Below are positions 1-64,000 of a DNA stretch of 64,000 nucleotides, in pieces; the first letter of the stretch is position 1; every line of letters begins with the position of its first letter. The DNA is taken from contig MU004231.1 of assembly GCA_010405405.1 (NCBI GenBank), positions 2,471,249 to 2,535,248 of the forward strand, given 5' to 3'. The position numbers and the translations under genes are program-made. This DNA comes from Microthyrium microscopicum (lineage: Eukaryota > Ascomycota > Dothideomycetes > Microthyriales > Microthyriaceae). The notes beneath the pieces are model-generated. The model was not told where the DNA came from, made no database searches, and saw only the letters and a list, made by a program, of their open reading frames with translations.

Positions 1-307
1 TCTGCTTCTTCTGTCGGCCATCCTTGACCTGGATTGAAGAATGTCTCGTTGTTCTGGTATGATGGGCTTTTTGGTGGGGAAAAGGCGCCAGGGCTGCGGC
101 GGGGAGGTTGGGCTTGTGGTCTGGGAGAAGGAGACTTGGTTGCTGGAGGTGAGAGCGTCCGTTCAATATCGGGGGCGGTATCTTGGTATGGTCTTTGAGA
201 ATTGTTAGCATTCGAAGGGGGTATAGAACGAAAGTTCGGCTTCGGAGGCTTCTTACGCGAAGTTGTGGGACATGATGATGTTGAGGCGGTGGAAGCCGGA
301 TGTGGTG
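1..307 (-). CDS. Pro/Ser-rich protein, 3' part of gene beyond left edge (partial)
   Basis: Read on the minus strand, this stretch is open to the left edge and encodes a low-complexity Pro/Ser/Lys-rich segment containing TSRKKPPKPNF, RTLSPPATKSPSPRP and GAFSPPKSPSYQNN. The composition is typical of disordered regions of fungal signalling or nuclear proteins. A good 3' splice site (pyrimidine-rich tract then CTAG) lies just upstream at about 308-311, so I place an exon start at 307; upstream exons are not resolved. The protein is not identifiable from this piece. The call rests on frame openness and biased composition only. Confidence 0.45.
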
Positions 308-823
308 CTAGTGGAGAAACGAAGGGCAAACGAGTAAGTTGGTACGTCTTGAGGGTAGAGGGAATAGACAGAACAAGAAGTCGGCGTGCCGGTATCGTGA
401 GGTGATGTATGAGAATGCAAGGCGAGCTCTCCGAAAGGTGATGCCTGCTTGGGTGACGAAGTTGGCTTCGCGCATGGGCAAGCAGTCCGTGCATGGATCT
501 GGCCATACACAATTTTGATTGGTGCATTGATAGTGGCTCAAAGCTCTAGCGAGGCTTGAATAGTGTTTCAGCCTGATGGCAATTAGAAGCTGATCAAATA
601 TCCTATTTCCTGTTTCATCCTTCAAATTGCATGACTGGTCTATGAATAATAAGAGTAGACCCCAAGGGGTTATTCACTTAGCTATGAGCGCTTACATTCC
701 AGCAAACCATGAATATAAAGTGTCTAGTAATAGAACTCCTCAATGTTCATCAACTCTCCGCTATGAATAAAATACTCATCGCCGTTGACAACTATTGTAA
801 ATACCAACATTGGTAACCTGAAA
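308..823. other. Intergenic or unresolved stretch
   Basis: The region lies between the partial left-edge gene and the 3' end of the amidoligase-like gene. Short open frames occur on both strands but none shows conserved motifs or clear splice continuity. It may include a further exon of the left-edge gene. Confidence 0.4.
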
Positions 824-2690
824 CTACTTCCACTCTTGCCCCAAGATCTCTTCCATTGCGACTCCTTTTGGCAAGCTAGGAGTCAAGAAACTCTTCAAAC
901 CTTCAAGGTCAGTTTGCGAATAACTGTTAATCAGCTTATGCGGATCTTCCACACTCAACGATGCCCTGACAAACATCATAAGCACACTTATCCAACCAAC
1001 ACCAATCTCCCCGTTCCGTATTCCTGGTGCGTGGCGAAACTCAACAGTCTTATTGTCCCCCGCTCCATCAAGATTAGTGAAGCTCCAAGCAAAATAGCGT
1101 TCTGTATTAAGGACTGCAGATGATTTCGGGTTCATCAGTCTGACAAGCTCGGCAATCGTCTTAGACGACAGGATCTCATCAAATACCAGCTTCCAGCTTT
1201 CGTTGGGTCTCGATTCTGGGAAATGTGGACTCAATCCATTTGGTAACAGCAATTCCAATGACTCTTTGAAGTACAAAGCGCAACAGCTTAGTTTCTGAAG
1301 ATCAGTCAAGCTCCATTCGCCAGAGGCCGGTGAAATGTGAACATGCATTGGGCATTGAATGTCTCCTCTCATCTTGGTGTCCAAGGATTTGAAGACCTGT
1401 TTTATTGGAGAATGCCAATCTTGATCTCCAATGTCAGTAAAGACTGGAGAGGTGATCTTAATTTTGATTTCGTCTGCCACGTCTGCCACGTCTGCCAGTC
1501 AAAGTCAGCTTAAGCATATACGAATATGACCCAGCAGTGGCCGGTGGGCTATGAAGATGACGTTTTTTGCTCAACGCATCAGTGCAAGAAGGAAATTCAT
1601 GTCTCTTACCTCCAGATTCTCTCTCGTTGTCACTGAAGTCGACCTTTCTGAGACTCCAGGCCCCATGACTAGTAAAAGATTTTCCAACAGGCTCACCCTC
1701 TGCCTGCATAATTTTCTCATTAGATCCCATATGAAGCAATGCGGCATTCATCAAGGTCTCAATTTCCTCAATTGTATGCTTGCGAGCGGCCTGATCTGGG
1801 TTGATAAGTGGACTAGCACCCGTGCTGATAGTCTGCATACCAGAAAGGCTCTGCAACATTTCGCTCGGTTGCCATCGAGGTATCATTGGGTATTGTTGGC
1901 TAGTAGTGCCAGCACTGTCTACCGCAAACATAGGAGCATTTCCTAGACCACCACTCTGATCCGGGTTATCGAGATTGAGGCGAGCTAGCATTGCTGTCAT
2001 TGCTGTCCTGTGCTGATCGTTCAAGAGCGCGAGGCGTGTCTTCATGTTCTGAAGTTTGCGGTCTCCTTCGGAAGCTTCAGTATCTTCTCCACCGGCAGGA
2101 GTTGCCATGGCAGATCCCGCAGTGTTGTTTTGATCATCGGCTTGGCCTTGGTTGTGCTCCATGCCTTGTTTTTCTCTATAAGCATCCAGTTCTTTCTTCT
2201 TACGTTGTTGCTCTGAGAGCATGAATTGCATTTGGTGATCCTGAAGAGCGAACCTACCTGCTCCACTGCGAGGGTCGTCCGGCATAGGGAATGGAAAGTT
2301 GTATGACCCAACACTAGGCCTTGAAGCTGGAATCATTAGTTCTTTAAGTTTCTCGTTCTGTTGTACGGCCAAATTGAGCTGCTCTTGATAATTCATCTCC
2401 CCTCCACTTTCTTCCTTTACAACTGATCCTTCCTGTTCCTCGGACTGCATGGCCTCTCGAGCAAATCGACAGGCAACCCTCTTGACATTTTGCTTCTCCA
2501 AAAGCTTCAACTGCTCATGATAATTCTGTAGCGCTATGGGATCTGGTGGTGTCCCAGCCTCAGCATTTTCGGTGGGCAGATTGTAGCTGGGAAGATTGCC
2601 AGAGATTGATGGCACAGTCGTTGCCTCTGCGGGAGGGTTCGAGAGGAGACATTCGATTTCGAAACTGAATGTCAGGTTTCGGTACAACAT
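824..2690 (-). CDS. Amidoligase-like protein with large internal coiled-coil insertion
   Basis: Two exons, 1610-2690 and 824-1491, joined over a 118-bp GT-AG intron (1492-1609), give 582 residues. The N-terminus carries the amidoligase opening motif (LTFSFEIECLL). After roughly 330 residues of Gln/Glu-rich coiled coil, the fold resumes: AWSLRKVDFS, then EIKIKITSPVF, the His motif CPMHVHISP and TVEFRHAPG. This order (FGxEIE, W..D.S, EI.SP, HVH, EFR) is that of the fungal putative amidoligase family, ATP-grasp-like relatives of glutamine synthetase that form amide bonds. Substrate unknown. I chose the ATG at 2690, directly before the first motif; the open frame upstream has only a GTG. The insertion has repeated 'YHEQL/YQEQL/HQMQF' heptad-like units, and Gln-Asn richness may drive self-association. 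Family call is fairly firm, function open. Confidence 0.7.
1492..1609 (-). other. 118-bp intron with three tandem in-frame acceptors
   Basis: Donor GTAAGAGAC starts at 1609. The acceptor side has a 9-bp unit repeated so that CAG occurs at three successive positions; exon 2 could begin at 1491, 1482 or 1473. All three keep frame and differ only by Asp-Val-Ala units. Confidence 0.65.
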
Positions 2691-3258
2691 GGTGACAAGA
2701 TCTAGCCACGTTTTGCCAGATTGATTCGAATTTTGGGAGGATCTGGGACTGGAAGGGGACACTGATCAAATGTGGTGAACATGATTGAGCTGGTGGGTGG
2801 GGCAGCTGCATGAAGACTGATGCATGTCAATTGACTGATGATCCTCGAATGCTGCCCTTGAGCTTATCTTCCAATTAAGAACAAATGCGTTCCGGAATAC
2901 CGAAATCTTGATTATATGAACTGCAGTCTGCGGTATTGCCGTTCGTTGAATCTAGAAGAAAGCGGCTGGTGCAATAGTGCGGTGGTATAGGACTGCTCAG
3001 TGTACATGAGCTTGATCAAGGCCCTGCATTCACAGCTCCTGATGCCATAACAGAACAACTGAAGCCATAAACGAATTGCTTCGACCGTCTAAATATATCC
3101 TAATCTAAAACGAAATGAGAACAACACACCTCCCATGAGAACACATAAAACTATCGTACAGACCTTGACAAAACCACAAGCACTGTTCCCGCCAGCAGCA
3201 GCACCAGACCCCGTTACCTCAACAACGTCTCGAATTCCGTCTTCATCCCAAGTATGCG
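2691..3258. promoter_or_regulatory. Promoter of amidoligase gene and terminator side of SNF2 gene
   Basis: This 568-bp gap holds the upstream region of the minus-strand amidoligase gene and the 3' flank of the minus-strand SNF2 gene. I see no clear TATA box or repeat. Confidence 0.4.
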
Positions 3259-6189
3259 CTAGGTATTTCCAGAAGCAGTAGCAGTAGTAGAACCCCTGCT
3301 CAACAAAGTCTCAATATCACCCAGTCTCGCACTTCGTTCATTACCACGTTTCGCCTTCTTCTCCGACAGCGCCAACATCATAAGCTGTCTCTTTCGTTTC
3401 TGAATCTCCAATACTTTCTCTTCAATACTATCCGTCATGACCAACCTATATACCGTACAGGCTCTCTTCTGTCCCAGCCGATGTACGCGATCAACAGCTT
3501 GGTCCTCGATCGCAGGCGCCCACCAGCTATCAGCGAGGATTACGCAATTGGCGGAAACTAAGTTGAGACCGACACTGCAGACTGCTAGACTGGCGAGGAG
3601 GACCGTGACTTCTGGATCTTTCTCGAACGCAGCCATGGCGGCATCGCGCTGAGATGCTGACATTTTGCCCGTGATTTCGACAAAGCGGATGCCAGTTTTC
3701 GCGACTTGGATACCAATAACGTCCAAGAACGAAGTCCATTGGCTGAAGACGACGGTTTTATTGGCTTTGTTCTTGTCGCAAGCTTGGAGGATTGAAATTA
3801 GTGCCTCGACTTTGCTGCTTGTTTCTGTAAATTGCATGCCAGCTGGCTTATCGTCGGTCTCTTCTTTTGCTGGCCTCAAAAGTTGGCTGACATCGTCAAG
3901 TTTGGCGCGACACATGGGGCATTTGTGCTGGGTTTCGATGACTTTTTCGATGCAGTTGTAGCAGAATATGTGGGAGCACATGGAAATGACTGGGTCGGTC
4001 ATACTGTCCAGACAGACCGGGCAGTCTTCTTGGGCTTCAATATTCAGTTGCAGCATCTTTTGGAGAAGTTCCCGGTTTTCAGGGGTTAGATCGAGACATT
4101 GGCCTTCTTTGATTTCCAGTTCTTTTAGACGAGCTTTTCCGACAAGTTGCCAGTGGTTGCAGAGTTGGCGCATTCGGAGGAGGACCTCTAGCAGATTTCT
4201 GTAAGCTTTGGATGCATCAACTCCAGACTTGCCTCTGGCACGACGATAGTCCTCAAGAGTGCCAGTAGCTTCGGCAGATAGTGCATCGTATTGCTCTGAT
4301 TCATGAGGATGGAAGTCAATTCTGTGAATGTATTCGGACAGCTCAGGAAGTTTGAGGTCGATGAATTGCATGTCTTTCTTGCGTCGTAAGCAGATGGAAT
4401 TCATCAATGCTTGTAGATTCTCGCCAGCTTTCACAAGCCCAGCATTCAACGGTCGAATAATGGCCCCATTGAATAGCTCCCATTGGTTAATTCCACCAGT
4501 GAGACGCATAAATCGGACAAGAGAGTATAGATCCTTCAAAGAGTTGATGATAGGAGTACCAGTCAGCGACCAGCGAGATTGGGCCTTCAAGGCGCAAACA
4601 GCTGTGCTAGTTTTCGCCGCTGGGTTGCGAATGATATGGCCTTCATCAAGAATGATTCTTCGCCAAGTGATGGCACCAAGGCCGCTCTTTTCGCGATTGT
4701 GGGCATTCTTGCCAAAATGTTCTGAACGGATAGTGTCATAAGTTGTGACAACGAGATCATAACCTTCCACAGTCTTCGGGTTGAGCGGTGCTCGCTTGGA
4801 GCCGTGATATACCAGAATTTTGAGTGCACTGTGTTCATGAATATGCCGCTCAGCTTGCTGCACCCAATTTGACATTACGCTCAAGGGAGCGACGATTAGC
4901 GATGCAGCTGAGACTCCGGCTCCTTTTGGAATTGCAAGTTCTCGATCAGCGATGATCAAGGAGAGGACCTGGATAGTCTTTCCCAAGCCCATATCGTCAG
5001 CCAATATACCTCCACTAGCAAGCTGTGGAGATCCCTGATATGAGAAATTGGTTGCCAAATGCGTAAAGTAGCCTGGTTTGGTGGGTGAGCGCTTCCAAAG
5101 TTGGACAGAATTGTTGCCCGCGGGTACTTGAGGAGACTCCTTGTTAAGAAGCCACTGAAGACCTTGAAGCTGATAGGGCAAAAGTTGAGACTTGATTCCC
5201 GCTGGTTGTTTAGCCATGGGCATATTTTTCAAGTAATCTTCGCCCAGGCTGAACTTTTCGGCCATCTCATCAAAGTTTCGGGGATTGAACTTTTCGCTTT
5301 CTCTCATAATATCCTCTAGGTTTGGAGCCTGTTCGAGTGCAGCCATTGAAGACCCAGCCCATTCTGGAGTTCCGCTTCCCCATTGGCCACCATTACCATT
5401 CCCGACGACAGCAGCCTTGGCTTTTTTGAGGAGCTTTTCTCGCTCTTTCTGTTGGCGCTCAAATTCTTTCTTGCGGGCAGCTTCCTCTCGCTCCAGCTGG
5501 CTCAATCCACTGACTGGCAATTTCTTGTCTTTCATCTGCTCTTTGACACGAGCTCTGATGGAGGGATCGCTGCTTCCAAAGAATTGGAGAAGTAAGGGGC
5601 AATCATAATCACCCTTTGGTCCGCGAGTGATTGCCTCTATCCTCAGCGTATTCTGGTCCATGAATGGTGCTAGTTTGGCGGCTATAGTTTTGGGGATATG
5701 CCCGATTTGCTGATTCTGTACGTTAAGGATCTGAATGGCATTGGAGTCATATGGGTTATTGGGTTCTCTTCGGACAAGGACATGTTCGTTGCTAGTGACA
5801 TAGCCATTGTAGAACCGAACGCCTACGATCTTGGACTCAAGAGCTCCGTATAGACAATCGGCAGCGTTTTGATAATTTTGGGTGGGATTGACTTCGAGGT
5901 CGTCTGCAACCCAGTCATCATCATCTGAGAAGAATTCGTCGGGAATAGTAATATCTGAGTGAATGTTCTGATGGAAAGACGGATTCCGCTGGGAGCTCTG
6001 TGCTTGTGATGAGGCAAGATATGACGATGGTTGAGAGCTTTGGGTGTGATGGGTGTGATGGGTGGTCTTTGGATTTTTGCGAGATACAGGGAGTTGGAAT
6101 TGACGATCAGGCTGAACAGGGGAGGAAGAAGTCAGATCAATGACCACAGGGTCAGCAGCTCGTTTCTTTCCGCCCTTGGGTGGTGCCAT
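3259..6189 (-). CDS. HIRAN-SNF2-RING helicase-like ATPase (HLTF/Rad5 family)
   Basis: A single 976-residue exon. Domains in order: a possible SUMO-interacting motif near residue 15 (VVIDLT followed by serines and an acidic stretch further on); a HIRAN domain at about 118-190 (VGVRFYNGYV, REPNNPYDSNAI, IGHIPK); SNF2 ATPase with Walker A DDMGLGKT near 397 and the DEGH box; a C3HC4 RING finger inserted between the helicase lobes (CPVCLD, CSHIFCYNC, CPMC); and helicase C with VVFSQW and DRVHRLGQ. This order is diagnostic of the Rad5/HLTF/S. pombe Rad8 group, which remodels stalled replication forks and ubiquitinates PCNA. It is shorter than yeast Rad5 (about 1170 residues) and lacks the long Rad5 N-terminus, so it may be the HLTF-like paralogue. 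ATG at 6189 begins a Lys-rich N-terminus. Nuclear location is expected. Confidence 0.88.
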   Translation of the reverse strand: MAPPKGGKKRAADPVVIDLTSSSPVQPDRQFQLPVSRKNPKTTHHTHHTQSSQPSSYLASSQAQSSQRNPSFHQNIHSDITIPDEFFSDDDDWVADDLEVNPTQNYQNAADCLYGALESKIVGVRFYNGYVTSNEHVLVRREPNNPYDSNAIQILNVQNQQIGHIPKTIAAKLAPFMDQNTLRIEAITRGPKGDYDCPLLLQFFGSSDPSIRARVKEQMKDKKLPVSGLSQLEREEAARKKEFERQQKEREKLLKKAKAAVVGNGNGGQWGSGTPEWAGSSMAALEQAPNLEDIMRESEKFNPRNFDEMAEKFSLGEDYLKNMPMAKQPAGIKSQLLPYQLQGLQWLLNKESPQVPAGNNSVQLWKRSPTKPGYFTHLATNFSYQGSPQLASGGILADDMGLGKTIQVLSLIIADRELAIPKGAGVSAASLIVAPLSVMSNWVQQAERHIHEHSALKILVYHGSKRAPLNPKTVEGYDLVVTTYDTIRSEHFGKNAHNREKSGLGAITWRRIILDEGHIIRNPAAKTSTAVCALKAQSRWSLTGTPIINSLKDLYSLVRFMRLTGGINQWELFNGAIIRPLNAGLVKAGENLQALMNSICLRRKKDMQFIDLKLPELSEYIHRIDFHPHESEQYDALSAEATGTLEDYRRARGKSGVDASKAYRNLLEVLLRMRQLCNHWQLVGKARLKELEIKEGQCLDLTPENRELLQKMLQLNIEAQEDCPVCLDSMTDPVISMCSHIFCYNCIEKVIETQHKCPMCRAKLDDVSQLLRPAKEETDDKPAGMQFTETSSKVEALISILQACDKNKANKTVVFSQWTSFLDVIGIQVAKTGIRFVEITGKMSASQRDAAMAAFEKDPEVTVLLASLAVCSVGLNLVSANCVILADSWWAPAIEDQAVDRVHRLGQKRACTVYRLVMTDSIEEKVLEIQKRKRQLMMLALSEKKAKRGNERSARLGDIETLLSRGSTTATASGNT

Positions 6190-6969
6190 ATTGATTAATG
6201 GATGGCAGAATGTTAGATGAAGCTCAGATTGTAGTCGGGTCCTGCGAGGAGCTATGGTAAAGGCAATGAAGCTGAAGCATAAGGACAGCTTGACAAGAAA
6301 GGAATTAGTGTGGGTGAGTAGTCAGCTCAAGTAGGGAGGAAACTCGAGATAAGTGGTAGGATGACGTGTAATAAGCGCGTTTCATAACAAATCCGAGGTC
6401 TCACTGTCCCAATTTAGCAAGCGTGTTTTGTCACAATCGCGCTCTCACGTGCTTCCATCTTGCATCAAATCTGTCAAGTGGAATTGATCAATTGCCTTGA
6501 TACCCTCACTAAGTACTCAACAACTCAAATAGAGAATTAGCTCCAACTGTCAGGTAACACTTCAACGAGACAGGTTACTACGGAGGCTGCCATCTGGTTT
6601 GCTGCTTGCCTGCTGCTACGTAAGTAGTCTAGTGCTAACTATGTAATGTCTTTTACTATGTACATTGTACACGCAAGTCTTCGAATACCTAAAGAATGTA
6701 GAGATAGATTCCTAAAGAAGTAGCAGAAATTGAGGGGTAACGATTGCAATGATTAGAGATATAAAATGATTTAAGAATGAGGTTGCACATGAACCGCAAG
6801 ACCCCCACGAAAATGCAAGGCACCTCGAAACTCCATGTCGTAGCATCCTAACTTTTCCAATTTACTCCACCGTTCACCCGTCTCTCTATCTCGGAATTAA
6901 CTTCACGATTTGACATCCTTTGATAAATAGTTAGACGATATCAATCGCAGTCCAGGCCACAGAACCACA
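6190..6969. promoter_or_regulatory. Bidirectional promoter region (SNF2 gene / RS-rich gene)
   Basis: A 780-bp divergent intergenic region. A GC-rich block around 6362-6450 contains ATGACGTGTAAT and CTCACGTGC, resembling bZIP/bHLH (CRE- and E-box-like) sites. Assignment by pattern only. Confidence 0.4.
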
Positions 6970-7976
6970 ATGCCATCCTCGCGCCCCTCAGCCAGATCCA
7001 GATCGCCACACTCACGAACCGCCCATCCAAGCCGAAGATCCAGATCTCCTCGACCCTCCTCGCACAAGACACAGAAATCTTTTCCCTTCAAGGTTAGACC
7101 TTTGTCGAAACATGAACTAGAGTCATTTCGCGGACTATTTGCCCTCTACCTCGAAGCGCAGAAACAAATCGATATCAATGAGCTAGACGAAAAAGAGCTG
7201 AAAGGACGATGGAAGAGCTTTTTTAAGAAATGGTAAGCAGCTCCAGGCAACATAATATACATCTTCTAGACGCTAGGCTGACGATTTTGAGGAATCAAGG
7301 TGAACTAGCGGAAGGCTGGTATGATCCCGAAACGAAGCGCAGAGCAGACGAGCAAGCTCTCGACGTCCCTCCTCAAGAAGAGAATGTACATGAGCCAAAG
7401 GCACAAGACTCGGACGATGAGTTTGGTCCGGCGATGCCAGCGCATGTGTCTGGCGGAGCAAGAGCCGGACCATCTATACCCAGCCTCCAAGATCTAGCAT
7501 ATCGAGACGGTAAACACACCCATCTTCCCACAAGAACTCCCACCTAACTCTTCCTAGAACTTGTGCAAGAAAGCCACCTAGCATCCCGCGAAGACACCCG
7601 ATACGAGCGCAAAACAGAGCGCAAAGCACAGAAAGACCGCATGGAAGAACTAGTGCCACGAGCCGACGCAGGGACCCGGGAACGCCAACTCGAAAAGAAA
7701 AAAGAAACGTCAGCATTACACGCCTCCTTTCGAGAGAACAGATCGCCGGGCGCAGAAGAGATTCCCGAAGGCGACTTGATGGGCGATGACGGCATTGCGA
7801 ACTATAAGCGCAAGAAGATGGAGGAAGAGAAGAAAAAGTCAGAGAGACAGCTGAGGAAGGAGGAGATTTGGCGGGCCAAGGCTGAGGAGAGGAGGGAGAT
7901 CTTGGAGGTTCGGAAGGAGAAGGAGGATCGGACTATGGATATGTTGAAGGAGTTGGCGAGACAGCGGTATGGTTAA
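6970..7976 (+). CDS. RS-rich conserved nuclear protein with charged coiled-coil tail
   Basis: Three exons, 6970-7232, 7292-7509 and 7558-7976 (introns of 59 and 48 bp), give 299 residues. The junctions restore ...FKKW-NQGELAEGWYDP... and ...LAYRD-ELVQESHLASRED.... The N-terminus is an Arg/Ser-rich segment (SRPSARSRSPHSRT); the middle has ELKGRWKSF and GELAEGWYDP; an acidic DSDDEFGPAMP motif resembles the GPALPP-type motif of RNA-associated proteins; the C-terminal half is a highly charged helix rich in Lys/Arg/Glu (ERKTERKAQKDRMEELV, LEKKKE) ending LARQRYG. I believe this is a conserved eukaryotic nuclear family possibly tied to splicing, but I cannot name it. Its composition alone could also suit a nucleolar or RNA-binding protein. 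Confidence 0.75.
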
Positions 7977-8175
7977 AGTCCGGGTTCGCGTATTGATGAA
8001 ACCATTCGTTGAGTATGAATTGATTTATCCATCCAAGTAGTAGGAGATGTTCTACAGCCCAACGATACTTTGAAGTTCCTACATTGTGTTCACACAGATA
8101 TTCCAGTTACGTCGTTTCATCTACTGAGGGACTTCAAATAGAGATGTAGACGGTTATATTCTCAGGCTAATCATT

Positions 8176-9290
8176 CTATTGCTTCAGCCTCGTTCCCTGG
8201 ATATCATCCTTTGCGTCCTTCACCAAAAATCTAAAACTTCATTAGTCTCACGCCCCTTTCAAAAATGGCACGTTAAAACTTACGAATACCACCAGATAGT
8301 AGGCACCACCGTCCCCAAATGCCAAAGACTATGCGCATCAATCATCCCACCCCAAGGCGCAAAATCAAACAACTCCATACTCATCGCCAAAACCACCCAT
8401 GCAACAATCATACCCGGCCACGCAGACCACCACTTCTTCGTCCGCTGGAAGCGATAGACACTAAACCAACTCCACATCACATTAGCCGTAACGCCTACCG
8501 CAATGTTCGCTGCCATGTTGTATGTGTAGTCCCATGTCCAGAATGATAGGTATGAGACGTGTGCTATGTATAGCGCAACGCAGATTAGCGTCCACGCGCG
8601 AAGCAGAGCAGACTTTGAAGGCGTGGACTCTTCCAGTCTAAATATCCGAATTGGACAATAATAAAGACCGTATAGCACGCTTGCGCCGGCTGCGAAGTAA
8701 TCCAGTTTTTCTGTGAGTGCGAAATCGCGGGTGTGGAATAACATGCTGAATGTCCATGTTACGAGGCCAAAGTATCCGAATAGTAGGTAGTATTTCCTCA
8801 GCTCGTAGGACGCTGGTACCTGGTCTTTTAACCGTCGTATACCCGCATCGTGGGCGAGAAAGTTTAGGAGCGAGAAGAGGACGCTAAAAGGCTCTTGCAT
8901 GCCTAGGAAGCGGTGAAAGGGCCATTTTCCGTGGAATTGGAGGATTGGTTCACGGTATGGAGGGTCGCGTGCGAGACGTTTGTCGGTTACGACATGTTGG
9001 CAGTGGTAGTCGCATTCGGCGGGACAGTTCCAGAGAAGGAGACGGCGTTGGAGAGGGATTGGGGTCGGGTTGGAGGAGTCGCAGTTCGTTTTGATGCAGA
9101 CCTAATGGTTGGGATGTGAGATTCATTGTTCTGTTGGGGGATTGGTGGTATAGGAGGAGCTTACTTTGACGCATTCCTTAAAGTCTGGTAGGCGGTCACC
9201 TAGTGATGCTTGGGCGGGGACGGCTTGGAGTAGAACGATGGATAGGAGTAATGCGGCCCAGTGCCGTCTTCGAGCTTCCAAGGGCCGCAT
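8176..9290 (-). CDS. per1: PER1/PGAP3, GPI-anchor lipid remodelling protein
   Basis: Three exons, 9165-9290, 8284-9101 and 8176-8230 (introns 63 and 53 bp), give 332 residues. A signal peptide (about 1-29, ending VPAQA) is followed by a Cys-rich luminal domain (ECVKVCIKTNCDSS, LLWNCPAECDYHCQ) and about seven membrane segments. CREST-superfamily hallmarks are visible: a His-containing LFHTRD motif, the NAxANI-like segment in TM5 and DAHSLWH near the end. Per1 removes the sn-2 fatty acid of GPI anchors in the ER so that a saturated chain can be added, which is needed for raft association of GPI proteins. The last exon yields the cytosolic tail FLVKDAKDDIQGTRLKQ. It is convergent with the RS-rich gene (199 bp between stops). 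The call is secure. Confidence 0.93.
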
Positions 9291-12043
9291 GACGAGACAA
9301 AGATGAAGATAGAGATAAATGTCGAGTAGATATCAAAGTGTCAAGTTACATGTAGCTATTTCTGGGCGCGAAGCAACGCCACGGCCCGTAGCGACAGTTG
9401 CAGATGGAACGTGCACCGGCTCATATTTCGGCCCGATGTATCTATCTTCTGGTACAGTGCATCATGATGTACATGTAATGGTTTCTTTTCCATCTATCTG
9501 GAAAAAAATGTAGTACATCTCAACTAATAGGCCAGAAGTCTATCAATGTTATGAATTGAACCAGCGAACATTGGCTTGTTTTGGATTTTACATGTGAAAA
9601 ACCTGACGAGTTTCTACCGGTATTAGACTACCAGCCTTGCATGAATGGCGACTGTGGGATTTACCACTAAAATCGGATGTAAGCAATTCCGAAGTACAAA
9701 GTAATGAAAATGTTAGACTGGCATAAAACAGTCGTCAGCACAACAGCCGTGGCTTGAAAGGCTTTTGATAGTGCTTGATATAGATTTCAATTGGGAACAT
9801 ATACGGGGTATGGTTGCATTACCTATTCTATTCTCAATGTTACATATCTTCAATCGGTAATAGGCTAGTATCAAGAAATTCTTTGAGGCTTCTAGACTTT
9901 TATCTTGAGTAGAGCTTTGATGCGCGGCCAGGATAGAAATTGGCATGTGCAGAGTGCCTGCGCTCTGCAGAGGCTTGTGCCATGACAATGGCAATCTAGC
10001 TGAATTCCGATACTCTGAACTGCAATTGCGATAATAGTGTTTAAAGGTACAAACAAGTTTCACCAGCTCATTGAGCGAGACGTGCTTTGATCGCGATCCA
10101 CATTCTGATTTAATACGCTTGTGGTATGGAACTTGAAGGAAGAATTAAGAGTTCTGCAAGTGCCGTTGTTCAAGGAGGCTCTCGCAGGAAGTTAGAGGAT
10201 TCAATCTCGGACCCGGATGGATTCCTGATGGTCGGGGCCTAAGGGTTACTGGCTCGTAACTTCAATATCATGCCATGGCCCATATGTTATCCACTCAAAA
10301 TGGGTTGGCGACGCGATTGTTGATGATGACCGAAAATGGATCGAATCCTCTTGTCGTCTTGAGACGCAGAAACTTGCAACAATCGAATGCTATCTGTCTT
10401 CACGATGTCGTCGATCCCAAAGCCCATGAAGAAAAAGATGAATCGGGATAGAATGGGTGGACACTGGACTGTGGAATGTTGGTGCAAGAAGAAATCCAAA
10501 GCAGCGGGTTGCAGCGGAAAGATGTTATTGGCCGCCGACGCTAGACGGAGAATCTAGAACGTCCATGGACCCTTTTTTGCAGGGATTACAGATGCTTGTT
10601 TCAGTAAGTTCAAAGTTGATACGACCCTCAACTGCCTCCACCACTGACCAGAACCACCTCTCTTCCGCTGTCCTTTTCATTATCAATTTACCATACACCG
10701 TACCGGTGGGAACCAGCGCGGCTAGGAGCTGCCTAAGTTAGAGGCAGTTTCGCGAGTGGATCGCAATGTTCACAGGCCGTGTGTGCCAATATCAAAATGT
10801 CTTGATTGTTGTCTAGACTTTGCACTTTGGCTGTCTAAAGCTCTAAGCTTCCATCCTAAAAGTACGACTACCACCCATGTCGGATCACTTTGCGGTTCTT
10901 TTTATAAATTTGCGGCTGCATATGGTCTGCGCGGCCTCCAGTCTGTTCTGCCGTTTATCCTTTATCCTTACTCTACAAGTCTACTTCAGGCGCGCCTCGG
11001 GTTCAACGGGTTGGCGCACAAGAACTACAGACATACAGCAAAACTCGGCACGATTTGACAATGTGGAATTATCTCAACTATCCTGCAATTGCAAATGCCT
11101 AACTAGGTTGCCCAAAAACATCCCTCAACCAGGGACACTACATTCCAAGACTCTGTAGAGCTGGGGCACACCTGGCGATATCAGATCCTAGTCTATACTG
11201 GCCCAACGACTCTTACTCATTGTAACAAAGCCCAAGAAGAGGCACGGTCTAAGCTATCGGACGGGTCTGTTTGTTAGGCTTGGGGTTTTTAACCCCCGGC
11301 TCCAAAAACTTGAGCAGGGTCCAAAACTTTCTTTATCAAGCTAGGAAGTTGGAGCAAACAGGCTACTTTGTGCTTGTATTCAACTAACCCGCGTACCCAA
11401 TCCCAATACTTTGGCACACTCGAATTCAGCACTGAGGCCAAGTATTATTCAACTTGCTTCCAGTATCTTGTCCGCGCCTGCCGCCATCTACTGTAACCTA
11501 ATCCATATTGGTATACATTCTCCCTAGAACCTGCCTTGCATCTGCGCAGCTTCCATCGTGGTCCTTCTGCTTCCGGAGCACCAACATTTGAAGTCTCTTA
11601 GTCCTGCCTCTTCTCCTCTTTCCTTACCAACTACAATTCCCCTACCAGGCTACCAGGCTACCAGATAGCACCAAAACTCCCACAGCAGGTACAACCAACC
11701 GCACAACACTTGTCTCCCATCAACGGAAGCATTTAACACGGCTCGAATGTCAACTTTAATAACAGTTCCATGGATTGAATCTTTGTCAGCCACTGCATCT
11801 AACCAATAGCCCATTATTGCTTGACCATCAACTCCGGGACAGTTGCTGTTGACCTCTCTTCAACCTCGACTAGCTAACTAGCTCTACTTCTTGTTGTACT
11901 CTACTTACCATTGGTACGTTGTCTACGGATCCATTGGAGTACCTGTTGTTTGTGGGCGGTCGTTGCAGAAGTCAGCCGCATCCCAGAGTACGAGAGCGAC
12001 AAAGGCCTTTCGGGTTCTTCCATGTCCTCAAGCTTCTCAAAGC
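9291..12043. other. 2.75-kb gene-poor region with long pyrimidine-rich leader
   Basis: No open frame here shows conserved motifs or splice continuity. Small local structures are seen: a GGGGTTTTTAACCCC palindrome at about 11282-11296 and a direct repeat of CTACCAGG near 11641-11663. The last 500 bp before the gene at 12044 is C/T-rich with many short upstream ATGs, suggesting a long 5' leader. No transposon remains recognised. Confidence 0.5.
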
Positions 12044-14025
12044 ATGGACGTACCCACACCTTTCAACGACGAGTTGACCTATGAGTTCGAGCCCAGCTCT
12101 CTTCAAGCTACTCCGTTTGATGCCTTTTCAACTTCAAGCTACGGTAAGTTCTCCTCTGGCCTACATGTACATCAACCTCATCTCACGCCACGTGTGTTTG
12201 TTGTAGATCCTGTACCATCTTCAGTATTGAGCTCACTACCCCACCCGCAACCACGGCCATCGCAGGTGTCAGTTGCGACCACACCAATTGCTGAAAAGTC
12301 CCTGTTCAATCTTTGTGCCACAATCACTGCTGCACTTCCGCCAGCTGTCCCAGAGCAGCGCCCATCGCTGGCGAAAGACGCAGCGAAACATCTTCGGCTT
12401 CCATCATTCGCAATATTAGGCATCGCTGTTCCACATTCCGATCTACTGACGCCGGGGCACGAGTTTGATATCATGAACGAGAACAGGCGAGACCTGGAAA
12501 ATATTAATAGTGATAGTCAAGTCACTTGCGGCGATCAAACACCAGATGGTAGACTCACAGAGCCGTTTCCTTCCGTCGAACCCATATATCCCGATGGTCA
12601 ACCTAATCTTCAACCACATATTTTCGCTGCAACACCCCCTAGAGAACATGTCTGGCCAACTGACAATACCGTCATGTCAGAGACAGGAGAAGCTGATGTT
12701 GGTGGACTGGAGGTTGCTACTAAAGAGCAAGGGGCTGGTGTGCAAGGCGATTACCAATCCGGAGACGTTTCCAATCCATCCGTAGCAGCAATTCGTCAAT
12801 CTTTCAGAGCGTTGTGGATTGCAGAAGTCGTTCCCCAGATAGGTGAATAGTCGAAATGATATCGGAGCTCGAAGACAAATGCTAACAAATGGCAGTCACT
12901 ACAATACGGCCTCGACTCGACGATTCGGCGCATTCCTCGCTTCGAATATTAACACATGCTTTACCAGCCCCGTCCAATGAAGGATTCGCCTTTCCAACCA
13001 TTATCTCAGAGGTCCAATCTCCTCTTTCTCCAGAACGAACCACCTGGATTTCGCACTGGCATGCTGTTTCTGGTCGGTTCAACCTTTCCCAACTCCCTAC
13101 CACACCACCTACAACGCCAGCACCACCCCACGAAGGCGAAGATTATTTTACCACAAAAGTCTTTGACTCTGCTGTTGCCGTTCCGGATTATCAGAGTATG
13201 GAAACTGGACGTCCAAAGCTACCAGGTTCAGTACCATCTATAACTACACCTCGACCAGCAGTCCAGCCATCCACTGTCCATATCTCTATCACAGAACGAT
13301 ACATTCCACCAGCATCAGCAACTGAATTCATAAACCTCTTCGACCCAGCGAGCGGGAGATCTTTACTGTCCGATCGACTAGTGGAGCTCTCAGACCGTTC
13401 TGGAATGCTCACATTCGTCTATCCAACAAGAGAGGGCGGCCGTACCTTTCTCAGGCACTACCTCGGAAAATGCCTTGATCCACTGCTTCGCAAGATGATG
13501 ATAGTTAGACAGCTTGACGCAGACGTGTGTCAAAGAATCGGCGACATGCGAGCCGTGGCCTCCATGCCAACATACGACGAACTAAAAGCTCGTATGCAGG
13601 CCTATTGCAATCAGATCACCACATCCACCGGCCAAAACACTACCATTGGCAACAAATTTAAGGGCAAGACCGGCGGTAGAGTCCAGTACTCCCTTGTGTA
13701 TTCGACGCGCAACAACGTAGTCCTCGCACCAGAAGTCTGGAGCGACTGGTGGTGTCGACAAGAAAAGCCGCGGATTAGGGATACTTTTGATACATGGATC
13801 CGCAATCATCCGAATCGAGATAGAGCAGCCAGCGCAGCAAGCGCCAATAAACCAGTAAACTATCGAACGAGGCTACGCGATGATCCGTCTGAAGGCGGGT
13901 CTATGAGCTATATCCTAGAGGTGTTGGAAGGCGTCAAAAGATCGGCTCCGGAAAAAGCGCGGGAGCTGGAGCCAGTGGGCATAGAGATTGGTGTTTTTGT
14001 GATCAAGAAACAGGGTGTGCAGTGA
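12044..14025 (+). CDS. Conserved ascomycete protein of unknown function (621 aa)
   Basis: Three exons, 12044-12143, 12207-12842 and 12896-14025; introns are 63 and 53 bp, the second with a GCTAAC branch site. Junctions restore SSSY-DPVPSS and VPQI-VTTIRPR. The N-terminal half is Pro/Ser/Thr-rich and disordered. The C-terminal half looks globular, with ITERYIPPASATEFINLF, GMLTFVYPTREGGRTF, a Trp-rich WSDWWCRQEKPRIRDTFDTWI segment and a final IEIGVFVIKKQ strand. I recognise no catalytic motif or named domain. It resembles lineage-restricted proteins of Pezizomycotina. A long leader with short upstream ORFs could imply translational control. The ATG at 12044 is the first in frame; the open frame extends further upstream without ATG. 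Confidence 0.7.
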
Positions 14026-16240
14026 TGACAAAACTCGCAGTGCCGTAATGGAACGAACGGCGGCATTTGATGGAGAAGAGAGATGAAGCATTTTTCTGCA
14101 TTCGAAGCATTTGAGCGATATACGTAGTATACGATAAGGATACCCAACCAGCAATGAATTCCTGCTATATCATTTGTTAGCTTGAAAGTAGTAAAGTATG
14201 CTTGCCTTGGCTCCGCGATTTCCTGTCACATCGGGATTTTCATATTGAGACGAGGATCCTTGCAGTCGCATTGCCCAAGGTTGAGTCGATATAACTCTGA
14301 TAAAAACAATGAGTTCAGTGTCACCTCGTGGCAAGTCTTAGCAACTAATCAGCATAAGTCATCTTGTTCAAATGCTAGTCAGACCTGGACGAGACTCGAG
14401 GGTCGTAGGCCATCACGAAACGATAGCATCGTGCCTCCTGTACAAGCCAAATGTATCCTAACAACGCGGAGTCTTTTCCGAGCGTATTAACAAGATCCAT
14501 CGAGATGATGGACGTTAGATTTCGTAGAAAAGTGGCAGCAGAAGTTCGATTCGGCCATTCCGATTCGCATGACGCACTATACTTTTGATCCTCATCGATC
14601 ATTGGCTGAAAGCAACTACATATGGTAGTTCTTTTCGCGGCAGCGCATTATTTCAATTGTTACTTTGATACTTCATGGCTCTGATAGGTAGGCTTTCATA
14701 AAGATCAAAAGTTATTCGATCAAATTACAATGTTCGTTTATATGATTGTGTACGTCCGGTATTGGTTCTAGAGCTCTCTGATGAATCATTGGTCCAGACT
14801 CCAATTCTTACGACACCAACTAAGAAGTCACGATCGTATTTAGATCTATGATCTACGAATTACCGACTTGACCACAGAAGGGGACGTACAGAGTAAAGAG
14901 AAAGCGCTAGTCAACCCGAATCATTTTCTCATGGGACGTTACTGGTGCTTGTCAAAGACGAATGCTAGGTACCTTTCTCCAGACAAGTTAACATCATGTG
15001 TCGAGATAGTGGAAGGTTACGACATTATCTGGCAATTGAGCAAGCTTGAGTACCTAGGTACATGTCTAAGCACCCACGTGGCACCTTCTCGTCATGGCTT
15101 ATCTGCTTCACGCATCGACTTGGTGGACTTTCCTTTTCTTGTAGATAACTTGCCCCTGATAGGCTGTTACACCACGCGGCTCCTTTAGTAAGAATCAATG
15201 GGATTGTTTAAGAATTCCATCTTCGATACTGGATTCAGCACTATCACTTACAAAAAAAAATCACACCCGAATTCTTTTCAACCAGACCTTCAATACTGGT
15301 CAAGATAAGGTAATACTGCTAAGCTTTGGGGTCAGCGAGCGTGTTTTTCACTAAACTCCACGTTTCCATGCCTTTCAAAACCGCTCCCGTGCCGGATACG
15401 GGACAGCTAATTTCGTTTGGGGAATACCGTGAAGAAGCTGCAAACTAGAATGATGTTACCAAAATGATTGGACAATGTATCATAAGAATCCAACCACATG
15501 CCTGTCAATTCACCAATCGATTCAGCCAAAATCGCTCAGAGTCAATAAAAAACTTAGCCAAACCGTTATTCTAGCCATTGAACTGTTTTCATTGCCTTTG
15601 CCTTGCTGGTCTTGGGGAAGGAGAGAGGCGTCAAAAATGCAGGTTCAAAAGTTCATGCTTAAGAAGCCATGAAGTGGTTTTCCTCTGGGCCAACTCTCAG
15701 GATGTTGAGGCTGTAGCCCTTCAAGATACTTCGGCTTGGGATCTAGTCAAGGCTTATGAGCTTAATATGATCATGATATACCTAGACTTTGAATAATTTG
15801 TTTAAAGGAACAAAGAAGGGAACAATAGATGATATAGAATCCAGAGAAACGCCACATAACCTCGCTAAGAACTCCCAATAGCTGGTAGACATGTTGTTGG
15901 TCCGTTGGATTTCCTACGGTAGGGCTGAAGAGTTCAGCTTGGCTTTTGAGGGTGCTCTTCGACGGCAGGAAATACCTCACGATGCAAGTACTTTTTCTTG
16001 TTCACCAATACGTGTCGAGCGGCTTCCAAGAGGAATCATTGTTCGTTAGCTTTGATGCACAAGTCGTCCACTTTGACAGCTTGTGGCGAATTCTAGTTCT
16101 GTCAATTGATCTATGCATTCAATTCAGCCATGGCCCAAACGGCGTGTGAAGACGATTACGATGAGCGCTGCTATAAATGACTGCGTATCCTGAGACAGGT
16201 ACTATCATACATTTCCACCGTCCAAAGGCTCGTATATATT
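14026..16240. other. 2.2-kb AT-rich gene-free region
   Basis: No supported gene. Short frames on both strands lack motifs. A TATAAA box at 16172-16177 serves the secreted-protein gene downstream. I see no terminal repeats marking a transposon. Confidence 0.5.
16172..16177 (+). promoter_or_regulatory. TATA box of secreted PAN-like gene
   Basis: TATAAA lies 69 bp upstream of the ATG at 16241, a suitable distance for a TATA-driven fungal promoter with a short 5' UTR. Confidence 0.5.
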
Positions 16241-17974
16241 ATGTTGTTCTTCAAAGCAGCGCCGGTGTTCACCGTTGTAGCTCTGCACGGTGGTCTCTCA
16301 TATGCTACTCCTGTATGCGGAGGGCTTCCATCGTCCCTGGTTAGCACTTTGAAAGACAAGGCTGTTGCCAGTGTCTTCTGCTCAGCCTTTCTACGTATGT
16401 TCAATTCCTGGCCATAGGGAACATCTTGTATTGCTGACAATCGTCTAGGTGCAGAAGCAAGCTCAACTACAACTGTTACTGTCCCTTCAATAATCAAAAC
16501 AGTTACTCCATCGGCTCCTACGATAACATTGACAACAACACAAGTGAGACCCTCTACGGTCACTTCAGTTATACCAGCTGTGACCATTTCAACCGTGACT
16601 AGCACAGTCAGCGTGGTATCTACAAGTGTTGAGGCTTCACACGTCGCAACGCAGACAACTGTTACTGCATCAGCCGTTACTACCTCTAGCAGTGTATCAA
16701 CTGTTAGCTCGCTGTCTATCATTGTCACTGCTACTACAACTACAGTATCAGTAACGAGCACCTCTCAGATCCCAGATGTATTTACTACAATAACAACCCC
16801 TACAACGGTTATTTCTACAGCATTCACCACCCCAATAATCACGTCCACTTTCACTACTACCAACACGTTCTCTGGGTATGTATCCTCTCCAACAGTCTAT
16901 ACCATTTTTAACGAGTTTCCCTTAGCTCTACTACGGTCACAACCACTCTGACTTCCACATCGCTCGTGGTTCCGCCGCCCAGCCATTCAAAGAGAGATCT
17001 TGCAAACCAGAGGATCACAAAGAGACAGGTTTCACTACCACCTGGTCTTGGTAAATGGCTTACACAAGATATTGTAACGGCGTGCGGTCAGTCCTGGATC
17101 TTTTGACATGAATGATCTCTTGGAACCTAACCTCATCTTAGAATGCATACTGCCAACATTCCAGATCAAGGTCATGACCAAAACAGTCTCAGTCGGAGCT
17201 TCTACTGTTAGCGCTCCTGTCAAAAGTACCGTCACCGTGACGCGAAGTACAATAGCATACTCCCAAGTCCCGGTTCTCAGTACGGCTGTTTCTACAAGTA
17301 TAACGATGGTTACCACAACCGCTGTTGGCAGCGCGGTCTCTATTTCATTTGCTACAGATGTTTCAACCGTCACTGTCTCTCAGATATCAACTGTGACAGA
17401 CGTTAGTACCACGACGCTCATCAATTTTTCCACTTCCACAACAACACAGACGAACACCGATGTCTTTTCTGCTTATACGGTCCTTTCAACTTCGATAATC
17501 TACGAGGCTTCCACAGTCTCTACGTCAACAACCCTGTCAGCCTCTGCAGTTGTGATTCCTACCACCACAACCATTGCTACCACTACAATTAAAACCTCAA
17601 CTTCGACCACGACGGTCACAGTCCTCAGAACACCTTGTTCGGATGCAAACTACCATAACTACGATGGCGTAACCGTTGGCTCGAATAGCTATAGCTATAA
17701 CGACCAAAGTGGCTATACAACAAAGGATGACTGCTGCAGATCTTGCTACGCCCTAGGAAACTGCGCTGCTTTCTTCTACTACGGAGCCGCCACTGGTGGG
17801 TTTTGTCGCCGTATCGTCGCTACCAGCGCTGGTTCGGCAGCGAATTCTGCCCAGGCCCCTTTTTGCCCAATGGGCCTTTATCCCATTACCGGCTTCGACC
17901 CAGGTGCTGGTACAAATAGCAATTCGAACCCGGGTCAAGAATTAGGAGCTTGTGCGATACAGAATTTTTCTTGA
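16241..17974 (+). CDS. Secreted Ser/Thr-rich protein with C-terminal PAN/apple-like domain
   Basis: Four exons, 16241-16394, 16449-16875, 16926-17086 and 17142-17974 (introns 54, 50 and 55 bp), give 524 residues. The N-terminus is a signal peptide (about 1-22) followed by a short Cys-containing segment (CGGLPSSLVSTL, VFCSAF). Two long Ser/Thr/Val repeats (TVTSTVSVVSTS-like) flank a central non-repetitive block that contains dibasic KR sites (HSKRDL, ITKRQV), likely Kex2 cleavage points, and WLTQDIVTACECIL. The C-terminal 115 residues hold a PAN/apple-like Cys pattern (DDCCRSCYALGNCAAFFYY, GGFCRRIV). Heavy O-glycosylation and cell-wall or extracellular location are expected. PAN domains bind carbohydrate or protein. 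Similar architectures occur in fungal adhesin- and effector-like proteins; a precise role cannot be given. Confidence 0.78.
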
Positions 17975-19717
17975 AAATCTTGCGAGTTATAGTTTCACCA
18001 CAGAGTTTTGTAAGTACATGGCATGACTATTACTCTATGATTGGAGATTGAAGCATGCACATGCTTTGCTCGGAATTTCCATTTGGCTTACGCATACTTG
18101 GTTTTTGGAAAGCGAATAAAGCATCTTTCTGGGATTTTCCTTTTCTCACTGTGCCATAGGCACGGCAAAGAATATGAAGGGAAGCATATACAAACAGAGC
18201 AAGACTTGAGAGAGGCCGAATTGGTGGTAGTTTCCGCGGCCCGCGGGCTTGGAGGTGAGATACGCTATGGTTGCCTAGGAGTAGGGACATGAATGAGATA
18301 TATGTTCCAACTTCTTAGTAGAGTGACGGTACCTGGACACCCATTTTCTTCTGGTTTAGGAAACAAGTTCGTGTGATTCGATCATTTAATTATTCTATAC
18401 AATTGCCTGAATCTACCTAGTGTTGTCCTCAAGCTCTACATAGCCTCAGCCGCTTCAATACCTAGAGTAGAAAACAGCATCAAACCCAAGTGCGGCAAAA
18501 TCAGCAGCTAGATTCTCTAGAGCTGTATAACTTACTATGCTTGTACTTGGTAGGTTTATGGCGCAATCTTGCTAGCACCTTGCATCGGTTCGTGAAAAGT
18601 ACTGAATACCTTCCTCCACCACTGCCGATATTAATTGCCATCGCCATGACTTACTGCATATGGTCATGGCATGCTGCAATACTTGGTACTGGTCTATTAA
18701 TGTACAAGTCAAAAGCAAGCTTTGATGCCGACAGAATCTTCCAACAGCATTCCATAGTGGTTTTATTACCATTGAATCAGGCCTATAGCTCAGGGGTACC
18801 CTTAAGATTCAACGAACTCTATAGGCCAATTTTTGTCAAATTAAGAATGAGGCATTGACTCGTTCTCAAAGCAGTAATCTGACTACATTTCACGGATCTT
18901 CCCGTGTGCTATCTCGATTGCATATAGCGACGATCGGTTTGGTCAGGGCTCGTTCTTCTATAATAGGTAACTTATGGTTGTCTGCACGCGCATTGACGCG
19001 ATCGGAGAGCATGATTCGTGGCAATACTACATATTGATCCTGTTTGAAAAATATTTGAGAGTTGGCCTTTCTGAAGAGTCAATTGAACAGGCAAACTCTA
19101 TCTGCTTACCGAGCCTTGGAAGCCATGCGGTGCTGGGTTACAGCTCAAGAATATGTGATGAAACGATTGGTGACGACTCACTTGAAGAGACTGATGATAG
19201 CTCGCTTGCGTAATAGCTCGCTTACGCATCACATTATTATAAGTATAGTGAAAATTCATTGCTATGTTTTAGAAGAAAGTATGAGACGCCTATAGAAGTT
19301 ATCGCGGAAGAATTGGTACGTTCAAGCTACTCTACTCCACGGAACAAGGATCCATATTTGCACACATTAGATGTAAGAATATCAAAAGACATGCATATAC
19401 CTAATCAATACAACTTTCGTTGATTCGTTCTATTTTTCTCATTGGCTAGTGCTTCCCCTTTTAGTCCAGTTCTAACATTAGACAGGACTTACCGATTGAA
19501 GCAATTGCTTCGAATTCAGTCGATGCTTGGATAAACCTTTGAGCTGTACACGATATACCCAGATTAAAAAGAAGAGAGACGCGAATGAACTCAGAGATGT
19601 GGTAATTGGAAAAGCCTAATTGACCTATATAAAACGTCAAAAAAATAGACATATAAGACTGTAAAATATCCACTGAGTACGCTAAATTTTTGCTTCACCC
19701 CAAATCACATCCTCAAC
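17975..19717. other. 1.7-kb AT-rich intergenic region
   Basis: No gene supported. Short open frames lack motifs. A TATA box at 19626-19634 belongs to the next gene. No clear terminal repeats. Confidence 0.5.
19626..19634 (+). promoter_or_regulatory. TATA box of HsbA-like gene
   Basis: TATATAAAA lies 92 bp before the ATG at 19718. Confidence 0.5.
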
Positions 19718-20269
19718 ATGCAGCTCAAATTTCTTTCGTTATCTCTTTTGGTCTCGGGGTCGCTCGCCGCACCTATCGAAAACAGCCTACTGGCCACCCA
19801 AGACACCTCTCTCATCAAAAGAGCTTACACAGACCTCGGCACAGCCTACAAAGTCCTCCAAAGCGCATTCTCTGAACTCAATTACAGCAATGGACGCCCG
19901 GTATCCGCCTCCCGAGTTCCCCCATCCCACCAGCAGATCATAGATCTCTTCCGACAGACCGGCCAGGTTCTCTTCAGACAGCCTCAACTCGGGTTGGTAG
20001 AGGCCGCAGGACTCGTAGGCCCTGCCACCGAACTCGCCAGAAATATAGAAGCCGCTCTTACCGTTGTGGTCATGGCGAAGCCCATCGTCGCTCGTACGAA
20101 TGAACGAGATGCGGTTAGCCAAATGCTGAGCGTTCAATTCACTGAGAATGCCGCTTGGGTCAATGGAATACTTGCCTTGTTCCCAAGAAGCGAGAAGGCC
20201 GCTGCATCGCGGGTGTCAGACGAAGTTAACGCGGCATATAAGAAGGCAATGACGGCTTATGCAAGGTGA
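19718..20269 (+). CDS. Small secreted alpha-helical protein, HsbA-like
   Basis: A single exon of 183 residues. The signal peptide is clear (MQLKFLSLSLLVSGSLA, cleavage after LAA), followed by a KR site (SLIKRAY) that could be a Kex2 processing point. The mature part is predicted all-helical with no cysteines: AYTDLGTAYKVLQSAFSEL, then a HQQIIDLFRQTG helix, and a last helix ending in AYKKAMTAYAR. Size, signal peptide, helix content and lack of Cys fit hydrophobic-surface-binding (HsbA)/galactomannoprotein-type secreted fungal proteins, which attach to hydrophobic surfaces and recruit enzymes. The family assignment is tentative; secretion is firm. Confidence 0.7.
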   Translation: MQLKFLSLSLLVSGSLAAPIENSLLATQDTSLIKRAYTDLGTAYKVLQSAFSELNYSNGRPVSASRVPPSHQQIIDLFRQTGQVLFRQPQLGLVEAAGLVGPATELARNIEAALTVVVMAKPIVARTNERDAVSQMLSVQFTENAAWVNGILALFPRSEKAAASRVSDEVNAAYKKAMTAYAR

Positions 20270-21116
20270 TTGTGGTACCTGGCTCAGTGGACTGCTGTGT
20301 TACTACCTCTACATGTATATATCCTGCGAGTTCTGTAGTTGTCTTGTTCACTAGACATGATGACACCTTTAATTAATGCTTATCGCATGATAATCCTGCC
20401 TTATATTTGTGTCGCCTCAAATAATGAAAGACCTCAGTTACAAGAGAAGCAAGTTCGGTATTTCCAAACCGTCCAAATGGCCTGCTCTTTGGTTGTTCCT
20501 TTTTCTGCTAGTGTTTTCCTTCAACTATCCCGATGCATCAATTACGAAGCATGTCATCATCTCGCATTTAGCCAGTGTGCATCTTGTCAGTCACCACTAT
20601 AACCTTGACCGGTGTTGGATATAGTACTGGTTCGAGAGCCGGTGTGATGGTGATCTTGATTGGTGAGATGATTCGAGGTGTCTGATATTTGGCTGAGAGG
20701 CAAACCCCGATTATTATGAAAATGCGGAAGTTTAGAAGATCTGATAGAGGTTCTTATCAGGACAATTGTACGGATATTTCTGTGGTTGATAATACGGATC
20801 TGAAAACCTAGCGAGGATCCCATACTAAACAGCACGTTGTGGCCAAATATAGATAGATTTTCGTAAGGGCTACAGAGCTCCTCGAGGATTTGACGAATCT
20901 GATAATAAGCATAGCCTGAACAATACAGCCTCTGGAGGAATAAAGAGGCAGAATTTGAATGTTCAAGGCGACAATGGTTCATATAAGAGGAGTGCTATGA
21001 TTCATGAAAGAACACTGCACATCAATCAGATATTTAATCCAGTTATATCAACCATTGTGACATTTATCTGATAGCTTACCACCATAGCTACTTACCAACC
21101 TCAATCAAAAACGAAA
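20270..21116. other. Intergenic region between two secreted-protein genes
   Basis: No gene supported. A 131-residue open frame on the minus strand (20587-20982) has no signal peptide or motif. A TATTTAA element at 21031-21037 lies 80-86 bp before the next ATG. Confidence 0.45.
21031..21037 (+). promoter_or_regulatory. TATA-like box of secreted protein gene
   Basis: TATTTAA lies 86 bp upstream of the ATG at 21117, mirroring the TATA spacing of the two previous secreted-protein genes. Confidence 0.4.
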
Positions 21117-21767
21117 ATGACATTCCCCAAGACCTCAATATGCCTCCTCGTTCTAAGCGCAACCACATTTGCCTCACCACTTTCAACCAACACACATTCA
21201 CCCCTATGCCAACAACCACAAAACCTATGGTCCTCACCCTCAATGACCGAACTTACACCTGGCATCATAAACATCGATGGCGCAACAACCACTTTCAAGC
21301 TCGCAACTGTCACTAACGGTGACATGACTATGGTACCCACAATCACGCAAGGACCAAGCTCGTATGTAAGCGTAGGAGAAATGAAGACGTCCTCGGAATG
21401 CGTTGGCTCAATGACTGTTGTTTTGGCACGAGACTGTTCGTTGACGTATATCTCGTCTCAGCCGAATCTAGTGGGCTGCTCTGCATCAATTGGCTTTGTT
21501 GGCAAAGGTGTGACCCCCTTCGCTTTCAAGCATGCTGTCGGAGCAGATTTGTGGTTCATAGTGGCTTGGCAACAAGGACGTTCGATTTGGTGGCGAGGAC
21601 GGCGGTGCCGAAGAGAGAAACGTCCAGTGCGGTTTCATTTCGTGGTTCGTTGCGATCGATGGGTAGTTTCATGGTTATGGATTGGTTGTGGCGTGTATGA
21701 TGACCTTGATGCTATAAGAGATGTTAAAACGCGATCATATGTAGATATACCCCATCGTTTGAGATAA
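21117..21767 (+). CDS. Small secreted protein; C-terminal reading frame uncertain
   Basis: The 216-residue open frame begins with a clear signal peptide (MTFPKTSICLLVLSATTFA) and continues with a plausible secreted domain to about residue 137 (LTPGIINIDGATTTFKLATV, SECVGSMTVVLARDCSLTY, NLVGCSASIGF). Beyond about 21510 this frame becomes Trp/Arg-rich and unlike a secreted protein. A second frame on the same strand, open to 21700, gives a more natural tail (TAVPKRETSSAVSF, then a hydrophobic end FMVMDWLW) that would suit a GPI-type or Ser-rich C-terminus. No intron of ordinary size links the two with good sites, so either a frameshift has occurred in this host gene or a splice event is missed. 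No named domain. Confidence 0.55.
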   Translation: MTFPKTSICLLVLSATTFASPLSTNTHSPLCQQPQNLWSSPSMTELTPGIINIDGATTTFKLATVTNGDMTMVPTITQGPSSYVSVGEMKTSSECVGSMTVVLARDCSLTYISSQPNLVGCSASIGFVGKGVTPFAFKHAVGADLWFIVAWQQGRSIWWRGRRCRREKRPVRFHFVVRCDRWVVSWLWIGCGVYDDLDAIRDVKTRSYVDIPHRLR

Positions 21768-22286
21768 TACCACGGCTTTACAGTTTACACCATGTCCGTA
21801 TTTGAGTATGCGCTGAGGTTTGATATAGAATACTGTGTTTGCATTTATGCTATTTCACACGTTCGATAGACACGGCTTACATATCTCAAAGCGTTTTGAG
21901 ATGAAGCCAATCAATCGCACCTCCTTCGGTTGATAGCAAAAAAGTGGTTGAACTGTTTTCGAGTTCTTAAGTTTGTGGCCTTCGAAATTGAAACAGTCGG
22001 GTTCGACTACTTTCTGCTGAAGCAATTTGATAACATTGATAAGGACTACCTCCTCTTTAATTTATGCAATGAGCGGATTATATATGTCTGATGGTAGTTC
22101 GGTGTTGAGGTACTTTGCTGGCAGGATATGTATTTCCTATGTTCCAGCTTTCGACTGTCAGCAAGTCCTTAGAGCATGTTTTGAGAGACAAAGACTTACT
22201 TGTCGACCTTTCCCTCCAACCTTTGACATAATCAACCCATCCACATGTTTGCTCAGGTGCACTCGCTATACCTTACAGGATTAGAT
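21768..22286. other. Intergenic; possible downstream exons of CFEM-like gene
   Basis: On the minus strand, GTAAGT donors occur near 22312 and 22198 with AG acceptors between, so short 3' exons of the neighbouring minus-strand gene may lie here. They could not be fixed. Confidence 0.35.
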
Positions 22287-22844
22287 CTAGGGTCGAATAT
22301 CATAATTTGCAGACTTACTGTTTTGCTCTTCTGAGTTACACAGCATCTTGCTTGTCAGGAACAACCAGCCCCAGAACTCTTCATTGCTGCAAAGACAGGT
22401 TTTAGTACCGTCTGGGCAACCACTACGTTCCAAAGCGAGTTTGACGACGGCGCCAGGAACACAGTCGTGTATAAGCTCCGGCGAGAATTTGTCATTAGGG
22501 ACTTCTTGTGGTGCCTTGGTCTTTATGCTCTTTCCGCCAGCGGCTTCTTGGTGCAGTGTGATGTTGAAGTTCTTGATGAGATCAGCAGAGAGCTCGGCGT
22601 GCAGGTTTCGGAGCTCGGTGTGTGCAGTTTGGAGCTTCTCAAGAGAAGTGTGGATCTCGGCGTAGTTGTCAACAAGACGTTTGCAGTTGTCGGCGAATTG
22701 AACAGTATTTCTCACGTACGGGAAGGTCTTCCAGACAGAGTGCAGCAGTACAGAGGCCCAGAATAATGGCAGAAGAACCATTTTGAAAGGACAACGAGGT
22801 GACGGATCGTAGGGATAACGGGCAGTGTTCGACGCTTTGGTCAT
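22287..22844 (-). CDS. Membrane-anchored or secreted protein with CFEM-like cysteine motif
   Basis: The open frame gives 185 residues. A hydrophobic segment at about 22-40 (MVLLPLFWASVLLHSVW) could be a signal anchor, or a signal peptide if translation starts at the internal Met 22. A helical region with heptad-like spacing follows (YAEIHTSLEKLQTAHTELRNLHAEL). The C-terminus has C-x14-C-x5-CLC-x15-C (SGCPDGTKTCLCSNEEFW), matching the core of the CFEM domain, which in fungi binds haem or acts in surface sensing, though the usual first paired cysteine is absent. A strong donor GTAAGTC occurs at the C-terminal end (about 22312), so the last dozen residues written here may be replaced by a downstream exon. 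The CFEM call is tentative. Confidence 0.5.
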   Translation of the reverse strand: MTKASNTARYPYDPSPRCPFKMVLLPLFWASVLLHSVWKTFPYVRNTVQFADNCKRLVDNYAEIHTSLEKLQTAHTELRNLHAELSADLIKNFNITLHQEAAGGKSIKTKAPQEVPNDKFSPELIHDCVPGAVVKLALERSGCPDGTKTCLCSNEEFWGWLFLTSKMLCNSEEQNSKSANYDIRP

Positions 22845-23277
22845 GTCTGGTTGTAGTTCTGACTCTCGTCTAGACTTTCTTGAAGAGCTAGAAAAGGATG
22901 GTCTGGAAACGGCTTAAAGACGCGGGGACTAGTCTTCTCCTATCTGCCTGCCGGAGCCCAGTACAAACGAGAGAGATCCGTGATAAGACGGCAGGTGCCA
23001 GGAAAGGAAACGTCAGGAGCTCAGCCTGTACATAGTCTTTGGCAGGAAAGAACCATCTGAAGATTCCTGGTCAATATGAAGAAGTAGAATATCAATTCTC
23101 TTCTGACTTACATGTCTGTCGATGAGGGGCCTTGTGGCGAGACAAGTGCTGATATCGAGGAATGAGTAACCAGTTAAGGTATGAGAAGATCTAAATTAGT
23201 ATATAATCATCGTCGTGGCTGTACATGAAGTATATAACAGAAAAGGTATCATGAAATCAACGCCAACGTCCATCGAA
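22845..23277. other. Promoter of CFEM-like gene and 3' flank of guanine deaminase
   Basis: The 433-bp gap shows no gene. Multiple short C/T-rich blocks on the minus strand may be promoter elements of the CFEM-like gene. Confidence 0.4.
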
Positions 23278-24769
23278 TCATGACTTGCTCTTACTCGTCT
23301 CATGAACCAACTTGCCTTTCACCCATACAGCTCCAACATTCCTGTCATCGCCATTATACACCCACTTATGAATCAGATCTGGGAACGTCTCCCAGCCGAA
23401 ATAATCCACTGGTGCTTCCAGCTCATGATGAGTTTGTGCTGTCTCATCCACATTGTTCAGCACAATCATCTGCGCGTCCCAAGACTTTCCAACATCAAAT
23501 CCGCCAATCTGATCAGCCAGCCCAACGACCTTGGCTCCACCGCGAGTGCCTAGGTACAACACTTCCTCAACGGATAGTTTCGCCGCATCTCCCTCAGTCA
23601 TAGCCACAAATCGTGACACACCCAACGCCTGTCTGGCCGACTCGAGGATGGAAGCACTGAAACCACCGCTAACATCAGTCCCCAGCCCAACATCAATCCC
23701 CGCATCCATCAGCTTCCTCACCCGACAGCATCCTGACGTCAATGCCGTGTTACTGCTCGGACAATGACTGATCTTCGCATCTCTTGCCTTCACCAACGCA
23801 ACCTCCTCATCCGTCAAGTGCACCGCATGCGCCAAGATCATCTTGTCTGTCAACAACCCAGCATAATCATACACGTCCGCGTACCCTTTACGTTCAGGAA
23901 ACAATTCCTTGACGAGGTTCACCTCTGGCACGTTCTCGCTAATATGCGTCTGTATTGGATAGCCCGTCTCCCGATGCAACGCGCCTAAATCTGCTAAGCA
24001 GCCCGTCGAACATGCAGGCGCAAAACGGGGGGTTATTATTGGCGTTACCGTCTCGTGTGTGGGATCAATGCTGCGGATATAATCAATCGTTTCGCGTGTT
24101 TTGGCCAATGTCTCGGCTGCGGATTCGTCGCGGTAGTAGTCTGGGCCCATGGCATCCATGCAGACGCGCCCTATATATGCTCGTTGGCCGCGCGCTTTGC
24201 AAATATTGGCGAGTAAGTTGGTGGCGGGGACGTGGATGGTAGCATAGTAGGAGGCGGTCGTTGTGCCGTGGGAGAGGGTACGTGAGACGACGCGGTGGTA
24301 GACGTGAGAGGCGCGTGTGAGGTCGGAGAGGGAACCTTCGAGGGGAAATGTGTAGTCGTTTAGCCAGTCGAGGAGGGTGGATTTGCCAAAGATGCCGGCG
24401 TTTGGGTATTGGGAGGCGTGGATATGGGTGTCTGAGTGATGGTTAGTAAACTTCTCCACCGGATGGGGGTATGACAGGTAGCTTGCCTATAAAGCCTGGG
24501 AAGAAGAAGCCTGTTGTAGGGATTACTACTACGGCATCGGATGTCCAGTCGTGAAGTTTCTTGACGGCTTCGACATTTTCGACATCTCGTTCAACAAAGA
24601 CGATCTTGCCCGCCTCATCGACTCCTATCGCGCCGTTCTTGCATATATCCAAGTGGGTTGGCTCCAAACTATGCACAAAAGTGCCAAAGTATATTGTTTT
24701 CTGCGGCGCGCTCTCCATCTTTCCAAACCAAGATCCTAAAAATGAGTCCCAAATCCACTGAAGCGACAT
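23278..24769 (-). CDS. Guanine deaminase (EC 3.5.4.3)
   Basis: Two exons, 24487-24769 and 23278-24431, joined by a 55-bp intron with a GC donor (GCAAGC) and a TACTAAC-type branch, give 478 residues. The junction restores PGFI-DTHIHASQYPN, the metal-binding HxH motif of the amidohydrolase superfamily. Further hallmarks are TTTASYYATIH, the second metal ligand region THISEN, LAHAVHLT, and the catalytic Asp in GLGTDVSGG. Guanine deaminase turns guanine into xanthine and ammonia in cytosolic purine salvage and nitrogen use. GATA-type sites upstream fit nitrogen control. Length is ordinary for the family. Identity is firm. Confidence 0.92.
24432..24486 (-). other. GC-AG intron in guanine deaminase gene
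   Basis: Only a GC donor at 24485-24486 preserves the family motif (I-D-T-H-I-H) across the join. No GT donor gives the right frame. Confidence 0.7.
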
Positions 24770-25600
24770 GTAGTAATAATCTGAAACTGCGATGATATGA
24801 GTAGCGACGACTCTGCAAGTCTCCCAAGTCTAAGCGGGACGAACGCGCCTTCTTATCTATCTTCCAACAGGTGTAGTTGATCCCACCAACAGGCACCTGA
24901 GGAAAAAGCAAGTGGAAGGCTACTGGTGGTTGGGTTCCACACCCGTCACTGCTGGAGATGCATAAAGCTGGGAGCTTTGGGCCTCTAAGAGTCGAGTAGG
25001 AGGTCTCCGAAATCCGCTAGCTCTTTCCGGAGGCGAGCGCGATCCAATCGATAAGTAACATCGGATCATTTAACTTCAACCGGGTTCTTGGTATCGATGT
25101 AACGACACCAGGAACGAAATGGTTTTCTGTAACCAAGGGGTTACTTTGCCTTTTGTAGGTTGATGTTGTTACAAGGCGGACCAGATCCTGGCTATGATCC
25201 GGAATTATTTCCGCCTTTTTATATATCCTCTGATATCAACGGACTACCAGGAACTTTTGGGAAGGATTCTTTGACTTATTTTTTTAATACTGCAGCGGTG
25301 TCATGATAAAGAGGCTGAAAATTGTGCCTGTATGGTAGCAATTGAAGTAGTTGTAACTTGATGGAGAATATACCTAGAACTACTGTCTTTTACTCAGTAG
25401 GTCTTCATGCATAAATATTTCTATGTCTTACAGGAAAAGGAGAAAGCCCCTATGACGATAAAGGCCAGTGGTTTCAATGCTTCTCACGAAATTGTCATGG
25501 AAATCGACCCACAATCCAAGGTAGCACTACATGCTAGTAGTGTAAAAAACTAACCACAACAGATCCTCTATCAATTCATCCAGAAGTCCCAACCTGACAT
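24770..25600. promoter_or_regulatory. Guanine deaminase promoter region with GATA sites
   Basis: The 831-bp gap contains HGATAR-type sites at 24853-24858 (TTATCT, reverse strand) and 25049-25054 (CGATAA), as bound by AreA/NIT2 nitrogen regulators. It also contains the 3' flank of the ATP-grasp gene. No gene seen. Confidence 0.35.
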
Positions 25601-27037
25601 CTAGATACTCCCATGAGAAAGCCTAGCCGCCTCCTCAACCTTCCACTTCAAATTATGAAAGTCCAATCCCGTACTGGCCCCAATAACCAAACTAGCCCAG
25701 AAGCACTTATTCCTTGAATCCTCAGCCCAAGCCGTAATGATAATCTTCCCCTTCTCAATCTCGGCCTTCAATTCATTGTAGAACTGCTTCTTCGGAATAA
25801 TCACCCGAATTACAGACACCAGGCGAGCCAATTTACACCCCCTATTCGTAAGGAACGAATGCAGGGCACCCAATATCATCGACCCAGGTGGCCGCACATT
25901 GAGGTCGACAATGTATTGTTTCAGATTCTCCTCATGGTCAAGAACATCGATGCCAGCGGCGCCGTAGTACCCGTTTTTGTGCAGATATGCGGCAGCGGAA
26001 GCGACGGTCTCGGCGTAGAGAGCAGCGAGAGACATCTGTCTGGTATAGTCTATCTCTGCACCTTTCCAGGAAAGGTTTTTATGGTTGTCAAAGACTTGAT
26101 CTGCGATGCAGAGGAGTTTATGTGAGCCGTCTTTGTTGACGAAGAAGGTTATTGCGTAGCTGCGTGTGTGTGGGATATATTCGCTGAGTACCAGGGCGCC
26201 GGGCTGGAGATGTTGATTTTCGGAGTTGACGACGCGGATGCTGTTGTTGAGGAGGTCGGGTAGTTCTTTGAGGAGAGTTTTGAGGTCGCTGGGGGTGCGT
26301 ATTATGTAGATTCCTTGGCCGAAGACTGTTTGGTTGAGCTTTAGGACGAACGGCAGTGTTGTGGAGGTGATTTTGATCGTGGCGGACGTCTTCCAGGCTT
26401 CGCGGGTGGTGGAGTTGGTGAGGACTGAGGCTGGTATTTCGATGTTTTCGCTGCGTGGGATCGGAAGACCAGAGTTGGCAAGCCATGTCTTCGATAGAAG
26501 CTGATAATGAACGTCTGGATCAAGCACGTGTGGTATTGGACGGAGTTTGCTAAGTGGAAGTCGAGTGGCTAGCAAGTCTGTGCTGCTCGGATTCACCACA
26601 TCGTCAGGAAAAGCGGAGATTGTCAAGCGTGGTTGTTGCTCGGGTATGAGAATGTTGAAAGCTGCGAGTAGATTGTCTCGATCCTCGCGCTCTTTCCATT
26701 CTGGCCTGAAGGTTTGTCGGCCATCGAATGCATATGCGCGCAATCCGCCGGCAAGCATAAGAAACTTTTGAGTCCCTAGAGTTCGAGCGACGAGATTGTT
26801 GTCCGGGTCTTCTGGGGCATCGAGCGTCCTTATTGTATCATGATAGATATATCTATCTTCCGGGTCGTTGGTCGCCGGCGGATAGGCCGATACAATGATT
26901 AATGTTTCCAACTCATCTTTTTCGAAGGATGGCTCATATAGAGACTCAAGCGTGTAGTCTAGTTCAATTTGAGGGACCTTGGGGAAGCCCGATAAGCGCT
27001 TCGAACTATTTCCAAAGAAATGCTTTGTGATCCCCAT
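25601..27037 (-). CDS. ATP-grasp domain protein, 'solid-state culture-specific' type
   Basis: An intronless gene of 478 residues. The C-terminal two thirds form an ATP-grasp fold: ATIKITSTTLPFVLKLNQTVFGQGIYII (nucleotide-binding strand with Lys and flexible Gly loop), LVLSEYIPHTRSYAITFFV, and the metal-binding motif YYGAAGIDVLDHEE...YIVDLNVRPPGS with the Asn of DLNVRP. It resembles fungal 'solid-state culture specific ATP-grasp' proteins, often found near secondary-metabolite genes. Such enzymes ligate a carboxylate to an amine or thiol; the substrate here is unknown. The N-terminal 150 residues are less typical. The gene does not sit in an obvious biosynthetic cluster, though two amidohydrolases occur in the window. 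Confidence 0.8.
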   Translation of the reverse strand: MGITKHFFGNSSKRLSGFPKVPQIELDYTLESLYEPSFEKDELETLIIVSAYPPATNDPEDRYIYHDTIRTLDAPEDPDNNLVARTLGTQKFLMLAGGLRAYAFDGRQTFRPEWKEREDRDNLLAAFNILIPEQQPRLTISAFPDDVVNPSSTDLLATRLPLSKLRPIPHVLDPDVHYQLLSKTWLANSGLPIPRSENIEIPASVLTNSTTREAWKTSATIKITSTTLPFVLKLNQTVFGQGIYIIRTPSDLKTLLKELPDLLNNSIRVVNSENQHLQPGALVLSEYIPHTRSYAITFFVNKDGSHKLLCIADQVFDNHKNLSWKGAEIDYTRQMSLAALYAETVASAAAYLHKNGYYGAAGIDVLDHEENLKQYIVDLNVRPPGSMILGALHSFLTNRGCKLARLVSVIRVIIPKKQFYNELKAEIEKGKIIITAWAEDSRNKCFWASLVIGASTGLDFHNLKWKVEEAARLSHGSI

Positions 27038-27927
27038 TTGAGTAGCTTGTAAAAAGTTGATATGCTCGGATTAAAACAATGCGAGAGGTTGCGCTTCGCC
27101 GTATGCTCAGAATGGCCATTTTGAAGGGCAAGAGAAACCTTGGTGTAGATATATACTTATTCACATCTTAAGGTGCTAGACCAAAGTGACCGCCACGTGT
27201 GACCACTAGATGAGGTGAAGAACTCTGATGAAAGTCCGGTTGTTCATAGGATCATCGGCTGTCGCCCTCGAATGGTCACTGAGGTATTTCCAGAAGACTG
27301 TGACTTTCTATTTTGGGCAGACATCTTGTAGAGGCAACTTGATCATCGCAAGATGTGCAATCGACAAATATCAGGCCATAAGTATTTCTAAGAACATGAA
27401 GCGATTTTTTTGGCAATTTTTCACTTAGAATCAATAGGCTTGTTGGGGACATCGTTGAATGTGTTCAGCTGAAGTCGCCTATGATGTGCTGTCTTGGACA
27501 CGAAGCGTTTGACGTCAAGTCTTGGGATCCTGCCGTTCGAGTAGCTCAAGTTGGTCAATAGCGAGAAGGCGAGTGCGTTGCGCCTGGCGATGTAGCAGAA
27601 ATTGGCGAGATCCCATCAGGAAATCGTTCGCCGTTATTGCGTTCTCAAAGGAGCGGCAACGCGATATGTTCTGCCTTGCCCTCATCTGCTTAAAGAAGTT
27701 AACACTCGGATGATCAAATGTCTACCAAAACATATACCAATTAGGATCTCGCCATTAAACTCTCAAAAGAAAGATGAATGAATCTACGCCCTGTCAGCTC
27801 GTGAAACAACAAGTAGCTCTAGCCCGTTTGTATCCAGACAATCAATCATCCACACTACCGCCCAGTCAGAAAGAATGTACAATCCTGATTAATGATATTC
27901 ATTATACCTACACTGCCTTCAAGACAA
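27038..27927. other. Intergenic region without supported gene
   Basis: An 890-bp gap between the start of the ATP-grasp gene and the end of the Arp9 gene, both on the minus strand. Short plus-strand frames show no motifs or homology I can recognise. Confidence 0.5.
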
Positions 27928-29933
27928 TCATGGACCAAATTCATGGATGCCCTGCGGTCCCAACTCATTGTAATCCGCCCTCGTAAAATATCCTTTGCTT
28001 TGTCCTCCATCGACAACAAACAGCACCTTCGCCATAACCTGCGCACCCAAAAACTGCGCCTCATCGAATCCAACGTCTTTCCACTCTGGAAAATATTCGC
28101 CCATTTTTGCAAATTTGACACTTGTAGGCGTTTGTCCATGGGATGAATGGATGTTTTGGGAGTGAGCTGATGGAAGCCCGGATGGTGTGGGTTGTAGATG
28201 AGCATTTTGAGAGGTAACGGCAGCGAGCAGAAGAGGGTTGACGTTGCTACTACTCGACTGTAGACCATGAGGGCCGAGTTGTGATTGCGGCTGGGGAGTG
28301 TTGGCGCCAGTTCCGGTGGGCGTCGTCATGTGTGATGGGAGTTCGGATGTGAATATTGTGGCTGATGATGGGGAGATGATGTATTTTTTCTGGATGGTGG
28401 TTATTAGAGCCTCTCGGAAGCCTACATGAGTTGATGTTAGTATTGTAGATTGGCGGAGGAGGAATGTTTGTGTACCTTTTATTTTGGATCCGTTGCCAAC
28501 TACGATCAAATTGTCCCATACATCACTGCGCTTGGCAACATCTTCTACCGATGATACAGCCAGGTGAATAGCGTCCGCGATCCGTTCAACGATATCACCC
28601 GCTGCTTGGAATCTTTCTAGACCGACTTCAACTTCCTTGCCTGATGGGGGGATGATCTGCTTTGGTGATGTTTGTGTACTGCCTGGCTGGTTTCCGTTTG
28701 CATTTTCGGCACCAGCTGTTGTAGCTTCACCGCCGTTGGCCGTTTGCGCTCCATTGGTTGGACCGCGAAGGTGAATTGGTAATTCGTAGACAAAAGTTGC
28801 TCTTTCCTTGTCTGCATTTCGGAGCTTAGCCTGTTTTGCAGAGGCTGCAGCGGCATCAGCGTCTTTTTTCGTCTTTTTAGCTTTGTCGCTCTTTTCCTTC
28901 TCTTTCCGAGCGAGAAACTCTTCCATTTTCTTATTTCCAGCTGTGACAATACTTGCGACATCAAGAACGCCGTCAGATTCCACTGGGTCTGCTGCCTCTT
29001 CTCCTACTTCTGTGCCAGGACCGGGGCCCAAAGGAGCGTCCCCGAGAGCACCAGCCGATATTCGTTGTCCTGGGCCAGATCCTATTGCCCCTGTTGATGC
29101 TGCGGCAGCGGGATTTGATACCTCGCCAACTTTTGAGTTTGAAGAGCCAGGCAGTGGTACTCCAGGAGGTAAGATCTCACAAATGGGACTTTGCTTTAGC
29201 TGTTCGCACATCTCCTTATCAAATCCTTTGGATTTTAGCAACTCGAGTAGTCGCTCGGTCATGGCTTCACCACCACATCGACCAAGAGCAACACCACGTC
29301 CAGGTATATGGACGCTGAACTCAGAGATGGCAGTAACGTCCGCCTTTTGGTAACCAACATCAACGACGCATGCATTGACGGTATTATAAGCCCAGAGAGA
29401 CGTGAGTGCAGAGTCCACGATGATGAAACAAGGAGGTTTAAACTTTTCGAAAAAGAATTGTGTAAGCTTCTCGTAATCGCGTGCGGTCCAGCAAGGTTGA
29501 GCGACTAGAAGCATTGGGCTGTGGAGATGCGGACTCAACCTTCGATGGACGTGTTGAAGTAGAGCAAATAGACAGGACCAGTTGACAATCTTGCCATCTT
29601 CCATAGGCCATACCGCTCCCTCTTCTGTAGCGTAATCTTCATAGTATTCCGGTTCGCTTCGATCTACTGGGACACCAGCCTCATCTATAGCAGGAGTCTC
29701 GGAGGACTTTAACCAAGGGCGGACTTTGTAGGGTTCCCATTCTCCATCTTTTTCTGCAGGAAACATGCATGATCTTATTCGTAATTGCGCCGGCGCAATG
29801 GATTCTTGGATTCCGAGTTGCGCCAATGTGGTTTGTGAGCCCGGCGCAATTATCTATATTGTTTGTGAGAGGGATTTCGACAGGGATATATGACAGAATC
29901 ACATACAACAATTTGTTCATCTTTGAAAGGCAT
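27928..29933 (-). CDS. arp9: Actin-related protein Arp9 (chromatin remodelling)
   Basis: Three exons: 29907-29933 (nine codons), 28476-29853 and 27928-28421 (introns of 53 and 54 bp), 632 residues. The first junction gives MPFKDEQIV-IIAPGSQTTLAQLG, the typical Arp9 opening. The actin fold is recognisable: DVGYQKADVTAISEF, PGRGVALGRCGGEAMTERL and VVGNGSKIKGFREAL. It carries two large insertions: a Lys/Glu/Ala-rich charged segment with a likely nuclear signal (EKSDKAKKTKKDADAAAA), and a Gln/Ser-rich loop near the end. Arp9 pairs with Arp7/Arp42 on the HSA helix of SWI/SNF and RSC remodellers. The second intron is stop-free and a multiple of three, so an automatic model might keep it as 18 extra residues. 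Confidence 0.88.
28422..28475 (-). other. Stop-free 54-nt intron in Arp9
   Basis: A GTACAC donor and CATGTAG acceptor flank 18 in-frame codons. Their removal restores GSKIKG-FREAL, the conserved actin-fold motif, so this is an intron rather than coding sequence. If retained it would simply lengthen the protein. Confidence 0.7.
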
Positions 29934-30586
29934 GATGAAGTGCGACGAAAGTAAATTCGCCGACGCCTTTCTGAGGAAGACTGGTGAGAAGCCAGGCGGC
30001 GCAAAGCTTGCGATGAAAAGGCTAATGGATATGGTAAGCGAGCAAAGAAATATAAGCAATCGACGCGCTTATTGCTAAACGTGTCAGTTCAGATGGACAG
30101 ATCAGAGAACCGCAAGCTTGTAAGATCTCTCAAGATTTTGGTATTGAGATCGCGTCTTGTTGCTTTCAACAGTTGAGTTGAAGCTTCAACTGTTTGCTTG
30201 GCAGGAACAGGTTGCTTGATTGGTGGCTGGGAAGGCTTCACGAACCCCCTTGCCCCTCAGCAGCCCCACTGTATTCTAAGACATCAGATTTGATGTTGGC
30301 TTGTGATCACCATGCAATGTCGGGATGCAATGTCGGGATGCAATGTCAATACATCTTGCTGTGCAGGAATTCCTTGGGCTTTGTAGTTGAACGTTGAATG
30401 GCCCAATCCTTCTTTCGGGTACACACGACTTCGACATTTTCATACTACTGACGGCCTTTGATCGCACCATATCATGAGAAATGCTCCCTGTCAATCAAGC
30501 TGCCCACGTGGACGCAACGTCGTAGTCTATCATTGAGCAAATGGTTCTCTTATATTCTCTAAGGTTGCGACAGGAACCTCCACATC
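29934..30586. promoter_or_regulatory. Divergent promoter region of arp9 and nte1
   Basis: A 653-bp divergent gap. It contains a 13-bp direct repeat at 30312-30347. No gene seen. Confidence 0.5.
30312..30347. repeat. 13-bp tandem repeat (2.8 copies)
   Basis: The unit ATGCAATGTCGGG occurs in perfect tandem in the arp9/nte1 promoter. Confidence 0.85.
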
Positions 30587-33500
30587 ATGGACCAATATCA
30601 GCCACCTCCTATGCCTGATAGCTCTTCTTCTACCACCGAGGTCCTGGCCTGGGTCATCATATCCATTATCAAAGTTGTTCCATTGTTGCTTCTTCGACTG
30701 GTTACATTTGTAACCATCACTGTACCTTCCTGGCTATACACACTGCTGTCAGTGAGCTTGACAGTGACCATCAACTTCAGCACACTTGCTTTCATCGGTC
30801 TGGCCTTCCTGTCTACCGCTAGTTACTTCATCCGCTACCGATATCACAGCTATGCGCGGGGACCAGTGGAGTCTTCTCGAAAAGATCCAGAGGTTGAAGT
30901 GCCCAACCCGCAGACAGACAACTCCAAGCCTGGTCTCTCCAACTACCTCGATGAGTTTCTTAGTGCCATCAAGGTCTTTGGGTATCTGGAGAAGAATGTC
31001 TTTCACGAGCTTACGCGAACCATGCACACACGCCGACTAGCTGCTGGAGAGACGTTTCTACTGGAAGAAGAACAAGGATTTTGTCTTGTTGTCGAAGGAT
31101 CTATCCAAATCTTCATCAAGTCGCAGCACGAAGACTCGGAGGATGTTGAGGATGCAGGGTACTTCTCTCCGGACCGCCATCAGGGGTATCAACTTCTCAC
31201 TGAGGTTCAAAATGGAGCTCCTATGTCCTCGTTGTTTAGTATCTTGTCACTGTTTACCGAGGATATCACCACTAAAGGGCATTCTGATCATTCCAGTCAC
31301 AGACGACAATCGTCCATGTCATCCGTACCACCTAGAACACCACCGCACTCCGTCAACAATCTGTCTCCATTGAATGGCTATCCATCACCCAGAGGGCCTA
31401 CTATGGCGCAATTACCTAGAGCTTATAGCCAACCATCTTCGCTGCATGCGAGTCCTGAGATTCATCCAGATCATCTCACTCAAGTACCGCCGCTGAATCT
31501 AGAACCCCAGGCTGATGTACCAGCTACTCCGGATCGTGCAGATCTTTCTTTACAGCTCAAGAGGATGAAATCTGCACACCCAGATATCGTTGCCAGAGCA
31601 ACTCAAGACTCGACTATCGCTATCATACCTGCGACGGCTTTCAAGCGCTTGACGAGACAATATCCGAAAGCGACGGCGCACATCGTGCAAGTCATTCTAA
31701 ACAGATTCTACCGTGTAACTCTAGTGACCGCACAAAGCTATCTTGGCTTGACAAATGAGATTCTTGATACTGAGAAACGCATGACAAAGTATCTTCTCTC
31801 AGAGCTTCCAAGTTTTCTCCTCGGAAGGCCTCTAGACGCTATCAAAGAGACATTTTCCCATGAAAGAGAAGTCTTGGGACAAGAAGAGGTTGCCAAAGGC
31901 ATTGCTTTACATAATCCAAGAACAGCAGCTCGAAGGCGAAGAAGCAGCTCAATGAAAAAAGAACTGAGTGCACACGTCAGAATTACTGCTGCTCGATCTG
32001 TTGCTCATGGAGGAGCTGACCCACCCTCATCTCCCGAGAATGAAAGATCTGGAGTGAGTGCTGGAGACCTATTTAGAGGATCAAAGGGCAGAAAGAAGGA
32101 AAGAACCTTGTATGCTCAGCCCGTTCAGACTCCATGGCAGCGAGTTGGATCGCCCATGGAAGGAGGAAATTATTTTGAAGCTCGGCCTCGCGCCGTGCAA
32201 CGACAAGAAGCCTCTGAGCATGGAGAGATGTTTCGAGATGCTATCTTCCATGCCATGTGCTCTGCTATGGGTCTTAAGGATTTGAGCAATGGACCAGGTG
32301 TTTCTCGAGACAACCCATTATCGCCGCGACTCGTATCGTATGATGCACGAAAGCAGAAAGCGGTCTTTAACACCGTGCTGGGACTTATGGATCCTTACGA
32401 AGCGTCGAATGACAATGATTCAGAGGCCAACTCCACATCGGCATCAGGCATCACATCATCACACAGTTCTCACAATGTAGAGGATATGATAGATGATGTT
32501 GAGATTGTCTATTTTCCCCAAGGAACTGTACTCGTTGATCAACAAGAACGGCTTCCTGGCCTTTATTATGTCATAGATGGATTCCTTGAGGTTGGCATCA
32601 CGCTTGAAGGCGAATCGAGCGAATCCAATTTTCTGGGAACACGAGATCTTATGGATGAGAAGAGAGGTCACGGCATTTCAAAGAAGAAGAAGACTTCGCC
32701 AAAAGGCCATCATCGGCAATCGCTCCATCTTGTCAAGCCAGGCTCTCTTGCAGGATATCTACCTGCTATATCAGGGTTTCGTTCGTTTGTGGATGTCACA
32801 GCGAAAAGCGATGTCATTGTTGGCTTCCTGCCGCGGAAATCATTGGACAAACTCGTTGAGAAATATCCTGTTGTTCTCCTTACACTCGCCAAGCGACTTA
32901 CGTCTCTACTCAATGGTATGATCTTGCACATTGATTTCGCGCTTGAATATCTACAAGTTGATGCTGGACATATCATCTACGAGCAAGATTCGCCGAGCGA
33001 TTCTATATACATCATCCTGAATGGTCGACTTCGTGGAATCCAGCAGGGGGACAAGAAGGATATTCGCGTTCTAGGCGAATATGGTCAGGGTGATAGCGTT
33101 GGCGAACTCGAAGTACTGACGGATGCTGTCCGGCCTGGTTCACTCCATGCCATTCGCGACACCGAATTGGCAAAACTTCCAAAGACACTATTCAATAGCT
33201 TGGCTCAGGAGCACCCTGCCATATCAATGAAAATGTCCAAGGTTCTGGCCAAGAGAATGAGAACTCTAATGTACAATCCGGTCATAGACAGTACCAAAGA
33301 GCGTCTCGCAATTGGAGGAGCCAAGAATCCATCTTCTACTGTCAATCTACGGACTGTTGGAATAGTCCCTGTCCGAGATGGAGTGCCCGTAGGCGAATTT
33401 GCCGGGAGACTTGTCAATGCCCTGACTCAGATTGGTATATCAGTCATACTGCTCAACCAAACTGCCATCTTCAAGCATCTTGGCCATCATGCATTCAGCA

Positions 33501-35001
33501 AAATGGGAAAGCTCAAGATCTCGCAGTATCTTGCAGACCTTGAAGAGCGCTATGGAATGGTCCTCTACGTTGCCGACACCAGTGTTCAATCGCCATGGAC
33601 CTCAACATGCGTAGCCCAAGCCGATTGTGTATTAGTAGTCGGCGTAGCTGATGATTCACCAGCGCTTGGCGAATATGAAAGAATCGTTTTGACAGCAAAA
33701 ACGACTGCCCGAAAAGAACTCGTTCTACTCCACGCCGAGCGATTATGTCCGCCAGGCCTAACATCCAAGTGGCTGCGCAACCGACTCTGGATCAACGGTG
33801 GCCACCACCACGTTCAGATGGAAAACGCAACTGTCTTACAGGCAGGCAGTGTGAAAAGCAGACGGACTGGTGCCGCAGCAGCCATAAAGCATCGAGTCAA
33901 GGTCATTCAAGCTGAGATTCAGAAATTCACAGGTAGAAGAGTCACGCAAACACCTATCTACTCAACTACTTCACCATTCAAATCCGACTTTCATCGACTT
34001 GCCCGAAGACTATGCGGAAAGTCTATCGGCCTTGTTCTCGGTGGCGGTGGAGCTCGCGGCATAGCCCACGTAGGCATCATACGAGCCATGGAAGAAGCCG
34101 GCATACCCATTGACATCGTCGGTGGAACATCAATTGGCGCCTTCGTCGGCGCCCTCTACGCCTGGGATGCTGGCATCGTGCCCATGTATGGTCGCATCAA
34201 GCGCTTTGCTGGCCGCATGGGTAGTATGTGGCGCTTTGCTCTCGACCTCACCTATCCCTCGTAAGCTCCCTTCCCTTCGGTTCCATACTTTTCAGCCAGC
34301 TAACCATTTTCAGGGCATCCTACACAACCGGCCTTGAATTCAACCGCGGCATCTGGAAAACCTTCGCAAACTACCGCATCGAAGACTTCTGGCTCCCCTA
34401 CTACTGCAACACCACCAACATTTCCCGCTCCTGCGCAGAATACCACAACTCTGGCCACGTCTGGCGCTACGTCCGTGCCTCCATGTCCCTTGCCGGCCTG
34501 CTCCCACCTCTCTGTGACGACGGCAACATGCTTTTAGACGGCGGATACATCGACAACTTGACCGTCGCGCACATGAAATCCTTAGGCTGCGATGTCATTT
34601 TCGCAGTAGACGTTGGTTCTCTCGACGACCATACGCCGCAAACGTATGGCGATAGCCTGAGTGGCTTTTGGAGTCTGTGGAATCGCTGGGATCCGTTGAG
34701 TAATGCACCGAATCCGCCCACACTGGGTGACATACAGTCGAGATTGGCGTATGTGTCTAGTGTGGAAGCGCTCGAGCGTGCGAAAACGACGCCGGGGTGC
34801 CATTATATGAGGCCGCCAATTGATCCGTTTGGAACGCTGGCGTTTGGGGAGTTTGATGAGATCTACAAGGTCGGGTATGAGTATGGGCAGAAAGTGCTGG
34901 CGGAGTTAAGGGAGCAGAAGGTGTTGCCGCTTATGGAGGAGGCGGAGGGTGATAAAGGGGATCTGAGGAGGACGAGGATGAGTAGACGGGCTAGTGTTTA
35001 G
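30587..35001 (+). CDS. nte1: Lysophospholipase NTE1 (neuropathy target esterase family)
   Basis: Two exons, 30587-34260 and 34314-35001 (53-bp intron with GCTAAC branch), 1453 residues. N-terminal hydrophobic segments at about 17-80 anchor the protein in the ER. Cyclic-nucleotide-binding-like domains follow ([53 protein letters not shown]). The patatin esterase domain has the oxyanion motif GGGGARG, nucleophile GTSIG and, across the junction, the catalytic Asp in LDGGYIDN. Nte1 deacylates phosphatidylcholine, and also lysophosphatidylcholine, to glycerophosphocholine in the ER membrane. Long Ser-rich linkers could be phosphorylated. Size and order match fungal Nte1 (about 1500 residues). The call is secure. 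Confidence 0.95.
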
Positions 35002-35396
35002 ATCTGATTGATGGCGGTGATGCTACTAGGTGGGATGAAATGCTTAACCATTGATGAGGCAGAATATTGTAGACGTGACAAGAAGATTTTTCTGATGTAT
35101 GATAGCTGTTTTGGATATCAATAAATAGACTTTGCATTGGAAATCCCCATTGGATCCTATCAAATTGCATGGCATAGCGCCCATTTTTGTGCTCACGAAT
35201 GACTATAATACAAATAATTAAAAATACCGTTTATCCATACAATCTAAAACAGCCGACTAGCTTGCCTTTCTTTCATCAATACTGCGAATCTCATTGTTGA
35301 GGACCCCCAAACTCTCCTGAGCGCATATTGGGACTCTAATCACGAGATCTTGATGTCCCCGCCCGTCGCTCAATACGAACTCTCAGCTGCAACCGC
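35002..35396. other. Convergent intergenic region
   Basis: This holds the 3' flanks of nte1 and of the minus-strand PARP-finger gene. AT-rich; no gene. Confidence 0.5.
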
Positions 35397-36714
35397 TTAT
35401 TCGACCTTGAGCTCCTTCTTTGCTTTGCGAGCGCGTTTTGGTTTTGGAGCCTCATCTGGAATTGTCAGCATGAGGTTACGCTTCGTGGTGAAGCCGGGAG
35501 CTACCCATCGCATTCGGTGGGATCCATAGCACTCGATAAAGAACACATTCTATGGTAGCCGTCGAGTGCGATGGGAGATGTGGTGTTTTTGGTTCATATC
35601 AAAGAATGTGATCTGACACGAGGAAAGCTTACCTGGGGTAGCCTCGTCATCGGCTTTGAGCACTTTGAGAGTACGCTTGTTAGGCTTCTGGGAGGTGTTA
35701 GCCCAACGCTTCGCGTATCCGAGTGGCCACCATCAAGTGCTGTGGGAAACATCAAGTGATGTGGGAGAGAGCAGTGCAATAAGCTTTGAATGAGAGACTC
35801 ACCTCTTCCTCAGAAGCATCCTCCTCGACCTTTGGTGCTTTAGCGGCTTTACGAGCCCGCTTTTGTTGCTCAGGTTTGGACACTTTTTCATTCAAGTCCT
35901 CCTCTTCGACCTTGGGCTCAACCTTTGCTTTGCGGGCAGCTTTCTTCTTTGGTTCAGGCTTGGGCGCTTCTTCAAGAGATTCTTCCTCCTCAATCTTGGT
36001 CTCAACCTTGGTCTTACGAGCACGCTTCTTCGGTTCAGGTTTGGCAGGCTCTTCAGCGGACACATCCTCTTCGACCTTGGTTGCTTTGGTGGCCTTGCGA
36101 GGTGCGCCTTTCTTAAGTGCAGGCTTGGATGCTTCTTCATCATCATCCTCCTCCTCCTCAGCATCCTCCTCGGCGACCTTGGTTGCTTTGGTGGCCTTGC
36201 GAGGTGCGCGTTTCTTAGGTGCAGGCTTGGATGCTTCTTCATCGTCCTCCTCAGCATCCTCCTCGGCGACCTTCTTCGCCTTCTTCTTTGGAGCGCGCTT
36301 GGCACCGGGACGATTCAATTCAGGCTCTTGCTTCCAATCTTCATCGTCGACGTGGCCCTGCTCTAGAGCGCGGCGAACCTTGACCTGGTCGTCGTCATCG
36401 AGAGTGTCAAAGTTTTCAAACAAGTCAAAGTTGCCTTCAAGGAACTTATTAACGTTTTCGATTTGTTTTGGGGTCCAGCAGCCCCTGTTGGGAATATCAG
36501 TAACATAGCAAAAGGCCTTGTGGTCAATGGACAGTGAGACTTACAAATGTCTATATTTCCAGCTGGCACGGGCTTCGCCATGAACATTGATCTCGACCCA
36601 AGTGCCAACACGAATCTCGCCCTTTTCAAACTTGATTTTGGTCGCTTTGCATCGGGCGTCGTCACAGCCAGCTCGACGGTTGGGAGCATACTCTATCATG
36701 TAAGCGGTAGGCAT
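35397..36714 (-). CDS. PARP-type zinc-finger protein with Lys/Ala/Glu repeats
   Basis: Four coding exons: 36545-36714, 35803-36484, 35633-35687 and 35397-35455, total 321 residues. The N-terminal ~95 residues form a PARP-type zinc finger: AYMIEYAPNRRAGC, a second Cys four residues on (C-x4-C), GEIRVGTWVEI, then YRHLGCWTPKQIEN supplying His and Cys, ending VRRALEQGHV. Such fingers bind DNA ends. No catalytic domain follows; instead come repeats of about 33 residues alternating basic (KKRAPRKATKATK) and acidic (EEDAEEEEDDDEEASKP) blocks, suggesting a DNA- or histone-binding tail. Intron lengths are striking: 60, then 115 and 177 bp, against about 50 bp elsewhere in the window, and the long ones carry hairpin elements. 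A 238-bp intron is probable in the 5' UTR (36742-36979). Confidence 0.8.
35456..35632 (-). other. 177-bp intron carrying hairpin element (introner-like copy 1)
   Basis: The intron, three times the local norm, contains a 72-bp imperfect palindrome at 35504-35575 with arms of about 25 bp and a loop of about 20 bp. Its right arm matches that of the copy at 36819-36934 at 22 of 23 bases. Confidence 0.65.
35688..35802 (-). other. 115-bp intron with degenerate element copy
   Basis: Within it, 35721-35766 carries two similar CACTTGATG/CATCAAGTG-type blocks that align loosely to the element arms. This is probably an old copy. Confidence 0.35.
36076..36270 (-). repeat. About 100-bp in-frame tandem repeat in PARP-finger gene
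   Basis: Two near-identical blocks encode PRKATKATKV followed by an acidic stretch and EASKPA. Copies differ by the length of the Glu/Asp run, so slippage is likely. Confidence 0.75.
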
Positions 36715-36741
36715 GTTGAGAGACGTGGTAATGACGAGAGT

Positions 36742-36979
36742 CTGTAGTTGGTCAGTGTAAGAGCGTGATAAAAGCTGACGTGCTCTGAAAAGGTCAAACG
36801 GTCTCTTCGTTCAAAGTCAAACCATAGGTAGCGTATCTTCCATCGTAGTCGATGGCACCCATAGCATTCGATAAGAAAGGCGTCTTATGGTAGCCGTCGA
36901 GTGCGATAAGAAATACGGTCGGTACCTATGGTTTCGTTGGACGTGGTCAGGAAATGTGATTTTCCGCGGAGAATCTTAC
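36742..36979 (-). other. Putative 238-bp 5' UTR intron carrying hairpin element (copy 2)
   Basis: A GTAAGATTC donor begins at 36979 and an acceptor CTACAG ends at 36742, 27 bp before the ATG. Inside is a 116-bp palindrome (36819-36934) whose outer arms AAACCATAGGTA/TACCTATGGTTT are perfect. Transcript evidence is lacking. Confidence 0.55.
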
Positions 36980-37868
36980 TTGAAGCAGAGAAGTGGATGT
37001 GCTGGAACAGGTGTTTGATGGAGAAAGGCGATGAGAATGGGAGTTTTTGAGTTTTTATGAGAGACGGAGGGTTTGGGTGGTGGCAGTGTTAATCTGGTGT
37101 TAATAGGTAGAGTAGGTACCTAGGCAGCTGCCCAAGCCGGGTACTTTGAGATTTGAGGTAGAGTAGGCAAGTATGGTTGGACTGAGGGAAGGAGCGACGG
37201 GTGCCAGTCTCAGATGCTCTTTCCCGTTGAGGTCAGTAGCAAGTTAGCAACATGTATGCGCCTGACCTGCAAGCAAATCCTTTTTCCTTTCCTTAATCTC
37301 AAATCCTTTGTTCTACTAATCAGGTCATCCTTATACAACACCTGAATCGCAGAACAATTTGTGTATGCAAACACTCCATCTCGGCTACCTGCGTCGACAT
37401 CAAATGATTAAGGTGTAGCAAAGGGCTTTCTGCCTTATGGCCTGATCATGCCAACAACGTCTGCAGTTGCATGTGCCATGTGGTACCAACTGGCAACATT
37501 TGAAGGGTACCTAGATCCAGATGTCGCTTTCTCTTATTTTTTCAAGGGCCCATGACGAAACTATATTCAATGCTAAGACTAACACTCGATATCTGACAGG
37601 ATCTTGCTTCATTAATTTGGTACAAAATTGAGTCGACAAAGTGAAGTCATGACGATATTGATCAGTTCAAAGCCTGACAAATACCTTGTTGCCTGACACA
37701 GTCAACGCGTCAATCTAAACTCTCAACTACACCAAATGCAAATGCAACTTCGTCAATGAAAAAAAGTTTCCACCCCAAATACTCTGCACACAACTCTTTC
37801 TTCTCCAGCGATCGACTACCCTCTTTCGTTGGCTCGATACAAATACAACCTCAAGCCACGATGACTTG
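36980..37868. promoter_or_regulatory. Divergent promoter region (PARP-finger gene / mitochondrial protein)
   Basis: An 889-bp region with no gene. It is the upstream of both divergent genes. Confidence 0.45.
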
Positions 37869-40637
37869 ATGTTTCCACTGCTCTCTCGCTCCCTCAAACA
37901 AATACCACAGCGACTCCTCCCGTTTTGCCCCATTCGCCGTACACTTGCCACCAAATTATCCCATCAACAGAAAGGGCCAAGAGTACAAGACTGGATTCTA
38001 GATATACCAGCGTACATAAGTTTCAGAGTCCAGGGAATTCCGCGGTATCCTGCCCCAAATCCCAAAAATTGGAGAATAGCAGAAGAATGGCTCCGACCAC
38101 TACAGCCACACTTCGATCGGTACACCTCGGGCTCAGTTGAAGATGCAGCGGATCATATTTCCGCTCAAGGGGGTTTCACACAAACCTCTTCAAGCGAAGT
38201 TGTTCAAGATGATTACTTTGACGCTCAAGTAGGTCAGGTGCTGCTGCGAGGTCGGAATGCCAGGCAAAACCCTCTTGTATATCTCGCGCTCAAAAAGAAG
38301 GATTGGGGCATGATAGCTTGGATTGTTCGTGTTATAACTGAGCAGCCACATTTCCGACATGACGACCATTTGGCAATGACAATGGAGCCGATTTCCATCA
38401 AGCACATGTCAAACTTACCGCAACCTGCCACCGCAAGCTTCAATGATTTGTTGGCACAGCCTCTATTTCTGGAGATGGACCAACCACCACAAAGTGTTAC
38501 AGAAGTGGCCAACCGGAGCTCGGCATTATCTTCACGCATTCAAATACAGAGAGCTGCTATCAATACAGTGTTGGAGTTTCTGGGCCAAATGATTATGGTT
38601 TCTTATACTTGCAAAAATGTAGCCAAGTCTCAGATGTTTATGGATCAAGTGCTCAATATCTTTGCGATACTACACCACAATTCGGTTATCCCTGACTTGA
38701 CATACAGGTCAATGAAGAATTCGAGCGAGTCGAGGCTGGCGCCTCCTCAATATCTGGCAGACCTGTATCAGCCTATGCTCACTGCCATTCTCGACGCCGA
38801 GTGGAACATCTACCAGGAGCATCCAGAGCTTGCAACATTCAGCTCTGTAGCGCAAGTAGAGATACCTGGCTATGAGTTCCCCGCTCACAACAATCCGAAG
38901 CGTATTTTGCCATACTGTCATGGTATCTGGCTGGAACTTCTCCTCTGGATCTGCTTGAGAGGCCACTGGATGCATGCTGGGGGGAGTATTATACGAATGA
39001 TCAATTCTACGAAGTCGCCGATTGATTGGAAGTCGTCGTCATGGAGGAAGTGGCTTCCTAGTTCCTCCGATGACCGCTGCGTCATTCCACCAGGCACAAT
39101 CTCCACAGAAGTACTGAACAGTTATGTGGAGGCAATGATCGATGCTTCTGCTACTTCCAGCAGCATTAGTGGGATAAAGGAAGACACGTTGATTCGCTAT
39201 ATGCAGCACGCCAAAGAGCTTTTGCATAAAGACCAAACAGCGGCAAATTCACTTGAGTGGGAACGCACCATGTCTCGGTACTTGATCTCCAAGGATTTGG
39301 GCACGTCAAACGTCAAGATATTGAAGGCCAGTAAACTCATTTCAGACTTGATTGCAAAAAAGCATCCGACGGAAACATCAACGAAAGATGATGGGCTTAT
39401 TGAAGGCGAGATTCGAGATGACACAGAACTTCGTGGCATTCCTTTGCGCTTACTCACTCTCGCTCTTGAACAAGGGGACATCGTTTTGATTCGAGAATTG
39501 GTCGAAGCGATGGAATTGCAGCGTATAGTGACTGGATCGCACGAATTTCTCAAAAACCTGCTGTTGTGTGTTTGTGACTCTGATCAGTACGAAGCTGCCC
39601 ACGATCTGCTATTCAAGCTTCCATCTGGACCTTTAATCATCAAGGATCATTATCAAGAACCCGAACTAGCAGCATCGCTCGTTCGTTATGCAGTGTCCAC
39701 CTCTAATCGCGCTTTACTAATCGACATATTAAAGCCTGCTGTCTTGACCAACCTACCGCAGTCCAAGTCGACTTTAGCACTTCTTATCTGCCAAATCGAG
39801 ACTCGACGCTGGAGTGCAGTGCTCAGCACAATCAAAGCACTCGAAGATGGTCCATCTGGTGACTGGCAATTGCGAGCATTCGTCATCCTCGTCAAAGAAG
39901 TTTTAACGCTGCAGGGAAAGCGGAGTAAATCTGTCGATGCGGGTACAGACACAGCTGGCCTCGCCCAAGCACTTGACGCGCTATCTCTTCTCTCAATCAA
40001 GATGCTACAAGCCTCACCAAGACAATCAGAGCAGCAACGAGCCAGCACATACACGGTACTTGGTGTATTAGCCAGCATAGATCCCGAATGGGCACTATTC
40101 TGTGCATCCGCTCTCCGTGGTGCCAAGCGGACTCTTGCACAGAATAAACATACCCATGTTATAACTTCGCTCTCACCCGATTTTATGGCAGTCTTGTTGC
40201 AAGGCGTCGCCAACTTTGGGGGTCTCGAAGCTGTTGCACATATCTGGCAAACTTGGTGCATTCCACAAACCTCCCAGGGGATAAAGCACCGAGCTGCTCT
40301 TGTGGCCCACTTTCGAACTGATTCAGAGTACTACCCAGAGAACTGGCTACTCGTTGACTTCCCTAGCTGGGCGAAGATCAGATATGTGGGCAAAATGCAG
40401 CCTTCTCTCAGCATGGTTAGAGTCTTGCTTACACAAGACCTGTTACAGCCGTATAGGGAACAAGGTGAGAATTCTAGTGTTTTCAAGTCATTGGCTGCTT
40501 TGTTAGGCTGGGATGAGAAGATGGTTCGTAAACACTTGATGCAAGGCGCTGAACCATATAAACCGTGGGCGCTGGTTGAAGATTATCGTCGCGACCGCGA
40601 AGAGGAACGAGAAGATGCGGAAGATGGCGCGGAATGA
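37869..40637 (+). CDS. Mitochondrial helical-repeat protein, unidentified (922 aa)
   Basis: A single long exon. The start is Arg/Ser/Leu-rich and lacks acidic residues (MFPLLSRSLKQIPQRLLPFCPIRRTLATKL), a strong mitochondrial presequence with a likely cleavage near residue 27. The rest is predicted almost wholly helical with short helix-turn-helix segments (DWGMIAWIVRVI; ALLIDILKPAVL; LAILICQIE-like, VLSTIKALEDG), a pattern compatible with degenerate pentatricopeptide or similar alpha-solenoid repeats. Fungal PPR-type proteins of this size act in mitochondrial RNA handling or complex I assembly; I cannot choose among these. I prefer the ATG at 37869 over the TTG three bases earlier. Confidence 0.72.
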   Translation: MFPLLSRSLKQIPQRLLPFCPIRRTLATKLSHQQKGPRVQDWILDIPAYISFRVQGIPRYPAPNPKNWRIAEEWLRPLQPHFDRYTSGSVEDAADHISAQGGFTQTSSSEVVQDDYFDAQVGQVLLRGRNARQNPLVYLALKKKDWGMIAWIVRVITEQPHFRHDDHLAMTMEPISIKHMSNLPQPATASFNDLLAQPLFLEMDQPPQSVTEVANRSSALSSRIQIQRAAINTVLEFLGQMIMVSYTCKNVAKSQMFMDQVLNIFAILHHNSVIPDLTYRSMKNSSESRLAPPQYLADLYQPMLTAILDAEWNIYQEHPELATFSSVAQVEIPGYEFPAHNNPKRILPYCHGIWLELLLWICLRGHWMHAGGSIIRMINSTKSPIDWKSSSWRKWLPSSSDDRCVIPPGTISTEVLNSYVEAMIDASATSSSISGIKEDTLIRYMQHAKELLHKDQTAANSLEWERTMSRYLISKDLGTSNVKILKASKLISDLIAKKHPTETSTKDDGLIEGEIRDDTELRGIPLRLLTLALEQGDIVLIRELVEAMELQRIVTGSHEFLKNLLLCVCDSDQYEAAHDLLFKLPSGPLIIKDHYQEPELAASLVRYAVSTSNRALLIDILKPAVLTNLPQSKSTLALLICQIETRRWSAVLSTIKALEDGPSGDWQLRAFVILVKEVLTLQGKRSKSVDAGTDTAGLAQALDALSLLSIKMLQASPRQSEQQRASTYTVLGVLASIDPEWALFCASALRGAKRTLAQNKHTHVITSLSPDFMAVLLQGVANFGGLEAVAHIWQTWCIPQTSQGIKHRAALVAHFRTDSEYYPENWLLVDFPSWAKIRYVGKMQPSLSMVRVLLTQDLLQPYREQGENSSVFKSLAALLGWDEKMVRKHLMQGAEPYKPWALVEDYRRDREEEREDAEDGAE

Positions 40638-41560
40638 AAATTGTAGCGGCTTACACAGTCAAAGGAATACAATTGAATTACATCAATCTTCAGACTATAT
40701 CTTGACGTGTGTCTTTCATAGGATCAGTATCTGCACGTTGGCTCTACTGTAACTACAGGTCCTACACAACATCGCAATACGAATGTCCCCTGTCAACTTC
40801 TATCATACTGCCGGAGTTCGATCCGGAAGATGTACATGTACAAACTCTGCAATGGATTAACACCATTCAGGTCAACTCTCCCCGCAAACTGGTTATGGTG
40901 TCGCCATGACCCTGGTCTAACCTCCCACATTTGATCCGGGGCACTGAGTCCGGCTTTGACGTCGACAATATCAACTTACTTCCAGCATCTCAAACTCCAC
41001 CTTAGATAGCACGAACTTTTTCATCACTCACACTTTGTCTAATAGTACAATCTTAGCATGAACAGATGATGCTGAATAGATCCGTCTCCATCCATTTTAG
41101 CATAATTTACCGTTACTCCTAACAGGTAGCCTAATACCTTCATCACCATCCACCACGGACTAACTGCAACGGACAAACTCAACAACCGCCTTACTGATTT
41201 CCCCTGACCACTAGTCGCTCAGACCGCCCATATTGCCCAAGCTTCGTGCATAACCACGGGAACTAAAACATGCCATGAACTGCATCCTTCTCAGGGATGG
41301 TGCTGTTGTTTTAAAAAGCACGATTGGTCAATCCAATGGCTTATTGACCTCGGCACCACTTCCCCTCTTGCATAATATGCATACATAGAGATATGGGTTT
41401 GAGGAATAAATATAATGGCTGGTGAGGGGAAGGTCAACGACAGTGTTTGCAGTAAGCATATTATTTTGCCGTTTCTTCCAATTCTCGTTGCTCGTTGAGC
41501 AGTGTTTGAGTCTATCGTATAGTCATCGATTCGCACAGCCTTGTGTACTCTGCGGGCAAG
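40638..41560. other. Intergenic region before the CoA ligase gene
   Basis: A 923-bp gap with short non-conserved frames. It contains the upstream region of the CoA ligase gene. No repeat recognised. Confidence 0.45.
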
Positions 41561-43729
41561 ATGGTTATTTATAAGAATGAAAAGTCATATCCGATTCCAG
41601 ATCTGGATCTTTTGACGATATGTTTTGGTAAACTCATCCCCTTGTCTCTCCTAATTCTATCCATCTCTATGGAGCCGCAATTCTTGTGGAATCTAAGCTA
41701 AGACATATCCAATATAGATTCAGAACATTCCTCAGCCTTGCCAGAGAGCATCCTCCACTGCTCAGCCGAGAAACCTAGCATCTCGCTCAACAAACTTGGC
41801 CTACAACGCCTACTCGAGGAGTTCGCATGGGGTATTCGCAAACGCTTCAATATCGGCGCGAATGGCAGGAATAAAGATGTTGTTTGTATCTTTAGCTCTG
41901 GGCAGCCGGCGTATCCTGCCGCTACGTTTGGGGTTATTGCGGCTGGAGGAGTCGCTAGTCTGGTAAGTGGAGGGATGTTTGGTTTGATGATGGCGAAAAT
42001 ATGTGAGAGGACTTGGTGGCGCCCAGCGCATTCGATGGCGGCCATGGCACTCTATGGCTGGTATGAAGTGCGATGGGCCTTTATCACGACAACGGCATCT
42101 CACTTTTCGGCGGGCTTTTGGCTCTTTGGAATAAAGAGAGCTCTTTCAATCATATGCTGATGAGATTCAGGTCAGTCCTAGCAGCACCAGCCATGAAGTC
42201 GCTCGCCAGGTAACGTCCGGTCTGGCGAAAGTCTTGATCTGTAGCGAAGACTTTGTGGAGACTGCGAGGAAGGCGCTGAAGGAGATTGAGTATCCGGTCA
42301 CTCTATGTGTTCTACGCACGGAGCCGGATTGGGGTCTCAGGATTGATGGCGATGAGAGTGATGCTGGTGAACTCAGGGGCTCACTGGCGAGTGAGCGACT
42401 TACTTGGGAACGGATCACGGATACACAGGAGCTCAAGGACAGTCTCATCATGCTGCTTTACTCCTCTGGCACTACGGGTGTCCCTAAAGGTATGTCTTCC
42501 TAATGCTCCTCTCTCTTCCTCATCGCATCTTCTTCTTCCCATCGCATCATCTCTCAGCCATCACCTCTCCGAAAACCACACACAGCACAACTAACACATA
42601 CACAGGAGTATGCCTTTCCCACTACAACTTCGTAGCCGAACTCATAATCCTCTCCACCCCCGCCCGCGCCTTCCTCGCCAAAGCCGTAGCAGCCGGCGCT
42701 CCCCTCCCACCACCCAACCGCGCCCTCGCCCACCTCCCCGCCGCCCACATAGCCGGCGTAATGTCCTACATAATCGCGCCTCCCTTCTCCGGCGGCACCG
42801 TCTACTGGATGGCCAAATACACCTGGCCGCTCTTCCTAAGACTTGCCGGCCAATGCCGCATCACCACCATTTACACCGTGCCCTCCATCTATCTGCGCAT
42901 GGCTAAAGATCCTGCTGTGAAGGACCAGTTTAGATGGTTGTATAGGGCGAGTGCGGGCGCGGCACCGATTGATGGCGCACTGCAGGTTGCGGCGGGGAAG
43001 AAGGTGGGCAGTGGACATGTTAGCCAGACTTGGGGACTGAGTGAGACTACGGGGGCGGTTACGGCGCCTACGCCTGGTGGAGAGCAGGATGTGTCTGGGA
43101 GTATTAGTCCCGTGGTGCCTAATGTTGAGTTGAGGTTCGTTGATGGAAGTGATCAGGTACGTTTAAGCGACGGGTGATTGGGATGATAGCTAATGATGTA
43201 GGATGTGCCGGAGGGACAGCCGGGAGAGATTTTAGTGCGTGGACCGATAGTTACGAAAGGGTATTTCAATAATCCGGAGGCTACGAAGGCAGCTTTTAGG
43301 AACGGGTGGTTTGCCACAGGCGATATAGGCGTTGTGAGAGAGGGGAGATTTTATATTGTTGATCGGTTGAAGGAGCTGATCAAGTATAAAGGTCTTCAAG
43401 TGGCTCCGGCGGAGATTGAGGGTCTGCTCATTACACATCCTCATATCTTGGAGGCGGCTGTTGTTGGAATACCTGAAGCTGAGGCTGCTGGAGATACTGT
43501 GGCTCATTCAGAAGTCCCACGGGCGTATGTGGTTCGGGTTCCTGGAACGGCCATCTCCGCCGACGAAGTCAAGAACTTTGTTAAGGAGAAACTAGCGCAG
43601 TACAAACAGCTAAGAGGGGGAGTGGTGTTCGTTGATGAGTTGCCCAAGAATGCACTGAATAAGGTGTTGAGGAGAGAACTCCGAGACCTCGCGGTGAAAG
43701 AAGTTCGGACTGAAAGAGCGAGGCTATAA
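41561..43729 (+). CDS. Acyl/aryl-CoA ligase (AMP-binding), probably peroxisomal
   Basis: Five exons: 41561-41627, 41718-41962, 42171-42489, 42606-43156 and 43202-43729, total 569 residues. Core ANL motifs are intact: the P-loop LLYSSGTTGVPKG (split by intron 3 after K), AHLPAAHIAG, QTWGLSETTG, GDIGVVREGRFYIVDRLKELIKYKGLQVAP, and the catalytic Lys in NALNKVLRREL. It resembles fungal 4-coumarate-CoA-ligase-like enzymes, which adenylate a carboxylic acid and transfer it to CoA; substrate unknown. The C-terminus ARL fits a type 1 peroxisomal signal ([SAC][KRH][LM]). Introns 2 (208 bp) and 3 (116 bp) are unusually long, and intron 2 carries a hairpin element like those in the PARP-finger gene. Confidence 0.88.
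41963..42170 (+). other. 208-bp intron carrying hairpin element (introner-like copy 3)
   Basis: The imperfect palindrome 42021-42078 begins GCCCAGCGCATTCGATGGCG and ends GTGCGATGGGC. It aligns in the sense direction to the copy in the PARP-finger gene (about 19 of 24 bases in one arm). Confidence 0.6.
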
Positions 43730-43953
43730 GCAAATTCAGTATATCAAAACGGACAAAATGGCCTGCATTAAACGAGATATTGATTGAGGTTATCTTACAC
43801 ACCAAACGAGTCTCTTTCGAGGCAGAGCGCTATGCGAAGTCGCAAAACGCTTTATCCAAACACCAGCGCTAAGATATGATAAACAAAGTTAGAATGACTG
43901 AGACCTCCTTACTCAACCCCTGAATCCCTACTCTTAGCTGTCAAGTTTCCAGC

Positions 43954-46295
43954 TTATACCTCAGTCGGTTTTTGCTTCGGCTTGAACAACGACTTGGCCT
44001 TAAGTAGCCGTTGTTTCTGCTTCTCTGCCCATTCGCGACTTGCTAGGCGCCCCTTTTCAGCTGCATCAGCACGAGCTCGCTTTGCGGCCTCTTCTTTTTC
44101 GCGTCGCTCTCGTTCTCTAGCCTCTTTCTCGATCTTATCGCGGTTATAGACTTCTCGACCTCGTACACGAAGTGCAACCTGTTCTTCTGGTGACAGGACC
44201 GCCTTGGTGGTTGCTGGAGCTGAAGTGCCCGATGGATTCGTGTTTCGGGGACGTGAGGTGGAACCAGTTCTAGCCAAAGCAGATGGTTGGGTGCTACCCA
44301 TGAGAGATTGGCGTTTCTGCATCATAGCAGAACGCTTGGTCGCGAGATCAGATGAACCGTTATCAAGAATCACGCTTCCTCTTTTCAGAGCAGTGTTTGC
44401 AGGAGGTTTGTCAGCTATTCTTCCACCGATCATACTCGAGCGCTTCGCTGCCAATGCAGGATCGCGCTTAACGCCAGCTCGGCCAGCTACAGTATTGCTT
44501 CTTTTCAGCCCAGTATTTGCGGCAGATATATTCTCCTTTTGATCGTCCTGGGATTCAGGTTCGCCGACCATGCTCATTCGTGCTCGACTGCTAGCGGTCT
44601 GCTTTACAATCATGCTGCTTGGTCGTGCGCGAGCCAGATTTGGGGCTGGACGAGCTTTGAATTCTCGCTTCTTCTGGAGCTCTTCTTCCTCCTTCTTGCG
44701 ACGTTCTTCTAGTTGTGCTCTGCGCTTGGCAGCTAGTGCTTCTCCGGGAAGCGTAAATGTTGACTTTGTTGGTGGTTTACTTGATTTGATAGGAGCGGCT
44801 GGAGCGGGGAACTGCATAGAAATCGGTCGACGTTTCGATGCGAGGTAGTCGGTAGTCTTTGATGATGTTGCAGCTTGGTTATCCTTGTCTTTGGATGTGA
44901 TCAAGGTAGATTGTCGCTTGCTTGCAATTGGTGTAGCTGTAGTGGAAGCTTTATTGGTACGAACGCTCGTCGATCGCGTAAGAGCCGACGTTTGAGTTGT
45001 CTTCAACAACGAACCGGCAGGTCTTTGTCTGGGTATGGGATTCCGAGAAGGTGCTCCAGAAGCTGCTGGTTTGGTAGGAACGGTTTGGGTTTTTGATGCG
45101 AGTATTTGGGAAGCACGTTGTGCTGCAGCCTTGGAGTTGTTTGGAAGCGGCTTCCGAGTCGTCTTCTTTTCTGGTGACAGGGGCTGTATTTGGGGAAGGA
45201 CTGGTACAAGTCAGTATAAGACTAATACAAGCCAATGCGGACTGAAAACCAATTGCGAAAGTAGCCGCCAGGTATTATATAGTTTGTAATCGTGCACAAG
45301 GAAATCTTACTTTTGCCAACTTCTTCGATTGCATCCTCCAAAGCATCGATCGCATCAATTGGGTCTTCAGATGGTAGAACCGCAATGGTTGGTGAAGTCA
45401 GCATAGAAGTTGTCTGCGAAGCCATTTTGGAAACCTGGGAATCGGTACAGGATCGTGTATCGATCGATATCAGATCCAACTCAGCGCCAGCTTCCGTGAT
45501 CTGGTCGTCAATGATCTCGATTCGAGTTTCCAACATTTGTTCTTTCTCGCTTTCTATTACTGGGCTGGATGACACCGACTCGTTCGGGGATGGTTTAGCA
45601 GTCTCAGTGGAATCCACCTCGCTAATCGACTCTACATCAGCAATGCCAACATGCACCTCCGCTGTATCCTTGTCGTCCATTATGGGCTCGTCTTCTTCAA
45701 TTTGGGCAAGATGTTGTCGCTTCACGGTCAATGATGCAGGTCGTTCAACAATGTTTTTGTGGTCTGAGACTAGATGCAGGTCAGTGCCAGGATCGGCAAC
45801 AGAGGGAGCATACAATATATAAGGGACGGGGATAGCTTTGTTGTTGCCATGTGGTACGGGGGTGGCATATTGTTTTGAACCAGGATATGGGGAAGTCCTT
45901 GGAATTTGACTGGGATCTTGAACTCAATGCTTACCTTCATTTACCATCCTCGGTACTTCATCTTCGTCTTGCCCAGCAACATCCTTATGGTCTTCGGGAC
46001 TGTTTTCCTCGTCTTCTCCGAGTTGTGGATCCTGTGCTTCAACGTCTTGGTTGTCGACCTTGCACTTGTTGCCTTTCTTGTTCTTGCGACCCTTTTTGCG
46101 CCCACGCGTTTTCTTTGGTGCTACGGCTTCAGGCGCTGTCTCTACGGTTTCGAGTTCTTCTGTGGTACTTGAGAGACCCGTATCAGGTACTTTGCAATCA
46201 TCTTTCGGGCTTTGCGGATCTTGTACATCTGTAGTAGCCGGTTGTACCTGTTCGGCGGCGGCGGCGCGGGCAGCAGCACGCGTTGTGCGGGCCAT
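43954..46295 (-). CDS. Basic coiled-coil protein, conserved but unidentified (688 aa)
   Basis: Three exons, 45935-46295, 45311-45769 and 43954-45200 (introns of 165 and 110 bp), joined in frame. The N-terminus is Ala/Arg-rich, then has a strongly basic KKTRGRKKGRKNKKGNK cluster (likely nuclear or nucleolar signal); the middle is acidic Ser/Glu/Asp-rich; the C-terminal 350 residues are Lys/Arg/Ser-rich with repeated short AxKR motifs (AAKRSSMIGG, LKRSNTVAG, LKRGSVILD, TKRSAMMQK) and end in a charged helix (RERERREKEEAAKRARAD). Repeated K-R-S-x-x motifs suggest kinase sites, and the overall pattern resembles microtubule- or chromosome-associated proteins. I cannot name the family. Confidence 0.68.
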
Positions 46296-46745
46296 TGTTT
46301 ACGTTATTGAAAGCTCTCAATTGCGTCAGGAAGGGAAGAAATGGATCTCAAGTTAAGATATCTGGCGATAAGAAGTAAAGGAGAATGTCAGCGGAGATAT
46401 TAGTAGAAAGAGGTCGGAATTTTTGGCTGACAGAATGTCTCAGCCACCAGTTCTTGATCGAGTCCAGTCGTTCTGTTCAACGCCTTGGAGCTCAAACCAT
46501 TCGCAGTTTCCCCAAAGTTGGACCCTGTCAACAACACTAATCCGTCTGCAGTTAGGCTTCCCGCTGCGCATTTCAGGGGTATCACATTCCAAAGATTACA
46601 GGTAGACATTTGTTGCATTGTGGTTGAATCCCGAAAAGCGCTCAAAGCGCTCAAAGTGAATCTTATTTTACATTTACCAAACTACATGCTGTATATGCCA
46701 ATGATGCTTCATGAAACCTCCGCAAAGTATGCCAACCAGTTGTGA
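46296..46745. other. Short intergenic region
   Basis: This holds the promoter of the basic coiled-coil gene and the 3' flank of rud3. No further features. Confidence 0.45.
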
Positions 46746-48563
46746 TTAGCTTGGAGGAGGCTTTGGTTCTGTGCTTGCTGTGCTCGGCCTCCGCGAATTA
46801 GCACTGGTATCGGCCTCAGCAACCTGTTTTTCCAAAAAGTCTGACCAAAGATCTGCTAAACTTTCTTTATTACCTCTTTGATCCATCAGTGAGTCCGGAG
46901 AGTTGAGCGCTGCTACACTTGGTGTGCGCTTAAAAGGTGACATTGGTATCTTCAAACTGGAAGCCATAGATGAACCGCCCGGTCTAGCAAGACCTGCTTG
47001 TTCTTTTTGATCTATATTCATGTCAGCTTGCTCATGCCGCTTTGAGATGTTGCGAACTTACCCTCGCTCCAAGCCAGCAGGGCGGCAATTATCTGCAAGA
47101 CCTGGAATTTCTTGGGATCCGACCGATCCAAGGTTAAAAAGTGAAGGAAGTGATTGGTGACCACTTGTCGATCGACCATGTCTTCCGGGTTCTTCTGCTT
47201 GATGAAACGGAGTGCTTTGGTAAGATGGTCGTTCAATATGACGCCTTCATGCCTCAATTTGCCTATCAGCAAGGTCTTCTCCTTGACCTCCTTTTCAAAA
47301 GGTAGTGCTCTGTCAAGCTGTGTCTGCGCTTCCTCGAGATCTCGTTTAGCCGACAAGGCAATGTCTTCTGACGCTTGTCGCTGTTTGCGTACTTCCTCAA
47401 GCTGTGCTTCTGCACTTTCCACAAGTTCTCTGAGCTCCTTTTTTCTCGCTTCCAAGTTGTTAGCCTTGGATAATAAGAAATGTCACGATGCTTACCCTCT
47501 TGTATCTCGCGCAATGCTCTCTGTAAGCCTTCAACGGTCTGAGTCTGTGTATCTCTTTCCGAAGTAGCGCGTTCATAGGCCTCCCTAAGGTTAGCTAGCT
47601 GCTCCTCCAACTCGCTAACTTGTTCGGCGAGATCTTCGCGCTTAGAGCTCTGTTCTCTTGCAATGACTTCCCAATCAAGCATCACTTGCGTCGCTCTTTC
47701 GCACTCGTCCCTAATTGTGGCTTCGCGACTAATGAGATCATCGCGCTCTTTAGCCCAATTCTGTGATGATATGTTGGCACGATCGCGAAGGCTGTTTATT
47801 TCCTGGGCTTGTAGTTCGGATTGCTTCTTTTGTTTGCTTAGTGCTGTCTCTAGCTCGTCATTTCGATCTTCAAGAGAATTGTTTTGTTCTTCGAGTTCTT
47901 CGATGCGTGTGTTGTTTTGCGCTATCTCCTCCTAGAATTGTATAAGCTTGTGGTCCGAGGCTTGAAACATAAAGACTTACGGTATTCGCCCTCATACGTT
48001 CGCCCAAACTAGCCGTAATGGTATTCACCCGATCTTTGAGGGTACTATACGAGGTCTCGACTTCTTCTTTGCTAGTTTGAGATTCTTCAAGTTGAGACTT
48101 CAGATCTTCAACCTCTTTGTCGTGTGTTCCTTGTATGCCTTCCAGTGATTTCCTAAGTTCCACCACCTCTTGCCGCAACTGGTCGCGTTCTTTCGCCATG
48201 GCTTCTAATTTATCGGAGATATCGGGACTATCCGCTTCTGATTTCGAGGGTATCGTTGTGGTATCGGCAATTGGCTGGTTATATCTGTTAGACCATACTT
48301 CCATTGAGTGGGAAGGAACTTGTCATACTGTCTGCGCTTCCTCCTCCTCTTCATCTTCTTCAGCTACCTTTGACGCATGTTCTTCTACTCCGTTTGGTGT
48401 TCCATTTTCTTCACCCGTAGGTGCTTTCAAAGCACCTGCCTTCTTCTTTTTGTTCTTCTTCTTGCTCTTCGTTGCCGCGCCTAAATGTCGTGTTAGTGCT
48501 GAGCGCATAGCTGGGACAATGGCACTGACCGCTCGCCGGTATAGTGTCTATAGGATCGGCCAT
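46746..48563 (-). CDS. rud3: Golgin Rud3/GRP1 with GRAB domain
   Basis: Six exons: 48530-48563, 48329-48480, 47981-48274, 47496-47931, 47062-47448 and 46746-47011 (introns 47-54 bp), 522 residues. A Lys-rich start (TKSKKKNKKKKAG) and acidic stretch precede a long coiled coil (about 90-330). Then comes the GRAB domain, KTLLIGKLRHEGVILNDHLTKAL followed by NHFLHFLTLDRSDPKKFQVLQIIAALLAWSE, which binds Arf1-GTP and targets Golgi membranes. A Ser/Pro-rich tail includes PMSPFKRTPSVAAL. Rud3 (GMAP-210 relative) tethers ER-to-Golgi vesicles. The many small introns were placed by frame continuity at every junction. The call is secure. Confidence 0.88.
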
Positions 48564-49358
48564 CTTTTTGCAAGCAGCAATGAATGGCCAGTCAAGAGGT
48601 TTGGCGACTTTGAGGAATCGGCTGAAGGACACCTTGAGTTTGTGATGCCGTGACTTTGGGCCTACTGCAGACAGGGATGCTGTCCGCGCGTCTAGTCTAG
48701 CGATTATCCCCGCCAATCACGGTCCTTGAAGCCCGCAACCAGTTATGTTGAATTGGACAGAGTAAAGAGTATTTGAGAAATCAAATCGAGAATTTAGCGA
48801 AATAGTTAGAAGAATAATGTCTCTTAAAAAATTGGAGTCGTTGTAGGGCTTATCTGGCAGACTCCTACGGTCTAGCTTTGTCCTTCCCAACGAAACAGGC
48901 TAATATCTCCAGACAGTTTGGTACCACAATCACTTTTGGGCCACCTAAAATTGGACGTCACGGTCGCACAACGTAAAGAATATGCTTTGACCTGTTGTGC
49001 TTGATAAACACGAATTCAGACATCGAGGACAAAAAATGTCGTCAAGTGGTAGCGATCATCACCCAAGTACAATAAATGAATGGCATTTAAGCAGCAGTCT
49101 TAGAGTGCTCGTGTCAATAGCTTTGCCACTTTGAATCAAGGCATACCTTGCCAAACGACTTAAATAAACTGTAGTTTGTTGTACTTGTTCATCGAGTCGA
49201 CTATTGGAAGGCTGAGCGGAGTTAGCCGCACCTAAGCGAAGACGCGTACAAGCCCACCAGCGTGTTTGGCACCTAGCAACAGTCTGTTTACCAATACCCA
49301 ACTTCGTTCCATCCATCGACTAAAAGCAAAAAGTTGCCTTGCTTCATGAGTCTGCAGT
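48564..49358. promoter_or_regulatory. Divergent promoter of rud3 and chk1
   Basis: A 795-bp region with no supported gene. Confidence 0.45.
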
Positions 49359-51057
49359 ATGGTACAGGCTCCGAGCTCTCAAGCCGCGCCGCTGCCGCGT
49401 GATCTTCCTTTCAGATTGACCTCAGGAACCATCGGAACCGGAGCATATGCCTTGTAAGTACAGCAATACCTGAGTAAAATGAAGCTAGGCTAACTCAAGC
49501 AGCATTCGCAAAGCAGAGCCGCTTACGCAGAGGACTCCAGTCATAGCTGTCAAGTTCATCAACAAAGAGCACGCGTTCAACATCGGCCGCTTAAAGCCCC
49601 GCCAACTCGCAAACGAAATCGCCCTTCATAGCCACTTGAAAAGACACCGTAACATAATCGAGTTTCTCAGTGCAGGAGAAGACACAAATTGGAAATGGAT
49701 AGCAATGGAGCTGGCCGAGGGTGGCGATCTATTTGACAAGATAGAAGCAGATGTTGGGGTTGGAGAAGATGTTGCGCAGACATACTTCATCCAGATGATC
49801 AACGCTGTGAGCTACATGCACACGAAGGGTGTTGCCCATCGAGATCTGAAACCAGAAAATGTTCTACTGTCGGGTAATGGAGATCTAAAACTTGCGGACT
49901 TTGGACTTGCCTCACTTTTTATGCACAAGGGGCAGGTAAAGAAAGCAAAATCAGTGGTTGGTAGTCCACCATACATGGCGCCTGAGATAATAGAGGCTGG
50001 ACATCAAGGAATTGGATATGAGCCAAACGTTTCCGACATATGGTCCTGTGGAATTGTCTTGTTCGTGCTATTAGTCGGAAACACGCCATGGGATGAGCCA
50101 ACAGGTCGAAGTTGGGAGTTTAGAGATTTTGTTTCACGAAAAGGAAAGGGCGACACAGTGGAAGATGAATTATGGGCAAAAATACCACCGACTGCGCTGT
50201 CGTTACTCCATGGCATGCTCAAACTGAACATCGACGAGCGATTCAGCCTCGAACAAGTTCGTACACATCCTTGGTTTACAAAACCCAACAAGTTCCTCGA
50301 CAAAAATGGACAAATTGCCGATCAAATTGCACTCGCCACGCAAATGATAGAAAACCTACATATCGACTTCAACAATCCGAACTTGGCTGCTGTACGACGC
50401 CAAAGACCGCAGGATCCAGATGCTATGGACGTTGATCCACCCAAAGAAGCATCACCGCAATACAAAGAACTAGACGAGCTCAAGAAATCTTCATCACAGC
50501 CAGATGGCCCCATGGCAGAAGCCGCGTCCAACTGGGAACGGCCATCTGCATTTGGCGATATGGTGTCAGCAAGCCAGCCCATCACCGCTCATACCGCACT
50601 CTATCCATCCACTCAACTCTCACCACACATCTCCAACATTCTGGCCAACGACATCTCACTCTCCCAATTTACGAGTACACCGAGCGTACCGCTTTCTCGC
50701 ACTCAAGCTGCTCGACGCTTCAACGATATTGTTCCCGCCTATACCAACGCGCGCTTTGTCACTTTGCTAAACCTGACATTGCTTTCGGAACTAATATCGA
50801 ATGCTTTGCATAGGCTCGGTATACCGTCAAAGATCGTCACGAAGGGAGAGGATAGGGAGCGATGTGCATATCTACAAGTCAGCATGCAAGATTCTCGTGG
50901 ACAAGGCATGAAAGGAACGATTATGATCGAGCCATTCGGCCCCGAATGCCACGAAGTGCGATTTGTCAAGGCCAAAGGAGATCCTTTAGAGTGGCGAAGA
51001 TTCTTCAAGAATGTTTGTGCGCATTGTAAAGATGCAATCATCGTGCCCAACATGTAG
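49359..51057 (+). CDS. chk1: Checkpoint kinase Chk1
   Basis: Two exons, 49359-49453 and 49503-51057 (49-bp intron), 549 residues. Kinase motifs are complete: Gly loop GTIGTGAYAF (spanning the splice), Lys in IAVKFINK, HRDLKPENVLL, ADFGLAS, SPPYMAPE and DIWSCGIVLF. The domain ends at a HPWFTKPN motif near residue 285. A linker with MDVDPP and SQ dipeptides follows, then a C-terminal KA1-like regulatory domain (ERCAYLQVSMQDSRGQGMKG; MIEPFGPECHEVRFVKAKGDPLEWRRFFK). Kinase subdomain sequence plus this tail identify Chk1, the effector of the ATR pathway at the DNA-damage checkpoint. The linker SQ sites would be expected ATR/Mec1 targets. Confidence 0.92.
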
Positions 51058-51203
51058 ATATAAAAAGCGATTGCATCATGTGGAGCATGTTTGCCACTTT
51101 ACATGTTGATTAAATCATATACTGATGAGCTAGAACACGACTTACAGCAAGTATGAGATACGACCCCTTTCATGCTGTCTATGAGAGTATCTATTTTGTA
51201 TGC

Positions 51204-52706
51204 TCAAATAATTCCAACAGGATTTCCATCTTTTTTGTACACTTTCCCGTCCTTCATCACGAAGTTTACTTGACGTAATGCCTTTATGTCATCCAGCGGA
51301 TTTGAGTCGAGAGCGATGATATCGGCCGCGAATCCCTTCTCCAAAGAGCCGAATCGTCGTCCAGCAAGATCTTTGCCACAAGCCTTCCAGCCATGAAGTG
51401 TACCAGCTTGCAACACGTCAAGTATAGGGACGCCTGCTTCAATCATCAACTCCATCTCTCTTGCATTGTCTCCATGTGCAAAAGCGCCAGTATCTCCACC
51501 ACAGGCAAGTTCTACGCCAAGATCAAATGCACCTCTAGTCTGCGCAAACGATGCATCCATGACTGCTCGTGGGGCCTCAAGTTCTATAACGGACAATGTC
51601 GGAACGAATATCACACCATGATCTTTCATAGCCTTCAAAGCCTCGTCGCTGCGGTAATATCCATGCTCGATGGTGTCAACTCCTGCCTTTGCAGCCATGA
51701 TCACAGCTTCGGGAGACCCAGCGTGCGCCGCAATTGGTGCCTTCGAGACCCTTGCTTCCTGAACCATAACATCCATCTCCTCTTGTGTGAAGAGAACGAT
51801 ATTTGGATTCCGCGCTTCATTAACGCCTAGATCATCAGCTGGCGGAAAACATATTGGTCTAGCACCAGGCCAACTCTCCTTCGGAAATCTGAGTGCTTTC
51901 TTTCGATAATCGGCATAGAATTTGACGATGTCAGCGCCAGCGCCGATTCGTCGTCTGACAGCCGCTCTGCATCCATCAACTCCATCCGCTGGATCAGATA
52001 TACGTGGTATCATAGTGCCTCCTGGACGTGCATTTTCCTGCCGAACTTCGTAGCCAGCACTACTAGTAATACATTCCGTCGCAACGAAAAGCCTTGGACC
52101 AGGGACAATGCCTCGATTGACCGCATTTCGGAACGCAACATCTGCATCCTCCAGTCCTTCGGTCCCCAGATCACGGTACGTGGTATATCCAGCAAGCAAG
52201 GCAGCGCGGCAGTGATTCGTCGCTCGTAGTATTCTTTCCACCATGGATTCATCTCGCATCTGATACATAGACGGAGTGTCGCTGTAAGGATGTAGAAAGA
52301 TATGTGTGTGGGCGTCGACGAAGCCAGGCAACACTGTCTTGCCTCGTAAATCGATGTCTGGCGGAGTTATGTGGTTTGGTAGAGCATCTTTTCGCTTGTA
52401 TACTTTGGTGATCAGACCGGATGTAGGATCAACAGTTATTGAGAGGTCTGAATGAAAGGTCTTGTGCTTCGAGTCGAAGAGCACACTTGTGTGGACATCA
52501 AATACATCCTTCTTTGAAGAGGTCGAAGTGGCTACCATCTTTGAGCTTGCGGTTTCCACTACATGTATGCGAGTTTCTCGAGTCATGGCGTGAGCTCTCT
52601 TAGTATTCCGAGCTTTATTTGTAAGGTAATGATTGATGTTGGTGTCTGCATATAATTTGGGGTATGGTACAGGTACTGACGTAGCATTGATCGCCTGCAT
52701 GTGCAC
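51204..52706 (-). CDS. Metal-dependent amidohydrolase (imidazolonepropionase/ochratoxinase-type)
   Basis: An open frame of 500 residues. Amidohydrolase-superfamily signatures are intact: LPGFVDAHTHIF (HxH), GAGADIVKFYAD (metal-bridging Lys), PIAAHAGSPE, VDTIEHGYY and ACGGDTGAFAHG (catalytic Asp), ending in the beta-sandwich (FAADIIALDSNPLDDI). It resembles fungal amidohydrolases that cleave N-acyl amino acids or Xaa-Pro dipeptides; ochratoxinase of Aspergillus belongs to the same group, but activity on a toxin cannot be inferred. The N-terminal 40 residues are poorly conserved-looking, and translation may start at the internal ATG at 52586 (MTRETRIHVV). There is no signal peptide in either version. 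Confidence 0.85.
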   Translation of the reverse strand: MHMQAINATSVPVPYPKLYADTNINHYLTNKARNTKRAHAMTRETRIHVVETASSKMVATSTSSKKDVFDVHTSVLFDSKHKTFHSDLSITVDPTSGLITKVYKRKDALPNHITPPDIDLRGKTVLPGFVDAHTHIFLHPYSDTPSMYQMRDESMVERILRATNHCRAALLAGYTTYRDLGTEGLEDADVAFRNAVNRGIVPGPRLFVATECITSSAGYEVRQENARPGGTMIPRISDPADGVDGCRAAVRRRIGAGADIVKFYADYRKKALRFPKESWPGARPICFPPADDLGVNEARNPNIVLFTQEEMDVMVQEARVSKAPIAAHAGSPEAVIMAAKAGVDTIEHGYYRSDEALKAMKDHGVIFVPTLSVIELEAPRAVMDASFAQTRGAFDLGVELACGGDTGAFAHGDNAREMELMIEAGVPILDVLQAGTLHGWKACGKDLAGRRFGSLEKGFAADIIALDSNPLDDIKALRQVNFVMKDGKVYKKDGNPVGII

Positions 52707-52973
52707 CCTAGTCTCACTTGATACTCTTTATTGCAGAGTTGGTTGAAACTTGACAACCTCTTAAGATATCGGGTTTTCTGCATCGACACAAATTTATCAA
52801 GCTACTTCGACAAACTCTTAAATTCTTGACAGGACTACATTTCCAAAATGTGAACTATTTTGGCACAACATCCAGCGCAGATTGTAAGAAAATGGCACTA
52901 TCAGATCCAGTACAAAAGCTGTGCCAATAGCCTACTTACTAGTAGGTAGTGAGAGTTGTTGTTTTGAGTGCCA

Positions 52974-54386
52974 TCATTGCTCATTGGCATCGAGCCTAAA
53001 TTGATGAAGCTTCTCAAGATACCATCTACAGGCAGTTTCGTTGACATCAAGACCTCGATTTCGTACTGGAAGAACGATAGTGTCGTGATTGTTCCTCAAA
53101 CTCTTCCAGACATCGTAAGGAATGTTTCCGATCTGCTCCCCTTCTTCCAAAAATCGCTTCTTCCAACAAGCTCCCAAGGATAAATATATGCCGACTCTGC
53201 CACATTCGATCTTAGCACGATCAAAATGTTCCCATGGATAGTTGACAGTTACTGCCCATTCGTGGTGTTTCGTGAAAGCGTAAGGCCCGAAGAAAATACT
53301 GTGTCCTATCTCCTTAATTTGTCTTATGTGCTCATCTGGACCTGGATCGTTTCCGTAGATCAGCTTCATTCTGCTCAATAAGCCATCCTGTTTACGAGCT
53401 TGTTGAGCAAATGAAACCAGCCAGTCCATATGCTCCCATGGCCACGGATGTATTCCGTCCCTGGTTCCCAGATCCCATACTAACTGTTGAAGCTTTGGTC
53501 CTACGATTCGTTGCGCCGTATCAATTGCCGCAAGTTTGGTGTCTACGACATTGAAATATCCCCCGCGGATCCGGAGAATCTGAAGGTTTGGAAATATCGA
53601 AGCTATATTGAAGGTGTATCCATTATCGCGAGTTGCAGCATGTATGCCACCATGTTGGTTCCAAGGTCCACTCCAGTGGTGACGAAAATCTAGAACTCGA
53701 AGATTTGTGGCAAATATCTTTGCTGACAAGTGGTTGTTGAGACTGGTATGTCCAGGATGATGGAACGCGATCCCCCAGAGTAAGCCGTGAACAGTCAGGT
53801 GTAGCCTCTCGACGCTTGCTGGCAATTCGAAAACCGATCCCAGTGGACACTGTCTTCTACGGAGGCTGTTATCGTGACTAATGCTGACATGTTGTAGTCG
53901 AGGGAAAGCCTTCCAAAGGCCATGAGAGGAAACGGTTGTAGCTTGACAAGACTTGCCAAAAATCTCCGCCGAGCACTGCGTATACTGTATCCTTAGGCAC
54001 TCCACCAACGGCATGAATTTCAGTAATTCGATCAGTTGAATCTTTGGACTCGTCCGAAGTGCATTGTAAAATGAGAGGCGATTTATTTCCAAAACCCGAC
54101 ACCGAGCTCCAAGTTGCGGGTTTCTTGCGAATATTTGCAACAATCGTTGACCTCTATCGTCAAGTCGTAAGTGAGGGCGTGCTGTGAACCTGAGAGAATG
54201 ATATAATAAAGCGTCACAGAGCTTCCAAAAGTAGAAGCAGACGAGACGCAGCCGAGAGATTGCCCTTTTGTCGTATTTACTGCATTTGGCCTCCGGATGA
54301 TGTCCAGGTGGGCTCTTTGTGACTGCCAATTCTAATATCCTTTCTGCGATCTCCGCCGGTATGCGAGGTTTCCATGGTTTTGCCAT
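52974..54386 (-). CDS. F-box-like protein (470 aa)
   Basis: A single exon. The start MAKPWKPRIPAEIAERILELAV is an F-box-like motif (I-P-x-E-I-x-x-x-I-L), continued by RLRLVCFYFWKLCDALLYHSL, a typical second F-box helix. The remainder contains leucine-rich stretches with irregular spacing (FPNLQILRIRGG, LPASVERLHLTV) that may form an LRR-like or solenoid substrate-binding region. F-box proteins recruit targets to SCF ubiquitin ligases; the fungal family is large and fast-evolving, so no target can be named. No intron needed. Confidence 0.7.
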   Translation of the reverse strand: MAKPWKPRIPAEIAERILELAVTKSPPGHHPEAKCSKYDKRAISRLRLVCFYFWKLCDALLYHSLRFTARPHLRLDDRGQRLLQIFARNPQLGARCRVLEINRLSFYNALRTSPKIQLIELLKFMPLVECLRIQYTQCSAEIFGKSCQATTVSSHGLWKAFPRLQHVSISHDNSLRRRQCPLGSVFELPASVERLHLTVHGLLWGIAFHHPGHTSLNNHLSAKIFATNLRVLDFRHHWSGPWNQHGGIHAATRDNGYTFNIASIFPNLQILRIRGGYFNVVDTKLAAIDTAQRIVGPKLQQLVWDLGTRDGIHPWPWEHMDWLVSFAQQARKQDGLLSRMKLIYGNDPGPDEHIRQIKEIGHSIFFGPYAFTKHHEWAVTVNYPWEHFDRAKIECGRVGIYLSLGACWKKRFLEEGEQIGNIPYDVWKSLRNNHDTIVLPVRNRGLDVNETACRWYLEKLHQFRLDANEQ

Positions 54387-55634
54387 GTTGATAATAAAGT
54401 TCTGACAATATTCTTTGACTGGGGTAAGTCTAGTATGAAGACGACTCGACTGAAGTATACCTGGTCAGTGGTGAGTAGATGGCCTGACTGGATTATATCC
54501 CGTTGGAATATGGAAATCAACTTGAACGCCAGGGAAAATAGTGAGCAAATTCAACTCACCGATATAGTAGAAACATCGTACGATTATGATCGTCCTAGTT
54601 TTGTGTACGCGTGTGTTGTCATGTGTCTTACTGTCGATTTTTTGGTAGAGTCTTGCCCGACTTTTGTCCCCAAAAAGCGTGTATAAGTACCATTAAATGT
54701 TCAACTTAGTTTCACCATCCGCCTCATTTCCAGTATATCTATCTACTGCTTGACGTGTCGAGAATGGACACTCGTTGATTCGTGGAACTTCCAGTGTATC
54801 ATGCACGGTCTTGGTAGACAGTAAACTATTCGGACCGTGAAATGAAGTAGCACCCAAAAGGCGCTGGTTGATTTGCCACAAGAAGTATCTAAAACTAGTA
54901 GTAGTAGTGTGTCGAAAATTCTACGCAGAACATCGCACGTCCAGTTCATGATATGTTTGGTGAGAGTAAAAGGCAGTATACTTACGAGTCACCATGGTGC
55001 TTTCCTCTTACCATTATGAATGTGAGACACAAACAACACGATTCATCTGACGACTCTTTGGAGTCTTTCTTGAAATCTACCATTCTTCGAAGCTGTCAAC
55101 TAACTAAGCACCAAGAAATCAACCTGGTATCTCCGTAATAGCTTGCCGTTGTGTTTGGAAGGATTTCATCGAGAGTAAGCCGTTAACCGAGTGCTTCCTC
55201 GGCTTCCGTTTGTTTGTTACCGAATTCTTATACAGGACCTTCGAATAGCAATGGACAGGGTCCTCATCTGATGACTAGCAGATACAATGTTGTAAAGTGA
55301 TACTTAGTTCCCGTCGTACTGTCGTGAATATGCTCCTGAGATGGAGACACACGAATAGTACATATATGGAGAGCTGGAAATCCAGAAACTGGTGAAATCA
55401 TGAGAAGCTATTATATTGACATATCCATTTAATCGCCCTTGCTCTTGACATCGCCAAAGCGAGATGATGTTGGCATTGTTGATGGAAGTGGAGGATGGTT
55501 GGGTGGTTCAAAGCAACGAGCGAGGCAGCGCAAGGCAGCGCTAGAGGGTGATCGTGGGGGCTCTGGTAGTTCTCTACAGATCTCAAATTTTTCGAGACTT
55601 ACTCATCGCCTGTGACTCCTCCGCCATCACTTAA
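54387..55634. other. Intergenic region
   Basis: A 1.25-kb region with only short non-conserved frames. No repeat with clear ends. Confidence 0.5.
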
Positions 55635-57449
55635 ATGAGCTTGAAAGTAGTCTGCTTTTGCTCTCCAGTATCTTATCATGCCAAGCACATTCAGCGCATC
55701 TCCAAAAAGCAAGCGCCAATTCCTAGACACGTCGCCCAACGCGCATATCGCATACCATCAAGAAAACGACCATCCGCATCACTCACCATGAGCCAAGAGT
55801 CACCAACAACTCCACAGTCTCCAAAAGCCGACTACACAAAATGGAGCAACGATGAGCTCGTTCAACGGGTGCTAGCTCTTGAAAGGAAACTCCGCGACCA
55901 AGTCAACGCCTCAGGCACCCCGAACCCGTCCATAAACTCTATCAAACCAGCGAAGCAACCCAAAGCTCCTAAACCTTTCGATCCCTCGAAATACACTACA
56001 CGTTTGATCGGGCTCAAATTCGCATATCTCGGTGCATCGTATAATGGGTTGGAATACTCGGGAAATGCTGCCCCGCTGCCAACTGTCGAAGAAGAAGTGT
56101 GGAAGGCATTGGTGCGATGTCGCCTTATTTCTCCACCCTCATTGGCAAAATGGGGCCTGGACAAGAGTCTTGCGCAGCTAAGGATGTTCGGGCCTAGCGA
56201 GGCACCAGTTGACTGGGAGGGTTGCGAATACAGTAAATGTGGGCGGACGGACCGTGGAGTCAGCGCGTTTGGACAAGTCATTGGTATTAGAGTTAGAAGT
56301 GCTAGGAAGATCAAAGCTCTACCTACGGTTACTGTGGAATCTACCGAAAATCAAGATCGCATCGAGGAAACGGAAGAGGATGGACCGGTAGAAGCGGAGA
56401 AGCAAGATTTTGACCCGATCAAGGACGAGCTACCGTACATTTCCCTCCTCAACGCAGTCCTTCCACCCACGATTCGCATGGTTGCTTGGTGTCCATTTCC
56501 CACGTCAAATTTCAATGCAAGATTTTCGTGCAAGGAACGCGAATATCGATATTTCTTCACGCAGCCAGCTTTCCTCCCCCTATCCAGAAAACACCTGGAT
56601 CAAAAGTACACTGCGCGCCTGGATATAGCTGCAATGCGGGAGGCTGCTGCTCATCTAGTTGGGAGTCACGATTTTCGTAACATGTGCAAAATTGACCCCA
56701 GCAAGCAGATTACCGAATTCGTGAGGAAAATCACGCTAGCTACAGTGGAACGCGCAGATACGGTGGGAATGGAAGATTTGCAAGAGCCTGCGGATACTGA
56801 AGTGTATTGTGTAAGATTCCATGGATCTGCATTTCTTTGGCATCAGGTGCGCTGCATGGTAGCTGTCCTTTTTCTTGTAGGCCAAGGACTTGAAAAGCCC
56901 AGTGTGGTCCAAGAGCTGCTCGATATCAAGAACTGTACTGCGAAACCAGCCTATGAAATGGCCGGTGACCGTCCCCTCGTACTGTGGGATTGTCGATTCT
57001 CGGCTACTGCTGGTAAAGTCTTGGACAGATCAAGCAATCATCCATCGCTTTGGGATAGAGGCGAAGGTGCGGATGAACTTGAGTGGATCAAGGCTGGTGA
57101 GGATCATCTAGTTGGCAGATTTGCGTCCACCATGAAGTGGAATAAATCTGGTTTGATGGAAGACCTTTGGCAGAACTGGCGAGGTGCCAAGATGGACGAG
57201 ATTTTGACAGCACAATTGATGGAGTTGGTGGCTGGCAAAAACGCTCAAATCCCAGACGACGCTTTCCAGGACAGAGACAAGAGTGTACGCGTTTTCCAAG
57301 GTGAGGATACCGCAGTCAGCCGGGGAGTGTATGTTCCGCTGATGAAGCGAGAACGATCTGACACCCCAGAAGCCTTGAATGCCCGGTGGGCGGAGAGGAA
57401 GGGAGTAGCTGTGCGTCAGTCTAGACGTGATACAAACGGTGCTGACTAG
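55635..57449 (+). CDS. deg1: tRNA pseudouridine synthase Pus3/Deg1
   Basis: A single exon of 604 residues. The catalytic motif KCGRTDRGVSAFGQVI contains the essential Asp. Other TruA-family features are FAYLGASYNGLEYS, VAWCPFPTSNFNARFSCKEREYRYFF, AAHLVGSHDFRNMCKID and FLWHQVRCMVAVLFLVGQG. Pus3 makes pseudouridine at positions 38 and 39 of tRNA anticodon stems. Two ATGs compete: 55635 gives a 51-residue basic, Arg/Ser-rich presequence-like extension (HIQRISKKQAPIPRH); 55788 gives the ordinary cytosolic/nuclear start (MSQESPTTPQ). This could allow dual targeting. The stop codon is 3 bp from that of the convergent PIG-H gene. Confidence 0.93.
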   Translation: MSLKVVCFCSPVSYHAKHIQRISKKQAPIPRHVAQRAYRIPSRKRPSASLTMSQESPTTPQSPKADYTKWSNDELVQRVLALERKLRDQVNASGTPNPSINSIKPAKQPKAPKPFDPSKYTTRLIGLKFAYLGASYNGLEYSGNAAPLPTVEEEVWKALVRCRLISPPSLAKWGLDKSLAQLRMFGPSEAPVDWEGCEYSKCGRTDRGVSAFGQVIGIRVRSARKIKALPTVTVESTENQDRIEETEEDGPVEAEKQDFDPIKDELPYISLLNAVLPPTIRMVAWCPFPTSNFNARFSCKEREYRYFFTQPAFLPLSRKHLDQKYTARLDIAAMREAAAHLVGSHDFRNMCKIDPSKQITEFVRKITLATVERADTVGMEDLQEPADTEVYCVRFHGSAFLWHQVRCMVAVLFLVGQGLEKPSVVQELLDIKNCTAKPAYEMAGDRPLVLWDCRFSATAGKVLDRSSNHPSLWDRGEGADELEWIKAGEDHLVGRFASTMKWNKSGLMEDLWQNWRGAKMDEILTAQLMELVAGKNAQIPDDAFQDRDKSVRVFQGEDTAVSRGVYVPLMKRERSDTPEALNARWAERKGVAVRQSRRDTNGAD

Positions 57450-57452
57450 AGC

Positions 57453-58169
57453 TCAGCTCTTTGGCTCATAAAGACATTTCCTTGCTCCTCGCCAGACTTC
57501 TTCCAGTATCACTCGTCCCGGCAGTAAAGTCTAGTTCTTGTTAGCTTAATTTCTGGCGAATAGGCTGGTGTTCTTACTGGGAATACGACTACTACATCCT
57601 CTTCATCTTCAACTACAATGGCAAGATAAAATCGAACCTCGAAACCTTTAAAGGCCTCATGAATGAAGATGTCTTGGATTGATGTTGTCGGAATGAATCT
57701 CGTAGTTGCTGTGGATAAATATGTCGAAGAAGAAGTGGTAGTCTCAACTCCTAATCCACGAAGTACCAATAACGACTCCTCTGTATGTATGTGAGCTGCT
57801 AAACCTTATCTGCCATAACATCAACTTACCAGTATATTCTCTTCTGACCAAAATCCACATGCTAAAAACACAGATCGGTACCAAGTATCGCACGGCAGCA
57901 GCGTTCGCCAGCATCGCCGCCCACTGTCCTGTAGGCGTATCGCTTAGCCATTGAGGAATGGTTGCTTGGTTCGAGTGCACCATCGTAGAATCCCATTTCG
58001 TCCATAGTACAAGTAGGACTTGAGCAACTAGCAGAAATCTGACAGCTAGAAAGCCATAATGAATGAGACGCGCTTGCAGTGTTTCGATAGGGGCTCTTGT
58101 AGAGACTGTGAAGGACACAGTTGTCGGCGTTGGCTCCAGCTTCCTCAAAGTGCAAATAGGAGCGGGCAT
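57453..58169 (-). CDS. gpi15: PIG-H/GPI15, subunit of GPI-GlcNAc transferase
   Basis: Three exons, 57830-58169, 57578-57780 and 57453-57530 (introns 49 and 47 bp), 206 residues. Two hydrophobic segments form a membrane hairpin (FLAVRFLLVAQVLLVLW; VRYLVPICVFSMWILV). The conserved PIG-H domain follows: ESLLVLRGLGVET, RFIPTTSIQDIFIHEAFKGFEVRFYL and, across the last junction, VVFP-TLLPGRVILEEVWRGARKCLYEP. It is a subunit of the complex that starts GPI-anchor synthesis on the cytosolic face of the ER. I chose the ATG at 58169; the frame is open further upstream but only with GTG. The window thus has an early (PIG-H) and a late (Per1) GPI pathway gene, about 49 kb apart. Confidence 0.9.
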
Positions 58170-58460
58170 TTCAATGGAAGGAAGCAAGTCCAAGCTCTTT
58201 CTACATCCACTCTCCCCTTGCTCGTTATTCCAAAAGATATTGGGGAACGCAGAGTGACCTTCAAGAAAAGTGACAAAGTCAACATTGAAGACTTGAAGTC
58301 TAAGCACGTGTATAAGGCACGGCCCCTGCCTAGCGCACAGACGTTGGCGATGCGCTAACGATTTGCTTGGGTTGGATATTTAACTTCAAGGCTGCTGCAC
58401 TATTTATACGTCCTCAACCACTTTAGTCCAGCTTGGATAAAACAGGTCTAACTCTTCAAA

Positions 58461-59117
58461 ATGGCATCCCCAGAACGTCAGCGCTCTCGATCTCCCGACA
58501 AGAGATCAGCATCTCCAAAACCACGACAGAAAAGTCGATCTCCAGTGCGACGCCGCTCACCAAACCGTAAGCCCAAAGGATCTGGAGGTTTTAAATGGAA
58601 GAGCAAGCCAGATCGTGGTTCTCGTAATGAGGAAGACGGTGATAGGCGGGATAATCGAGATGGTCGGGGTGAGAGTTATCGCCCTCGGCGCTACCGTGAT
58701 GAAAAAGATGGACGGGATGGAAGAGATAGAGGTCGTGAGGGCGATAGGAACAGAGCTCCTAGGGATCGAGACTCCCGCAACGATAGAGAAAAACGAGAGT
58801 CCGGGAGACATGAAGGCCGGGAGTCAGAGCGGGACAAAAAACCAACACGACCTAGCAAACCACCTTCAACACCTGCCGCCACCTTTATAATCGTCAAAGT
58901 GAACGACCGTCTTGGTACATCAGCGCGCATCCCATGCTTGCCCACTGACACTATTGGCGATTTCAAAAAGCTTCTTGCCAACCAAATTGGCCGCAAACCC
59001 CACGAGATTATGCTCAAGCGTCAAGGCGAGAGACCATTCAGAGATTTCATTACCCTTGAAGACTACAGCGTCACTAATGGCGCACAACTCGACCTCGAGC
59101 TCGACACGAGCGACTAG
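58461..59117 (+). CDS. hub1: RS-domain protein fused to Hub1/UBL5 ubiquitin-like domain
   Basis: A single exon of 218 residues. Residues 1-140 are an Arg/Ser- and Arg/Asp-rich tract (PERQRSRSPDKRSASP; RDGRDGRDRGREGDR) like that of SR splicing factors. Residues 143-218 are the Hub1/UBL5 fold: IVKVNDRLGTSARIPCLPTD, IGDFKKLLANQIGRKP, and ITLEDYSVTNGAQLDLEL. Hub1 binds the HIND element of Snu66 non-covalently and tunes 5' splice-site choice. The usual form is about 73 residues ending in a YY dipeptide; here the C-terminus is LELDTSD, with no double Tyr. A TATTTATA element lies 53-60 bp before the ATG. The next gene starts about 54 bp downstream. Confidence 0.85.
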   Translation: MASPERQRSRSPDKRSASPKPRQKSRSPVRRRSPNRKPKGSGGFKWKSKPDRGSRNEEDGDRRDNRDGRGESYRPRRYRDEKDGRDGRDRGREGDRNRAPRDRDSRNDREKRESGRHEGRESERDKKPTRPSKPPSTPAATFIIVKVNDRLGTSARIPCLPTDTIGDFKKLLANQIGRKPHEIMLKRQGERPFRDFITLEDYSVTNGAQLDLELDTSD

Positions 59118-59171
59118 CCAGAACGATATTGCTGGGGTCAACTCCAACAGGTAAATGCCTACCCAATAAAA

Positions 59172-59957
59172 ATGATTTATGCCATTAACATTCGAAGCGA
59201 TGTCCAAAAGCCCGAATTTCCCATGCCTAATGATGACACCCCCGATCCAAATGCTATTACCCGTGCCACTTATGGCCTCATTGGCGGCGCCGTTCAGAGC
59301 CCAAATGCTGCTTTGCAGTCGACAAAAAATGCAGCTCCTCTACATATGTTGCCTCAAAATCTCCGAAGACTATCAGACGGACTAAATGCTGCTGCGCAAA
59401 TTCCAGCTGCAATTATTCCAGCCCGCTTGGCCTGGGATGCTGTCGCAGCACAACCTCTTCCTTCGAATGAAAGCACCTCTGCGTCTGCTAGCATTGCTGG
59501 TCCATACCACCGCGAGTATTCTCCACCACCATTTCTGTCAGTCCAGACCAATCTTCAGCCTTCCGGCCAGGACTCGCCTATTGCGCCTAATTCACCTAGA
59601 TCGCTGTTCGTTCAACCTGCGAGACCTGTCATGTCTCGTCGATCATCCATCAGCGACGGTCCCTTCAATGGCACTGCTTCGCTTAACCAATGGCCGCCTT
59701 CAATCGTAGACCCTGACCTGCGTCCTACTCCTACTCGAAGCACTAGACATGCCAATCCATGGGCATCCACGCCAACTGGACACATCACTACGTCCGTGCC
59801 AGAGAGCAAAACTGTTCGATACAAGTGCATTGATTGCGATCATCCGAACATTATTCCGGTTCCAATTCAGCACCGCTCACTGGTGTGCAAGGAGTGTGGT
59901 GGTCGAAAGTTTCTCAAGGAACAATCAAAAGCGATTCGATACATGACCTGCAACTAA
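59172..59957 (+). CDS. Disordered protein with C-terminal zinc ribbon (Rpb12-like)
   Basis: The open frame gives 261 residues; a second possible start is the ATG at 59226 (MPNDDTPDPNA). The first 200 residues are low-complexity and Ser/Pro-rich with a moderately conserved-looking N-terminal helix (TRATYGLIGGAVQSPNAA). The last 50 residues form a zinc ribbon, YKCIDCDHPNIIPVP, then LVCKECGGRKFLKEQSKAIRYM. The C-x2-C-x(16-17)-C-x2-C-G-x-R spacing and the basic tail match the small RNA polymerase subunit Rpb12/Rpc10. That subunit is normally about 50-70 residues, so this long version is either a lineage-specific extended form or a different zinc-ribbon protein. Confidence 0.6.
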   Translation: MIYAINIRSDVQKPEFPMPNDDTPDPNAITRATYGLIGGAVQSPNAALQSTKNAAPLHMLPQNLRRLSDGLNAAAQIPAAIIPARLAWDAVAAQPLPSNESTSASASIAGPYHREYSPPPFLSVQTNLQPSGQDSPIAPNSPRSLFVQPARPVMSRRSSISDGPFNGTASLNQWPPSIVDPDLRPTPTRSTRHANPWASTPTGHITTSVPESKTVRYKCIDCDHPNIIPVPIQHRSLVCKECGGRKFLKEQSKAIRYMTCN

Positions 59958-60527
59958 GGCCTTGACCTCCTTCTTTAATTCTCGAAGTTGTGGAGCACCA
60001 AGCATAGCAGAGTAAATGGCATAGACTGGAGCTCATGAGAGTCTTCAAGCGCGTTGGTCTCGCTCTGCTTTCGCACTTGGAAATTGCAGGCTGTGATTTC
60101 AGAACAGCAAGGGACAAGCAACGCTTATTTTGTCAGCTCATGGCTGTTAGCTGACTTGATTGATACCGGAATATACTCATGCAGACATGCAACGAGCCTG
60201 TACACTACTCAATGCACTCCCCATTCACCAACTCCTTACGAGGCCTGTACACTACTCAATGCACTCCCCATTCACCAACTCCTTACGAGCGAGTAACAGT
60301 ATACCCTATACCCAACCCAGAAACCCTTGATAGTGTATAATTATGTAGCGTTCACCGGGTCCAAATGTACCTCGAAAGCAAGTCCAGTCCGCGAGGACTC
60401 TTGCCATCACCTGTCGGAAATTATTCAAAACACTGGTGATAGCCAGCACATTCGATGGCTCCCACGGATTGCATGTAGTAAATGAACAAACAATGAAACA
60501 AATCCGAAAGATGCCTGTCCCCTGTGT
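59958..60527. other. Convergent intergenic region with tandem duplication
   Basis: It holds a perfect 47-bp tandem duplication (60196-60289) and an isolated 18-bp match to the intron hairpin elements (60443-60460). No gene seen. Confidence 0.6.
60196..60289. repeat. Perfect 47-bp tandem duplication
   Basis: Two identical units start GCCTGTACACTACTCAATGC at 60196 and 60243. Perfect identity implies recent origin. Confidence 0.9.
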
Positions 60528-62336
60528 CTAAGATTCACCCAACGCCCTGCTTAGAACCGTCCCTACTGTCTGCCCATGAGCCGCCAATGTCAACGCCGCC
60601 TGCTTAGCGGCCAGCAACCCACTCTCCAAGCGCCCATTGCGCGCCCGTACTGTATCCAGCTCCTCCTCCAGCCTCGACACCCTGCTCTGCGTACCTGGAC
60701 TATACACCTTCAAATCCGCTTCACCAACATCGGCACCATCATGTTTTATTGCCAACATACTCTCCAATTGCCTAACCCGTCTCGTCAACCGTGCTTTTTC
60801 CGCCATCCACTCCGTCTCGCCCACCGATCCTATCATCCCACCTGTAACACTTGCACTTCCTTCCGCACCAGGGTGTAATTTCCCAGCCATGTCAACAATC
60901 CTCATCCACTGGCTTTTACTCTCCTCGCCCACCCGCCTCGCCTCATCTCTCTGACTTTCCAACATCCGCATATCTCGCTGCAAGCCCTCGATCCGATCTT
61001 CCAACCGCTCCTTATCCGTTGAAAGCGCAATGATTTCCGCGTCAGAGACTTTGAATTTCTTTTCAAAAGTGTCGCACTTTACACGCTGACGCTCGAGTTT
61101 TGCGAAAAGGGTTTCGTATTCTTTCGTTAGAGTTGTATAGTGGAGGGTTTGCACGGAGAGTTGGTGGCGTAGGTCGTCGATTACTGCGGCGTGCGCTGCG
61201 GCAGAGTGGTGGGATGTCGCCGAGTGGTGGGATATCGCAGACTGGGCTACGGAGGAGTGCGTGGAGGAGTGGATTGCGGAGGATGTAGGTATAGGAGGAG
61301 CCGACGATGATGGAAGAAGAGAGGATGGGGGGAGCGTGAGGGAGGGAAATGTGGTGGATGGAAGGTTGGAGGATGAGGGAGATGCTGGGATAGATGTGAG
61401 CGAGTGGGCAGGCGGTGGAATTGTGATATGGAGGGAGACGGGGGAGGGTGGTGGGTGGGCTGTACTGCTATGTAGACGGGCGCGAGCTGATGGAAGCACT
61501 GTTGGGCTCGTTTTGTCGGCGGAAGTTGGTGGTTGGGAGGATGGATCGGGTGGATTTTGGGTTGATTGGGAGTCTCGTCGATCGGGTGGTTGTGGTGACG
61601 GAGGGCGAGGTATGGACGAGCCGGCTTTTGGCGCGTTGCTGTCGAGAAGGGTTTTGAGTGATATGTTGCTATTTGTGAGGCGGTTACATATGGCTTCTAG
61701 CAATGTTGAGAGTGGCAATGAACTGAGTCCAGTCTCTATGGCTCGGTGGGTATCTGCATTACTTCCGTGTACTAACATCTCATGATGAGCTATTTGGCTG
61801 TTCAGTTTGGAGCTGAGGGAGCGCAAGGACACGCATTGAGACCCCGTACAGGATGCTGAACAGCATCTGCCTGGTGTGATCGATGGCTGATCGGATCGAG
61901 CTGTGAATGCTTCGTGAAAGGCCCCGGATATAAGTCTCTCACGACTCCTTGCGCCTTGATCGTCAACGCGGCGACGCTTTGAAGACGAAGACAATGGCTG
62001 GAATTCAAAAAACTGCTGATTGAGGCCCATGATATTATCTGCGTTTTGCCCGATTAATGAATCTAGACTAGATGTTTGCCGATGTGAAGAATGCACGGTG
62101 CGTCGTGATTGTAACGGCCTTGGGTCTTGCTGGGCAGATGCTTCATTTGAAGGACGTCTCTGGATGTCCTGCAAACTGGACGTTGGCCCGATCGGTGCGG
62201 ATATTATTTCAGATGCTACACCAGTAGAGCTTTCAGCCGGTGATAAGGCTTCTGAACCTTCCTCCCAAGGGCGTCTAGGTCGTGAATTATGAGCCATCAG
62301 AGAGTCTTGCTCCGAAAGCTGGCCATGCGGCTTCAA
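60528..62336 (-). CDS. Ser/Pro-rich protein with C-terminal coiled coil, unidentified (602 aa)
   Basis: A single exon. The N-terminal third is Ser/Gln-rich with a possible nuclear signal (KRRRVDDQGARSRER) and a short Cys-rich stretch (RCCSASCTGSQCVSLRSL). A conserved-looking helical block (HHEMLVHGSNADTHRAIE; LLEAICNRLTNSNISLKTLLD) precedes 150 residues of Pro/Ser/Thr repeats, then two coiled-coil segments (HQLSVQTLHYTTLTKEYETLFAKLER; ISLSTDKERLEDRI-type heptads). The Ser/His-rich run (SAISHHSATSHHSAAAH) is a small imperfect repeat. I recognise no catalytic domain; it may be a scaffold. The start at 62336 is the first ATG of the frame. Confidence 0.65.
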   Translation of the reverse strand: MKPHGQLSEQDSLMAHNSRPRRPWEEGSEALSPAESSTGVASEIISAPIGPTSSLQDIQRRPSNEASAQQDPRPLQSRRTVHSSHRQTSSLDSLIGQNADNIMGLNQQFFEFQPLSSSSKRRRVDDQGARSRERLISGAFHEAFTARSDQPSITPGRCCSASCTGSQCVSLRSLSSKLNSQIAHHEMLVHGSNADTHRAIETGLSSLPLSTLLEAICNRLTNSNISLKTLLDSNAPKAGSSIPRPPSPQPPDRRDSQSTQNPPDPSSQPPTSADKTSPTVLPSARARLHSSTAHPPPSPVSLHITIPPPAHSLTSIPASPSSSNLPSTTFPSLTLPPSSLLPSSSAPPIPTSSAIHSSTHSSVAQSAISHHSATSHHSAAAHAAVIDDLRHQLSVQTLHYTTLTKEYETLFAKLERQRVKCDTFEKKFKVSDAEIIALSTDKERLEDRIEGLQRDMRMLESQRDEARRVGEESKSQWMRIVDMAGKLHPGAEGSASVTGGMIGSVGETEWMAEKARLTRRVRQLESMLAIKHDGADVGEADLKVYSPGTQSRVSRLEEELDTVRARNGRLESGLLAAKQAALTLAAHGQTVGTVLSRALGES

Positions 62337-64000
62337 GATAGACTATGCCGTATAGAAAGATCCCGAGGAATATACGAGATGGTCTTTTTATTTTTCGAAA
62401 AGAATCAGCAGTGCCGTAAGTGCTAGTTTTAGCTCGGGGTGATCGGAGGTTGAAAGTAAGCTGACACCAAACCTGGAGATGGGAATAAGGGTGTTCCTAG
62501 GGCCTCAATTCTTGGTTGCGACAGATTCCCAGCTCTTAATAGAATGTTCTTAGCCATCGTCACATCACCTGAGACGCTAAGTTGCGATGTACGAAGCAAG
62601 GTGTACGAAACAGGTTGAAGACTAATCAGCAGACGGATGAGTGGAGGGTAAAAGGCTGATTGGCAGTTGTTGGCAGAGAGGTACGCAGGTACCTCAGGCG
62701 AGTTTGGAAAATGGTGACAGGGTGCAGCAGTTCACCACGGATTAGAGATCATTGAATACGATGCACACTGCTTGAGGGGATGAACAGGCTAAGCATGGGA
62801 AAAGCAAGTTGGTTTGCTGCAAAGTGTGGCCATAACTACGACGACATTGCTGAGTTGATATTGGTTGATATTTGTAAGCTCTCAGTTAAACTCTAAATGA
62901 CGCCCATGCGCTATGCATGTATCAGCTGAATCATCAATGACGGGATCAGATTTGCAGATCGGTCAGTAATAATACGCTATGCCAAGCGGACTAGGAGAGA
63001 TATTAAAGAGGTTGGAGACTGAAAACGTTGAAGATCTGACCTGCGGCCATCCATAGGATATATATTCAGAAAGATTAGATTTGTGGAGAGTAGGGAACAT
63101 GTAGTCAAGCCCGAATATTACCGGGATAGAATACGATACACATTTCGATTATGAGCATTGAGGCTAAAAGCGAAAGCAACTGATCTACAAGGTCCAACCC
63201 CTGTCGAACCACAAATTGATATTGTGGCTCATGAATTTCGCAGTTTCATCAACACGCTGTATCACGACATTACTCCTCAATATGCTTAGAGGACGTAGCT
63301 CTACCTTAGCTATAGAATACAAGATATTCTTAAGCAGCAATAATTTTATACAGCTCTACAATACAACATCAAAGTTTTTGTTACGGCTAACGCATTTATG
63401 GTTCGACAGGGGTTGGACCTTGTACGGTACTGTACAGAACGCTTGGACAGCCTTGACGATCCCAGTAACTATCCTGGTGGTGCGCGCAAGTTTGTGCGGT
63501 AAGTAGTGCTCTTAACTCGGTTGGCTCATCATGGTTGATATGTTTACACTGCAGGAGGATTGAAGTAATAGTGCAGAAGGAGACTTTGATTGTGCATGGA
63601 TGGACAATCTTACTACCTATTTCGGTAAAACCTCAGGTCTGAGGTGCTGGGTGGATACAGTACCTGTGTATGATCGCGCGAGATGGCCAGCCTGTGAGCC
63701 CTTGAATTGTAGCACTGATGGACATGGGGACGATCGTCTGGTCAAGGTTCGTATTCGTATGTGATGGAGATATGGTTCCATCTCATTGATGCGCCCCAGA
63801 AAGAATTATGCATGAACATTGAAGAAGACGAGTATGAAAATAGGAGAAAGAAAAGACAAAAGATACCTGTGCTTGGATACCTATTAGAAGTTAGGCAATG
63901 TCAATCTAATGAGTAAGCAGTTTAATCTGGTAGCAAGTACACAGTAAGCAAGTCGCCGGCGGCTCCCAAACGTGTCAAAACCGGAAGTCAAAACGATCCG
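62337..64000. other. Gene-free right end with MITE
   Basis: No coding signal. It contains the promoter of the coiled-coil gene and the TIR element at 63188-63422. The remaining sequence is AT-rich, with short frames only. Confidence 0.55.
63188..63422. mobile_element. 235-bp non-autonomous TIR element (MITE), Tc1/mariner-type ends
   Basis: Left end 63188-63216 and right end 63394-63422 are 29-bp inverted repeats with one mismatch, beginning CAAGGTCCAACCCCTGTCGA. The element is flanked by TA dinucleotides (63186-63187 and 63423-63424), the target-site duplication of Tc1/mariner-superfamily transposons. The interior of about 177 bp is AT-rich and non-coding, so the element would need a transposase from elsewhere. 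Near-perfect ends suggest moderate youth. Confidence 0.8.

Follow-up and report, generated by a model that had tools for sequence, protein, structure and literature searches.

The origin of new spliceosomal introns is an old open question, and fungal introner-like elements (ILEs) are among the few cases in which it can be studied. In the window (the whole 64,000-nucleotide stretch of Microthyrium microscopicum DNA analysed), two long introns of one gene each contain a palindrome, and the initial annotation had proposed that both are ILEs; the locus raises the question of what these hairpins are and how the introns that carry them spread. The host gene, with its ATG at 36714 and the end of its stop codon at 35397 on the minus strand, yields a 321-aa frame when introns 36544-36485, 35802-35688 and 35632-35456 are excised. 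Pfam finds a zf-PARP domain in this protein, whose best named relative is from Patellaria atrata (60% over residues 1-110). The features concerned are the following.

35397..36714, minus strand: coding span of the host gene, a 321-aa zf-PARP protein with a Lys/Glu-rich tail once introns are removed
36742..36979, minus strand: ILE copy constituting an entire 238-bp intron in the 5' UTR (profile 1-222, 149 bits)
36819..36934, no strand: hairpin core of the 238-bp ILE intron (palindrome, multicopy, DNA fold)
36485..36544, minus strand: ordinary 60-bp intron of the zf-PARP gene (gene model)
35688..35802, minus strand: 115-bp intron of the zf-PARP gene with a faint hairpin trace (4.7 bits against 1.1 for the best of 500 shuffles)
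35456..35632, minus strand: ILE copy constituting an entire 177-bp intron close to the 3' end of the coding region (profile 1-222, 140 bits)
35504..35575, no strand: hairpin core of the 177-bp ILE intron (palindrome, multicopy, RNA fold)
41963..42170, plus strand: 208-bp intron of an AMP-binding-enzyme gene with a decayed core of the hairpin (15.0 bits on its own strand, 20.7 on the other)
60399..60475, no strand: weak trace of the hairpin (12 bits) immediately downstream of the ORF with low end 60528

Both palindromes were confirmed at 35504-35575 and 36819-36934, and the right arm that they had been said to share is an exact match of 22 bases, TATGGTAGCCGTCGAGTGCGAT. The DNA fold of 36800-36950 is far better than that of shuffled sequences (z -7.4, 0 of 200 as good), and the RNA fold of 35490-35600 is matched by one shuffle in 200 (z -3.3). 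The hairpin introns are indeed long, at 177 and 238 bp compared with 60 and 115 bp for the other introns of the gene. The 177-bp intron, with termini GTAAGCTT..ATTCCAG, introduces a stop if retained, whereas its excision lets the frame run to the stop of the host gene; the 238-bp intron, with termini GTAAGATT..AACTACAG, ends 27 nt upstream of the ATG and has its palindrome extended (AAACCATAGGTA..TACCTATGGTTT). This copy and one at C10:936373 both have the extension (AAACCATA..ATGGTTT) and are perhaps members of a subfamily. The 115-bp intron, which leaves stops in frame when retained, is possibly a very old ILE; with a score of just 4.7 bits it was not accepted as a dead one. An Rfam scan of 34900-37400 gave no known RNA family at gathering score.

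Searches of the genome (36.9 Mb, 20 contigs) with the hairpins revealed a multicopy rather than a single-copy sequence: the 20-base core, with up to three mismatches, has 184 matches as against one for the reversed control. The larger hairpin (36819-36934) finds 12 matches, itself included, and the smaller query (35490-35590) 40 scored places from 60 candidates, itself again included, the others being 77-89% identical. Patterns for the 5' arm and the distal palindrome match 52 and 27 times (controls 2 and 0). Similarity among the copies extends past the hairpin in both directions and covers GTAAGATT to CTRACAAATTCCAG, and the ends of the family are splice sites, GTAAGA...CTRACAAATTCCAG. From 20 copies picked by eye with their splice sites, a whole-intron profile of 222 positions was built, a score of at least 60 bits defining a clear family member. 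By this definition, the 99 core matches examined out of 184 comprise 75 in clear members, seven in decayed ones, 16 hairpins only and one in none of these, so that these hits do not lie mostly outside introns. The intron borders given for the window copies, 35632/35456 and 36979/36742, coincide with the start and end of the profile (positions 1-222 in both), an agreement that is partly by construction because both copies are among the 20 profile builders.

Applied to 69 stretches totalling 238 kb, the profile gave 147 non-overlapping matches, weak ones included, in 119 clusters. Fifty matches are full-length, and 38 of these have no near same-strand neighbour. In 34 of the 38, GT and AG are found within 1 nt of the profile ends (exactly at the ends in 30); among the 19 that had no part in building the profile (the other 19 did), the figure is 15. 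These 34 intact copies are 177-246 bp long (median 221), and conservation reaches 1.94 bits at GT and AG and is about zero outside, except at positions -1 and +1. The remaining four lack a splice site near the profile ends; the copies at C1:880135, C6:1558921 and C4:2060651 look dead, their frames being broken. Capture-recapture on 102 hairpin loci (152 listed places) and 50 five-prime-arm loci, 22 of them shared, gives about 230 copies, a rough estimate because it is based on 100 of the 184 core matches, some of them hairpins only.

The reading frames surrounding the copies behave as expected of introns. With the element removed, 32 of the 34 intact copies have an open frame across 75+75 nt, as do 14 of the 15 GT/AG copies outside the profile-building set; the antisense figure is 10/34. 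Random excisions of the same length from the same stretches leave an open frame in 46% of 5951 cases, a value that is high because these stretches are gene-rich. Intron phases are distributed 14/9/8 among the 31 copies whose best-scoring frame is open. When 10 spliced peptides were chosen from 41 as long and domain-like, a Pfam domain crossed the junction in eight, in one of them by just seven residues; of the other two, one has a kinase domain stopping before the junction and one is domain-free. Six further spliced peptides gave no Pfam match, which is neutral for the intron reading. These frames and domains suggest that the copies are spliced as introns. In the AMP-binding-enzyme gene of the window, excision of 41963-42170 likewise joins the frame, and the Pfam AMP-binding match spans the junction; this intron is best regarded as a decayed copy and brings the ILE-derived introns of the window to three. 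A direct repeat of about 40 bases (GTAAGGAGTTGGTGAATGGGGAGTGCATTGAGTAGTGTAC, minus strand) lies at 60220-60290, close to the low end of the window gene at 60528-62336.

The same data bear on whether the hairpins might be MITEs, small DNA transposons, that inserted into introns already present. The palindromic core would suit such elements, as would the occurrence of the hairpin motif in other surroundings, such as an 85-bp intron and a 458-bp one whose body differs. However, identity within the main family runs to GT and AG and stops there, neither flank retains any part of an older intron, and there is no target-site duplication; we regard this explanation as highly improbable. The hairpin occurs without a clear family body at 13 loci. 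An automatic scan for enclosing introns at 11 hairpin places (one of them a 29.5-bit match) found one that beat controls, and judged by reading frame two places, C3:736645-736188 and the 85-bp one on C8, also look intronic. The first of these (minus strand) is a 458-bp intron in which hairpin-bearing units lie about 160 bp apart in a body unlike that of the main family; its removal restores a CCHC zinc knuckle (by eye), and it is perhaps a second ILE-like family sharing the hairpin. The other, near C8:210195 on the plus strand, has the motif in an 85-bp GT-AG intron with the frame open on both sides and the rest of the ILE absent. Outside clear members, a 19-base palindromic motif (CCATCGCACTCGATGGCTA-like) is repeated at C6:2031583-2032206, C7:1377025-1377258 and C8:2227029-2227178.

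Taken together, the copies are a multicopy family whose repeat unit is a whole intron, lying in sense orientation, with frames and domains joined across it and no target-site duplication. The proposal that these are ILEs is borne out in that the family is multicopy and its intact copies are whole GT-to-AG introns in unrelated genes. We consider it very probable that the hairpins are worn copies of an introner-like element whose founder intron spread in a Dothideomycete ancestor. Such an element would be a mobile spliceosomal intron carrying its own donor, branch point and acceptor together with a long imperfect hairpin, and its founder would have multiplied in an ancestor of the Dothideomycete host. 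Landings would have hit exons, for the most part at G|G or G|A and with the target bases not duplicated; a landing of this kind, bringing its own splice signals, would give a working intron at once.

The part of the initial proposal that did not hold is recent intron gain. Across 82 copies (3250 pairs) the median pairwise identity is 65% and the best 84%, and identity to the consensus has a median of 77% and a best of 86%. To judge by these values, the family is an old and degenerate one, and it looks dead now. The two window copies, 35632-35456 and 36979-36742, are 65% identical, the 52nd percentile among all pairs; they look like two old insertions that occurred independently, and their origin by duplication within the gene is unsupported, 65% being the identity of an ordinary pair.

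Identity is higher in the hairpin core taken by itself (a column mean of 81% across 36 copies), and the consensus folds at -73.8 kcal/mol with the stem 85% paired. Maintenance of the hairpin by selection on RNA structure was considered and rejected: RNAalifold returned no consensus pair, covariation in the stem is not above that of shuffles (0.108 against 0.102, a level reached by 80 of 500), and among the 34 intact copies fold energy does not correlate with profile score (rho 0.20, p 0.26). With no stem covariation above shuffles, selection does not seem to maintain the hairpin in resident copies; the structure is strong in the consensus but drifts without compensatory change, its arms varying independently as for a relic. 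The hairpin may instead have had its role in multiplication, perhaps through protection of the excised RNA, rather than in the splicing of resident copies.

The insertion sites bear on how the family spread. Position -1 is G in 29 of the 34 intact copies and position +1 is G (23) or A (8) in 31, so that sites are mostly G|G or G|A. Target-site duplications were found in none of the 34 flanks for any length from 2 to 9; at other offsets the largest excess, seven observed against 4.0, lies inside the element. Nor do the profile ends, GTAAGATT and ATTCCAG, form an inverted repeat with one another. The precise ends, the sense orientation, the G|G sites and the lack of duplication fit reverse splicing, and fit a conventional DNA transposon poorly. 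Excised intron RNA would have been reinserted by the spliceosome, into RNA or single-stranded DNA, and then copied to DNA; we lean slightly towards this route, although reverse splicing alone does not explain the hairpin. The copies might alternatively have spread as rolling-circle elements, or as DNA transposons with intron-like ends like those of algae, and not have been RNA-borne at all; the seamless head-to-tail pairs described below, and the exact ends at a short G|G target without duplication, recall rolling-circle insertion. Against this stand the absence of target-site duplications (0/34) and of a terminal inverted repeat, and the sense orientation in an open frame of 32 of the 34 intact full-length copies, even though intergenic landings would be harmless (238 kb examined). 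In the portion of PMC9860276 drawn on here, moreover, ascomycete introners are the outlier that has neither terminal inverted repeats nor duplications. Spread as a DNA element is thus unlikely, and reverse splicing remains the reading preferred here.

More than one profile match occurs in 24 of the 119 clusters. In five pairs the end of one profile match meets the start of the next with no base between, and there is a sixth pair.

C4:97883/97882: profile join; frame open as one unit (C4:97651-98068)
C6:1825500/1825499: profile join; frame open as one unit (C6:1825688-1825329)
C8:467843/467844: profile join; frame open for 45 nt only
C9:424236/424237: profile join; frame open as one unit (C9:424035-424419)
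C13:776086/776087: profile join; frame open as one unit (region C13:775892-776227)
C4:2746561-2746128: sixth pair, AAATCCAG joined to GTGAGATT after a few extra bases; frame not open

Four of the six are thus open as one unit, the frame continuing to either side for 75 nt or 34 codons at the least. Fewer than 0.1 seamless pairs are expected by chance (arithmetic from about 230 copies and about a million G|G sites). Such pairs are unexpected from independent landings and point to either a head-to-tail intermediate or landing at the edge of an existing ILE; copies this old fit either. One form of the former would be circular ILE DNA or cDNA, its AG joined to GT, that entered a resident ILE by one crossover, or concatemers inserted at once. 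In keeping with this, there are six AG|GT joins, the units within a pair are no more alike (0.57-0.73 identical in the five pairs scored) than random copies (median 0.65), and the eight of the 34 intact single copies that are directly followed by GT all have an open frame there, so that no clear join to an ordinary intron was seen. Yet circles were not seen, tandem duplication at the time of the burst would by now give equal identities, in the C8 and C13 pairs the first unit lacks a profile match over its initial 32 or 39 positions, and a junction-pattern search for further pairs was unspecific (7 against 4 in controls). Circles or concatemers are a real possibility that we put somewhat below even, and we are more doubtful still that the pairs are footprints of such a head-to-tail intermediate, circular or concatemeric, recombining into, or inserting with, resident ILEs. 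Were this true, a circular or multimeric stage of the copied intron in fungal ILEs would predict exact AG|GT joins and ILE clustering.

A form with a duplicated core, joined at about the same place (position ~181 to ~22), was matched by the profile in seven introns.

C1:4402442: core-duplicated intron
C3:295887: core-duplicated intron
C4:2219247: core-duplicated intron
C5:1947539: core-duplicated intron
C6:746357: core-duplicated intron
C10:938586: core-duplicated intron
C10:1116005: core-duplicated intron

A neighbouring cluster lies within 1.5 kb of 23 of the 74 clusters scoring at least 40 bits, where an even spread of 230 copies would give about 2% (arithmetic), an expectation that would rise if decayed copies were more numerous; three of 12 neighbour pairs are on opposite strands. 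At C2:610456-610939, three family units are mutual nearest or second-nearest relatives (0.78-0.84) and include the best pair; this triple is most readily read as a later tandem duplication. At C2:2822550-2822151, two units share one G at their join (CTAGTCAG), and joining them leaves no open frame. Both the end-to-end pairs and the local clusters could separate reverse splicing, DNA transposition and circular copies, and can be searched for in species with young ILEs.

The host was placed with its TruA gene. In a tree of 31 of the 120 rows listed it falls in a supported group of six, apart from rows that we take to be Mycosphaerellales and Pleosporales. Of the 119 other BLAST proteins listed, none exceeds 57% identity to the TruA protein encoded in the window (60% in our own alignment). 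This one gene would place the host lineage outside those two orders, and the Dothideomycete ILEs described in the literature searched are from other lineages.

Comparison with known systems draws on portions of the papers cited. ILEs were reported in six Dothideomycetes and in eight Fulvia relatives, four genes having two ILEs separated by 145-626 bp, and active ILEs are 98-99% identical, lower in Dothistroma (PMC4457414). As quoted in PMC8469720, ILEs are long, with stable structure or inverted repeats, and the 2012 set of van der Burgt prefers AG/GY; there, reverse splicing is the favoured model for fungal ILEs, albeit unsatisfactory for the symmetry of the hairpin. PMC11889510 merely cites ILEs in the portion drawn on. 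Like those of Fulvia fulva, Dothistroma septosporum, Zymoseptoria tritici and kin (Collemare 2015, PMC4457414), the present copies are whole introns in many related copies in unrelated genes, long, seamless, without target-site duplication, decaying with time and occurring several per gene. They are multicopy, their intron coincides with a GT-AG repeat unit that has a branch point, and they have a stable structure. They differ in being far older (median identity 65%, against 98-99% for active ILEs), in their flanks (A at -2 in 11 of 34 and AG|GY in 5 of 34, compared with the AG/GY preference quoted for the 2012 set), in the seamless pairs and the duplicated-core form, and in lineage, according to a one-gene tree. 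Seamless ILE pairs, a shared internal duplication and ILE clustering were not found in the literature searched, which covers the 2012 paper through those citing it.

Symmetrical stwintrons have also been described (PMC8469720, PMC12403724). The sister stwintrons and cropped introns of Hypoxylaceae and Xylariaceae are, in the portions cited, likewise multiplying introns with inverted repeats, functional on the coding strand only and free of target-site duplication, whose symmetry is lost in divergent copies. In [D1,2] stwintrons, though, one intron is nested in the donor of another, whereas here two complete introns abut with no base between: all six pairs, tested for such nesting, join AG to GT, and the C2:2822550-2822151 units alone share one G, in a frame that is not open. 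The introners of algae and other eukaryotes resemble the family as introns spread as repeats (PMC9860276). Most non-ascomycete families have target-site duplications and/or terminal inverted repeats in that account, and ascomycete introners have neither; in the copies described here, neither of these two marks of DNA-transposon introners was found (duplications in 0 of 34).
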